DNA from: Hellea sp.
Lineage (GTDB): Bacteria; Pseudomonadota; Alphaproteobacteria; Caulobacterales; Maricaulaceae
Direction: 5' to 3'
Length of the DNA: 47,331 nt
NCBI GenBank assembly: GCA_020630275.1
Contig: JAHDBU010000005.1
Coordinates: 7,071-54,401 of the forward strand
The notes under the pieces were generated by a model. It was not told the DNA's origin, searched no databases, and saw only the letters and a program-made list of their open reading frames with translations. Both the position numbers and the translations under genes were made by a program. Positions 1-47,331 of the stretch are shown piece after piece (the first letter of the stretch is position 1; the number at the start of each line of letters is the position of its first letter).

Positions 1-584
1 ATATATTGGAAATTGATGGACTCGGTCACCATACCGTTTGTGTCCATGGCAGCAACAATCTGGCGGGCTTTGTAAAGGTTTTCCGGGAAGTCGGTAATAA
101 CCAGAATATTGCCACCTGCATTGGCCGTCAAAATACCCTGCGAATGCATGACCGGTTTAATCAATTTTGCCGCATCGGCAGCGTCGGCATGCTGAAGCTT
201 GATCACAGTTGTCGCAAACTGGCCATTATAACCTGTTCCGTTCACAAAAGGCGCGCTTTGGGCGGCGCCCTGCATCAAAGTGACCGAGTATTCGCCGGTG
301 GGTGTGCGGATCACGGTGTAGCCATGTACTCGCATCACGTTTTTGAAAACTTCGAACACCTCTTTGGGTGTGAGTTTTTCCTCGGAAGAAATCGTTACAT
401 TGCCTTGAACTCGAGGGTCCACGAGGAAGGTTTTTCCGGTGACCATGGACACATTATTGATAAAGGCTCTGATATCGGCCTGTTGCATTGTAATCTGATG
501 CTCCGCCGCGCCTTGAGCGTAGACCGGAACTGACAACCCTGTTGTCAAAGCCAGTGTCGCGAGTGTGATGGCTAATTTTCTCAT
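1..584 (-). CDS. gspD: GspD, type II secretion secretin (partial; N-terminal 194 residues)
   Basis: Outer-membrane secretin of the type II secretion system, the channel through which folded exoproteins leave the cell. The reading frame runs off the left edge, so only the N-terminus is present. A Sec signal peptide of about 24 residues ends at VYAQ. It is followed by the N0 domain (ITMQQADIRAFINNVSMVTG, about residues 31–50) and the N1 domain, with its typical KLQHADAADAAKLIKPV stretch near residue 130. The ring-forming C-terminus lies outside the window. The start ATG overlaps the gspC stop in an ATGA tetranucleotide, which indicates translational coupling and fixes the start. The remaining gsp genes should lie beyond position 1. 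Confidence 0.93.
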   Translation of the reverse strand, partial: MRKLAITLATLALTTGLSVPVYAQGAAEHQITMQQADIRAFINNVSMVTGKTFLVDPRVQGNVTISSEEKLTPKEVFEVFKNVMRVHGYTVIRTPTGEYSVTLMQGAAQSAPFVNGTGYNGQFATTVIKLQHADAADAAKLIKPVMHSQGILTANAGGNILVITDFPENLYKARQIVAAMDTNGMVTESINFQY

Positions 585-1411
585 GATGGAACTCTTATAC
601 GAATTGTCATTTTGCGACCGCGGCGCATGATTTGTGCGGTGGGGTTACCCTGAGTTATGGCGCTGACCACAGTAGAACCCAGATCGATGCCGGGGCTGGT
701 CAGGTCTTGCGATCCGATGCGAGTGATAATATCGCCATTTCGAAAACCCAGCGGCTTGATGTCAAAACCCGGCTGCGGCTCAATCTTATACCCGATCAGC
801 CTGTTATTCTGGTTCTTGTGCGGTGTGATTGTGACCCGTTTCAGAAGTTCTGCTGGATTACCGCTAAACCCGGCTTTGGTAATGGGTGGAGAGGTATTTG
901 TTTGGCCTGTCTTAGTGAACCCGGTTTCGTCGCGTTCCAAGGTCAGCTTCTCACGATTGCCATCGCGCAAGAGGATAACATAAGTATGATGGATGGAGTC
1001 CAAGGTAACACCGCTGGAAATCTCGTCTCCAGCTCCGTAGGTCTGCTGCTTGCGATCAGCCCCCTCTATGATGGCCTGCTCGGGTGCCGTCGTACCTTTA
1101 AGCTTCAGGTTTAGTGTCGTGTCTGCAACGTCTGCGTCCGGATCGAAAGCCTCATCTGGTATTACCTCATCCGGAGCGTAATCCCGATGAAATGGATCAA
1201 AATTGTAATCCAGTCGCGGCGTATTCGATGATTGCCCTTGCCCAACCGTTGTCGTGGTTGCAGCTGCCGGAGGTGCTACCCAGCTACTCTGAGGGTTCAA
1301 CCAGATCATGATCGCTTTGACGATAAAAAAGCACGCAAGCAGAACAAACAAGCCGGTAGCAAGTCTGATCAAAGTTTGCGGAAATTGACCAAAACGGGTC
1401 ATAAGTGGCAA
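581..1411 (-). CDS. gspC: GspC, type II secretion inner-membrane clamp protein
   Basis: Bitopic inner-membrane protein that links the secretin to the inner-membrane platform of the type II secretion system. The 276 residues show one membrane segment at about 13–37, a low-complexity Ala/Thr linker, an HR-type domain at about 85–165 (LNLKLKGTTAPEQAIIEG) and a C-terminal PDZ-like domain (about 185–275, with GFRNGDIITRIGSQDL). Identification relies on this architecture and on the coupled gspD. The start is TTG at 1411: AGGAG lies five bases upstream, whereas the in-frame ATG at 1402 would sit too far from it. It is the first visible gene of its operon. Confidence 0.88.
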   Translation of the reverse strand: MPLMTRFGQFPQTLIRLATGLFVLLACFFIVKAIMIWLNPQSSWVAPPAAATTTTVGQGQSSNTPRLDYNFDPFHRDYAPDEVIPDEAFDPDADVADTTLNLKLKGTTAPEQAIIEGADRKQQTYGAGDEISSGVTLDSIHHTYVILLRDGNREKLTLERDETGFTKTGQTNTSPPITKAGFSGNPAELLKRVTITPHKNQNNRLIGYKIEPQPGFDIKPLGFRNGDIITRIGSQDLTSPGIDLGSTVVSAITQGNPTAQIMRRGRKMTIRIRVPS

Positions 1412-1416
1412 TTATT

Positions 1417-1421
1417 CTCCT
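1417..1421 (-). promoter_or_regulatory. Shine-Dalgarno site that selects the gspC TTG start
   Basis: On the minus strand AGGAG lies five bases before TTG at 1411 and fourteen before ATG at 1402. Spacing therefore favours the TTG. No other strong ribosome-binding sequence is visible near the ATG. Confidence 0.65.
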
Positions 1422-1564
1422 GTTGCCAAAGTTAAAGTCTTTCTATGACTCTGTAGTCGTATTGTAAACTCAGTGGGTTCACACAAACTGGTTAAAATTT
1501 AGACATTTACAAATGATAAAAAATACACACTTCGTTTACCATAATGCAGTGAAACGGCTAAAAT

Positions 1565-2122
1565 ATGACCAAAGTCACGCCTAATCCCTGGAAAACGCTC
1601 TCTTCACGGGAGGTTTTCGAGAATAATTGGATAAAACTGACCGATCACAAAGTGATCACGCCCGGCGGGACTGACGGCGCATATGGCGCGATACACTTCA
1701 AAAACCGCGCGGTCGGTGTTGTGCCTTATGAAAACGGAAAAATCTGGTTGGTAGGTCAGACCCGCTATGTTCTGGATCAATATAGCTGGGAAATCCCCGA
1801 AGGCGGCTGCCCCGAAGGCGAGGACCTCGAAGATTGCGCCCGTCGAGAGTTGCAAGAGGAAACAGGGCTGATCGCCCAAGACTTAACGCCAATCCTGCAG
1901 ATGCATTTATCCAATTCCGTGTCCGATGAGTGGGCGATTGTCTATCTGGCGACAGGATTGACACAGGCTCAAGCCACCCCCGAAGCCACAGAGGACATTA
2001 GTGTAGCCAAGGTTTCATTGGAAACGTTTTTTGATCGGGTTGAAACCGGAGAGATCACAGATAGTCTCAGCGTGGCGGCCTGTTACAAACTTATGTTGAT
2101 GAAGGCAAAAGAAGAGCTTTAG
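1565..2122 (+). CDS. NUDIX hydrolase, ADP-ribose pyrophosphatase-like
   Basis: Probably hydrolyses a nucleoside diphosphate sugar such as ADP-ribose to the monophosphates, using Mg2+ in the cytosol. The 185 residues contain a perfect NUDIX box at 80–102: G80, E86, then R94-E95-L96, E98-E99 and G101-L102. The preceding WEIPEGG stretch is typical of the ADP-ribose/nucleoside-diphosphate-sugar branch (NudF-like). The exact substrate cannot be read from sequence. The gene stands alone and diverges from gspC across a 153-base AT-rich spacer. Its stop overlaps the phoU stop tail to tail by four bases, with no terminator between. No clear Shine-Dalgarno sequence precedes the ATG. Confidence 0.88.
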   Translation: MTKVTPNPWKTLSSREVFENNWIKLTDHKVITPGGTDGAYGAIHFKNRAVGVVPYENGKIWLVGQTRYVLDQYSWEIPEGGCPEGEDLEDCARRELQEETGLIAQDLTPILQMHLSNSVSDEWAIVYLATGLTQAQATPEATEDISVAKVSLETFFDRVETGEITDSLSVAACYKLMLMKAKEEL

Positions 2123-2844
2123 TCTTCCTCGTCATCGTCCTCGAGCAGATAACGCGTTGTACTGGTGCGATCACTCTTGGGGCGCTTTTCCCGAATAGAC
2201 TCGGCCGTCACCACATAGTGGCTTGCAGAGGCGATCCGTGTGGCGTGGTCCCCCATACGCTCCAGATTTTTCGCGAAAAAAGTCATCTGCGTGCAGCCAT
2301 TGATATTGCTATTATCCGCCATCATGCCCGTCATCACAGTTTCAAAAACCGCATTGCAATAATCATCAATGGCTTCATCGCCGAACCAAACATCGAGCGC
2401 CAGGTCTGTGTCTCTGTCTTCATAGGCTTTCATCGCCATGGCCACATTAGCTGAGACCTGTTTGCCCATTTTGACGACCTTTTTGGTCCCCTTGATCTTG
2501 TCATCCTTGATAATAACCCCGACCCGCATGGCGCAGTTTTTGGCTAGGTCCCCAATACGTTCTAACTCGCGGGCAACTTTGAGCGCGGCAATCGTCTCGC
2601 GCAGATCCACTGCATAAGGATGGCGAAGCGCCAGGATCGACATGACGCGCTCTTCAATATCATCATTGATTGCATCCACCTGTTTATCATTGAGGCGTAC
2701 GCGATTAGCCAATTGATCATCTCTGGATTTCAACGCTTTCACAGACGAATCAATCTGATCCACCACCAGGTGGCCCATGCGAAAAAGCTCGGTCCGCAGG
2801 CCTTGCATATCCTCGGCAAAAGAACTGACAATGTGATCGCTCAT
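2119..2844 (-). CDS. phoU: PhoU, phosphate signalling and transport regulator
   Basis: Peripheral cytoplasmic protein that couples the Pst transporter to the PhoR/PhoB two-component system and restrains phosphate uptake. The 241 residues form two similar three-helix repeats. Conserved PhoU stretches are visible, such as ALKVARELERIGDLAKNCAM (about 88–107) and NLERMGDHATRIASA in the second half. Both contain the E/D-R-x-G-D metal-binding signature. It is the last gene of the pst cluster, four bases after pstB, with a GGATAAG ribosome-binding site inside the pstB end. A charged tail ending DDDEED is present. phoB and phoR are not in the window. Confidence 0.96.
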   Translation of the reverse strand: MSDHIVSSFAEDMQGLRTELFRMGHLVVDQIDSSVKALKSRDDQLANRVRLNDKQVDAINDDIEERVMSILALRHPYAVDLRETIAALKVARELERIGDLAKNCAMRVGVIIKDDKIKGTKKVVKMGKQVSANVAMAMKAYEDRDTDLALDVWFGDEAIDDYCNAVFETVMTGMMADNSNINGCTQMTFFAKNLERMGDHATRIASASHYVVTAESIREKRPKSDRTSTTRYLLEDDDEED

Positions 2845-2848
2845 AGTC

Positions 2849-3616
2849 TTATCCTATCCGTCCCGTGATGTAATCCTGGGTACGGCTATCTGTAGGGTTG
2901 GTAAATATATTACTCGTTTGATCATATTCAATCAAATTGCCCATATGGAAAAAAGCCGTCCGATCAGAGATCCGGGCTGCCTGTGCCATTGAGTGCGTCA
3001 CAATCACAATACAGAATTTTTTCGACAGCTCGTCAATCAGCTCTTCCAGTTTCGCAGTCGCAATCGGGTCAAGCGCAGAGGCGGGTTCATCCATCAAAAT
3101 AACCTCAGGACTGACGGCAATTGTCCGTGCAATAACCAGGCGCTGCTGCTGACCGCCTGACAATCCCGTGCCGCCATCCTTGAGGCGGTCTTTTACCTCA
3201 TCCCAAAGCCCGGCCTTGGTCAAACTGCTCTCTACGATTTCATCGAGTTCAGCTTTATTGGCTGCTAGGCCGTGAATGCGGGGGCCGTAAGCCACATTGT
3301 CATAAATAGATTTCGGAAACGGGTTGGGCTTTTGGAAAACCATACCAACCCGGGCCCGGAGCAATACCGGATCCAAAGTCGGCGCGTAAATATCTTCGCC
3401 GTCCATTTTGACAATACCGGTAACTTTACAGCCCGGGATTGTATCATTCATGCGGTTAAAAACCCGCAGGAAAGACGATTTCCCACAGCCCGAGGGGCCG
3501 ATAAAAGCGGTAACACCCTGATCTTCGATTTCGATATCAATCCCGTGGAGCGCTTCTTTGCCTGAATAGGCAACCCGGACATCACGGCAGGAAAACTTTA
3601 TTTTCGATTGCGACAT
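2849..3616 (-). CDS. pstB: PstB, phosphate ABC transporter ATPase
   Basis: ATP-binding subunit that powers high-affinity phosphate import. The 255 residues match the usual PstB length. Walker A is GPSGCGKSS at 40–48, the PstB-typical Q-loop segment is [16 protein letters not shown] at about 92–107, the ABC signature is LSGGQQQR at 152–159, Walker B is VILMDEP at about 172–178, and the switch histidine is in VTHSMAQA near 207. It lies between pstA and phoU with short gaps and is surely co-transcribed with them. All catalytic motifs are intact. Confidence 0.98.
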
Positions 3617-3625
3617 AGCTATCTC

Positions 3626-4921
3626 TTACCAGCGTTTTTCAAGACGATTGCGAAGCCAGATCGCAAAGCCGTTAATTAAAATCAGAACCAGCAGCAGGAT
3701 CATAATAGCTGCAGATGTCTTTTCGACCCAGGCGCGCTCTGCATTAGACGACCAAATATAAATCTGGACGGGCAGAACGGTCGCCGGATCCGTCGGGCTG
3801 TTGGGCACTTCGGTGAGGAAGGCGACCATACCAATCATGAGTAGCGGCGCCGTTTCACCCAGAGCCTGTGCCATAGCGATAATAGACCCTGTTAAAATCC
3901 CCGGCCCTGCATGAGGCAGCTTATGATGAAAGACAGCCTGAACATGAGAAGCGCCGATACTTAAGGCCCCGTCCCGAATAGATTGCGGTACCGCCATGAG
4001 CGTTGCACGGGTCGCGATGATAACGGTGGGCAAAGCCCGCAAGCCCAAGACCAAACCACCGACGATTGGGATCGAGCGCGGCAATCCAAAGAAATTGATG
4101 AAAATGGCCAGACCAAGCACACCGAAAATAATCGACGGCACGGCAGCCAGATTGTTAATGTTGATTTCGATGAAATCAACAAAACGGTTGCGGGGCGCAA
4201 ACTCATCCAGCCAGATAGCCGCGCCAATTCCAACCGGAATGGCCATAAGGGCCGTCACAAACAACGTCATTAGCGAGCCTAAAAATGCCGTGGCAATGCC
4301 AGCTAATTCCGCGTCCCGACTATCCGGGTTGACGAAGAACCCTTTATTAAACCCGGATTTAATCTCACCTGTTTCCATCAATTGGTCGACCCATGCTATC
4401 TGACGGTCGGAAACTTTGCGGCGAGATTCGTCCAAGTCTCGGTCAATGTTACCCTTTAAGAGTTGATCCACATCATCAGAAGTGGGCACTGTAATCGTGA
4501 AGGATTGGCCAATAATGCTTGGGTCATTATAGGCCATTTGACGCAAATGATTAGGCGCACCCGACGTTGAGATAATATCAAAAAGTTCCTTTTTGGCTTT
4601 GCGATCCGTAACGTCCGGAAAACGCTCATACATGGCGTTTTGCACAATGCGTCTGTAATTGGATTTGCGAAGCGCGTCGGGATCTCGAGCACCCGTTGGA
4701 TCCAGCACGGACTCGGTCATTTCGACATCAAGCGTGAAACTGTGCGTGTAAAAAGCCTTATAGCCTGTTCCGATCACACTATATAGAAGCCAGATCAGCG
4801 CCATCACCGCAATGGCAATGGCACTCAGGCCCATGACCTTGAAACGGCGCTCGCGGGCGTGGCGTTTCTTAAGCCGTTTCAGAGCGCGTTCAGACGCGTG
4901 TATGGAAGGCGAAGAACTCAT
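3626..4921 (-). CDS. pstA: PstA, phosphate ABC transporter permease (long form)
   Basis: Inner-membrane permease subunit of the phosphate importer. At 431 residues it is longer than the E. coli type. After a basic N-terminus and a membrane helix (about 29–50) comes an extracytoplasmic insert of about 150 residues (roughly 55–205). This insert is known from alphaproteobacterial PstA proteins (DUF3333-type N-terminus). The transport core follows, with the EAA-like loop GASHVQAVFHHKLPHAGPG and ALGETAPLLMIG that contact PstB. The start ATG directly abuts the pstC stop, and no good Shine-Dalgarno sequence is present, so translation is probably coupled to pstC. Confidence 0.95.
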   Translation of the reverse strand: MSSSPSIHASERALKRLKKRHARERRFKVMGLSAIAIAVMALIWLLYSVIGTGYKAFYTHSFTLDVEMTESVLDPTGARDPDALRKSNYRRIVQNAMYERFPDVTDRKAKKELFDIISTSGAPNHLRQMAYNDPSIIGQSFTITVPTSDDVDQLLKGNIDRDLDESRRKVSDRQIAWVDQLMETGEIKSGFNKGFFVNPDSRDAELAGIATAFLGSLMTLFVTALMAIPVGIGAAIWLDEFAPRNRFVDFIEININNLAAVPSIIFGVLGLAIFINFFGLPRSIPIVGGLVLGLRALPTVIIATRATLMAVPQSIRDGALSIGASHVQAVFHHKLPHAGPGILTGSIIAMAQALGETAPLLMIGMVAFLTEVPNSPTDPATVLPVQIYIWSSNAERAWVEKTSAAIMILLLVLILINGFAIWLRNRLEKRW

Positions 4922-6127
4922 CTATTCGTACTTTGCGCTATAGCGTCTGACGATAATCAGAGCGATCATGTTAAGAAGAAGGGTCACCACAAACAGCATG
5001 AGCCCCAAGGCAAAAGCTGAGAGTGTTTTAGGGCTGTCAAATTCCAAGTCCCCAGTCAGCAAGGTCACGATCTGAAAGGTCACAGTAGAAACAGACTCAA
5101 ACGGGTTGGCAGTCAGATTGGCGGCACCACCCGCGGCCAGAACAACAATCATGGTCTCACCAATGGCCCGACTGATCGCCAAGAGAAAGGCGCCGATAAT
5201 GCCCGGCAGCGCACCCGCAAAAACAACCTTAGTCATGGTTTCTGATTTGGTCGCGCCCAATGCATAAGACCCGTCTCGCATGGATTGAGGTACGGCATTG
5301 ATCACATCATTGGACAGAGACGACACAAACGGAATGATCATAATACCCATGACCACGCCAGCCGTAAACGCACTCTGCGTCGGGATCCCAAATCCCATAC
5401 TTTCAGCGAAGCCCCGAATGAAAGGACCGAACGTTAAAAGGGCAAAAAACCCATACACAATAGTCGGAATTCCGGCGAGGATTTCGATCGTAGGTTTGAT
5501 GATACGCTTCGCTCTGACACTGGCATATTCAGATAGAAAAATCGCGATCATCAAGCCGATAGGCGCGGCAATGGACACGGCAATCAGCGTAATTAAAAAC
5601 GTACCGGCAAAGATTGGCACTGCGCCGAAGCTTCCAGACTGGCCTACCTGGTCATCGCGAAAGGCTGTTTGCGCTGACCAATCAAGCCCGGTGACAAAAT
5701 CAAGAAAACTGACCTCTTTGAAGAAGCGCATGCTCTCAAAGAGCAGCGAAAATATGATGCCGATCGTTGTGAATACGGCAATGAGGGAACATAAAACCAA
5801 AATGGATTTGATAAAATACTCGACATAAGTGCGCGCGCGAAAATCCGCCCCTATGCGGTTCATGGCAAAAAAGAAGCCGAGCACAGCAAGCACGACCATT
5901 AAAACAATTGTGAACAAAGGGCTCAGAGATAGAAAAGCGCTAACGATTAGCGCCAAAAATGCCAGGCCGCCCGACATAAGTCCTGCAAACCAACCGTGAT
6001 AACTCGGCTGTGAATGGATCGTCTTTGCTGCAACCGCCAATTGTCGCCTTGCTTTTTGCCGAGCAAAAACGAAAGAAATCGCCGTTAAGGCGAGCGTCAC
6101 ACATATCAAAATCAGGATCGAATTCAC
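4922..6127 (-). CDS. pstC: PstC, phosphate ABC transporter permease
   Basis: Second inner-membrane permease of the phosphate importer. The 401 residues have an N-terminal block of hydrophobic helices (about 1–145, with a short basic loop ARQKARRQ) before the permease core. The core carries the EAA loop GATKSETMTKVVFAGALPG and AIGETMIVVLAAGG. The gene starts with GTG, preceded by AAGGG at proper spacing. It is separated from pstS by a spacer holding a strong stem-loop, so it is probably expressed at a lower level than the binding protein. Confidence 0.95.
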   Translation of the reverse strand: MNSILILICVTLALTAISFVFARQKARRQLAVAAKTIHSQPSYHGWFAGLMSGGLAFLALIVSAFLSLSPLFTIVLMVVLAVLGFFFAMNRIGADFRARTYVEYFIKSILVLCSLIAVFTTIGIIFSLLFESMRFFKEVSFLDFVTGLDWSAQTAFRDDQVGQSGSFGAVPIFAGTFLITLIAVSIAAPIGLMIAIFLSEYASVRAKRIIKPTIEILAGIPTIVYGFFALLTFGPFIRGFAESMGFGIPTQSAFTAGVVMGIMIIPFVSSLSNDVINAVPQSMRDGSYALGATKSETMTKVVFAGALPGIIGAFLLAISRAIGETMIVVLAAGGAANLTANPFESVSTVTFQIVTLLTGDLEFDSPKTLSAFALGLMLFVVTLLLNMIALIIVRRYSAKYE

Positions 6128-6144
6128 TAAAAACCCTTATGATT

Positions 6145-6169
6145 CTCAGGCGGCATTAAGCCGCCTAAG
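6145..6169 (-). promoter_or_regulatory. Stem-loop between pstS and pstC
   Basis: On the minus strand two 10-base arms (CTTAGGCGGC and GCCGCCTGAG, with one G·U pair) enclose a 5-base loop. No T-run follows, so it does not look like a complete intrinsic terminator. Stem-loops downstream of an abundant binding-protein gene commonly protect its mRNA or cause partial termination. That role is inferred here. Confidence 0.7.
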
Positions 6170-6188
6170 TTATCATTATGCAATAGCG

Positions 6189-7286
6189 CTATTGGCTATA
6201 GGGCGTCAGGTTTTCCACAGCCGCGCGATAAGCCGCACGTTCTGCATCCGGCAGAGGCACAAGTCCGATTTCTTCAAGATAGCCTCCAGGACCAGAAGCT
6301 TCCTCTGCGGTGAACTCTAGGGCGAATTCTTGAATGCCCGGATTAGCGGCAACATTGGCCTTTTTGATATAGAAAAACAGTGACCGGGCGATGCCGTAAT
6401 CACCAGACGCGATGTTTTCAAATGTCGGCTCGATACCGTCCACATTCGCGCCTTTGACGCTGTCGGCGTTTTGATCCAGGAAGGAATATCCAAAGATACC
6501 AATAGCAGTCGGCGTGTTACCCAATGTCTGAACAATGGCGTTATCGTTTTCGCCAGCATCATTCCAGTGACCATCTTCACGCAATGTGTGTGAGGCCACT
6601 TTGAAAGCACCTTTGTCTTTGCCACGAAGCTCTTTCAGACAGGCATATTTTTTGGCGCCGCCTTCCATGGCGATCTCAACGAAAGCATCACGCGTACCGG
6701 AGGTTGGCGGCGGGCCATAAGCTTCAATCTTTGTGGCTGGCAGTGAGGCATCAATATCTGCCCAGGTCTTATAGGGATTGTCCTGCATAGTGCAGTCTGT
6801 GTCACTCATTGGGACCTGTTTCGCGAATGCCTGATAGACCTGCTTGAGGGTCAGGTTCATTTGCGGCGCATCTATCGTATTGGCCAGAACAATGCCGTCA
6901 AATCCGATTTTGACTTCGATAATGTCGTCGACGCCATTAGCGCCGCATTTATCAAATTCGCTTTTCTTTTGACGACGCGATGAATTGGTCATGTCAGGTG
7001 TTGTTGACCCGATCCCTTCGCAAAAGAGTTTGTGTCCGCCACCCGAGCCGGTCGATTCAACAATCACATTTTGACCGGTTTTGTTTTTGAATTCCTGAGC
7101 CACTTTGGTCGAAAACGGATAAACGGTCGAAGAACCGACAACGCGGATTTCAGCCTTTTTGGCTGTTGCAGTCGTTTTCGTCGTTTCTGTTTTTGTGGTT
7201 GATTTCTTTGGCGCAGAGTCGCCACCACCGCATCCGGCGATGATCAGAGCTGTTGCTGCCATTCCTGTTAGGAGTAAATTTTTCAT
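6189..7286 (-). CDS. pstS: PstS, phosphate-binding lipoprotein
   Basis: Periplasmic phosphate-binding component of the Pst importer. The start is set at the ATG at 7286. An in-frame ATG 15 bases upstream lies inside the ribosome-binding sequence GGAAGGGAACACC and is therefore rejected. The resulting 365 residues begin with a lipoprotein signal, lipobox LIIAGC with Cys19, followed by a Ser/Thr/Lys linker rich in TKTT repeats. The solute-binding domain starts at IRVVGSSTVYPFSTK and includes ESTGSGGGHKLFCEG and SGTRDAFVE, which are typical phosphate-contacting segments of PstS. The protein is probably anchored in a membrane. It is flanked on both sides by stem-loops and lies between the porin and pstC. 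Confidence 0.95.
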   Translation of the reverse strand: MKNLLLTGMAATALIIAGCGGGDSAPKKSTTKTETTKTTATAKKAEIRVVGSSTVYPFSTKVAQEFKNKTGQNVIVESTGSGGGHKLFCEGIGSTTPDMTNSSRRQKKSEFDKCGANGVDDIIEVKIGFDGIVLANTIDAPQMNLTLKQVYQAFAKQVPMSDTDCTMQDNPYKTWADIDASLPATKIEAYGPPPTSGTRDAFVEIAMEGGAKKYACLKELRGKDKGAFKVASHTLREDGHWNDAGENDNAIVQTLGNTPTAIGIFGYSFLDQNADSVKGANVDGIEPTFENIASGDYGIARSLFFYIKKANVAANPGIQEFALEFTAEEASGPGGYLEEIGLVPLPDAERAAYRAAVENLTPYSQ

Positions 7287-7310
7287 GGTGTTCCCTTCCA
7301 TTCAAATGTG

Positions 7311-7331
7311 ATGGGGGGCCGAAGCCCCCAT
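7311..7331 (-). promoter_or_regulatory. UUCG-capped hairpin between porin gene and pstS
   Basis: The minus-strand transcript would read GGGGGC, UUCG, GCCCCCC: a G/C-only stem closed by a C(UUCG)G tetraloop, one of the most stable RNA hairpins known. No T-run follows, and it sits about 25 bases before the pstS start. Likely roles are protection of the porin mRNA 3' end or partial termination; this is inference. Confidence 0.75.
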
Positions 7332-7338
7332 AATTGTT

Positions 7339-8541
7339 TTAAAAATCAAATCCGAGACGCGCATTTATCCCACTAGCGCTATCGGCGTATCCGCCCTCAG
7401 CATCCGAATTGAAATAATTGACACGCAGACGCGTGTTCTTGGTCGGCAACCAGTCGACGCCTAGAACGACAGTATCGAGCTGTCCCAGATACCCATTATC
7501 TTCTAGGTCAATCGTGTCATATCTGGCGACCAGGCCAACCGCGCCCATGCCACCTGCGCCGAGCGGATTGTCGACCTTCATGCGGTTATATGTACCGCCA
7601 GAAGATTTATAGGTCCGGCGTCCGCCAAACATGATACCGGCTTCGATATAGCCACCGCCAAAATTGGCATCCGGATTGTCGCCTGAACCATTCGCAGACA
7701 AGGCAGCATACTCAGCCGCAGCCCACATGTTCTTGTGCAAAGCCAGGCCTTCGATAGCGAAGAGATTGTCTGAATCGGCAAATTTTTCCGGGAGGCCATC
7801 AGCAATACGACCGGCATTGATGATCCGGCCGCTCGGCAAGAAACCGTCGGTATTTTGCGAGTCCAGAGAGTGAGCATATGGGCGCTGACGGTAACGGAAA
7901 TCACCGCTGTCTCCGGCATTTCTGTATCGCCACGATGCCCCCAAATGCAGGGTCGTGTCGTCGGTTTTTACGGGTGTGAAGGTCCCACGAATAGCAGCAG
8001 CCCGTCCGTTTTTCTTGGGCGTTTCGCTATTGATACTCTCGCCGTAAACGCCGGCATTGAAGGTGTAGGTATCGCCACTTGTGCCTACGGATAACCCCAT
8101 GCGTCGGTCAAGACCAAAGGCGTCTGTAAACGCGCCCCGCTCAATCGTTGTAATAAAGCGCGAACTGGCCTCTTCCTCGAGAGAGTTATGAGTTTTGAAA
8201 TGGCCGACCTTGACCGCGAATTTGGATTTTTTAGGGACAAATTGCAGAAATCCGTCTGTGACTTCTATATCGCCACCTGTGGTGTGATTGAACTCAAACT
8301 TAAATTTAACTGTGTCTGAAAACTTGCCTTTTGCGAAAAGTCTTGCCCGTCGGACCTCAGAGGAGGTGACGCTCAGGTCGTCGCCTGTTCCATTGACGTT
8401 TTTGATGTCGGTAAAGGCCTGATCCAACATCAAGCGCCCACCGAAATCAACGGTCACATCTTGTGCCTGTGCCGTGTTTGCCCCAACCATAGCTAACGAC
8501 AGAATAGCTGACGCCGCAGCCCTCTCAAAATATTTTTTCAT
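7339..8541 (-). CDS. Phosphate-selective porin, OprP/OprO family
   Basis: Outer-membrane beta-barrel that takes in phosphate or polyphosphate. The start chosen is ATG at 8541, preceded by GAGGG at good spacing. It gives 400 residues with a Sec signal peptide (1–26, cleavage after AQA). The mature part has the OprP-family opening (VTVDFGGRLMLDQAFTD), a conserved segment EVRRARLFAKGKFSDTVKFK, VGHFKTHNSLEEEASSRF, and a C-terminal aromatic residue (ARLGFDF) suited to BAM recognition. Its place directly before pstS and behind a Pho-box-like site argues for phosphate specificity. A maltoporin or general porin role is less likely. Confidence 0.9.
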   Translation of the reverse strand: MKKYFERAAASAILSLAMVGANTAQAQDVTVDFGGRLMLDQAFTDIKNVNGTGDDLSVTSSEVRRARLFAKGKFSDTVKFKFEFNHTTGGDIEVTDGFLQFVPKKSKFAVKVGHFKTHNSLEEEASSRFITTIERGAFTDAFGLDRRMGLSVGTSGDTYTFNAGVYGESINSETPKKNGRAAAIRGTFTPVKTDDTTLHLGASWRYRNAGDSGDFRYRQRPYAHSLDSQNTDGFLPSGRIINAGRIADGLPEKFADSDNLFAIEGLALHKNMWAAAEYAALSANGSGDNPDANFGGGYIEAGIMFGGRRTYKSSGGTYNRMKVDNPLGAGGMGAVGLVARYDTIDLEDNGYLGQLDTVVLGVDWLPTKNTRLRVNYFNSDAEGGYADSASGINARLGFDF

Positions 8542-8656
8542 TTTACCCTCTAAACGATCTGAAATCACCGTGATTCCGATTTCATTTACGAGGCGGCATA
8601 TGACTCTCTATTGTGACAGCTATTTTGATGTTTGATGATGTTTTTGATTACTTTTC

Positions 8657-8674
8657 GTGACGGATTTGTGACAG
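8657..8674 (-). promoter_or_regulatory. Pho box (PhoB-binding site) upstream of the porin–pst cluster
   Basis: Minus-strand CTGTCACAAATCCGTCAC is two 7-base direct repeats separated by 4 bases, an 11-base period. It matches the known Pho box (CTGTCAT, 4 A/T-rich bases, CTGTCAT-like) at most positions. It lies 116 bases before the porin start. A further half-site (CTGTCAC) at 8613–8619 lies between it and the gene. PhoB activation on phosphate starvation is inferred. Confidence 0.75.
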
Positions 8675-8737
8675 GCAATCATGGAACTCCACGCAGGCGA
8701 GAGCAGCTCACTTAAATCACCTAAAGCTTAGATTGGT

Positions 8738-8881
8738 TTAAGCTAAAACGAACGCCAATATGACAAGCGCAACCGAAATTCCCGCTATAATCAGGGATTT
8801 GCTGTTAAACTCCGTCCGATAGGGAAACGGCTTTTTGCGCTCACTTAACGAGTTGGATATCATCGACTTATATACGATCAT
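8738..8881 (-). CDS. Small single-pass membrane protein, 47 residues, unknown function
   Basis: I do not recognise this protein. The frame is ATG to TAA with AGGA eight bases before the start. The N-terminal 30 residues are polar and basic (LSERKKPFPYRTEF), and residues 29–47 form one hydrophobic segment (SLIIAGISVALVILAFVLA) that ends the protein. This is a tail-anchored, N-in layout. The gene is on the same strand as the porin–pst genes and about 200 bases upstream of them. A Pho-box-like repeat lies 20 bases upstream of its start. It may be a phosphate-starvation microprotein, perhaps a partner of a transporter or of the PhoR sensor. Function is unproven, and chance cannot be fully excluded at this length. 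Confidence 0.55.
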   Translation of the reverse strand: MIVYKSMISNSLSERKKPFPYRTEFNSKSLIIAGISVALVILAFVLA

Positions 8882-8900
8882 GCCTTACTTCCTACACTAT

Positions 8901-8918
8901 GTGACATTAATATAACAT
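8901..8918 (-). promoter_or_regulatory. Pho-box-like repeat upstream of the 47-residue gene
   Basis: Minus-strand ATGTTATATTAATGTCAC has two TGT(T/C)A(T/C) cores with an 11-base period. The second core matches the Pho box well, the first with one mismatch. It lies 20 bases from the ATG at 8881. Confidence 0.45.
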
Positions 8919-8921
8919 GAA

Positions 8922-8939
8922 CTGTCACAAAAGTGTCAA
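8922..8939 (+). promoter_or_regulatory. Pho-box-like repeat on the plus strand
   Basis: CTGTCACAAAAGTGTCAA keeps the 7-4-7 layout of a Pho box. It points towards the flavoprotein gene at 8989, but it could also act with the adjacent minus-strand site as a larger PhoB array. Confidence 0.5.
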
Positions 8940-8988
8940 AATAATTACACATTAATATCATGGTTCCCTTTTTCTTTATTCAAGATAT

Positions 8989-10173
8989 ATGCCGAGCATG
9001 CATTTTGACGTCATAATAATAGGCGCTGGCGCGGCCGGTATGATGTGCGGGGCGGTCGCCGGACAAAGAGGCCGGTCTGTCCTCTTGATCGATCACGCCG
9101 AAAAGCCCGGTGAGAAAATTCGGATTTCCGGCGGCGGTCGGTGTAATTTCACCAATTTGCACTGCGGACCGGACAATTTCATCAGCCAGAACCCGCATTT
9201 CTGCAAATCCGCGCTGTCTCGCTACACGCCCTATGATTTTATCGATCTGGTCGAACGCTACGGCATTGCCTGGCATGAGAAGACTTTGGGGCAGCTCTTT
9301 TGCGATGGACGCTCTCAGCAAATTATCGATCTCCTACTGAATGAATGTGAAAAGGCGGGCAATGAGATTTGGCTGGGCGCAGAGGTCATCGATGTCAGGC
9401 GGACCCCGGACGGCGAATATATCGTCACCACCAACCGCCAGTCCCTGACCTGCGAAAGCCTGGTCATCGCCACAGGCGGCGCGTCTATACCGAAAATGGG
9501 TGCGACCCGTTTCGGCTATAAATTGGCCGAGCAATTTGGGCTCGGCATCATAGAGACCGTCCCTGCTCTCGTTCCCCTGACATTTACAGATGAGTTAAAA
9601 GCCCCATTAAAGGCCCTTTCCGGGGTCAGTGTGACGGCCCGCGTTTCAAATGACCGAATGCGCTTTGACGAAGACTTGCTGTTCACCCATCGCGGCCTTT
9701 CAGGACCGTCTATTCTTCAAATTTCTTCTTATTGGGAGCCAGGCGAACATATTAACGTTGACTTGGAGCCTGGCATTGACATTTTAGAGACACTCAAAAC
9801 GACGCGGACAGAAAAGCCACGTCAAAATATCAAAACCATTATCTCTGCCTGGCTGCCAGACCGTTTGGCGGAACATATCTGTAAAGACGTCAAAAAACTG
9901 CGCATTGCCGATATGAGCGATCCAGAACTAATCAATATTGCGCTGCAAATTAATGGCTGGCAGATCAAACCGGCCGGGACAGAGGGCTTTCGAACAGCCG
10001 AGGTGACCAAAGGCGGCGTGGATACAGATGATCTGTCGTCCAAAACCATGGAATGTCGCCGCTTTCCGGGCCTCTACTTCATCGGGGAAGTCGTGGACGT
10101 GACCGGTCATCTGGGTGGCCATAATTTCCAATGGGCCTGGGCCAGCGGGCATGCCGCCGGACAAGCCGTCTAA
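8989..10173 (+). CDS. FAD-dependent oxidoreductase, HI0933/YhiN family
   Basis: Flavoprotein of the HI0933/YhiN (BaiN-like) family, whose physiological substrate is mostly unknown. The 394 residues begin with a dinucleotide-binding motif IIIGAGAAGMMCG (about 9–21). The family hallmark ISGGGRCNFTN follows at about 46–56, and the conserved C-terminal stretch FPGLYFIGEVVDVTGHLGG covers the second FAD-contact region. MHFDV (ATG at 8998) is an alternative start; neither has a strong ribosome-binding site. A Pho-box-like site lies 50 bases upstream, so phosphate control is possible but unproven. The pxp operon follows after 63 bases. Confidence 0.9.
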   Translation: MPSMHFDVIIIGAGAAGMMCGAVAGQRGRSVLLIDHAEKPGEKIRISGGGRCNFTNLHCGPDNFISQNPHFCKSALSRYTPYDFIDLVERYGIAWHEKTLGQLFCDGRSQQIIDLLLNECEKAGNEIWLGAEVIDVRRTPDGEYIVTTNRQSLTCESLVIATGGASIPKMGATRFGYKLAEQFGLGIIETVPALVPLTFTDELKAPLKALSGVSVTARVSNDRMRFDEDLLFTHRGLSGPSILQISSYWEPGEHINVDLEPGIDILETLKTTRTEKPRQNIKTIISAWLPDRLAEHICKDVKKLRIADMSDPELINIALQINGWQIKPAGTEGFRTAEVTKGGVDTDDLSSKTMECRRFPGLYFIGEVVDVTGHLGGHNFQWAWASGHAAGQAV

Positions 10174-10236
10174 AAAGCCAAGGCTCTTTTAAAAACGGTT
10201 TTCATCCTACCGAAATTCCGTTAGGCCGTTGACCTT

Positions 10237-11016
10237 ATGAGACGCATAGACCTCAACGCGGATACAGGCGAAGCTGACCGGCCAGACTGGCTTGCGGTTG
10301 AGACGGCAGTCATGGCGCAGATCACATCGGCCAATATCGCCTGTGGTGGACATGCAGGCAATAAAGAGTCCATGGCCCGAACGGTAAAACTCGCCGCCCA
10401 ACATCAGATCAATATCGGTGCTCACCCTGCCTATCCGGACCGGCAGAATTTCGGCCGGCAAACACTGGTTCTGGGAGAAGATATTTCCACCAAAGATTTA
10501 AAACAGACCTTGATGATACAAATCACAACTCTGTGCGAAATAGCGGCGACGCAGGGGCAGGCTGTGAACTATGTCAAAGCCCATGGCGCGCTTTATAATG
10601 ACGCCGTCTTTGATCAGACCAAAGCCATGCTGATCGCCGAGACGGTCGCCGATCTGGATAATACCCTCTGGCTCATGGGCGCACCCGATTCCTATCTTAC
10701 CCAGGCTGCAAAAGATTGCGGCCTCAATTTCATCGCCGAAGGATTTGTGGATCGGCGCTATACGGATGATGGCCATCTGCAAAGCCGCAATGAGGTTGGC
10801 GCCGTGCTCGAGTCACAAAAAGACCGTGAAGACCAGGCTATTGCCCTGCTCGAGGAAAAGCCCGTGCAAACCGCGCAAAATAATCCGCTCAAGCTATCCG
10901 TCGATACACTTTGTTTGCATAGCGATAGTGCCGGGGCGGATGAAACGGCGCGACGCATAAGGCAAGCTCTTGAAAAACAAGGCGCCAAGATAGGGGCCTT
11001 CACCCATGAGCAATAA
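10237..11016 (+). CDS. pxpA: PxpA, 5-oxoprolinase subunit A (LamB/YcsF family)
   Basis: Subunit of the prokaryotic ATP-dependent 5-oxoprolinase PxpABC, which opens 5-oxoproline (pyroglutamate), a damage product of glutamine and glutamate, to glutamate. The 259 residues show the family N-terminus IDLNADTGEADRP, the ITSANIACGGHAG motif at about 31–43, IGAHPAYPDRQNFGR and VKAHGALYND. These include Asp and His residues placed as expected for the metal-dependent active site. The gene overlaps pxpB by 11 bases. Confidence 0.94.
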   Translation: MRRIDLNADTGEADRPDWLAVETAVMAQITSANIACGGHAGNKESMARTVKLAAQHQINIGAHPAYPDRQNFGRQTLVLGEDISTKDLKQTLMIQITTLCEIAATQGQAVNYVKAHGALYNDAVFDQTKAMLIAETVADLDNTLWLMGAPDSYLTQAAKDCGLNFIAEGFVDRRYTDDGHLQSRNEVGAVLESQKDREDQAIALLEEKPVQTAQNNPLKLSVDTLCLHSDSAGADETARRIRQALEKQGAKIGAFTHEQ

Positions 11017-11686
11017 GGCCTATGAAATCATACCCTTCGGGGACTCTGGGTTTTTGGTAAAATTCCCGGTCGAAACCTATTCCGAGCAAGTCACCCGCCA
11101 TATTCACGGGGTGATCAATGCGTTAAAAAACCAGCCCAATTGGGAAGAACTTGTCCCAGGTTACAATAGTTTGCTGGCTTATTTCTGCCCAGACAATTTT
11201 CCACCGTCCAAGGCGTTGTCAGCCTTGCACACAGCCCTAAAATCAACATCAACATCTAAACCCGTCAAACAGCGCTTGGTAGAAATTCCGGTGTGTTACG
11301 GCGGAGAATTTGGTCCCGACATAGACGTGATCGCAGACAGTAGTGGGCTTAATGCTGAAGACATTACAAAAATTCATAGTGAACCCGCCTATACGGTTTG
11401 CATGATGGGCTTTATCCCTGGATTTACTTTTCTGTCGGAAGCCCCAAAAATCTTGCACCATGCGCGAAAAACTACACCAAGAGGATCGGTTCCAGCGGGC
11501 TCCGTGGGAATAGCGGGCTGGCAAACGGGCATTTATGGTCTTGAAAGTCCGGGCGGCTGGCAGATTATTGGGCGCACGCCCTTGAAAATATTCGACCCGG
11601 CCCGCAAAGCCCCTTTCCTGCTCGAAGCCGGTGATCAGGTTAAATTTGTTCCCATTTCGGCCCGTGATTTCGAGACGGCGAAATGA
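11006..11686 (+). CDS. pxpB: PxpB, 5-oxoprolinase subunit B (KipI family)
   Basis: Second subunit of the PxpABC 5-oxoprolinase, related to B. subtilis KipI and to allophanate hydrolase subunit 1. The 226 residues have the family core MGFIPGFTFLSEAP (about 132–145), TPRGSVPAGSVGIAGWQTG, and SPGGWQIIGRTPLKIFDP. It overlaps pxpA by 11 bases and pxpC by an ATGA tetranucleotide, so the three subunits are translationally coupled. No kinase gene is nearby, which favours the metabolic role over a Kip-like signalling role. Confidence 0.94.
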   Translation: MSNKAYEIIPFGDSGFLVKFPVETYSEQVTRHIHGVINALKNQPNWEELVPGYNSLLAYFCPDNFPPSKALSALHTALKSTSTSKPVKQRLVEIPVCYGGEFGPDIDVIADSSGLNAEDITKIHSEPAYTVCMMGFIPGFTFLSEAPKILHHARKTTPRGSVPAGSVGIAGWQTGIYGLESPGGWQIIGRTPLKIFDPARKAPFLLEAGDQVKFVPISARDFETAK

Positions 11687-12615
11687 TTGAGATCCGACAG
11701 CCCGGAACGCGGGTGACCATACAGGACGCCGGACGACCCGGCCTCAGACATTTGGGCATTCCCAAAAGCGGTGCGGCAGATAAGCTGAGTTTTGCCCTGG
11801 CCAATTACATGGTCGGCAATCCCTGGAACACACCGGCGCTGGAATGCGTTCTGGGAGGACAACATTTCAAATTTCACGCGGACATGATTGTTGCCATTGC
11901 GGGCGCTGAAATGTGGGCACAGGTCAATGGACAGAATGTTGAAAACTTCTCCAGCTTTAAAGTGCGCGAGGGCGATATTCTGACGTTCAGTTTTGCACGC
12001 ATAGGGTGCCGCGCCTATTTGGCCTTACCTGGCGGCGTTGATGGGTCCGAATTTATGGGCAGCGTCTCCACATATCTACAAGCCGGTTTGGGCGGCCTCG
12101 AAGGACGCGCCTTGCAGGCCAGGGACAAAGTGGGGTCGCCCGATGTTACCACGCAACCTCGCACCATACCCCATGGCTACAAACCGCTGATATCCAACCA
12201 TGTCGTGTTGCGGGCTCTCGAAGGTCCGGAGTTTTCAGAGCTAACACTGGACAGCCAGCGGCATCTCTTCGTCAATCCTTATCGCGCCACAAAAAACACC
12301 AACCGCATGGGCGCGCGCCTAAAAGGTAACCTGGTCAAACCCAAAGTCGAGCGCAATATGATCAGCTCCCCGCTCCTGCCCGGCACGCTGCAATGTCCTC
12401 CAGACGGGCAGCCTATTCTGGCCATGGCCGATGGTCATTGTACAGGCGGATATTTCAGGGGCCTGCAGGTTATCCGGGCTGACCTTTGGCAAATGGGTCA
12501 GATCAAACCGGGGACTCGCATCAGTTTCCGCCGATCTATCGGTGATGACGCTTTTGAAGTGCTGGCGCGACGCAATGCGTTTTACGGCATATTGATGGAC
12601 GGTTTTTCGTTTTGA
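11683..12615 (+). CDS. pxpC: PxpC, 5-oxoprolinase subunit C (KipA family)
   Basis: Third subunit of PxpABC. The 310 residues begin with the family signature GTRVTIQDAGRPGLRHLGIP and SGAADKLSFALAN (about 8–45), followed by ALECVLGG. Later come CRAYLALPGGVDGSEFMGS and a cyclophilin-like KipA C-terminal half. The ATG overlaps the pxpB stop (ATGA), and its own stop TGA shares one base with the ATG of the following pabB-pabC gene. Confidence 0.94.
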   Translation: MIEIRQPGTRVTIQDAGRPGLRHLGIPKSGAADKLSFALANYMVGNPWNTPALECVLGGQHFKFHADMIVAIAGAEMWAQVNGQNVENFSSFKVREGDILTFSFARIGCRAYLALPGGVDGSEFMGSVSTYLQAGLGGLEGRALQARDKVGSPDVTTQPRTIPHGYKPLISNHVVLRALEGPEFSELTLDSQRHLFVNPYRATKNTNRMGARLKGNLVKPKVERNMISSPLLPGTLQCPPDGQPILAMADGHCTGGYFRGLQVIRADLWQMGQIKPGTRISFRRSIGDDAFEVLARRNAFYGILMDGFSF

Positions 12616-14354
12616 TGGAAACGCAACCTTATATTTTACTGGATGATCAGCTGGCCGGACAGGCGCGTCTCTACCAAGACCCAGTAGAGATCATCAGCGC
12701 CTATCATGCAGATGATCTGCTCACAGCCATGGCCGAAATTCAAGCCCGATTGGATAGAGGCTTACATGTCGCCGGGTATTTTGCCTATGAGGCCGGGTTT
12801 GCGTTAGAGGCTAAACTGGCACCCAAGTTGGAAAACTCTGCCGCACCATTGCTCCTCATGGGCGTTTTCGAAAAATGGTCGGAAGAGTATCCGGACATTC
12901 CCTGTGAGGCCGTGCCGCGTCTGGATTTGAAACCCGACTGGTCCGAAGCAGATTATCAGGAACGTTTCAAAAAAGTCATCGCCTATATACAAGCAGGTGA
13001 CGTCTATCAGATCAATCTCACCTTCCCGCTCCGATCCAATTTTTCAGGCTCGGCGCTTTGTCTTTACGATACGCTACGCGCTCGACAGCCTGTTCGCTAT
13101 GGCGGCGTCATCAGCCTCAACACCGGACCGGAAATTGTGACGTTTTCACCTGAGCTGTTTTTCGACAAAAAAGGTACAAATATTTCCATGCGGCCCATGA
13201 AAGGGACGGTCAAACGCCTGCGCGATCCGGAGGCGGACAAAGCCCTGAAAGAAGCCATGCGCCACGATGCGAAGTCCCAGGCCGAAAACCTGATGATCGT
13301 GGATTTGCTGAGAAATGATCTGTCACGCCTGGCCGAAAGAGCATCAGTTAGAGTCCCGCACTTATTCTCTCTGGAAACCTATCCGACCTTGCATCAGATG
13401 ACCTCAACGGTCACAGCGCGATTGGATGACAAGGTCGAGGTCGCTGATCTGTTCAAAAGCTTGTTCCCTTGTGGTTCGGTCACCGGCGCACCTAAAATCC
13501 GAGCCATGGAAATCATTCACGAATTAGAAGGCGGTCCACGCGGACCATATTGCGGGGCTATCGGGTTTATGGACCCGGACGGCACAGCTTGTTTCAATGT
13601 AGCCATCCGCACGGCCATGATCGAAAACGGTCAGCTGCGATATCACGTAGGTAGTGGCGTCGTTCTGGATAGCCAGGGCAAGGATGAATATGACGAATGC
13701 CTGCTCAAGGCCAAGGTCCTGTCGGATATCCCTAGCCTGGTGGAAACATTCCGCTGGGAACCCGACAAAGGCATAATCCGCAAGAAACACCATTTCGCCC
13801 GCCTAGCGGCCAGCGCCCGAACGCTTGGGTATCAATATGATGAGCTGGGATTTCAAACCGCGCTCAATAAAATCTCTGGAGATACGCCGCTAAAATGCCG
13901 CCTAATCTTGAGCGAAAACGGGACCATCTCGACAGAGTTTGAAGAACTGGTTGATCTGACAACGCCCGTTAAATTGTCCCTCTCGAAACATCCGTTATCA
14001 CTGGGTGTCCAAGAATACAGACACAAAGTCCTGGCCCGGGATTTTTATGACGGGGAACGTGCGCGTCTCGCCGATCGGACTGGTTGTACCGAGGTCATCT
14101 TTCTAAATCCCGAGGATCAGCTCTGCGAAGGCAGTTTCACCAGCCTGTTTATCCGAAAAGATGGACGACTCCTGACGCCCGCTCTGTCTTGCGGATTACT
14201 ACCCGGCGTATTGCGCGCAGCCCTTATCGAAACTGGTGAGGCCCAACAAGCCATTCTGACGACGGACGATCTTAAAGCGGCGGATGAGGTGTTGGTCGGG
14301 AATTCATTGCGGGGGCTCATGTCTGCTGAATTCATTGATTTTGACCCGCACTAA
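12615..14354 (+). CDS. pabBC: Fused aminodeoxychorismate synthase component I and aminodeoxychorismate lyase
   Basis: Bifunctional enzyme of p-aminobenzoate (folate) synthesis. The PabB half converts chorismate plus ammonia to aminodeoxychorismate, and the PabC half releases pyruvate to give p-aminobenzoate. The first 380 residues carry chorismate-binding motifs: MRPMKGTVKR (about 195), CGSVTGAPKIRAMEIIHELE, and PYCGAIGF. The last 200 residues are the PLP lyase, with the probable Schiff-base lysine in EYRHKVLARDFYD and the phosphate-binding LPGVLR. The ATG at 12615 forms TGATG with the pxpC stop; a TTG three bases earlier is less likely. The glutaminase PabA is not in the window. Linkage to pxpABC is unusual. 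Confidence 0.92.
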   Translation: METQPYILLDDQLAGQARLYQDPVEIISAYHADDLLTAMAEIQARLDRGLHVAGYFAYEAGFALEAKLAPKLENSAAPLLLMGVFEKWSEEYPDIPCEAVPRLDLKPDWSEADYQERFKKVIAYIQAGDVYQINLTFPLRSNFSGSALCLYDTLRARQPVRYGGVISLNTGPEIVTFSPELFFDKKGTNISMRPMKGTVKRLRDPEADKALKEAMRHDAKSQAENLMIVDLLRNDLSRLAERASVRVPHLFSLETYPTLHQMTSTVTARLDDKVEVADLFKSLFPCGSVTGAPKIRAMEIIHELEGGPRGPYCGAIGFMDPDGTACFNVAIRTAMIENGQLRYHVGSGVVLDSQGKDEYDECLLKAKVLSDIPSLVETFRWEPDKGIIRKKHHFARLAASARTLGYQYDELGFQTALNKISGDTPLKCRLILSENGTISTEFEELVDLTTPVKLSLSKHPLSLGVQEYRHKVLARDFYDGERARLADRTGCTEVIFLNPEDQLCEGSFTSLFIRKDGRLLTPALSCGLLPGVLRAALIETGEAQQAILTTDDLKAADEVLVGNSLRGLMSAEFIDFDPH

Positions 14355-14411
14355 TATCCATCCAGACTTTCTTTGGCTTGCGCCCATAAGGGTAGCGGCT
14401 TAATAGGCTCT

Positions 14412-15398
14412 ATGCTCAATACCGGTGACATTCATAAAGCTGAGGAAGCGGCCAAAGACGAGTTAGAGGCGAAAAACGCCCAAAAGCTCAAAATGGACCG
14501 AGAAATGCTAATCATGGATATGGCTGACACGTTACGCCATGAAGCCCCTCTAATGGATCCAGAACTGTCCGGAGAACAACGCCGGGCGGCCATGCTATTC
14601 CGATTGAAAGAAATATATGAAGCGCAAGGGATGGACGTTGAGGATGATGTCTATGAAAGCGGCATTCTCGCCTATGAAGAAGGTACATTCGATTTTGTGC
14701 CCCCTAAAAAGTCCTTTGGCCTTAGCCTGGCCAAGCTCTATATCAGCAGAGGCCGTTGGCTACCACTAATGACCTTGTTTGCCTTGGTCACCGGCGGCGC
14801 CTGGGGCATCAATCATCTGGCGTTTGAGCGCCCCGCAAAAATCAAACAACAGCAAATGGAAACCTTGTTGCAGGAAACCCTGCCCGAAAAGCTGATCAAA
14901 GAACGGGACGAGGCCCTGACGATAGCCTCTAATGATGACATGAAGTCTAAGGTCAACGGATTATACGATTTGGCCAATAATGCCCTTGAAGCAAAAGACG
15001 CCGGCAAGGCTGAGGGCTATCTCAAAGAGCTGACGTTTTTGAACAACGACCTGGGCACCAGTTATGAAGTCCGTGTGGTTTCCCGACCCAATGAATTTAG
15101 CGGCATTTTCCGGGTCAATGACAAAGACAGCAACGTCAAAAATTACTACCTAATTGTCGAAGCCTTGAATGCAGCCGGGGAAGTCATAACTGTTCCGATA
15201 TCAAGTGAAGAGGACGGCAAGAGCGACCGGGTTCGGATTTGGGGTGTCCGCGTGCCAGAAGCTGTGTTCAATCGGGTGGCCGCCGACAAGCGCGATGATC
15301 AGATTATTCAGGACAATCTCGTCGGGGTCAAAAAGCGCGGCGTATTGGAACCGGATTACAAGATCAAAACGTCCGGTAGAAAGATACTGGAGTGGTAG
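14412..15398 (+). CDS. Membrane-anchored protein, DUF6384-like
   Basis: Function unknown. From memory the N-terminus (MDMADTLRHE, then RLKEIYEAQGMDVEDDVYESG and an FDFVPPKKSF segment) resembles the DUF6384 family; this was not checked by search. The layout is a soluble N-terminal domain (about 1–105), one membrane segment near 120–140 (LPLMTLFALVTGGAWGINH), a helical, probably coiled-coil stretch (about 145–215), and a C-terminal domain rich in beta strands. A TTG at 14373 would add 13 unconvincing residues, so the ATG is preferred, although its ribosome-binding site is weak. It precedes the coiled-coil gene by one base and is surely its partner. It lies 57 bases after pabBC. Confidence 0.75.
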   Translation: MLNTGDIHKAEEAAKDELEAKNAQKLKMDREMLIMDMADTLRHEAPLMDPELSGEQRRAAMLFRLKEIYEAQGMDVEDDVYESGILAYEEGTFDFVPPKKSFGLSLAKLYISRGRWLPLMTLFALVTGGAWGINHLAFERPAKIKQQQMETLLQETLPEKLIKERDEALTIASNDDMKSKVNGLYDLANNALEAKDAGKAEGYLKELTFLNNDLGTSYEVRVVSRPNEFSGIFRVNDKDSNVKNYYLIVEALNAAGEVITVPISSEEDGKSDRVRIWGVRVPEAVFNRVAADKRDDQIIQDNLVGVKKRGVLEPDYKIKTSGRKILEW

Positions 15399-15399
15399 C

Positions 15400-16875
15400 A
15401 TGAGAAGCGGACTTCAGACCCTGCATGAAATCGACGAGGCCATTGCCAGGGCACGTAAAGCCGTGGCGGAAGCCTCGGAAATTCCAAAGAAAAACGCGGA
15501 AACCCTGATGGATTTGCGACGGCAGCAAACGGCCGCTTATGACGAAATCGCCCGGGAACGCCTGAAGGTTCTGGAAAAGGGTGAAGGCGGTGAACTGGGT
15601 TATATCGACCGACAAGCCGAGAAGCTTTTAGATGAGCATGTGAAAGCTCAGGCGATCCTGGACAAGAAACTCGACAAGGCCGTTGTCATCGTCGAAAAAC
15701 ACGAAGCAGAGCGTCGCAAAGTCGAAGCCGAAGTCACCAAAGCCGTCGATAATTATGACAAGGCGGCCGCCGTTGCAGAGACAGAAATTCTCCTCGACCC
15801 CGCCTATCAGGAAGCCCTCGACAATGTGGAAAAGGCCGAAAGCATGGTCATCCGATCGTCGGAAAAACTGGAATTGGCCCGGGAAAACGAACGGGAAAAA
15901 GGCAAGCCCTATCGCAGCGATCCATATTTTAATTATCTTCGCAAACGCGGCTATGGCACAAAGGCCGCGAAGGGTTGGTTTCTGACGCGAATGCTGGACG
16001 GCTGGGTGGCCCGCATGATCAATTACAATGAGAATGCCGATAATTATCAGCGCCTGACCGATATCCCGAAACGCCTGGAGAATCATGTCTCCTCATTAGA
16101 AGAGCAAGTCTACGCTGTGCGGGAATCTCTAGAGGCATTGGAAGCGGATATCTTAAAGCATAAAGGCGTGACCGCGCTGCACAAGAAATCACTGGATGCA
16201 CAGGCCAAACTGGATGAGGTCGACGAAAAAATAGCCGTTGCCGAACGGGGATACGAAACCTTAAGAGCCGAACATCAGCAAATGGCAGCCGGAGAAAGCG
16301 GGCCCTATATGGAGGCCGTCAATATTCTTTCAGACGGCTTAAAACGTATCAAATATTCCGACTTGCGCAGGCTGGCAGCCCAGACCACATCCCGGGAAGA
16401 TGACAATGCGATCGAAGACATCAAAGACCTGGCCCGTGCCGCAGATGAACTTGAAGATGATCACAAGGACGCAAAAAAGCTGATCAAAAAGTACGAACGT
16501 ACTCTGCGTGAGCTCGAAGATGTTCGACGCCGGTTTAAAAACCGCCGCTATGATGCGCCCTCGTCTGTTTTTCAAAACGATATGGTCAGAGCTATTCTTT
16601 TACAGGTCCTAGCGGGGGCCATGAGCGGCGATAATCTCTGGCGGCAGATCGAGCGGGCACAACGCACGATACGTCGTTATTCCGACAATGATTTTGGCGG
16701 TGTGGATTGGACAGAGGGCCTGCGTCTACCCAGGGCTTCGCGTAGCTCCCGACGCAGCCCAAGGGTGCGAACCTCTATCCCACGCACGCCCCGTACCAGC
16801 CTGCCAAGGCGGCCAACCGTTCGGAGGTCCTCAGGGCGTAGCTCCGGCGGTTTCCGCACGGGCGGCGGTTTCTAG
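15400..16875 (+). CDS. Long coiled-coil protein with Arg/Ser-rich, Gly-aromatic tail
   Basis: I do not recognise a family. The 491 residues are almost all charged helix with coiled-coil character (about 5–185 and 225–420). They are split by a conserved-looking central segment with many aromatics (KPYRSDPYFNYLRKRGYG and MLDGWVARMINYNENADNY, about 170–225). The last 50 residues are a basic Ser/Arg/Pro-rich tail ending SGGFRTGGGF. No signal peptide or membrane helix is seen, so it is probably cytosolic or held at the membrane by the partner before it. The frame is open further upstream, but that part overlaps the previous gene, and the ATG at 15400 right after its stop is preferred. The end overlaps tadD by 45 bases tail to tail. 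Confidence 0.8.
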   Translation: MRSGLQTLHEIDEAIARARKAVAEASEIPKKNAETLMDLRRQQTAAYDEIARERLKVLEKGEGGELGYIDRQAEKLLDEHVKAQAILDKKLDKAVVIVEKHEAERRKVEAEVTKAVDNYDKAAAVAETEILLDPAYQEALDNVEKAESMVIRSSEKLELARENEREKGKPYRSDPYFNYLRKRGYGTKAAKGWFLTRMLDGWVARMINYNENADNYQRLTDIPKRLENHVSSLEEQVYAVRESLEALEADILKHKGVTALHKKSLDAQAKLDEVDEKIAVAERGYETLRAEHQQMAAGESGPYMEAVNILSDGLKRIKYSDLRRLAAQTTSREDDNAIEDIKDLARAADELEDDHKDAKKLIKKYERTLRELEDVRRRFKNRRYDAPSSVFQNDMVRAILLQVLAGAMSGDNLWRQIERAQRTIRRYSDNDFGGVDWTEGLRLPRASRSSRRSPRVRTSIPRTPRTSLPRRPTVRRSSGRSSGGFRTGGGF

Positions 16876-17742
16876 GGCGTCAAGCTTGTCAAGATTAGCC
16901 TGTGCCTTAGCATGATAAGTCGGGCTAATATCCAAAGCTTTTGAAAACAAACGCCGGGCGACATTTACCTTGCCCCGCGTCATAGCCACATAACCGGCAT
17001 CATTTAGAATATCAGCCCCTCTGACTTCATCAATATTATCCAGTGCGGCATCCAGGTTTCCTTGAAGAATATAAACCATACGGAGATTATTCTCATATAC
17101 CCGATTGTGCGGTGTCAGGTTGATCGCTTGTTGAAATTTTTTCTGCGCCTCATCCAGGCGATCCTGTAATAAAAGCGACATGCCCATATTATTGATAGTG
17201 CCTCCCCGCCATTTCCCAGATTTCATGGCTTCAACATAGGAGGACAAAGCCTCCATCCATTCACCTTGCTTGTCATGATAATGTCCCTTGGCATTCCATA
17301 ACCGAGGGTCGTTTGGGCTTAATACCATGCCATCGTTAATCGCTCTCATGGGGCTATCATACCGATCCGTATATATGCCCGAGAGGGTTTTCCCGATCTG
17401 AAAACTCACATCTAGAGAGCCTTCTCCAGTCCAAACAGGTGCCCAATAAATCTTTGCAGCCTGTTGATATTCGCCCAAAGCTAATAGAGAATTCGCTTGG
17501 CCAGAAAGCGCATCTTTGCGATCTGGGTCATAAGCGCTGACCTTTCGAAAACCGTTCAAAGCTTCCAGATAGTTTTCATTTGCATAGTCTTTTTGAGCGG
17601 TCGCAAAAACCTCATCGGCGTCAAACGGATCCGATTTCATGGTCTGAACGGGTTCAATATTGACGGGTGCTATGTCCACTTTAGGCGTGGACGCGCAGCC
17701 CATTAGAGCGACCGATACCCCTATGAAGAGCGCCGCTCTCAT
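16831..17742 (-). CDS. tadD: TadD-like TPR lipoprotein
   Basis: Tetratricopeptide lipoprotein of the Tad (tight adherence) pilus, thought to help assembly of the outer-membrane part. The 303 residues start with a lipoprotein signal (lipobox ALMGC, Cys16). They then contain several TPR units, for example about 50–110 and NNMGMSLLLQDRLDEAQKKF near 180, running to a last repeat ending in a Leu/Ala-rich helix. The gene is the last of the Tad operon and overlaps tadC by ATGA. Its final 45 bases are antisense to the tail of the coiled-coil gene on the other strand. Confidence 0.87.
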   Translation of the reverse strand: MRAALFIGVSVALMGCASTPKVDIAPVNIEPVQTMKSDPFDADEVFATAQKDYANENYLEALNGFRKVSAYDPDRKDALSGQANSLLALGEYQQAAKIYWAPVWTGEGSLDVSFQIGKTLSGIYTDRYDSPMRAINDGMVLSPNDPRLWNAKGHYHDKQGEWMEALSSYVEAMKSGKWRGGTINNMGMSLLLQDRLDEAQKKFQQAINLTPHNRVYENNLRMVYILQGNLDAALDNIDEVRGADILNDAGYVAMTRGKVNVARRLFSKALDISPTYHAKAQANLDKLDALETAARAETAGATP

Positions 17743-18668
17743 AGTGCTAGGCCCTCTGCGAGTCTGAGACCGGCTGGCGTTAAAAGTATAGCCATAATCG
17801 CTGGGAAAATGAATATGATGAGAGGCACCGTCATTTTAGCCGGCAAGGCCATGGCCTTTTCCTCGGCACGCATTTGGCGCTTATTTCGCATTTCGTCCGA
17901 AAAAGTACGCAGCGAACCGCCAAGGCTTGAACCCATCTCCTCGGATTGTCGAATCATGACGGCCAACGCTTTGGCCTCCTCTAAGTTAACGCGATTGGCA
18001 AAATTCATCATACCCACATTGCGTTCTCGGCCGGCCCGCAGTTCCATGTTCAGTAGATCCAGATTTATTTTAAGGGCTGGGTAGCGATGGCCGATTTCAT
18101 CCGCGACCCTGATCAATGAAGCATTCATACCTAATCCAGCCTCAATACAGGCCACCAACAGATCCATCATATCCGGAAAGCCATTACGGTTTTTCTGGGT
18201 CCGGGCACTTTCTCGCCATCTGACAAACAGGACCGGTGCAAAGGCGCCAAAAGCGATCAGGCCAATACTGATCATTCCGGCCTGCATAGGCTCGAGAGCT
18301 TGCGCGTAATAGGCCATGCCGATCATGAAAATCATTTGTGGAACAACAATGGCCAAAAGTCGGATCGCATAATAGGTTTTGACGCTGGATGACCCGTAAT
18401 AGCCAGCCCTGGCAAGTTGTGCCCTGATTTTAGATATTTCCTCTTCACCTGGGAGCGTCAGGTGGTTGGCAAAGTTTTCGAAAGCTTTATTGCCGCGCAG
18501 AATAGTGCCCGTATCCTGATCGCTCCAGCTTCGGTCCAGCCGGGCTTTGATAAGCTTTTGATCGGCAAGGGCTTCGCGTATCGCCATAAAAATCAGGACA
18601 AAGGCGATAACCGTAAAGACCAGCGAAATACCTAGAATCATTCCATTGGATGAGAGACCGGTCAACAT
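17739..18668 (-). CDS. tadC: TadC, Tad pilus inner-membrane platform protein
   Basis: GspF-family inner-membrane protein that, with TadB, forms the platform on which the TadA ATPase drives Flp pilus assembly. The 309 residues have an N-terminal membrane helix (about 8–28), two central helices (about 100–150), the T2SSF cytoplasmic domain (FPDMMDLLVACIEAGLGMNA and MIRQSEEMGSSLGGSLRTFS) and a C-terminal helix (IIFIFPAIMAILLTPAGLRL). It follows tadB after three bases and overlaps tadD by four. Confidence 0.93.
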   Translation of the reverse strand: MLTGLSSNGMILGISLVFTVIAFVLIFMAIREALADQKLIKARLDRSWSDQDTGTILRGNKAFENFANHLTLPGEEEISKIRAQLARAGYYGSSSVKTYYAIRLLAIVVPQMIFMIGMAYYAQALEPMQAGMISIGLIAFGAFAPVLFVRWRESARTQKNRNGFPDMMDLLVACIEAGLGMNASLIRVADEIGHRYPALKINLDLLNMELRAGRERNVGMMNFANRVNLEEAKALAVMIRQSEEMGSSLGGSLRTFSDEMRNKRQMRAEEKAMALPAKMTVPLIIFIFPAIMAILLTPAGLRLAEGLAL

Positions 18669-18671
18669 GGC

Positions 18672-19634
18672 TTATACCTTGAAGTTAATCATTTTGCGGA
18701 TGACGAGATTCCCGATGAGCATCCAAATAATGATACCACCGAACACATAATTCAGAAGTGGCTTATCGGAAACATCACCAAAGAAGTCTGGCGCGAGCAA
18801 CTGAATAACGAAGTACAGACCGATTGGAGCTGCGTTGAGGATAAGGGCCGAAGCACGGCCTTCGGCTGAGGAGGCCTTGATTTTTAATCGCAGCCGCTGG
18901 CGGGCACGGATCGTCGAGGCGTTCCCTTCCAGTAATTCGGCAAGATTGCCCCCGGTTTTTTCCTGAAGTCGTATCATAGCCGCGAACAAGTCAAAATCTT
19001 CTTGCCCAATACGGTCTGCCATGCGTTGAATGGCTGTACTGACCGTACCGCCAAATCCCAACTCGTCCGAAGCCATGCCGAATTCAGATCCAATGGGATC
19101 CGGCAATTCTCGACCAGCAAGAGACAAAGCAACAGGCACGGGGTGTCCGGCTTTTAGCGAGCGAATAATGACATCCAATGCCTCGGGCAATTGGCGCGCC
19201 GCTTTCTTTTGCCGTCGTTTTACAAAGAACCTTAATATGATTAAGGGTAACATGGTGCCGAGCAAAAACAGCGAGGAAATCGTGATAAGCGAACGTCCCG
19301 CAATAAGGCCCGCAGCCGACAGGAAAACGGCCAGAGTGATCATGGCTAGATAAACCATATGGGGGCGCAAATTTAATCCGGATTGCGTCACCAGTTTACC
19401 AACTCTGTAATTGAACCTATTGAAATATCCGTCTTTGGTCAGACCTCGGTCATGGCGCATTTTTGCCAGGAGTTCATCGGCCGTTTCGACGCGGTCTTTC
19501 AACTTCTCGTGAGTATTGCTATGGACACGACGGCGTTTAAACTCCAGTCCTGAGCCCACCAGGGCGCTCAGGGCCAGAAAAACGCTGACAAAAACCAGAC
19601 AAAAAAGAACCAGGGCTTTCGGATCATTCATCAT
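18672..19634 (-). CDS. tadB: TadB, Tad pilus inner-membrane platform protein
   Basis: Paralogue and partner of TadC in the inner-membrane platform. The 320 residues have an N-terminal membrane helix, two central helices (about 95–135), a T2SSF domain (LPEALDVIIRSLKAGHPVPV and MIRLQEKTGGNLAELLEG) and a C-terminal helix pair. The gene overlaps the end of cpaF/tadA by 11 bases, which indicates translational coupling. Confidence 0.93.
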   Translation of the reverse strand: MMNDPKALVLFCLVFVSVFLALSALVGSGLEFKRRRVHSNTHEKLKDRVETADELLAKMRHDRGLTKDGYFNRFNYRVGKLVTQSGLNLRPHMVYLAMITLAVFLSAAGLIAGRSLITISSLFLLGTMLPLIILRFFVKRRQKKAARQLPEALDVIIRSLKAGHPVPVALSLAGRELPDPIGSEFGMASDELGFGGTVSTAIQRMADRIGQEDFDLFAAMIRLQEKTGGNLAELLEGNASTIRARQRLRLKIKASSAEGRASALILNAAPIGLYFVIQLLAPDFFGDVSDKPLLNYVFGGIIIWMLIGNLVIRKMINFKV

Positions 19635-21132
19635 GCCCGATACGCTCCGCTATAGTTTCGTCATAGATTCGCCCAACGGGAAGAACCTTTGGCTCAAAAA
19701 TTCCTTCCGGAACCGGAATATTCCGGGTTGTGATTTCGTGCAGGCATTTTGGCCTAATTCCAGTCGCTCTAAACTCGCCGATGACCTCATTTTCCGGTCC
19801 GGTACCTGTCCGGGTATAATTAAATAATTCCTGCATCTGAATGACGGAACCTTCCATGCCGGTTATTTCGGCGATAGAGGTAATCTTTCTTTGGCCATCA
19901 GAGAGTCTTTGCGCCTGAACAATAATCCCGATCGCGCTAGCAATTTGACCCGCAACCGCCTCCGGGGTGATCTTCATATCACCCATGGCAACCATTTGTT
20001 CCAAGCGTGTTATCGCATCCCTTGGTGTATTAGCGTGCAAGGTCGCCATGGAGCCTTCATGGCCCGTATTCATCGCTTGCAACATGTCGAAGGCTTCTTC
20101 ACCCCGAACCTCCCCGAGGACAACACGGTCTGGTCGCATTCGCAGAGCATTTTTGACCAGTTCGCGCTGACGTATTTCCCCTTTTCCTTCGATGTTGGGA
20201 GGGCGTGTTTCCATACGCGCGACATGGGGTTGCTGCAATTGTAGCTCGGCGGCGTCCTCGATTGTAATCAGACGTTCCTTATGACTAATGGATTGAGACA
20301 GCGCATTTAAAAGCGTTGTTTTACCCGACCCAGTACCACCGGAAATCAAAATAGTTACCCTCGCCTTACAGGCTGCGGCTAAAAACTGAGCGACAACATC
20401 CGGGACGGCACCAAACTCCACCAGCTTGTCCAGCGTAAACGGTTTTTTGGAGAACTTCCGAATAGAAACCAACGGTCCGTCAACCGCCAAAGGCGGGATC
20501 GCCACGTTCACCCTGCTACCATCCAGAAGTCTGGCATCAGCCAGTGGCTGACTTTCATCAACACGGCGACCCACTGTCGCCACTATGCGGTTGATGATCC
20601 GCATGAGGTGTTCCTCGCTGGCGAAATAAACGTTTGACAGCTCGAGTTCCCCGCCGCGTTCTACATAAACCTGTTTGTGCGTATTAATCAAAATATCCGA
20701 TACGCTGTCATCCTGCAGAAGTATCTCAAGGGGTCCCAAACCGACCATTTCATTGATGATACCAGACACTAATTCGTCAAACTGGTCTCGATTCAGCGTT
20801 CGATTTTCTTTGGCGATCAAATCACGGATAGCGACGCTGACATGGCGACGCATTTCCTTTTCACTTAAACCTTCTAACGTGCTGAGGTCAATTTCATCGA
20901 GGAGTTTACCGTGGAGATATATCTGACTTTCTAACGCCTTCGCACGTTCTTTCTGAGACGATGGCGTCTCCACATTTTTACGACGTTCATTTTTGGGTGG
21001 ATTCTGAGGGCTTTTGACCTCTTCGATCAGGCTTTCCGGTCCATCTTTGGCAGGATTCTTATGACGTTCCTGCTGATTTTCTCTGACATAATTAGGTGTT
21101 TCTGCACCCAGTATTTTAGAAAAACGTCCCAT
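19624..21132 (-). CDS. cpaF: CpaF/TadA, Tad pilus assembly ATPase
   Basis: Hexameric GspE/VirB11-family ATPase that powers extension, and in some species retraction, of Tad pili. The 502 residues have a long polar N-terminus (1–65), an all-alpha/beta N-domain, and the RecA-like ATPase domain. Walker A is GGTGSGKTT at about 265–273, the Asp box is [10 protein letters not shown], Walker B lies around [18 protein letters not shown], and a His box [10 protein letters not shown] follows near 361–370. All motifs are intact. The start ATG has AGGGG seven bases upstream. The 59-base gap to tadZ is the largest gap within the operon. Confidence 0.96.
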
Positions 21133-21191
21133 GTTTACGCCCCTATCAGATTACCCTGAATTTCCGGTTGATACTCAGCCTTAAAAAAGGC

Positions 21192-22028
21192 TTAAGCCGC
21201 CTTGACCTCTGACGGGGTCATCTGAACCCAATCACTCAATATAAGATCAATATCTTTGGCAACTTTTGAGTTTGCATAAGTATGACCCATCGGTTCACCC
21301 CTGTTCAAAGCATCCCTTACCAGATTGACCTGATGTGTGATGGTCCGAATGGGGGTGTTTAAGAATAGATTTTGAGCATCGGTTAAATTAATGGCATTTC
21401 TAAAGGCCTTTTTCTCATATTTGTTCAAGATTATCTCTAATCCGTCTTGAAATTCGACTGACTTCAATACTGACGTGCATTTTTCGCGGGTCAGATGCAG
21501 GCTGGGAATGGTCAGCTCGCTGACCAACGCTACTTTGTCAGCTGCCCCGAGAGAGGCGTGAGTCCAGGGTGTCCAAATCCTTGGGATATCCAAAACCAGT
21601 GTTTGATATTGCCGGGACACCAGGTCCATGAATTTCACGACCATGTCAGGATTAACCCGTTGATTGCCATCGACTGACGTAGGCAGAGCCAAGACATCAA
21701 AACCATAAGGTGTGTCACACATCCAAGCCTGACAACTTTCCGCATCCAGTTGTGAAGGGGCCTGCATGAAATATTCGACCGGTATTCTCGGTTTTAAGTG
21801 CAGTTGATGAGCAAAGCTGTTATTTTCGAAGTCCAGCGACAGCAATGCAGTTTTGGATGATGAATGGCGGCGCGCAAGGCTGTGAGCCATTTGAATGGCA
21901 ATCGTTGAGACACCAGATCCACCTATGGCGGACATCAGACCATAGATACGGGTGGCCTCTGCTTCTGGACGGGGTACATAGTCTGGCAGATCATCGCCAC
22001 TCAGGTTTTTTGGGTTGCTGTCCCACAT
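21192..22028 (-). CDS. cpaE: CpaE/TadZ-like pilus positioning ATPase, short form
   Basis: ParA/MinD-superfamily protein that localises the Tad machinery. The 278 residues are shorter than most CpaE/TadZ proteins because the N-terminal receiver-like domain is absent; the ATPase fold starts at about residue 27. The P-loop is SAIGGSGVST (33–42): the lysine expected before Thr/Ser in a ParA-type loop is valine. Loss of this lysine is known in CpaE/TadZ. The second conserved segment ALLSLDFENN is present. The ATG shares one base with the stop of the preceding gene (TAATG). Identity rests on fold and operon position. Confidence 0.85.
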   Translation of the reverse strand: MWDSNPKNLSGDDLPDYVPRPEAEATRIYGLMSAIGGSGVSTIAIQMAHSLARRHSSSKTALLSLDFENNSFAHQLHLKPRIPVEYFMQAPSQLDAESCQAWMCDTPYGFDVLALPTSVDGNQRVNPDMVVKFMDLVSRQYQTLVLDIPRIWTPWTHASLGAADKVALVSELTIPSLHLTREKCTSVLKSVEFQDGLEIILNKYEKKAFRNAINLTDAQNLFLNTPIRTITHQVNLVRDALNRGEPMGHTYANSKVAKDIDLILSDWVQMTPSEVKAA

Positions 22029-22621
22029 TACTTTAAATCCTCACCCATGGCGCTAGCGCTTGTTCCCATTGTATCACTCAATATGAAATCCAGGAAAACA
22101 TAGTCCTGTGCCACGTCTGTTATTGTTATGGTTATAATTGGAAAAAGGCTCGGCGGATTTCCGGCGCGTCCCATACCTGAGCCTTCATAGGTAATGATGA
22201 CATTTTCGGGTGACAGGTCCTCAAAGAGGTCACACATACCGCGACGTTCCCGGACCGTTCCCTCACAGTTACCATCATTATCTTTGCCGAAAAAGATCTT
22301 GTTGAAGGCGGTTTGGTTAAATCCGCCGCGGTTGCAGGACTGCGTCTTCCCAGAACATACGATTTTATAATCCGGCATAGGATCACCCGTATTTACGCCG
22401 CTTTCCAAGCCTGTCATAGTCGTTAACTCTGCCGATACCGGTGGTATGGTTGTGGCAATCCGGGCTCCCATTTTCGCCGCATGCTGCATAGAGTTCGCCC
22501 GCATATAATTATTCGAAACCTCAATGCCACCACCGAGAATCACAATAAAAATTCCGGACAGCCAGCTGGCCGAAATGGCGACGGAACCCGCTTCATCTTT
22601 CAGAAACCGTTTGAGCTTCAT
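22028..22621 (-). CDS. TadE/TadF-like minor pseudopilin
   Basis: Small membrane protein of the Tad pilus, probably TadF-like. The 197 residues begin with a short basic head and the pseudopilin-type segment DEAGSVAISASWLSG, then a hydrophobic helix (about 15–38) that ends in GGIEVSNNYMRANSMQHAAK, typical of TadE/TadF/TadG N-termini. The periplasmic part has four cysteines in its middle (CSGKTQSC and further on CEG, CDLF), perhaps two disulfides. It overlaps the preceding tadE by ATGA. TadE and TadF cannot be told apart with certainty here. Confidence 0.8.
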   Translation of the reverse strand: MKLKRFLKDEAGSVAISASWLSGIFIVILGGGIEVSNNYMRANSMQHAAKMGARIATTIPPVSAELTTMTGLESGVNTGDPMPDYKIVCSGKTQSCNRGGFNQTAFNKIFFGKDNDGNCEGTVRERRGMCDLFEDLSPENVIITYEGSGMGRAGNPPSLFPIITITITDVAQDYVFLDFILSDTMGTSASAMGEDLK

Positions 22622-23088
22622 AATCCACCCCCAACGATCCGCTCCTGAACTGATGCGCTCAAAACCGGTTTTTTAGGTAGTACGGATGACAGAATACCCA
22701 ATCCTTGATAGCCGATCGTCGACGATAACTGGACGGTGCGGACATCTCCGGCGTTTCGATAATCATCTCGGTTATTGGTCGTGACCACATATGAAATATG
22801 AATATCTTCGACGCTCCACCCTTTTAAAATAGCCGTGGGGCCCCCAGCAGGGCTGCCGGTAATGGCGAGCTGACGGGCCGCCGTTTCATGTTGTTCTGGC
22901 CAGTCAGATTTTGACAGAAAACTGGCCGCTGTAGACAGCTGCGTTTCAAGCTTGTGATTTTGGATCAGCATAAAGGACCCGTCGGCCCCGCCCAGAATTA
23001 TGGCCAAGAAAATCGGAAACAACAGAGCTGCCTCGACAACCAGGCCGCCGTCGTCATTTTTCCTGAATTTGGAAAAAACCGTATTCAC
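22618..23088 (-). CDS. tadE: TadE-like minor pseudopilin
   Basis: Pseudopilin of the Tad pilus, expected to be processed by the prepilin peptidase. The 156 residues begin with KNDDGGLVVEAALLFPIFLA (about 10–29), close to the TadE pattern of a glycine followed by V-E-x-A and a Leu/Phe/Pro-rich helix. A small periplasmic domain follows. It starts with GTG, overlapping the tadG stop as GTGA, and its own stop overlaps the next gene as ATGA. It belongs to a tightly coupled tadG–tadE–tadF block. Confidence 0.85.
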   Translation of the reverse strand: MNTVFSKFRKNDDGGLVVEAALLFPIFLAIILGGADGSFMLIQNHKLETQLSTAASFLSKSDWPEQHETAARQLAITGSPAGGPTAILKGWSVEDIHISYVVTTNNRDDYRNAGDVRTVQLSSTIGYQGLGILSSVLPKKPVLSASVQERIVGGGL

Positions 23089-24551
23089 CGGGCCACACTC
23101 ACCCGATCAACCGCAACCTTGTCCTGACCTTTGACAACGGGTCCAGCGATCTCGCCCCAAATAGTGTTTTCTTGGCCTTTCTCCATCGGTTCTGTCAAAA
23201 AGACCTTTACAAAAGTCTCAACCGGGAGATCATTGCGAGAACCATTCATCCCGATTGTGGCTTCAATCTCATCACAATTTAAAACGGCAGCATATAAGAT
23301 CCGGCGATCCACTTCTGATGTAGATGGCCCGCTGGCGTGACAGGTCGGCGTACCTTCTTCAGGGGTTGAACTCGTCCCATAAGAAACAGCTCCTGGTATA
23401 GCACCCGTTTCAATTTCCCAACGATAAACCTGGTAACGGCTGGGCGGGGCTGACGGGACGGATATCCGGGCCGCATAGTTCAAGCGATATGTAATGCCCC
23501 CAATAGTGACATTGGTCGTCGCATTGTGGTTGGTCTCCATATAGGAGACAAAGTCCCAATCACCGCCGCCCATGCGTCCATCCATTTTTGTGCAACTATC
23601 GTCAGAAAAACAGGTATCTCGGGGTAGGCCCATGGCTGTCGGATCGGGATCCATTTTACAGGGATCTCCTGAATAACCTTTCGTCACATTGGCGGCAGGT
23701 GCATATAGAGGGTCGGAGGCATATTTCTTAAATTTGCCTTCATAGATATCAAAACGGGTATTGAGTGCCACGCGCAGAGACGCAATATTACCTGTTTGCA
23801 GATCAACACCGGAAGCTTTGCTCACACAAATTGGGGGATTATTGATAGCAATTGCTTCGTCAATTTTTGCGTTGTCTCCCGTACCGTATGGATCCAGGAA
23901 TCCAAAATTCCCAGGACCATATGTATCCGCATTATTTCGTGGCGTTTTGAACTCCACTAATCTGCGCTGGAAGTCTAGTGTTTCCATGGCTTCGTAAATA
24001 CTGGTCGCTGAATTCTCATAGGGGTTGCAGACAAAAAGCGGCGCAGCCCCGCAAACACCACCAGACGCCCCGGCTATAGAACTGGCTTCCAGCGTCACCG
24101 AGGAGATGTGGCTGGCGATCTGGCGGGAAAAAATCACTCGAACGGTTTCCGGCAAGACCTCAACCTCTACATAGGCGGCCTTATAAGGATCTGTTGTTTC
24201 AAATTCCGGTCCAGGTTTCTCATAATCATTGTCTGGCAAATCATGTAGGAACCTTACAGATCCTGTCTGGACCTCACCACCGCCACCTAGGCCAAACTTC
24301 TGGGCATTTGAGACCAAATTGGCGATGGCACGATGAGCTCGCTCAATCGAATCTCCGCGTTGATCAAGCTCTGCTGCACCTGCCTTGGCAAGTGCGTCCG
24401 CTGCGATCTGTAGCTCATGCTCAAGATTATACATACGCGATACATCAACCGACAACGCTAGACCGCCTACAATAACGGGCGCCGTTAGAACGGCCCAAAC
24501 TGCAACAGACCCCGCAATGTCTTTCTGGAATTGTCGAATAAAATCGCGCAT
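23085..24551 (-). CDS. tadG: TadG-like pilus assembly protein
   Basis: Large minor component of the Tad pilus, anchored in the inner membrane. From ATG at 24551 (AGGG five bases upstream) it is 488 residues. A longer open frame exists upstream, but it would cover the neighbouring lipoprotein gene. The N-terminus KDIAGSVAVWAVLTAPVIVG is a Tad pseudopilin-type helix (about 9–30), continued by the conserved segment DVSRMYNLEHELQIAADALA. The rest is a long periplasmic region with many cysteines and Gly/Asp-rich loops; no clear von Willebrand factor metal site is visible by eye. It comes eight bases after the small lipoprotein. Confidence 0.88.
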   Translation of the reverse strand: MRDFIRQFQKDIAGSVAVWAVLTAPVIVGGLALSVDVSRMYNLEHELQIAADALAKAGAAELDQRGDSIERAHRAIANLVSNAQKFGLGGGGEVQTGSVRFLHDLPDNDYEKPGPEFETTDPYKAAYVEVEVLPETVRVIFSRQIASHISSVTLEASSIAGASGGVCGAAPLFVCNPYENSATSIYEAMETLDFQRRLVEFKTPRNNADTYGPGNFGFLDPYGTGDNAKIDEAIAINNPPICVSKASGVDLQTGNIASLRVALNTRFDIYEGKFKKYASDPLYAPAANVTKGYSGDPCKMDPDPTAMGLPRDTCFSDDSCTKMDGRMGGGDWDFVSYMETNHNATTNVTIGGITYRLNYAARISVPSAPPSRYQVYRWEIETGAIPGAVSYGTSSTPEEGTPTCHASGPSTSEVDRRILYAAVLNCDEIEATIGMNGSRNDLPVETFVKVFLTEPMEKGQENTIWGEIAGPVVKGQDKVAVDRVSVAR

Positions 24552-24558
24552 CACAGCC

Positions 24559-24813
24559 CTATTCGATAGTACGGAGATCCTCAGGTTCTTCGACCTGATC
24601 CTGCTTATATCTTTCCCGTGCGCCCGCCATGCGTTGGCTATCTGGACGAATATAAGTATTCTGTTTTTGCTCAGCGGTCGGGGGCACCGTTTGTACGGCG
24701 ATATTTTGACGGATGGCATCCCCGAATTTCTCAGATGGTTCATGCATTGTGGTCTGACAACCGGCCATGGCAATGCCAGAAACAAGGACGGAAAACTTTA
24801 GTATTTTAGACAT
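24559..24813 (-). CDS. Small lipoprotein, minimal CpaD-like
   Basis: An 84-residue lipoprotein (lipobox IAMAGC, Cys19). Its mature part, KFGDAIRQNIAVQTVPPTAE followed by RPDSQRMAGARERYKQ, resembles the C-terminal part of CpaD proteins, where FG-x-A-x-x-x-N-x-A and an Arg/Asp-rich end are typical. It occupies exactly the cpaD place, between the secretin gene and the inner-membrane genes. The larger N-terminal domain of CpaD is missing, so it may be a reduced pilotin-like factor for the CpaC secretin. This is inference from weak similarity and position. Confidence 0.65.
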   Translation of the reverse strand: MSKILKFSVLVSGIAMAGCQTTMHEPSEKFGDAIRQNIAVQTVPPTAEQKQNTYIRPDSQRMAGARERYKQDQVEEPEDLRTIE

Positions 24814-24821
24814 GGTAACCC

Positions 24822-26153
24822 CTATTGAAGTGTATGGCCGTATTTGCCTGAGAGACCACCACTATCGGTGATTTTCTCTGTCTTCCCGTTGAGGAATGTA
24901 TCCAGTTCGGTCGGCGCCTTGTTATAGTCCAAAGGTGTTGCAAGCTCGCTGATATCTGAGGCGGGTTGAACCAGACGGGGCGTGACAATAATCACCAGTT
25001 CGGTTTCACTTTTCTTGTAACGGCTTGATCTAAACAGACTCCCCAAGATGGGCACGTCGCCCAACCATGGCACCTGAACTTTACTGTTGGAGCTTTCATT
25101 CTGAAGAAGTCCGGCAATGGCGAAACTTTGGCCATTGCGTAGCTCGACGGTAGTATCAGCGCGACGCACTCGCAAAGCTGGGATTTCCACACCCGAAATC
25201 CGAACCGAATTGGTCGTATCGATGGAACTCACCTCTGGTTTTACTTCGAGATTGATGATGCCGTCGTCCAGCACGGTAGGCGTGAAGGACAACCCCACAC
25301 CGAATTGGCGAAACTCAATCCCTATGCGGTCATTGTCGGCTGCAACGGGGATAGGAAACTCTCCGCCAGCCAGAAAACTCGCTGAATCACCCGACATGGA
25401 CACAAGATTGGGCTCAGCCAGGGTCCGGATGACACCTTGCTCTTCCAAAGCCTGAATATTCGTATCGAGCGAAATCCCACCTGTGCCACCCAGCAGAGTC
25501 CCAGCCAATGACGGCAGGGCTCCCGAGACAAGACCTGAGTTGCTCTGGAAACCAAAATCACCCGCTCTCTGGGTTAGAATCCCTATACCCAGCTCTTTGA
25601 TAGCGTCCCGGCTGGCTTCTACGAACCGGACTTCCAACATGACTTGATGGGAGTCATTGACGCTCAATCCGTTGGTAACTTTGCCTGGCGCGAAAGCTTG
25701 AGCGACCTTCTCGGCCTGTGAGGCTACATTTGCGCTGGAAACTTCGCCGGAAAGATAAATACCTCCGCCAAGTTGGCGAACTTCAACCTGCTCTCCCGGC
25801 AATGTTTCGTAAAGGCTCTGTTTCAATTCAACAAGATCGTAACCAACATTGACTTTGATAATATCAATCAACTGTTTGTTTTCATCGTATAGAAGAACGC
25901 TGGTTTTACCGCCTTTTTTGCCGGTTAGGTGAAAGGAACGGTTTGTCAGGACGACAACATCGGCAATATCATCATTGGCAATGCGGACTTCCTTGAAAGC
26001 TTGATCTGTTTTCATGACGATCAGATCATCAATGTTTACACTGGTCGAGGTGCGCGAACCGCTCATATCCTCCACCCAGGATTTTGCCTGTGCCGGGCTA
26101 CTTAGAGCAGTTCCCAGAAGGGTTGAAAAAAGAAGATTGCGATAAAGTTTCAT
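24822..26153 (-). CDS. cpaC: CpaC/RcpA, Tad pilus outer-membrane secretin
   Basis: Secretin that forms the outer-membrane channel for the Flp pilus. The 443 residues start with a signal peptide (about 1–23, ending PAQA). A secretin N-terminal domain follows (about 35–105), then a BON-like segment (EQVEVRQLGGGIYLSGEVSS) and the secretin core. The core carries the conserved VPWLGDVPILGSLFRSSRY and ends LVIIVTPRLVQPA. A short C-terminal extension rich in Thr/Gly follows, perhaps the pilotin-contact region. The gene is one base downstream of cpaB. Confidence 0.95.
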   Translation of the reverse strand: MKLYRNLLFSTLLGTALSSPAQAKSWVEDMSGSRTSTSVNIDDLIVMKTDQAFKEVRIANDDIADVVVLTNRSFHLTGKKGGKTSVLLYDENKQLIDIIKVNVGYDLVELKQSLYETLPGEQVEVRQLGGGIYLSGEVSSANVASQAEKVAQAFAPGKVTNGLSVNDSHQVMLEVRFVEASRDAIKELGIGILTQRAGDFGFQSNSGLVSGALPSLAGTLLGGTGGISLDTNIQALEEQGVIRTLAEPNLVSMSGDSASFLAGGEFPIPVAADNDRIGIEFRQFGVGLSFTPTVLDDGIINLEVKPEVSSIDTTNSVRISGVEIPALRVRRADTTVELRNGQSFAIAGLLQNESSNSKVQVPWLGDVPILGSLFRSSRYKKSETELVIIVTPRLVQPASDISELATPLDYNKAPTELDTFLNGKTEKITDSGGLSGKYGHTLQ

Positions 26154-26154
26154 T

Positions 26155-27108
26155 TTATCCTCCCGCCAGTTCCGAAGTTCCGGTTTCTGTGTCTGTCGGA
26201 TCTTTCAGGACCTGCACCTGGTCCCGTTCATCGCCTCGAAATATGGTAACCTCGGCCAATCTGGACGCTGTTTTTGCTTTTTTGGGTTGAGGCGCTGTTG
26301 CGACCCGTCTTGTCACGGGTCGAATGATGGTTCTTTGTTGATTGGCCAGAATTGATTGCTGATGAACGCTAGAAGTTTGTTCGATAATGGTATCGCCTGC
26401 CTGGCGCAAAGTCAGGCTAATCTTTCCGGCATCCTGGGCTAGATGGAGTTTTTGGGCATCCAGATTGGAAACTTCAAGAGTCACCGTTTTCACAACCGAA
26501 GGCACGTTCGTCATGTCATTCAAATCCTGGTCAATACCCAATACCTTTATGTTTTGAATCAACACGTCTGATTTGAGACTATTTCCATTGCGACGACTTT
26601 CTTCATCACGCGTGTAGATCACATCCACATAATCCCCCGGCATTACGAAGCCTGAAACGCCAGTTACATCAGAAACGCGGACTGAAACCGCCCGCATGCC
26701 TTCGCCTATCAGGGATGACAAACTGCCCCGAGCACCCGGTCCACTGATCTTATAGTCTAGAACCGCTTCGTTTTCTGCCATTCGACGCAAAACAACTGTC
26801 GGTTTCGAAGGATCTACAAAAATCTGGTTCATGGTTTCGTATGTGCCTGACGGAATGGCATCCATCGGAAACTCAACAACCCTTAAATCTTCGGTGGTCA
26901 AACGCTCACCGAAACTTAGGTTTCTTGTCGCAACAACGACTGGGACGAATTCGGCCTGTTTAAACTCAGTCGTAAAGCCCGTCGCAGGTTGCGCGTGCCG
27001 CGAATATTCATCGCGAATGGCATCATTGATCCAGCTGCGCGCCATAATCACAGCGAACACGCCAAACGCAACCGATGCACCTAACGATAGAATTGTTGAT
27101 CGTCTCAC
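26155..27108 (-). CDS. cpaB: CpaB/RcpC, Tad pilus periplasmic assembly protein
   Basis: Inner-membrane-anchored periplasmic protein needed for Tad pilus assembly, thought to support the secretin. The 317 residues have an N-terminal membrane segment (about 7–26), a SAF-like domain (VVVATRNLSFGERLTTEDLR, about 55–75), and the RcpC/CpaB core (GMRAVSVRVSDVTGVSGFVM, PGDYVDVIYTRDEE). A basic, Thr-rich C-terminal tail follows. The start is GTG with AGTAGGGG just upstream; an ATG in front runs directly into a stop. As first gene it defines the operon promoter region at 27109–27283. No pilin gene precedes it. Confidence 0.92.
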   Translation of the reverse strand: MRRSTILSLGASVAFGVFAVIMARSWINDAIRDEYSRHAQPATGFTTEFKQAEFVPVVVATRNLSFGERLTTEDLRVVEFPMDAIPSGTYETMNQIFVDPSKPTVVLRRMAENEAVLDYKISGPGARGSLSSLIGEGMRAVSVRVSDVTGVSGFVMPGDYVDVIYTRDEESRRNGNSLKSDVLIQNIKVLGIDQDLNDMTNVPSVVKTVTLEVSNLDAQKLHLAQDAGKISLTLRQAGDTIIEQTSSVHQQSILANQQRTIIRPVTRRVATAPQPKKAKTASRLAEVTIFRGDERDQVQVLKDPTDTETGTSELAGG

Positions 27109-27185
27109 TCGCCCCTACTCCATATTATGGTTTGTTATGTGGGAGAGCTACCTTAAGACTTCGAAAAAAGGATCAATAAACAAAG

Positions 27186-27209
27186 TTTACGACCCACAAA
27201 TTTACGACC
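27186..27209. repeat. Two direct copies of TTTACGACC between cpaB and mscS
   Basis: Two identical 9-base copies (27186–27194 and 27201–27209) with a 15-base period lie in the 175-base divergent spacer, about 80–100 bases before cpaB. A palindromic TTAATTAA follows directly. The tandem layout suggests a regulator-binding site for the Tad operon or the channel genes, but no known motif is matched. Confidence 0.4.
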
Positions 27210-27283
27210 TTAATTAAGTGTGAAATCTACTAGAATTCTAACGAATCACTTGCTAGTACGCCCCCGTCAAATGGGGACATTAC

Positions 27284-28147
27284 ATGGATTTTAATGCTGA
27301 AGAGCTGGTACCTCTGGTCGCTAGATATGTTTTGCCTGTTATAGGGGCAATTCTTGTCTTTCTTATCGGGCGTGTCCTTGCGCGCCGATTGGGTGGCGTA
27401 ACAGAAAACACAATGAACAAACGACCGGACGCTGAACCGACATTATCTCGGTTTGCAGGGAGTGTGGTTAAGTTCTTAATCTTGGCCTTTACTATTATCG
27501 CTGCTTTAACGGTGATGGGTATTGATACATCATCATTCTCGGCCATGGTTTTGGGTCTTGGTGCGGCGATGGGTTTTATTCTGCAAGGGTCACTATCAAA
27601 TGTAGCGGCGGGTGTGATGCTAATGTTATTTCGCCCCTTTAAAATAGGTGACGAGATCGAAGCTGGCGGAGTTTCCGGAAAAGTTACAGAAATTGGATTA
27701 ACGGCAACTCGGATGAAATCTACAGATAGCCGGGAATTTATCGTATCCAATGGCGATGTCTGGGGTGGAACCATCGTCAATAATAGCTCTCTGGAAACGC
27801 GCCGACTGGACCGTCAGTTCAACATTACCTACGACACTGATATCGACAAAGCTATCGACGTGTTAACATCCGTAGCAAGTCAGCATCCACTTGTGTTATC
27901 AGAACCAGCACCATGGGCGAAGGTCGTGAACCTGGGCGAAAGTACGGTGGTTGTTGAGCTCAGAGCTTGGTGTAAAGCATCCGATTATAGAGCTCTCGGA
28001 GCGTCAATTTCGCAACCGGTCAAAGAAGCCTTTGTAAAAGCCGGTTTTGAAAAAGCCTATCCTCGGGAAATCAAGCTGTCCCAACACGTCAAAAATTCTA
28101 AGGCGCGCGACCGTCTGGCACGCCTGAAATCACTTCGTAACAGTTAA
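27284..28147 (+). CDS. MscS-family small mechanosensitive channel (first of two)
   Basis: Small-conductance mechanosensitive channel that releases solutes on osmotic downshock. The 287 residues have two N-terminal membrane helices (about 13–35 and 60–80). The pore helix TM3 follows with its Gly/Ala pattern (VLGLGAAMGFILQGSLSNVA, about 88–107), then the beta domain (LFRPFKIGDEIEAGG, SNGDVWGGTIVNNS) and an alpha/beta C-terminal cage domain. GGGGA lies seven bases before the ATG. A paralogue follows 20 bases later, presumably in the same transcript. Confidence 0.94.
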   Translation: MDFNAEELVPLVARYVLPVIGAILVFLIGRVLARRLGGVTENTMNKRPDAEPTLSRFAGSVVKFLILAFTIIAALTVMGIDTSSFSAMVLGLGAAMGFILQGSLSNVAAGVMLMLFRPFKIGDEIEAGGVSGKVTEIGLTATRMKSTDSREFIVSNGDVWGGTIVNNSSLETRRLDRQFNITYDTDIDKAIDVLTSVASQHPLVLSEPAPWAKVVNLGESTVVVELRAWCKASDYRALGASISQPVKEAFVKAGFEKAYPREIKLSQHVKNSKARDRLARLKSLRNS

Positions 28148-28167
28148 ACCTTTTGAGGGAGTTTAAT

Positions 28168-29049
28168 ATGCAAGACGCAACAGTAGCAGAAGCGGCAGAA
28201 ACCGCTGGAGAAGCCGCAACAGGATTGGGCTTTTCTTTTGATAACCTAACCAATCCAGAGTGGTGGATCGGCACCGTAGGTCCTTACGCCTTAAAGGTAT
28301 TCCTGGCCCTGATGATCCTGTGGATCGGTATGAAAATCGCCCGTTGGGTCGGTCGCAAAGTCACCAAGCTTTCCATGAAATCTCCGGCGGTTGATGAAAC
28401 GCTGGGTAACTTTATCGGTTCTTTAGCCCGCTATGCGGTTGCCGCCATGGTATTTGTCGCAGCGATTGGCCAAGTCGGCGTTCAAACCGCATCTTTGGTC
28501 GCGATGTTAGGTGCCGCCACTTTGGCCATCGGCCTTGCACTACAGGGCACATTGTCGAACGTCGCAGCCGGTGTGATGCTTATGCTCTTCCGCCCTTATA
28601 AGCTGGGTGACTATGTTGAAGTTGCCGGTAAAGAAGGTGTCGTCAACGATATGAACATTTTCACGACCAATCTGGCCACTGTCGACAATAAGGAAGTCAT
28701 CATCGCCAATGGTGAGGCCTGGGGCTCGACCATTCAAAACTTCACATCTCTGGGTCTGCGTCGTGTCGATGTGGATTATGGCATTCACTATGATGACGAC
28801 ATCGACAAAGCGATCAAGATCATCAATGACACGGCCGCCAAGCACCCGGACGTGCTGTCCGAACCCGAAGGACCGTGGGCCAAGGTTGTCACACTGAACG
28901 AAAGTTCAGTCGATATCCAAAGCCGTGTCTGGTGTAAGCCTGAGCATTACTGGGATGTTATGTTTGATCTGAAAAAGTCAATCAAGGAAGCGTTTGATAA
29001 AAACGGTATCACAATTCCATACCCGACATCGATCGAATTGGACGGCTAA
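28168..29049 (+). CDS. MscS-family small mechanosensitive channel (second of two)
   Basis: Paralogue of the preceding channel. The ATG at 28168 is preceded by GAGGGAG, while the TTG at 28153 lies just before that sequence and would consume it. The 293 residues have an acidic/alanine-rich N-terminus, helices at about 40–60 and 85–105, and a pore helix (MLGAATLAIGLALQGTLSNV). The loop LFRPYKLGDYVEVAGKEGVV is nearly the same as in the first channel. Both share VAAGVMLMLFRP and the cage-domain segment with DTDIDKAI or DDDIDKAI, which indicates tandem duplication. A clear terminator follows. Confidence 0.94.
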   Translation: MQDATVAEAAETAGEAATGLGFSFDNLTNPEWWIGTVGPYALKVFLALMILWIGMKIARWVGRKVTKLSMKSPAVDETLGNFIGSLARYAVAAMVFVAAIGQVGVQTASLVAMLGAATLAIGLALQGTLSNVAAGVMLMLFRPYKLGDYVEVAGKEGVVNDMNIFTTNLATVDNKEVIIANGEAWGSTIQNFTSLGLRRVDVDYGIHYDDDIDKAIKIINDTAAKHPDVLSEPEGPWAKVVTLNESSVDIQSRVWCKPEHYWDVMFDLKKSIKEAFDKNGITIPYPTSIELDG

Positions 29050-29072
29050 GCCAATCCTAATTTTATAGTTTC

Positions 29073-29096
29073 AAAGGGTCCTTCGGGGCCCTTTTT
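29073..29096 (+). terminator. Intrinsic terminator after the mscS pair
   Basis: AAAGGGTCC and GGGCCCTTT pair through nine bases (one G·U) around a TTCG loop and run into TTTTT. It lies 24 bases after the second mscS stop. Confidence 0.9.
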
Positions 29097-29106
29097 ATTT
29101 AGGTGA

Positions 29107-29796
29107 TCAAGGCGCGCAATATTTTGCAATGTCGTCTTCTGTCCCAAGATAAACCCGGCCACCGTCTCGGAAGAATAAGATATCGCTATAGCCGCTCGTC
29201 GAAATACCCAGCTCATCTTTGATGGCCGGATCAAATTTCCATTCACGGATATCAAAACCACTCCCATGAATGGCTTTAGCATCTTCAGATGAGCAATGCG
29301 TAGCCACGACATTAAATGCATATCCCCGATTACTGATAGAATAGTCATAGCAACAATATAAACTGTCCCGGTGACGATGCCGCCCACCTTCACGGGTACC
29401 GAAATATGAATCGATCACCGCAGTTTCATCTGGAATAACATTGGGGTCAACCGGGTCCGGAACGGGCATGACGATTCCAAATTCATTGGCCAAGTCATAA
29501 GACAGTTTTGTCTTTTGGTTCCGACGCCAAGTTGATTTCGGTGAATATTTGAATTTGCCTACGGCCACTTCTGACGGCCATTCATAAATATTGTCAGTGC
29601 AGCTCGTTATGCGAATATTATCAGGTGTGCCTTCGGGATTTACGTCAAAGGTCGCCTGGCAAACGCCACTTTGTTTAGCGCCAGCGGGGAAGCGTAACTG
29701 GGGTTTTTCGATGGGTTGATCCGATTGGGCCTCAGCCTGAGTACAAATTATGGCCCCCAATAAGGCCACTAGCAAGTTTTTTGATACGCCTCGCAT
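29107..29796 (-). CDS. Exported protein with TonB C-terminal-like domain
   Basis: The 229 residues start at ATG 29796, eleven bases after GGAGG. A signal peptide (about 1–23, MRGVSKNLLVALLGAIICTQ then AEA) is followed by a TonB-C-like domain at about 35–105. Its core, SGVCQATFDVNPEGTPDNIR and SCTDNIYEW, has the alternating strand pattern and paired cysteines seen in many proteobacterial 'energy transducer TonB' proteins. The second half has further cysteines and HRHRDSLYCCYDY. It lacks a membrane anchor and Pro-rich spacer, so it is unlikely to act as a classical TonB. The true role is unknown. It is the last gene behind the 176-residue protein and the serine hydrolase. Confidence 0.72.
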   Translation of the reverse strand: MRGVSKNLLVALLGAIICTQAEAQSDQPIEKPQLRFPAGAKQSGVCQATFDVNPEGTPDNIRITSCTDNIYEWPSEVAVGKFKYSPKSTWRRNQKTKLSYDLANEFGIVMPVPDPVDPNVIPDETAVIDSYFGTREGGRHRHRDSLYCCYDYSISNRGYAFNVVATHCSSEDAKAIHGSGFDIREWKFDPAIKDELGISTSGYSDILFFRDGGRVYLGTEDDIAKYCAP

Positions 29797-29870
29797 TCGT
29801 CCAACGTCCTCCTTTTTGCCACAGCAATTTAAAGACTCCGGAGATATTTGCCAAATCACATTTACAGTGA

Positions 29871-30401
29871 CTAAAAATACTCAGCGAATACGCGATCGAG
29901 TCGCCGCTGCACGAGCGCCGTGAGTTTCTGCAATCCGTAATGGGATAAGATGGAACGAGCGATATCCTCTTTGCCCATGAATTCATCGGCGCAACGAAGC
30001 TCCAACACAAAAGCCGCCAATTCTGACAAGGGGATTTCAGCAAAACTCCTGTCTCCCAATGTTCGCATAATCACCCGGTCTTGACCCTCGAGCCTGACGA
30101 TCCAGCAACGAGGATCCGTCTCATCTTCCACTTCGCTATCATTCTCTTTTTCGATGACGACAGTTCCCGCTCTCGCTGCGTCCTGGATAGCCCGTTCGAA
30201 ACGAGACCGTACGGGCGCGGTGATCTTCATCAATCCGCCAGCCTTAGCATAGGTCTGAAACAGATGCAGGGCCTGCATCGGCCCTTGAGCCGTCAGGATT
30301 TCGCTCATACCATCCATAAATTGAGCCGGGCTAGCCCGTCGTGGATCAGCCACCGGACGAGACGTCCAAGGGGTAAATTCTGCAAGCTCAACTTTTGTCA
30401 T
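29871..30401 (-). CDS. Small protein with two possible winged-helix domains (DUF3320-like)
   Basis: No firm family. The 176 residues split into an N-terminal helical part (about 20–85) with ILTAQGPMQALHLFQTYAKA and a second part (about 120–176) with IPLSELAAFVLELRCADEFM and a tail ending in QRRLDRVF. From memory both blocks recall the C-terminal DUF3320 region and following helices of large DUF4011/DUF3320 helicases, where an E-G-P motif and repeated Arg positions occur. Here they stand alone, without helicase or nuclease. This resemblance is unverified. It would suggest nucleic-acid or protein binding. AGGAGA lies upstream of the ATG. Genes on both sides are on the same strand. Confidence 0.6.
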   Translation of the reverse strand: MTKVELAEFTPWTSRPVADPRRASPAQFMDGMSEILTAQGPMQALHLFQTYAKAGGLMKITAPVRSRFERAIQDAARAGTVVIEKENDSEVEDETDPRCWIVRLEGQDRVIMRTLGDRSFAEIPLSELAAFVLELRCADEFMGKEDIARSILSHYGLQKLTALVQRRLDRVFAEYF

Positions 30402-30476
30402 TTGGTTATTTTTCTCCTAAATCAATTGGAAGAATTTTACGGTTAATCCGTTATGAATTCGTTGAAGCTATGGTGT

Positions 30477-31838
30477 TTATTCAACACCTTTCAGTATTTT
30501 CCGCATTAATTTTCCGAGATGCTTGTTTGTATTTTGATACATGGATTCCCCCAGACGCACGATAACCAAATCCCGTGACGGGATGACAACTACGAACTGC
30601 CCGTCATGGCCTGACATATAAAACATATCTGATGGCACGCCTTTATAGGTCCAGTCGGCGCCCTGATCGACACCGGCATTGAGCCAGGTCTGACCACCAT
30701 AAACACCATTGGTAATGCCATTGGGCTCCGTCATAAATTGGATCCATTCCGGCGTGATAATGTGAGCACCGCCCGGTCCCTGCCCTTTGCGCAACATCAA
30801 CATACCGAGCCGGGCCCAGTCATGAGCTCCCATATAACCATAAGATGATCCGACAAAGTCGCCCCCTTGATCGAGTTCGAGAAAGGCTGTCGTCACACCT
30901 GCGGGTTTGAGTAGGACATCCCACATATATTCGGTTATGGATTGCCCTTGCGCCTCGGCCTGATCTCCGACGATTGCCGCCAGTATATTGCTGGTTCCGC
31001 TAGAATATTCCCAATGGATTCCCGGCTCATGGGCTAGTTTGGATTGCTCTGCATAGGCAGATGCCGATGGCGATAGAAACAGCATTTTAATCGCATCACT
31101 GGTCATGGAATTATAACTCTCGTCAAACCCCAGACCAGACCGCATCTGCATGAGATGACGAATAGAAATGGCCCGCCGCGGATCACCGTCTTCGGACCAG
31201 GCTTTAACGGGTGCCGGGCCGTCTAGCTTCAGCTTGCCATTGTCTATCAGTGTGCCGATCAAAAGCCCGGTAATCGTCTTGTTCATGGACCAGCCCTTGA
31301 GCGGCGTATCCGGGCCAATGCCGTCGGTATAGCGTTCTGCGACCACGGCCCCGTTTTTCACCACAACAATCGCGCGTGTATTGAGCGGCATGCCTTTGCC
31401 GGTTTCGGTGAAGCCAAAGTCTAGGGCTTCTTTTAGCGCTGCCGGGTTTTGATTGGATGTTGGCAGGGGCTGAAAATTACCACGATCCATCGAGTCTATC
31501 GCTATGGCCTGAGACGAAGATCCACCGTCCTTATGCAAAAGCGTACATCCTTTTGCCGGATCATATTTTGCGCGAGCCTTGGCCAGGCCCAACATAGACG
31601 TCTCGACAAATTCTTCGTCCAGATCAATAATCCGTTTCATCATGCTAAAGGCCTTATCCAGCCCCTCATATTCTTCGGCGGCCACACGCTCCGCATCCAG
31701 TCCGGACACGAAAACACCCGAGCAAAGCGCCTTGGCCGCATAGGCCGCCCCGGCCCGCGCCGTCGGCTGAAATGACTTGATGGTAACAGCCAGGCAGATC
31801 GTGATCAGCAAAGCCAGAATGAGAAATAATTTACGCAT
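30477..31838 (-). CDS. Membrane-anchored serine hydrolase, class C beta-lactamase/esterase fold
   Basis: Penicillin-binding-protein-like serine hydrolase, probably an esterase or peptidase of the periplasm rather than a beta-lactamase. The 453 residues have a hydrophobic N-terminus (about 1–20), which may be an uncleaved anchor, and a helical spacer. The catalytic domain holds S-x-x-K at S184-M-N-K187 (GWSMNKTITG), Y278-S-S in HWEYSSGTSN, and a third-motif region around MSGHDGQFVVV (HDG in place of KTG). These are the usual positions in beta-lactamase-related family S12-type proteins. Substrate is unknown. It is the first gene of a three-gene minus-strand run. Confidence 0.88.
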   Translation of the reverse strand: MRKLFLILALLITICLAVTIKSFQPTARAGAAYAAKALCSGVFVSGLDAERVAAEEYEGLDKAFSMMKRIIDLDEEFVETSMLGLAKARAKYDPAKGCTLLHKDGGSSSQAIAIDSMDRGNFQPLPTSNQNPAALKEALDFGFTETGKGMPLNTRAIVVVKNGAVVAERYTDGIGPDTPLKGWSMNKTITGLLIGTLIDNGKLKLDGPAPVKAWSEDGDPRRAISIRHLMQMRSGLGFDESYNSMTSDAIKMLFLSPSASAYAEQSKLAHEPGIHWEYSSGTSNILAAIVGDQAEAQGQSITEYMWDVLLKPAGVTTAFLELDQGGDFVGSSYGYMGAHDWARLGMLMLRKGQGPGGAHIITPEWIQFMTEPNGITNGVYGGQTWLNAGVDQGADWTYKGVPSDMFYMSGHDGQFVVVIPSRDLVIVRLGESMYQNTNKHLGKLMRKILKGVE

Positions 31839-31902
31839 GAATGACTCCCTGAAGGTGATTTAAGCAGACCCTCAAAATATGCGCAACTACGATAAAGTTT
31901 AA

Positions 31903-31918
31903 AATGGTGCCAAGGAAA
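31903..31918. repeat. Left copy of a tRNA-Leu 3'-end-like direct repeat
   Basis: AATGGTGCCAAGGAAA matches 14 of 16 bases of 32949–32964, which covers the 3' end of tRNA-Leu and two flanking bases. The two copies are in the same orientation and enclose about 1.0 kb with a single gene. It may be an attachment-site remnant, or chance. Confidence 0.4.
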
Positions 31919-31923
31919 TTAGG

Positions 31924-31939
31924 CGTGACCGAAATCACA
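31924..31939. promoter_or_regulatory. CRP/FNR-family-like palindrome
   Basis: CGTGACCGAAATCACA has the two half-sites GTGA and TCAC with a 6-base spacer and matches the enteric CRP consensus TGTGA-N6-TCACA at nine of ten fixed positions. It lies 85 bases before the serine hydrolase start and 89 before the PKD-like gene, so it could serve either. No regulator gene is in the window. Confidence 0.4.
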
Positions 31940-32027
31940 GAGCTATCTGAGAACGCGCGCTAAACTTTGAAAATCAAAATGATATTTTATCATTACAAAT
32001 ATTCTTTTCTTTAACGGGGCCGTTGAA

Positions 32028-32849
32028 ATGAAATCTAACATTATTTCGAAGAAATTAGTCGCATTGGTCTTGGGGACCGCTGTATTTGTGGCAGATTCAA
32101 ATGCAATTCTTATTGACGATTATGGACCCTACCTGGGTAGAGGACCTGGCTATGAGGCTGGTATTGCATGGTCAAATCCATATGCAGGTGACTGTTACTT
32201 CTCAGTGGTACTCGGAAGAGTTCGAGGAAATGTAGACGACGGCAATGGTCGCGATCATTTTCAAATCCAAATTGAGGACGCAAATGGCGACTTGCTTTCT
32301 ACAAACGGATCGCGACCTGGTCCAATCAATGTGGGAACAACACAGTATCGGTCTCAAGCATTACGTAATCGGCCCAATAATAGATACGCCGTAGGCGGAT
32401 GGTATCTGAATACAATTCAAAACCCACTTCCCTTGACAGTCAAAGTATATGAAAGCGACCAAACCGAACAATTTGATGTGGTTCGAACTGTAACTATCTC
32501 TAGGAGGGATTTTCAAAATATCGGATCACGGTGTTTTCCGGCTAATACCCCGCCGGTTGCTAATGCCGGCGAAGATATCAAGTATGGAATTCCCAATATG
32601 TTGGTCTATTTAGATGGAACAAATTCAACAGATGCGGATGGTGATAATCTGTCTTATATTTGGACCCAAATCTCGGGCCCTAAAGTCGAACTGATTGATG
32701 CGGAAACCGCAACTCCCTCATTCTATTATCCACCAGGACGCGCTGATCAAGTAATCGAATTTGAACTAATCGTGAATGACGGTACCGAGAATTCTGAACC
32801 TGACACAGTTACAATTATACACAATGGACGTTCAAACGGGCGTAACTAA
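32028..32849 (+). CDS. Exported protein with C-terminal PKD/REJ-like domain
   Basis: The 273 residues start with a signal peptide (about 1–26, ending DSNA). The middle part (about 27–170) is an unrecognised domain with conserved-looking aromatics and two cysteines. The C-terminal 95 residues are a PKD-type immunoglobulin-like domain: PPVANAGEDIKYG, DGTNSTDADGDNLSYIWTQI and FELIVNDGTENSEPDTVTI. Such domains serve in adhesion or substrate binding at the cell surface. The gene looks richer in A/T than its neighbours, uses many AAT/AGA-type codons, stands alone between a repeat of the tRNA end and the tRNA, and has its own terminator. Recent acquisition is plausible. Domain call is firm; role is not. 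Confidence 0.82.
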   Translation: MKSNIISKKLVALVLGTAVFVADSNAILIDDYGPYLGRGPGYEAGIAWSNPYAGDCYFSVVLGRVRGNVDDGNGRDHFQIQIEDANGDLLSTNGSRPGPINVGTTQYRSQALRNRPNNRYAVGGWYLNTIQNPLPLTVKVYESDQTEQFDVVRTVTISRRDFQNIGSRCFPANTPPVANAGEDIKYGIPNMLVYLDGTNSTDADGDNLSYIWTQISGPKVELIDAETATPSFYYPPGRADQVIEFELIVNDGTENSEPDTVTIIHNGRSNGRN

Positions 32850-32877
32850 AACCATTTTAGATTCATAGTAACACTTT

Positions 32878-32907
32878 ATCCAAGGCGCACTTACCGCCTT
32901 GGATTTT
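32878..32907 (+). terminator. Intrinsic terminator after the PKD-like gene
   Basis: ATCCAAGGCG pairs perfectly with CGCCTTGGAT around a 7-base loop and is followed by TTT. It lies 28 bases after the stop. Confidence 0.88.
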
Positions 32908-32948
32908 GCACTAATCCAAACATTACAAGTAGCGTTCAACTGAAAATC

Positions 32949-32964
32949 AATGGTGCCCAGGAGA
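32949..32964. repeat. Right copy of the repeat, within the tRNA-Leu 3' end
   Basis: AATGGTGCCCAGGAGA includes the encoded CCA end, discriminator base and acceptor stem of tRNA-Leu. It is the partner of 31903–31918. The 3' ends of tRNA genes are common integration sites, which is why the match is noted. Confidence 0.4.
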
Positions 32965-33037
32965 AGACTCGAACTTCCACGCCCATACGGGCACTAGCAC
33001 CTGAAGCTAGCGCGTCTACCAATTCCGCCACCTGGGC
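32951..33037 (-). tRNA. tRNA-Leu (anticodon CAG)
   Basis: The minus strand folds as a class II tRNA of 87 bases with encoded CCA. The acceptor arms are GCCCAGG and CCTGGGC, the D-arm contains GGTAGACGC, the anticodon stem CTAGC/GCTAG encloses TTCAGGT with anticodon CAG, a variable arm TGCCCGTATGGGCGT follows, and the T-arm is GAAGTTCGAGTCTTC. The long variable arm and the anticodon identify leucine (CUG codons). The 3' end faces the PKD-like gene. From here to the ccmF start (33038–33168) I see no further gene. Confidence 0.97.
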
Positions 33038-33168
33038 ACAGATGACAGGTCGCTATCGCGACAAGACCCGCCCTATAGGGATTTGTGTTTGATGGGTCAA
33101 CCCAAATACGTGGCGCTATTATCCCTATCTGCGACGCTTGGCAGCTTGCCTGTTAGCGGCTTTGGCGT

Positions 33169-35118
33169 ATGGTCGCGAACATGATTGCCGAGCTCGGACA
33201 TATCCTGCTGATCACAGCCTTTGTCATTGCTATCTTGCAAGCCGTCTTACCGCTTTGGGGGGCGCATAAAGGCAATACCGTTTTAATGCAGTTTGGGAGC
33301 CGCGCGGCCCTCTTGCAATGCCTGGCCATCATAGGTGCCTACGGGGCTTTGACCGCCAGCTTTATCGGTTTTGATTTTTCCGTCCTGCTCACGGCGGAAC
33401 ATTCTCACAGCGCCACACCCATGATGTACCGGATCACAGGGGTATGGAGTAATCACGAAGGGTCTATGCTGCTCTGGGTGCTGATCCTCGGGATTTACGG
33501 CGCCATGATCCCCATTTTTGGCAAGCATTTACCGCCATCGCTCAAAGCCCGCGCCATTGGCATACAAGGTCTTCTCTCGGCCGGATTTCTAAGCTTCAGT
33601 ATTCTGACCTCCAACCCGTTTGAGCGCCTCATTCCAGCCGCCTATGAAGGCGCAGGTTTGAACCCGGTCTTGCAGGATCCAGCCGCGGCGTTTCACCCAC
33701 CGTTTCTCTATTTGGGCTATGTGGGCTTTTCGCTCAGTTTCGCCTTTGCCTGCGCGGCCTTGTTGGAGGGTAAAGTCGATGCGATCTGGGCCCGGTGGCT
33801 TCGGCCCTGGGTTTTATTGTCTTGGAGCTTCTTGACGGTTGGAATCACACTCGGGAGTTTCTGGGCTTATTACGAACTGGGCTGGGGCGGCTGGTGGATG
33901 TGGGACCCGGTCGAAAATGTGTCATTTATGCCTTGGCTGGCTGGTGCGGCGCTGGTGCATTCCATTTTGGTCCTGGGGACGCGAGGCTCCCTGCCAAGCT
34001 GGACCGTGCTCCTCGCGATAACAACTTTCAGCCTGAGCCTGATCGGGACCTTTGTCGTTAGGTCCGGTTTGCTGACATCCGTCCATGCCTTCGCCGTTGA
34101 CCCGGAGCGCGGGCTATATCTTTTGGTGCTTCTCGGCCTCTATACGGGATTGGCCCTGGCGCTTTATGGTTGGCGAGCCAATGCCTTGCGGGCGCATGAC
34201 CGGTTCGAACCGCTCTCCCGCAGTGGTGCTCTGGTGCTGAATAATCTGCTCTTGATTGTCACGACTGTTACGATTTTCATCGGGACGTTTTACCCAGTTA
34301 TTATCAAGGGCGTGTTTGACGATGATCTGTCCATCGGCCGGCCCTATTATGCCATTACCTTTGTGCCAATTATGATCCTGCTGATCCTGATTATGGGTGT
34401 CGGGCCCCTATTGAAATGGGAGCGTGATAGTACGGCTCAATTGAAATCTATCATTCTGAAATTGGTTCCGGTTCTGGTACTGGCCTTTGCGCTTTTCCTA
34501 ATCATGGGACAAAGCTGGCTAGCGGCACTGGGCCTGGCGGTAGGCATTTATCTTTTTGTCGGCACGCTTTTGGTGGTCTGGTCCCGGCGCAAGATATTAC
34601 GCCAGCAATCGGCGGCCTTTTACGGCTTTGTGTTTGGGCATGTGGGATTGGCCGTCATGACCCTGGCCATCACACTATTTACCAGCGGCCAGACGGACGA
34701 CCTCAAACGCCTACGCCCTGGCGAGAGTTTGATCGTCGGCCCCTACGAATATCAACTCAAAGATCTCACCCAGGGTAGCCGGGATAATTATGTTTATACG
34801 GCCGCTGAAATTATGGTCCTCAAGGACGGTCAGGCGATAACACCCCTTATTTCAGAGGCCCGCAATTACCGCACCCGCAATATGGACGACGGACAAGGCA
34901 ATTGGACCACAGAGGTCGGGTTTGATCTGGGCGCCAAAGATACGATTTTCGCGACATTATCTGAATGGGACGGTGAAAGCGCCGTGATTAAAGCCCATTA
35001 CCATCCTTTTGTGATCTGGATTTGGATCGGCGCATTATTGATCGCACTGGGCGGGTTTATATCATTGGCGGATCGTCGCTTGCGGTTCCAACCCATCGAT
35101 GAAAGTGAGGTGAGCTAA
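33169..35118 (+). CDS. ccmF: CcmF, cytochrome c heme lyase subunit
   Basis: Integral membrane protein of system I cytochrome c maturation; it receives heme from holo-CcmE and, with CcmH (and CcmI), attaches it to apocytochrome c. The 649 residues are of usual length and have about 15 hydrophobic helices. The WWD heme-handling motif GWGGWWMWDPVEN lies at about 238–250. Conserved histidine-containing loops are visible, such as FHPPFLYLGYVG near 175 and VWSNHEGSMLLW near 92. MIAEL (ATG at 33181) is an alternative start. The stop TAA overlaps the ccmG ATG. ccmE and ccmI are not adjacent. Confidence 0.96.
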   Translation: MVANMIAELGHILLITAFVIAILQAVLPLWGAHKGNTVLMQFGSRAALLQCLAIIGAYGALTASFIGFDFSVLLTAEHSHSATPMMYRITGVWSNHEGSMLLWVLILGIYGAMIPIFGKHLPPSLKARAIGIQGLLSAGFLSFSILTSNPFERLIPAAYEGAGLNPVLQDPAAAFHPPFLYLGYVGFSLSFAFACAALLEGKVDAIWARWLRPWVLLSWSFLTVGITLGSFWAYYELGWGGWWMWDPVENVSFMPWLAGAALVHSILVLGTRGSLPSWTVLLAITTFSLSLIGTFVVRSGLLTSVHAFAVDPERGLYLLVLLGLYTGLALALYGWRANALRAHDRFEPLSRSGALVLNNLLLIVTTVTIFIGTFYPVIIKGVFDDDLSIGRPYYAITFVPIMILLILIMGVGPLLKWERDSTAQLKSIILKLVPVLVLAFALFLIMGQSWLAALGLAVGIYLFVGTLLVVWSRRKILRQQSAAFYGFVFGHVGLAVMTLAITLFTSGQTDDLKRLRPGESLIVGPYEYQLKDLTQGSRDNYVYTAAEIMVLKDGQAITPLISEARNYRTRNMDDGQGNWTTEVGFDLGAKDTIFATLSEWDGESAVIKAHYHPFVIWIWIGALLIALGGFISLADRRLRFQPIDESEVS

Positions 35119-35645
35119 TGCGCGGATTAATCCCTCTCCTTGCCTTTCTGGCCCTGATTGTCCTGTTAGCCGTTTCGATATTGCGGGGTAATTCCGATCA
35201 GCTGTCCTATAAATTCCTGAATGAACCTTTCCCCGAATTTGAACTCACGGAACTCTATGATGAAACCCGCTCGGTAGATCAGGCGCTCATTCGCGGCGAA
35301 ATCACACTGGTCAATATTTTCGGAACCTGGTGTACGCCCTGCAAAGCGGAACACCCTAAACTTGTCGAGATCGGAGAGACTGAAAACCTGCGCCTCGTGG
35401 GCTTAAACTGGCGCGACACTAGAGATCGGGCCAAGAGCTGGTTGGCTCAGTTGGGAGACCCTTATGATTTCGTGATTTACGACCGGATGGGCGAATTGGT
35501 GATTGCCATGGGCGCGACCGGCGCACCAGAGACTTATGTCATCGATGCGCAAGGAATCATTCGGTATAAACATGTGGGGATGGTGACAGATCAGGTCTGG
35601 GCTGAAACCCTGCAGCCCCTCATTCGTCAATTGGAGAGCGAATAA
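35118..35645 (+). CDS. ccmG: CcmG/DsbE, thiol:disulfide oxidoreductase of cytochrome c maturation
   Basis: Periplasmic, membrane-tethered thioredoxin-like reductase that keeps apocytochrome c heme-binding cysteines reduced. The 175 residues have an N-terminal anchor helix (about 3–22) and a thioredoxin fold with the active site GTWCTPCKAEHP (Cys pair around residues 73–76). A cis-Pro segment GAPETYVID lies near 136. CcmG-type residues GLNWRD follow the active site. The gene is coupled by TAATG overlaps to ccmF and ccmH. Confidence 0.95.
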   Translation: MRGLIPLLAFLALIVLLAVSILRGNSDQLSYKFLNEPFPEFELTELYDETRSVDQALIRGEITLVNIFGTWCTPCKAEHPKLVEIGETENLRLVGLNWRDTRDRAKSWLAQLGDPYDFVIYDRMGELVIAMGATGAPETYVIDAQGIIRYKHVGMVTDQVWAETLQPLIRQLESE

Positions 35646-36052
35646 TGAGACGCTGGCTCATGCTTGTTGTTTTGATGGCGGGCTTTGCGTTTTCTGTCCC
35701 AGGTCACGCACAAGACTCGCAGACAGTCATTTCCGAGGAGGTGGTTGAACAACGGGCGCGGGACATCGGTCGCGGCCTGCGTTGTGTAATGTGCAAAAAT
35801 GAGTCGATCGAAGAGTCCCCCTCTACGACCGCGCAGGATATGCGGCGTATCGTTCGCGAACGCGTCCGAAGCGGCGAAACAGATGCAGAAATCATCGACT
35901 ATATGCAAAGTCGCTATGGTGACTTCATCCTTTTAAAGCCACCCGTTCAGCCCAATACCTATCTTCTCTGGGGTCTGCCGTTTTTACTATTGTTATTGGC
36001 CTTGCTTTGGTTTTGGCGGGCGGCGCGAAAATATTCCCAGGACCAGACATAA
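35645..36052 (+). CDS. ccmH: CcmH, cytochrome c maturation thioredoxin-like protein
   Basis: Membrane-anchored periplasmic protein of the heme lyase complex, which exchanges disulfides with apocytochrome c. The 135 residues have a signal peptide (1–22, ending GHAQ), the family motif GLRCVMCKNESIEES (LRC-x-x-C near residues 42–48), the helical bundle continuing to YGDFILLKPP, and a C-terminal membrane helix (about 103–124). This is the short CcmH form without a fused CcmI TPR domain. No ccmI gene follows; the strand changes directly after. Confidence 0.95.
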   Translation: MRRWLMLVVLMAGFAFSVPGHAQDSQTVISEEVVEQRARDIGRGLRCVMCKNESIEESPSTTAQDMRRIVRERVRSGETDAEIIDYMQSRYGDFILLKPPVQPNTYLLWGLPFLLLLLALLWFWRAARKYSQDQT

Positions 36053-36076
36053 AAAAACCGCGCCTCAAGGGCGCGG
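36051..36076 (-). terminator. Intrinsic terminator of the repeat lipoprotein gene
   Basis: On the minus strand CCGCGCC and GGCGCGG pair around a 5-base loop and run into seven T. It therefore serves the minus-strand gene. On the plus strand the same hairpin overlaps the ccmH end but lacks a T-run. Confidence 0.88.
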
Positions 36077-36100
36077 CTCTTAAATTCATTTGATCGCTAA

Positions 36101-36976
36101 TTACTTGCGGATTGGCAGGTAATCATTGGCTGTGTAACCACCGGAAGAGGTGTATCCGCCATATGATGATGACCCAGACTGCATGCATGTCCCGTCAGAT
36201 TGCATGATGCTGCCTTCTGGACAAATCACAGCACCACCACCTGAGTAGCTTGAACCGCTACCATAGGAAGATGACGAGCTGGATGAACTGTATGAGTCGT
36301 AGCCGGAGCTGCCTTGCATGCAGGTACCATCAGACTGCGGCGTTGTGCCTGGAGGGCAGTCAGCTGTGCCACCTGAAGACGATCCTGTATAGCTTGAGCC
36401 AGAAGAATAGCTGGAGCTACCGGACGAATAGGATCCGCTGCTGTAAGAAGAGCCGGAAGACTGCATGCAGGTTCCGTCTGATTGCAACGTTGTTCCGGCT
36501 GGACAGTCAGCTGTTCCACCAGATGACTGGTAGCTCGAAGAGCTGGCATAGCTTGTTGTCGCAGGAGCGGAGTAAGTTGAACCGGAAGAATATGTCGTTG
36601 CCGGAGCAGAATAAGTCGTGCTCGGTGCAGAATACGTCGTGCTCGGCGCTGAATAAGTCGGCGTTCCTGTTGAACAGCTACCGATCGCTGAACAATCGGC
36701 ATACACTGTTCCCTGAACAGGCGTCGCCATCGGCGCTTGATAGGTTGGCTGCTGGTAAACAGGCTGTTGATAGACTGGCTGTTGGTAAACCGGCTGCTGA
36801 GCGACCGTTTCGCAACCGTAGCGTTTCGTCTCGCAGTGGTTTTTGCCACTCTCGTAATCATAGATCGAACCGTAACGATCACTTGCGTGCCCTTTGGACG
36901 CACAGGCGGAAAGAGTCAGTCCGGCGACACCGATGACGGCGACTAAGCCGTTACGGAATAATACATTCGTGCCCAT
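36101..36976 (-). CDS. Repeat-rich Ser/Tyr/Cys lipoprotein, unknown function
   Basis: The ATG at 36976 has GGAGG six bases upstream and is preferred to one 24 bases further up. The 291 residues begin with a lipoprotein signal (LTLSAC, Cys25). Then come a short polar stretch with a Cys pair (HCETKRYGC), four QQPVY-type repeats, five TYSAP-type repeats, and three copies of a cysteine module, CPxGTTxQSDGTCMQ. The copies lie at about 165, 215 and 260; the third begins CPEGSIMQ. Ser/Tyr/Gly-rich linkers separate the modules. Each module has two cysteines about 13 residues apart, perhaps one disulfide each. The shape suggests an extended surface or cell-envelope protein, possibly adhesive. No family is recognised. 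Confidence 0.82.
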   Translation of the reverse strand: MGTNVLFRNGLVAVIGVAGLTLSACASKGHASDRYGSIYDYESGKNHCETKRYGCETVAQQPVYQQPVYQQPVYQQPTYQAPMATPVQGTVYADCSAIGSCSTGTPTYSAPSTTYSAPSTTYSAPATTYSSGSTYSAPATTSYASSSSYQSSGGTADCPAGTTLQSDGTCMQSSGSSYSSGSYSSGSSSYSSGSSYTGSSSGGTADCPPGTTPQSDGTCMQGSSGYDSYSSSSSSSSYGSGSSYSGGGAVICPEGSIMQSDGTCMQSGSSSYGGYTSSGGYTANDYLPIRK

Positions 36977-37050
36977 ATCAGGCCTCCCATTTTGAAACAT
37001 TTGCTATCCTTTTCTGCAACTTTTAGACCAAAAAAACGTTGATTTTCGGT

Positions 37051-38352
37051 TTACGTTTTTAAAGTTCTTCGTCTGAGCAGGGCCAAAAAGAACCCGTCCA
37101 GACCACCTTTTTCCCTTTTTTGGTGTGGTAAAAGCCGCAAATACCCGCTTGAGTTCCCAAACTCGCGCCATTTTTCGTCGGAAAAACGAATCACTTCGAA
37201 ATCGCTCTTTTCTCGCAAGAACCACTCCATCTGCTCTTCGCCTTCCTCCACCTGTAAGGAACATGTACAATACATCAAAAAGCCACCCGGGCGCAATTTT
37301 TCAGCTGCAGAAAATAGCAGTTCACGCTGTAATTTGACCAAACTGGCGAGCTGTTTGAAGTCTTTATTATGTAAAACATCTGGATGCCGGCGGAAAGTGC
37401 CAGTCGCCGAACATGGCGCATCAAGCAACACAATATCGAAGGTTTCGCCTTCACCGTCCCAGGATGAGGCATCCGCTTCCTCGACTATGGCTGACAAGCC
37501 GGTCCGTTCCAGGTTTTCCCTTAATATCCCCAAACGTCGGCCGGATTTATCGAGCGCAGTTACATCGGCTCCGGACGCCGCCAATTGCAAAGTCTTCCCT
37601 CCAGGGGCCGCACACATATCTAAAACTTTTTTTCCAGAGACGTCTCCCAGCGCCAAAACCGGGAGGCTGGCGGAGAGATCCTGCACCCACCAGTCGCCAT
37701 CGTCAAAACCTGGAAGCTTTTGTACCTGACCGGCTTTTGATAGACGGACGGTATTGCCAAAGACCACTTCGCCACCAAGTTTTTCCGCCCACTCTGCCGG
37801 ATCAGACTTGACCGTAATATCCAAGGGCGGAACTTTCACATATTCCAGAGCCATTTGGCGAGCCGCAGCCCGGTCAAAGCTTTTCTCCCAACTGCGATAG
37901 ATCCATTTGGGAATATTGTCCCGAGGCGTGGTTGAAACGAGAACTTTTCGCCCTTCGCCTGTCACTCTGCGCAATACAGCATTCGCAAGACCGGAAAATT
38001 TCACATATTTTCGGTGATTTTTGATGACGTCGACGGTCTCGTCCACTGCCGCATGATCTGCAGTTCCTAAAAAAAGTAGTTGAGTTGCGCCTATCCGGAT
38101 AGCATTTTGTACAAATGACGGCGGGGTCCGTTTGACAAATTTCTCCAAGACAGCATCAACCTGCCCCAAACGCCTGAGTGTTGTTGAGACCAGCAGTCTG
38201 GCAAAAGCCCGGTCCCGGCTTTCCAACTGGTTAAAATATGGATCATTAGACAAGCTGGATTCCAGTTGCTCACCTTTTGCGAGGATCTGGTTCAAGGCTC
38301 TGATAGCAACCAGTCGACTGGTTGATTTTTCGGATGTTTTTGGTGCTGACAT
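37051..38352 (-). CDS. rsmB: RsmB, 16S rRNA m5C967 methyltransferase
   Basis: Methylates a cytosine in 16S rRNA (C967 in E. coli) with S-adenosylmethionine. About 433 residues. An N-terminal NusB-like RNA-binding domain (about 15–130, with DRAFARLLVSTTLRRLG) precedes the Rossmann methyltransferase. SAM motif I region is VLDMCAAPGGKTLQLAA (about 244–260). The two cysteines of the RsmB/NOL1 family lie in LLDAPCSATGTFRRHPD (Cys near 314) and MYCTCSLQ (near 364), where the latter supplies the nucleophile. A GTG 9 bases upstream is an alternative start. Confidence 0.94.
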   Translation of the reverse strand: MSAPKTSEKSTSRLVAIRALNQILAKGEQLESSLSNDPYFNQLESRDRAFARLLVSTTLRRLGQVDAVLEKFVKRTPPSFVQNAIRIGATQLLFLGTADHAAVDETVDVIKNHRKYVKFSGLANAVLRRVTGEGRKVLVSTTPRDNIPKWIYRSWEKSFDRAAARQMALEYVKVPPLDITVKSDPAEWAEKLGGEVVFGNTVRLSKAGQVQKLPGFDDGDWWVQDLSASLPVLALGDVSGKKVLDMCAAPGGKTLQLAASGADVTALDKSGRRLGILRENLERTGLSAIVEEADASSWDGEGETFDIVLLDAPCSATGTFRRHPDVLHNKDFKQLASLVKLQRELLFSAAEKLRPGGFLMYCTCSLQVEEGEEQMEWFLREKSDFEVIRFSDEKWREFGNSSGYLRLLPHQKREKGGLDGFFLALLRRRTLKT

Positions 38353-38495
38353 GGGGCCCACTATCAGCGAAATTATGGTTAATAAAGCGTCTACACAGAC
38401 TTAATCAATTTTTATGGCTCTTCCTGTACCAAAACGAGGCAAAGGTCAGTCAGTTTTGATTGACGTTTCGATCCGTTCAGGCTTAAGCAGAGGCT

Positions 38496-38696
38496 ATGTC
38501 AAATAAGACGCCAGCCAACGCCGCGCCCGGCAAAAAACTCTCTCCAGCCGCCCAAAGGGCTCTGGAAGAGGCCGAAGCACGCCGACAAGCCCAGACGGAA
38601 ACCTCGAAACGTCCCGAAGAAACCGGCGGACCCGAGGGAGCAGAGCCAACACGCTTTGGTGACTGGGAACGCGGCGGCATCGCCTATGATTTCTAG
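38496..38696 (+). CDS. DUF1674 protein, SDHAF4-like succinate dehydrogenase assembly factor
   Basis: Small cytosolic protein of 66 residues. The C-terminal third, GPEGAEPTRFGDWERGGIAY then DF, is the diagnostic motif of DUF1674/SDHAF4. In mitochondria this family stabilises flavinated succinate dehydrogenase subunit A; the bacterial role is inferred from that. The N-terminal two thirds are charged and probably disordered. It is divergent from rsmB, a neighbourhood also familiar in other alphaproteobacteria. Confidence 0.9.
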   Translation: MSNKTPANAAPGKKLSPAAQRALEEAEARRQAQTETSKRPEETGGPEGAEPTRFGDWERGGIAYDF

Positions 38697-38760
38697 CGCT
38701 CAGCGCTCTCTCGCAAAACGATAATTTAGGGCCAATGCCCGGGACGAGGAGTAAGCGCTT

Positions 38761-39834
38761 ATGCGTTCGATGTTTAAAAAGGCCGCAATTCTGGGCGGAT
38801 TGAGTGTTAGCCTGCTGTCTACCAGCGCTTTTGCCGGCGGATGTGTCCCCGGACCAGCCGGGCCGGTTTGTGCCCCCAATGTGATCGCACACCAAGGTGG
38901 CGGTTCTTCTATTGACCCCATGCATGTCTTCGCCCAGCGCCCAATGGGTCATTTACGGTCCGTGCAATATTTGGGCACCCCTAGTGTAAACATCACGCGC
39001 GTTCATGGTTTGGCCGGCGGTCCGGCTCTGTCCGACGCGCCAAGCGGATTTACAGGTGGGTGCACACCAGAGTCGACCCAATATTGCGGCGCAGCGAGTG
39101 CAGCCCCGATGTCAGCGCCGGTAGTCGCCCCGCCTGCGCCTATTATGGCGGCTCCAATCATGGCGCAAGCCGCTCCAATTATTGCGGCTCCTGCACCCAT
39201 GATTGCAGCGCCAGCGCCTCAGGTAACTGAACGTGTCGTCGCAATCGGCGGCGGCTACGATCCGAGCAAGTTCACACCGCGCACCTATGGGTCCAATGAA
39301 CTGACGCCTGGTATTGCGCACATACCGACTTCCATTATCGACCGCTCTCACAGTAATGCGACGGCTGTCTTGAATGGTGGAATGACACAACCACAGCCGA
39401 TTGTCTCCGGTGGTACAGTCCCAATGCCAACCATGTCTTCAAATGTCATTGGTTCCGTTTCAAATACAATGACCATGGCGCCTCAAACAAATGTATATCC
39501 TGGTTCAATGGCCGCCGATGGCACTTACTATGAGAAAGTTTCTGGCCCAACTATGATTGGTAGCATGCAAGCTACTCAGGTGATTTGCAAACGCCAAGCG
39601 CCACAAGTCAGCGTTCAGTCACCCATCGTTGGCGTGCCTACGCCTGTGCCAACACCGGTCTGTGAATCTGTCCCGGCCCCCATGCCGATAGCCGGGCCTA
39701 TTGCGCCACCTATGGCAGCGCCAATCGCTGCCCCAGCGCCCCTCCCGTTTTACGCTCCGGCTTCTTCAGGCCGCTATGGGAGCGGTCTTCCAGGCAGCCG
39801 TTTTGGAAGTGGCGCAACCCGTTACGGACACTAA
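38761..39834 (+). CDS. Exported Ala/Pro/Met-rich low-complexity protein
   Basis: Unknown function. The 357 residues have a signal peptide (about 1–25, ending SAFA) and a mature N-terminus with paired cysteines (GGCVPGPAGPVC, then GGCTPESTQYC). A repetitive stretch follows at about 115–155 made of APIMAAP/APMIAAP units, then a Thr/Met-rich middle (VPMPTMSSNVIG). Another Pro/Ala repeat lies near 310–340, and the protein ends in a Gly/Arg/Tyr tail (SRFGSGATRYGH). A GAGGAG ribosome site precedes the ATG. A strong terminator closes the unit. Probably an extended cell-envelope or extracellular protein. Confidence 0.8.
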   Translation: MRSMFKKAAILGGLSVSLLSTSAFAGGCVPGPAGPVCAPNVIAHQGGGSSIDPMHVFAQRPMGHLRSVQYLGTPSVNITRVHGLAGGPALSDAPSGFTGGCTPESTQYCGAASAAPMSAPVVAPPAPIMAAPIMAQAAPIIAAPAPMIAAPAPQVTERVVAIGGGYDPSKFTPRTYGSNELTPGIAHIPTSIIDRSHSNATAVLNGGMTQPQPIVSGGTVPMPTMSSNVIGSVSNTMTMAPQTNVYPGSMAADGTYYEKVSGPTMIGSMQATQVICKRQAPQVSVQSPIVGVPTPVPTPVCESVPAPMPIAGPIAPPMAAPIAAPAPLPFYAPASSGRYGSGLPGSRFGSGATRYGH

Positions 39835-39840
39835 ATCAGC

Positions 39841-39868
39841 AAAAGCCCGTAAAAAGCGGGCTTTTTTT
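39841..39868 (+). terminator. Intrinsic terminator after the Ala/Pro-rich exported protein
   Basis: AAAAGCCCG pairs with CGGGCTTTT around a 7-base loop and is followed by a run of T. It starts six bases after the stop. Confidence 0.92.
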
Positions 39869-39943
39869 CGCTTTTAAGGCGAATCCGCTTGAGTTTGCAC
39901 GATACTTGCAGACCCATGTTCAAACGAATTGAAAGGGATTAAA

Positions 39944-40510
39944 ATGAAACCATCTGTCTTTGTCAAAAGCGCAGTGGCACTGGCCTTGACAGCGGGCTTC
40001 TCCGCCACAGCCGGGGCTTCCTGTGGAAACAACCTTTACTGCGGTTCTTCGGGTTCAACGTCAATCCAGCCGTTATCGAGCTATAATAGCGGTGCACAAT
40101 ATGTACCGTTTACATCAACACAGTCTACGTCCGGAAACATCACGATTCCGGGTCTGGGTGCCAGTGAAACACTGTCGCCAACGTCGTGCCCTGTGAATGT
40201 CAATGGTATGCAGTCCGGTCAGTCTGTTCTGGGCTGTTACCAAGTTATGCGTCAAACGCCTCAGCCGACTGTGCGCTACCACTTGGGTGCCCCTAACACG
40301 ACACGGGTTGTACGTCCGATTGTTTATGTTCGCTACCCGGTCCCAACACCGGTCATCAGTGTTCCTTATCCGGTACCAATGCCGCGTCCAGCTTTTGGCC
40401 CAGGCTTCTATCCAGGTTTCCACCCGGGTGTAATGCCGGCCTTCCGCCCAGGCATGTGCGGTGGACCGGTTCTACCAAACCCAATGTTCTTTGGTCGTTG
40501 CGGCTGGTAG
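39944..40510 (+). CDS. Exported Pro/Cys-rich protein, unknown function
   Basis: ATG at 39944 follows AAAGGGA; a TTG fifteen bases earlier would consume that site and is rejected. The 188 residues have a signal peptide (about 1–25, ending TAGA). The mature protein begins SCGNNLYCGSSG and has a Ser/Thr/Gly-rich region and a Cys pair in SCPVNVNGMQSGQSVLGCY. A proline-rich stretch (YPVPTPVISVPYPVPMPRP, about 130–150) follows, and the end has Gly/Pro/Phe with two cysteines (GMCGGPV, FGRCGW). It resembles the previous gene product in plan: cysteine pair at the mature start and Pro-rich tail. The two may act together in the envelope. Confidence 0.8.
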   Translation: MKPSVFVKSAVALALTAGFSATAGASCGNNLYCGSSGSTSIQPLSSYNSGAQYVPFTSTQSTSGNITIPGLGASETLSPTSCPVNVNGMQSGQSVLGCYQVMRQTPQPTVRYHLGAPNTTRVVRPIVYVRYPVPTPVISVPYPVPMPRPAFGPGFYPGFHPGVMPAFRPGMCGGPVLPNPMFFGRCGW

Positions 40511-40532
40511 TTTAACGAAACAGATTTTCAAG

Positions 40533-40552
40533 AAAGCCCCGGCCGGGGCTTT
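40533..40552. terminator. Bidirectional intrinsic terminator between convergent genes
   Basis: AAAGCCCCGGCCGGGGCTTT is a perfect 20-base palindrome with T-rich sequence on the plus side and A/T-rich sequence on the other. Its last base touches the pyrF stop codon. It serves the exported-protein gene and probably pyrF. Confidence 0.85.
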
Positions 40553-41232
40553 TATTTTGACATATTCTCAGTGACGCGTATCGCGGCAGCGCGCGGATCA
40601 CTTGCCTGTGTGATTGGGCGGCCTACGACAATATGAGAGGCACCGCTCTTAATCGCATCACCCGGAGTGGCCACACGTTTCTGATCTCCGACAGCATCCG
40701 TCGCCATGCGAACACCGGGCGTGACTACAAGAAAACCCTTGGGCACGACAGCGCGGATTCTGGCCGCCTCAAGCGGGCTGGAGACCACACCGTCAATGCC
40801 AGCTCGGACGGCTTGTCTGACCCGGTGTAAAACGAGTTCCTCTGCGGTATGATGATAGCCGATATCGATCAGAGCCTGCTCATCCAATGACGTCAGAACC
40901 GTCACGCCCAGAATTTTCAAATTACCCGACCGCCCCTTGGCAGCAGCTTTCATAACATCAGGGCGGGCGTGGACGGTCAATAGATCAGCCCCAATCCCCG
41001 AAATGGAGCGCGTAGCCTTCTCTACGGTCGCATCGATATCGTGGAGTTTGAAATCGAGAAAAACATTCTTGCCTTGGGCTGCCAGTTCTCGGCCAAATTC
41101 AGCTCCGCCAAGCGGTAAGAGTTGCAAGCCAATTTTATAAGACACAACACTATCGCCCAGACGCGCAACCATATGGCGGGCCTCATCTATACTCGGCAAG
41201 TCAAGTGCCACATATAATCTTGGGTCCGCCAT
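40552..41232 (-). CDS. pyrF: PyrF, orotidine 5'-phosphate decarboxylase
   Basis: Last step of UMP synthesis, decarboxylation of orotidine monophosphate in the cytosol. The 226 residues form the expected TIM barrel. Visible motifs are YVALDLPSIDEAR near the N-terminus, the catalytic FLDFKLHDIDATVEKA (about 58–73, D-x-K-x-x-D), GVVSSPLEAARIR, and the phosphate-binding HIVVGRPITQASDPRAAA at the C-terminus. The gene lies one base after a short-chain dehydrogenase gene on the same strand, so the two are co-transcribed. Confidence 0.96.
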   Translation of the reverse strand: MADPRLYVALDLPSIDEARHMVARLGDSVVSYKIGLQLLPLGGAEFGRELAAQGKNVFLDFKLHDIDATVEKATRSISGIGADLLTVHARPDVMKAAAKGRSGNLKILGVTVLTSLDEQALIDIGYHHTAEELVLHRVRQAVRAGIDGVVSSPLEAARIRAVVPKGFLVVTPGVRMATDAVGDQKRVATPGDAIKSGASHIVVGRPITQASDPRAAAIRVTENMSK

Positions 41233-41233
41233 G

Positions 41234-42034
41234 TTAGCCCTTTCTAATTTTCTCAGAATTCTTTGCCATTAATCCCATGGCCAAACGGTCAGGTAGAACT
41301 CTCGCGGCAACGGCGATAGATTTATTCACCCGGCCCGGAATGAATACCGCCCGGTTGCGCTCGCAAGCCTCAACGCCCTGCTCCGCACATTCATCGGCGT
41401 CCATCCACATGAAATCCGGGAGTTTGGAGACCCCATCACGCGTCCCATTCACATCATGGAATTCACTGTAGGTGAAACCAGGACAAAGGGCGGAGACGTG
41501 CACACCATATTCCGCCACTTCGAGATGCAGGCTTTGAGAAAACTTGATCAGAAAACTTTTGACTCCTGCATATAAAGTATGTCCGCGTGAACCCGGTATA
41601 TGGCCCGCCAGTGACGCCACATTGATGATACGTCCAAACCGGTTGTCTTTCATAGATGGCAGCACAGCATGACAAAGTTCGCAGGGCGCCCTCAACATAA
41701 GTTGCAGGAAATTGGCATGATCCTGCCAATCACTCTCCATAAAACGCCCGGGATGCCCGTAGCCCGCATTATTAACCAGACCATCTATACGTATGCCCTT
41801 TTTCTCAATTCGGGCCATAAGGTCATTCGTGGCCTCGGCCTCAAAAAGATCGAGGGAGAAAATATGGCTGGTGGTCCCGAATTGCTTTTTCAGATCGGTC
41901 GCCAGTTCGACCATCGGTTCTTCACGTCGGGCCGTCAGCGCGAGATCCCAACCTCTCGCCGCATATTCGGTGGCGATCGCCGCGCCAATTCCGGCTGAGG
42001 CGCCTGTAACGAGGCAGGTGCGTGTCTCTGCCAT
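41234..42034 (-). CDS. Short-chain dehydrogenase/reductase (SDR) family oxidoreductase
   Basis: NAD(P)-dependent oxidoreductase with unknown substrate. The 266 residues are a classical SDR. The cofactor motif is TGASAGIGAAIA (about 10–21), NNAGYGHPG lies near 87, a catalytic serine in NVASLAGHIPGS near 137, and Y-x-x-x-K in LYAGVKSFL near 155. A downstream CPGFTYSEFHD segment completes the cofactor site. It is the first gene of a two-gene unit with pyrF. The link with pyrimidine synthesis is probably only transcriptional. Confidence 0.92.
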   Translation of the reverse strand: MAETRTCLVTGASAGIGAAIATEYAARGWDLALTARREEPMVELATDLKKQFGTTSHIFSLDLFEAEATNDLMARIEKKGIRIDGLVNNAGYGHPGRFMESDWQDHANFLQLMLRAPCELCHAVLPSMKDNRFGRIINVASLAGHIPGSRGHTLYAGVKSFLIKFSQSLHLEVAEYGVHVSALCPGFTYSEFHDVNGTRDGVSKLPDFMWMDADECAEQGVEACERNRAVFIPGRVNKSIAVAARVLPDRLAMGLMAKNSEKIRKG

Positions 42035-42120
42035 GCGTATTCCTTTTGCAAAATCTTACTGGATTGCAGTGGAGTTAACGCAGAGGGATGGCAATGACAA
42101 TATGGATTGGAAATATATTC

Positions 42121-42501
42121 TTAGCGGTTACCAAAATTGGCGAGAACACGTTTTTTTCTCGCGATCGGTGACTCTGTCTTTTCCCGGTAGAAGTAGGTTT
42201 CATAAACCAAATGTATGAAGCGCCCGAGGATAAAGATAAACGGGAAAAGCAGAACGGCCATCATCGCCTCTGGCGACAGGCGTTCGTAAATTTTGACATA
42301 GAAGTTTAAAAATCCATCCTGATTAGCCCTTGAAAAACCCGTATATCTAGGGGCCAAAAACGCAAATAGCCATAGGGCGGGCAAGGCCAGAATCAACAAA
42401 ATTCGGAAGCTGCGGTTATACTCCCGAGATAAATAGCCCAATATAAAGGCAATGATATGACTCACGGCATATAAATTCATAACGTAGGCGATCACTAACA
42501 C
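42121..42501 (-). CDS. Small integral membrane protein, unknown function
   Basis: I do not recognise a family. The 126 residues contain three or four hydrophobic segments (about 1–22, 32–50 and 80–101) with basic loops, and a basic C-terminus (IARKKRVLANFGNR). The frame starts with GTG at 42501; an ATG at 42480 is equally possible, and neither has a strong ribosome-binding site. It diverges from the sterol-desaturase gene across a short spacer. Confidence 0.65.
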   Translation of the reverse strand: MLVIAYVMNLYAVSHIIAFILGYLSREYNRSFRILLILALPALWLFAFLAPRYTGFSRANQDGFLNFYVKIYERLSPEAMMAVLLFPFIFILGRFIHLVYETYFYREKTESPIARKKRVLANFGNR

Positions 42502-42574
42502 AAAGCGCTTAAGTTTCGCTTAATCCTAAACCGATTTGTGATGGCGAACTGTCCGGTAATCGTTATAAAAACCT

Positions 42575-43381
42575 ATGGATTTTGCGGGAAATTTTGAGGT
42601 CTGGCTACGGGGCGGTTTGTTTTTTGGTCTGCTTTGTCTTTTCTTGTTAGCGGAGAGCTTGTTTCCACGGCGCAGAAAAACGCTGAAAATCACAGGACGC
42701 TGGTTTACCAATATTAGTATGACGGTCATCAGCAATTTTTGTGTCCGACTGATCGAACCGGTAACCGCCATGGCCGCGGCAGCCTATGCCATAAAGGCCG
42801 ACTGGGGCGTCTTGAACCAGGTCAGTTTGCATCCGGCGCTGGAATTTTTAATCGCCTTTATCTTGTTGGACCTGGCCATTTATATTCAACATGTGGCGAC
42901 CCATAAAATCCCCTTTCTATGGAGGTTACACAAGGTTCACCACTCAGACCGCGACATCGACACAACAACAGCGCTGCGCTTTCATCCCGTCGAGATTATT
43001 CTATCCATGATCTATAAATCCGCCATTATCCTATTGCTCGGGCCTGCCCTGCTGGCGGTCTTGATTTTTGAAATCGTGCTCAATGGCTGCGCGATGTTCA
43101 ACCATTCTAATTTGAAATTACCACTGCCGTTTGACCGACTTTTGCGTCTGATTATTGTCACACCTGATATGCACCGAGTCCATCACTCAGTTCACGATCA
43201 AGAGACCAATGCCAATTACGGTTTCAATCTCTCTTTATGGGACAGGTTGTTTGGAACTTATGTCGCCCAACCCAAAGATGGTCATACCCATATGAACATT
43301 GGCCTCAATGCCTATCAATCCGAGAGCCCTGCGCGGCTTGGTTGGTCGCTTTGGCTTCCCTTCACAAAAAAAACGGATTAA
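42575..43381 (+). CDS. Sterol desaturase/fatty acid hydroxylase family membrane enzyme
   Basis: Di-iron membrane hydroxylase or desaturase; substrate is probably a lipid or isoprenoid but cannot be named from sequence. The 268 residues have several membrane helices and the three histidine clusters of the family: HVATH (106–110), HKVHH (119–123), and HRVHHSVHD near 196–204. All ligands are present. No good ribosome-binding site is seen before the ATG. lemA follows after 10 bases. Confidence 0.92.
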   Translation: MDFAGNFEVWLRGGLFFGLLCLFLLAESLFPRRRKTLKITGRWFTNISMTVISNFCVRLIEPVTAMAAAAYAIKADWGVLNQVSLHPALEFLIAFILLDLAIYIQHVATHKIPFLWRLHKVHHSDRDIDTTTALRFHPVEIILSMIYKSAIILLLGPALLAVLIFEIVLNGCAMFNHSNLKLPLPFDRLLRLIIVTPDMHRVHHSVHDQETNANYGFNLSLWDRLFGTYVAQPKDGHTHMNIGLNAYQSESPARLGWSLWLPFTKKTD

Positions 43382-43391
43382 GCTTTGGACT

Positions 43392-43940
43392 ATGGGATAT
43401 AGTTTGATTGCAGTTTTCGTTCTTTTTATTTTTGCGGTTATCTGGATTTACAACCGCTTGGTGTCTGCGCGCCAGCTTGTCAATAATGGCTGGTCGGATA
43501 TCGAGGTACAGCTCAAACGACGGGCCGATCTGATCCCTCAGATCGTGGATACAGTGAAAGCCTATGCAGGCCATGAAAAGACTTTGTTTGAAGATGTCGT
43601 AAAAAAGCGCAATCAAGCCCTCAACACGGACGGTATGAGTGACAGGGCTGTAGCGGAATCCGCCTTGACCGGTCCACTGGGACGCCTTCTGGCTATCGCT
43701 GAAGACTATCCCGACCTTAAGGCCAATACCAATTTCTTGGATCTGCAAAATGAGCTGTCAGATACGGAAAATAAAATTGAATATGCCCGGCGCTTTTATA
43801 ATGGCGCCGTCCGGCAGAAAAACACATTAGTACAAAGCTTCCCAATCAATCTGTTTGCCAACATATTTGGATTTGGCGAACGGGAGTATTTTGAGATGGA
43901 TGAAGCCCCTATCCTGCCAGATATGGATTTTCACGGCTAA
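43392..43940 (+). CDS. lemA: LemA family protein
   Basis: Membrane-anchored four-helix protein of the LemA family; function is unclear in most bacteria. The frame is open into the sterol-desaturase gene, but the ATG at 43392 right after that gene's stop is the sensible start. The 182 residues have an N-terminal membrane segment (about 4–21) followed by the family core YNRLVSARQLVNNGWSDIEV (about 19–38), QLKRRADLIPQIVDTVKAYA, and EYARRFYNGAVRQKN. The stop overlaps the next ATG as TAATG. LemA next to a DUF2207 or TPM protein is a familiar arrangement. Confidence 0.93.
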   Translation: MGYSLIAVFVLFIFAVIWIYNRLVSARQLVNNGWSDIEVQLKRRADLIPQIVDTVKAYAGHEKTLFEDVVKKRNQALNTDGMSDRAVAESALTGPLGRLLAIAEDYPDLKANTNFLDLQNELSDTENKIEYARRFYNGAVRQKNTLVQSFPINLFANIFGFGEREYFEMDEAPILPDMDFHG

Positions 43941-45682
43941 TGTGTAGATTTTCAAAATCCCTTCTTGTTCTTTGCCTTATCTGGCTATCCGCCGTTACGG
44001 CTTTCGCGCAAGAATCCATTACAGCTTTTGATGTCAACATCGAGGCCCGACAGAATGGTGACCTTTTCATTACCGAGACCATAACCGTGAATGTTGAAGG
44101 CCGGCAGGTTAAACGGGGTATTTTGCGGGAATTGCCCCGCTATCAGCTCTATCAAGGCAAAGAAATTCCCGTTCGTTACAAGGTCCGAAATGTGGAGCGC
44201 AATGATCGCCGCGAACCCTTTGTGATTGAAAAAGACGGGAATGCGTATGTGCTCAAGATCGGCGATGGGGATTATTTTCTTTCTCACAAAAAACACACTT
44301 ATGAGATCAGCTATCTAATCAAGGATGAACTGCGCCGGAAAGAGGATTTCGATGAAATTTATTGGAATGTAACCGGTACCTTCTGGCGATTGCCCATCGA
44401 GAAAGCCTCGGCGCGGGTAATGGTGCCAAGTGCTGCCAAGTACCAGGGGGTTGATATTTACACCGGTGCGTTAGGCGACAAACAGCAAGACGCAACCTTT
44501 CGGAACCAGCATCCACTTTATATTTTTGAAACAACGCGACCATACGCTCAGGGCGAAGGGTTGACGATATCTTTGCAGTTTAACAAGGGCGTCTTTGGCC
44601 CAGTTCAAGAATCTACCAAGCGCTATATCTGGTGGTTGCGAAATGGGGCGCTGATTTTGCTCTCGCTGTCATTTCTAGGCATTGCAGGATATTATTATAC
44701 GACCTGGAACCGTGTCGGGAGGGACCCAGCAAAGGGGGCTGTATACCCGATTTATGAGCCTCCGGAAAATTATTCGCCTGCTGCGGCCAGCTATATTTAT
44801 TACCGCGGCTTAAAGGGGCACAAGGCCTTGATCTCCACATTGATGGGACTAGCGACTAAAAACTGGATTCAAATCGAAACGGACAAACGCGAAACCGTTT
44901 TGACGCCTTTGGACCGAGACATGCTTTATGAGGACGACAGGCCTTCTGAGGAACTCCTGCCGTTAAATCCCGAAGAAGCGGACCTGTTTTCACGGTTATT
45001 TCCCAAACACCGGGCCGTGCCAATCCAGTTGAAAAAGGAGCCCAATACAGATTTCAATCTTGCCCATGCTGCGTTTGGGCGAAAACTCGCCCGTCATTTC
45101 GGCGAGCCATATTACAAAGTGAATGCGCGTTATATTATGCTAGGCATATTCTTCTCCGCGGTTGCCATTTTCGTAACAGTATCGCAGCTCTCCAAACTGA
45201 CACCTGTTTTGATTGCCCTGCTTTTTTTAGCATTAGTCGCAATGAATATTCTTTTCATTATCCTCATGCCAGCGCCAACCAAAAAGGGCCAAAAGATAAG
45301 AACTGAACTCGAAGGATTCCGCTTATTTATGAAAACAGCCGAGAAACAGAAATTTGACTCGGTCGAAGTCGGTGCTGATCGTCCGCCACCCATGTCGGTT
45401 AAACGTTACGAACAACTTCTGCCTTATGCCATCGCCCTAGATGTGGAGGAACCTTGGAGCCGTTATTTCGAAAAGGTCATGCCTATGGAGGCCAAAGACT
45501 ATGACCCTCATTGGAGCGGCTCTATGGGTCGAGGCAATATCGGCCGGTCCATGAACTCCATGGTTTCCAATATTTCTTCGGGGGTAAGCTCAGCCGCGCC
45601 GCAAAGTTCGTCCTCCTCAGGCGGCGGTGGCGGAGGATTTTCCGGCGGCGGCGGCGGCGGTGGTGGAGGCGGCGGCTGGTAA
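43940..45682 (+). CDS. DUF2207 family membrane protein with glycine-rich tail
   Basis: The 580 residues begin with a signal peptide (about 1–23, ending AFAQ). The extracytoplasmic DUF2207 domain follows at about 25–230 (ITAFDVNIEARQNGDLFITE, RGILRELPRYQ, YWNVTGTFWRLPIEKA). A membrane helix lies near 232–252, a cytoplasmic part next, and two helices at about 397–440. The C-terminus runs through a serine stretch into glycine, ending in a single tryptophan (GGGGFSGGGGGGG then GGW). Such tails are typical of this group. It is coupled to lemA by TAATG; the pair probably forms an envelope complex. The end is four bases from the convergent channel gene. Confidence 0.9.
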   Translation: MCRFSKSLLVLCLIWLSAVTAFAQESITAFDVNIEARQNGDLFITETITVNVEGRQVKRGILRELPRYQLYQGKEIPVRYKVRNVERNDRREPFVIEKDGNAYVLKIGDGDYFLSHKKHTYEISYLIKDELRRKEDFDEIYWNVTGTFWRLPIEKASARVMVPSAAKYQGVDIYTGALGDKQQDATFRNQHPLYIFETTRPYAQGEGLTISLQFNKGVFGPVQESTKRYIWWLRNGALILLSLSFLGIAGYYYTTWNRVGRDPAKGAVYPIYEPPENYSPAAASYIYYRGLKGHKALISTLMGLATKNWIQIETDKRETVLTPLDRDMLYEDDRPSEELLPLNPEEADLFSRLFPKHRAVPIQLKKEPNTDFNLAHAAFGRKLARHFGEPYYKVNARYIMLGIFFSAVAIFVTVSQLSKLTPVLIALLFLALVAMNILFIILMPAPTKKGQKIRTELEGFRLFMKTAEKQKFDSVEVGADRPPPMSVKRYEQLLPYAIALDVEEPWSRYFEKVMPMEAKDYDPHWSGSMGRGNIGRSMNSMVSNISSGVSSAAPQSSSSSGGGGGGFSGGGGGGGGGGGW

Positions 45683-45686
45683 AGCG

Positions 45687-47303
45687 TTACAGGTTTTTGA
45701 CCTCACGACGCGGAATAGGCATTTTGATACCATTATCCCGAAGCGTACGCCAAACAAGGTAATTCAGATCCGAGGTAAACTTGTTTTCACCGTCATCAAT
45801 GCCAGATACCCAAAACTCAATGGCAAAGTGAATGCCGTATTCACCAAACTCGCGTAGTTCCAGATCAGGCTCCTCTGGTTCCATAAGGACTTTCGGATAG
45901 TTCTCGATGACCGGAATAAGAATCTCTTCCAGCGTATCAATATCGGTATCATAAGGTACTTTGAAATAAACTTCATAGCGCTGGGCTGGATCCTTGTGGG
46001 TCCAATTCTCATAGGTATTTTCGATGAAAGTCGTATTGGGCACCATGATATCTTTGCCGTCTGTGGTTTCGACGGTGGTTGAGCGCATGTTGATGGCTTC
46101 TACATAGCCCTCTTGTCCATCCGGCAGGACGACGAAATCCCCTTTACGAACAGAGCGGTCAAACAGGATGATTATACCAGAGACAAAATTCGCCGCCACT
46201 GGCTGCAGGCCCAAACCAATACCGAGCCCGATTGCACTGATAATCATCACCAAGCCTGAGAGCGGAATGCCGGCAAATGTCATCACCATCACGACAACGA
46301 TCACAAACAATAGCATCTGGAAAATTTTAGCGACGACTTCGCGGGTTGCCAAATCCAAACCTTCTTGGGCACGAATAGCGCTTTGACCGCGCGTATTTCC
46401 AATATTACCCAACCAGAAAAATAAGCCTCCAAACAAGGCCAGGCGAACCAGAGTCATAGCCGTTACAGGCGGGTCCATTGGGATAACCGGTGTTTTCTCC
46501 AAAAACTCTGTAAACTGTCCAAAGCGTCCAAAGACCGCGATCAGAGCAACCGGAATGATGATCCAGATCGACAACTTCTTTAAGAGATCATTGCCGATGA
46601 ATTCTTGAATAACTTTGTAGAGCAAATAAACAACAGCAATACCCTGAACCAGTTTGACCAGCCAATTTTCACCCAATGGAGACCCGACCGCTTTTAGGAC
46701 GAAAGCTGCGGCTCCCAAGAGCGCTACAAAAACGAGCAGGCGTAAGAACTTGCCCATCCGGAAAACGAATTTGCGGGCCGACAGAAATTTGGCATCTTCC
46801 GCAGGAGCCGCTTTGAAGAAAAACAGCCTTCGGCGCAGGATAGCAGCAATCATGGGTGACAGGAAAAACGCAGCGATAATGGCGGTTAATTGCGCTAAAA
46901 ATGGCGGACTCTGTGCCAATTCCCATAGTTGGCTCATATAGGATTTGAATGTAGTCCAGGCTTCGTCCTTGGTGGGCACAGAAAAAGCGGGCCCAGTGTC
47001 AGCTGGCGATGTGGCCTCGCGCTCCTTTATTTGCGTAATCACAGCGTCGACGAATGCCTCATCAGCTTCCTGCAAGGCGGCTTGGGCTTCTTTACGGGCG
47101 TCGATGGCCTGGCGGAGTTCAGGATCGTCAAAGTTGAGCTGTGAGGCATCTACATCGTCCGGTAAAATCCGTTCGGTGGGATCAACGACCTGTATCTGCT
47201 TGTCTTGCGTTTCCGTCTCTTGCCCATAACTGGTTGCGTTGAGCACCAGACATGCACAAAAAACCAACAAAGAAGACAGGAAATATCTCAAAAAAATCTT
47301 CAT
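45687..47303 (-). CDS. Large MscS-family mechanosensitive channel
   Basis: The 538 residues exceed the two small channels in this window. A signal peptide (about 1–27) is followed by a predicted periplasmic coiled stretch (about 40–130) and about seven membrane helices. The pore helix has Gly/Ala spacing (ISAIGLGIGLGLQPVAANFV), and a beta domain follows (LFDRSVRKGDFVVLPDGQ, MVPNTTFIENTYENW) with a cage domain at the end. This resembles the larger MscK/YbiO-type members. The C-terminal EFGEYGIHFAIEFWV segment is typical. It stands alone on the minus strand; the 28 bases after its start are the window edge. Confidence 0.92.
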   Translation of the reverse strand: MKIFLRYFLSSLLVFCACLVLNATSYGQETETQDKQIQVVDPTERILPDDVDASQLNFDDPELRQAIDARKEAQAALQEADEAFVDAVITQIKEREATSPADTGPAFSVPTKDEAWTTFKSYMSQLWELAQSPPFLAQLTAIIAAFFLSPMIAAILRRRLFFFKAAPAEDAKFLSARKFVFRMGKFLRLLVFVALLGAAAFVLKAVGSPLGENWLVKLVQGIAVVYLLYKVIQEFIGNDLLKKLSIWIIIPVALIAVFGRFGQFTEFLEKTPVIPMDPPVTAMTLVRLALFGGLFFWLGNIGNTRGQSAIRAQEGLDLATREVVAKIFQMLLFVIVVVMVMTFAGIPLSGLVMIISAIGLGIGLGLQPVAANFVSGIIILFDRSVRKGDFVVLPDGQEGYVEAINMRSTTVETTDGKDIMVPNTTFIENTYENWTHKDPAQRYEVYFKVPYDTDIDTLEEILIPVIENYPKVLMEPEEPDLELREFGEYGIHFAIEFWVSGIDDGENKFTSDLNYLVWRTLRDNGIKMPIPRREVKNL

Positions 47304-47331
47304 TCTAACCCCATTTTTCGCCCCCGCTATA

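Follow-up and report, generated by a model that had tools for sequence, protein, structure and literature searches.

A 47-codon gene beside the porin–pst genes of Hellea sp. encodes a small, putatively membrane-anchored protein conserved in three related marine bacteria, and an exceptionally strong Pho box overlaps its putative promoter. We read the protein as a modulator of the Pst/PhoR machinery that would act when phosphate is replete and be silenced by PhoB~P, a chain that as a whole we give a probability of roughly 0.4. That the frame is a genuine protein-coding gene is almost certain; the assignment of its promoter, the sign of its regulation and its partner are what we infer. Coordinates refer to the window, the whole 47,331-nucleotide stretch of DNA that was analysed (Table 1).

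Table 1. Features of the flavoprotein–porin–pst region in the window
Feature	Coordinates	Strand	Remarks
phoU	2119–2844	minus	
pstB	2849–3616	minus	
pstA	3626–4921	minus	
pstC	4922–6127	minus	
pstS	6189–7301	minus	
Phosphate-selective porin O/P (PF07396)	7339–8541	minus	start taken as ATG 8541
CATATG, presumed porin −10	8597–8602	minus	9 nt past last half-site
Porin Pho array	8612–8673	minus	11-bp phased half-sites TGTCACAAATC CGTCACGAAAA ... TGTCACA
47-codon small gene	8738–8881	minus	ATG start; N-terminal positive tail 1–27, predicted C-terminal TM helix about 28–47
Shine-Dalgarno AGGAAG	8888–8893	minus	6 nt before small-gene ATG
Weak Pho-like repeat	8900–8917	minus	TGTTATATTAATGTCACA; 11.0 bits; originally placed at 8901–8918
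Putative sigma-70 promoter of small gene	8910–8939	minus	TTGACA 8939–8934, 18 nt, TTATAT 8915–8910; −10 tentative
Strong Pho box	8922–8939	plus	CTGTCAC-AAAA-GTGTCAA; 18-mer scored 8923–8940; 25.4 bits
CATTAA, −10-like toward flavoprotein	8950–8955	plus	9 nt past second half-site; identical in three carriers; suggestive
HI0933-like FAD flavoprotein (TIGR00275, PF03486)	8998–10173	plus	start ATG 8998 by comparison with relatives

The small frame is a conserved protein-coding gene

The product of the small frame is a protein of 47 residues, MIVYKSMISNSLSERKKPFPYRTEFNSKSLIIAGISVALVILAFVLA. Two relatives stood out strongly in a search of 99 related genomes, with E-values of 4e-22 and 5e-18; they are 87% and 72% identical to the window protein, and the three sequences align without internal gaps. 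Start, frame and length are kept in both orthologues. Across the three pairs dN/dS was about 0.09–0.11, with 17–26 changes per pair at third codon positions and 3–5 at second positions. When the same changes were placed at random, none of 5000 placements was as conservative for any pair, and about 70% of placements created a stop in the frame. Codons Met1 to Met7 show solely synonymous variation, which supports Met1 as the start of the protein. A ribosome site stands in front of the gene in all three carriers, reading GGAGG at nearly the same place in the carrier genome G003. The frame is thus conserved under purifying selection, as is characteristic of a protein-coding gene. The original prediction had described a frame with a start, a ribosome site and a C-terminal membrane helix, all of which we recovered (ATG, AGGAAG at 6 nt, hydrophobic residues 29–47). 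It had also set conservation of the frame in relatives as its own test beforehand; that test was run, and the frame proved conserved at a dN/dS of about 0.1.

A non-gene, or a mere leader peptide of the porin transcript, might also be very short, match no family and be represented by only three sequences. We hold this explanation to be extremely improbable: the frame is conserved at the protein level with dN/dS about 0.1 and has a ribosome site of its own, a search for RNA families found none in the region, a terminator lies 3′ of the ORF in G003, and a promoter array belonging to the porin itself lies downstream of the ORF.

The small protein is predicted to span the membrane once

Residues 29–47 form a hydrophobic C-terminal stretch (Kyte-Doolittle mean 2.5–2.8 over 19 residues), and an AlphaFold model places a C-terminal helix at residues 27–46 with pLDDT about 92, its N-terminal helix being less certain. 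Hydropathy and the model together predict a transmembrane helix that would insert into the membrane. Ahead of this helix are the charged residues K5, R15, K16, K17, R22 and K28. By the positive-inside rule a positively charged tail lies on the cytoplasmic side; the tail would thus be cytoplasmic, and the small protein is best read as single-pass and cytoplasm-facing, with a short positive tail and almost nothing outside. Residues 1–34 are nearly invariant among the carriers and the outer half of the helix drifts, which points to a function residing in the cytoplasmic tail.

Searches with the small protein found no family match in Pfam (E 0.001 or better, the DUF1127 profile included), NCBIfam or PDB sequences, and none in PHROGs (best E 0.12). 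MgtR and KdpF are very small proteins that cross the inner membrane once and whose genes lie close to the system that they touch. The small protein is likewise tiny, apparently single-helix and placed beside a putative target system, but it has a longer conserved cytoplasmic tail and no detected similarity to library families. By analogy, and not by membership, its nearest functional precedent is the small DUF1127 proteins (the SDPs of Agrobacterium and YjiS of E. coli), which lower the uptake of phosphate by binding PhoR, the phosphate sensor kinase (PMC12501420). These too are often under 50 residues and positively charged, with alphaproteobacterial examples; the DUF1127 domain, however, is widespread, whereas the window's protein has a predicted C-terminal membrane helix and no Pfam hit. 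MgtC of Salmonella, a membrane protein that binds PhoR (PMC6658541), is a precedent for modulation of PhoR from the membrane, although it is much larger than the small protein, is unrelated to it and activates PhoR.

Carriers of the small gene form one clade

Three related marine bacteria carry the small gene, the public records being those of an uncultured Caulobacterales MAG and of a Hellea sp. MAG, and all three share the order flavoprotein < > small ORF > porin > pst. Searches of 137 family genomes and of a sample of 385 from the class gave no further credible relative of the protein; a scan of 84,980 species seeded with a pattern gave none either, nor did plasmids or viral contigs. Weak matches elsewhere (E 0.003–0.1) were dropped once their context showed them to be shadow frames or parts of larger proteins, such as the one in G028 that falls within a relA/spoT-like gene. 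The flavoprotein and porin genes are near each other in eight genus genomes; the gap is 146–220 nt where they are directly adjacent (G001, G006, G008 and G009), against 421–472 nt in the three carriers. In the flavoprotein tree the carriers are one clade (support 95/94). The simplest reading is that the small gene was gained on the carrier branch, losses elsewhere being the alternative, and it is best read as lineage-specific from the genomes compared.

In G007 the place between flavoprotein and porin that the small gene has in carriers holds a gene for a 460-residue multi-helix protein (L103:239-1618, minus strand), which by eye is like an inorganic phosphate permease and has no Pfam match. 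Relatives of this protein occur in eight other genus genomes, that of the Hellea window included, and every small-gene carrier holds one elsewhere in its genome. A link to PiT (PF01384) was also checked, and the three carriers showed none.

The porin has a Pho array of its own

The order porin-pstS-pstC-pstA-pstB-phoU on the small gene's strand was rightly called in the original prediction, which further placed the small gene at the head of this cluster. It had overlooked a porin-sense box (8656–8673, minus strand; 17.5 bits, with 24.1 and 17.5 in relatives) and the porin array at 8612–8673. This array separates the small ORF from the porin and is present also in siblings that lack the ORF, so that the array and a presumed −10 intervene where co-transcription would call for an interval free of promoters and terminators. 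After the small ORF, G003 has an intrinsic terminator (CACGG..CCGTG TTTTTTT); no clear terminator was found there in the window. Given the porin's separate array, the best view of the small gene is as a transcription unit of its own, apart from the porin-pst operon and not at the head of pst, with possible read-through. What holds is that a conserved small membrane protein gene adjoins porin-pstSCAB-phoU together with a genuine Pho box.

The porin gene itself is a mosaic. Its promoter-proximal part, the leader and signal peptide, is about 86% identical to that of G005; beyond about 8460, identity with G005 falls to about 48–67% and identity with G006, which is elsewhere more distant, rises to 63–84%. 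This suggests that recombination replaced the mature porin.

A strong Pho box faces the flavoprotein gene

An 18-base Pho-box matrix was learned without supervision from the porin upstreams of 16 genomes, with the three carriers left out, and yielded the motif TGTCACAAAACTGTCACA. Applied to phoB as an independent check, the matrix picked out a site ahead of the gene in six of nine genus genomes. Every one of these is in sense orientation, as are nearly all porin boxes, so the orientation of a Pho box is informative. The phoB boxes lie just upstream of the gene (loci L139-L147), which implies phoB autoregulation; the phoB upstreams of G002, G004 and G009 have no Pho box within 130 nt. The window's assembly encodes PhoB, at a score exceeding the curated cut-off, on a different contig; a histidine kinase gene lies immediately upstream of it.

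In the small gene's promoter region, a Pho box of 11-bp direct repeats is conserved in three genomes, scoring 25.4 bits in the window, where it ranks first in the whole 47 kb, and 25.1 and 25.8 bits in the relatives. A strict Pho pattern has a single match in the whole 2.2 Mb assembly, which is this box; a looser genome-wide pattern gave near the chance number of matches, the porin box excepted. For scale, Markov random sequence is expected to hold about 1.2 sites of 10.9 bits per 47 kb, and 3 Mb of random sequence held zero sites of 17.4 bits or more. A further Pho-like site (17165–17182, plus strand, 18.0 bits) is inside a gene (16831–17742) that is tetratricopeptide-like by eye, and is possibly inert. 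The original prediction had two Pho boxes arranged to switch the small gene on. Both repeats are there: that at 8922–8939 is very strong but on the plus strand, directed away from the ORF, and that at 8901–8918 on the minus strand is weak (11.0 bits). The arrangement did not hold up, as the strong box points the opposite way and covers the small gene's −35.

The TTGACA of the small gene is identical in the three genomes, and its tentative −10, T(T/A)ATAT, stands about 28 nt ahead of the ATG. The G003 promoter, TTGACA-18-TAATAT, scores 10/12, and the window version, with its weak −10, falls below the promoter scanner's cut. Relative to the small gene, the strong box occupies positions of about −38 to −20 and so overlaps the −35 and spacer. 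Its second half-site is TGTCAAA in all three carriers, and the A, rare in the matrix, gives the perfect TTGACA on the opposite strand. In porin and phoB promoters of the genus the half-sites are phased at 11 bp, and in many of these promoters CATAGG, CATATG or similar comes 9 nt after the final half-site. Read toward the flavoprotein, the strong box has this same layout (TGTCACAAAAG TGTCAAA, 9 nt, CATTAA). Because a CAT at +9 turns up by chance with a probability of about 1/64 for each half-site, we regard the flavoprotein promoter as no more than suggestive. Toward the small gene we found no sense box with a −10 at genus spacing, the weak sense repeat having no −10 at +9. The box and promoter block is 82–95% identical between carriers, against 12–24% versus G003 for the stretch past the ORF; the block is therefore under selection.

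The carrier clade seems to have gained a PhoB-type promoter for the flavoprotein gene (8922–8998). The flavoprotein start is without a clear ribosome site in carriers; G009 has one. The gene precedes YcsF (PxpA) and carboxyltransferase-domain (PxpB/PxpC-like) genes.

Three ways of reading the shared box

The box could serve the flavoprotein alone, with the small gene PhoB-independent, unrelated in its envelope function and there by chance. The genus-typical geometry toward the flavoprotein would fit this, as would the small gene's own promoter-like sequence, its terminator in G003 and the lack of resemblance to any known phosphate protein. We doubt it: in siblings lacking the small gene no such box precedes the flavoprotein, binding at a box that overlaps the small gene's −35 should affect the small gene, and the gene is beside porin-pst in every carrier.

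PhoB~P might alternatively activate the small gene in starvation, via the weak sense repeat or the reversed strong box, with the protein tuning the Pst transporter or PhoR, as originally predicted. The weak repeat is common to all three carriers (11.0, 10.9 and 13.9 bits), the strong box has the position of activating Pho boxes relative to the small gene, and it is tied to the small-gene insert, given its absence from the siblings' flavoprotein upstreams. We nevertheless find activation unlikely. Sense orientation holds for nearly every porin box and for every phoB box found, many of them with half-site, 9 nt and CATA, and at the small gene no sense box is followed by a −10 so spaced. Its weak repeat extends into the ribosome site, and PhoB-dependent activation would not need a perfect TTGACA.

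Silencing of the small gene by PhoB~P is the reading that we prefer, tentatively. The near-consensus −35 TTGACA would be embedded in the strong plus-strand box; PhoB~P there would activate transcription toward the flavoprotein, and its occupancy would cover the −35 and spacer and hinder the small gene. Because the strong box covers these elements and faces the flavoprotein, an antagonistic divergent switch seems most likely, in which the small protein would be made at sufficient phosphate and shut off in starvation. PhoB activates or represses according to site position (PMC10294691). The PhoP-repressed tagAB and tagDEF genes of B. subtilis (cited in PMC4415409) offer a precedent for repression by a Pho response regulator in phosphate starvation, although organism, regulator and genes all differ. 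The weak −10 of the small gene speaks against silencing, as does the placement of the box at −38 to −20, where activating boxes also lie, only reversed.

Location and the box plausibly give the small protein a role in phosphate signalling. Its conserved cytoplasmic tail would bind a partner in the inner membrane or the cytoplasm that most plausibly belongs to the Pst/PhoR/PhoU complex, and the protein would dampen this partner, encoded or regulated alongside it. A more specific version makes it a recently acquired or newborn mini-protein acting as a phosphate-replete brake on PstSCAB/PhoR, which PhoB~P silences via the box that also activates the divergent flavoprotein gene. We think this full combination quite improbable; if true, the brake and its silencing would form a double-negative circuit, specific to this lineage, that extends the Pho system. 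Annotation easily misses small membrane proteins, and few have been tied to phosphate control. The small gene has strong coding evidence, is confined to one small clade and carries a Pho box stronger than any other found in its genome. This makes it a clean case for studying the wiring of a young small protein into an old regulon, and for asking if a Pho box in reverse can act as a repressor site in Alphaproteobacteria.
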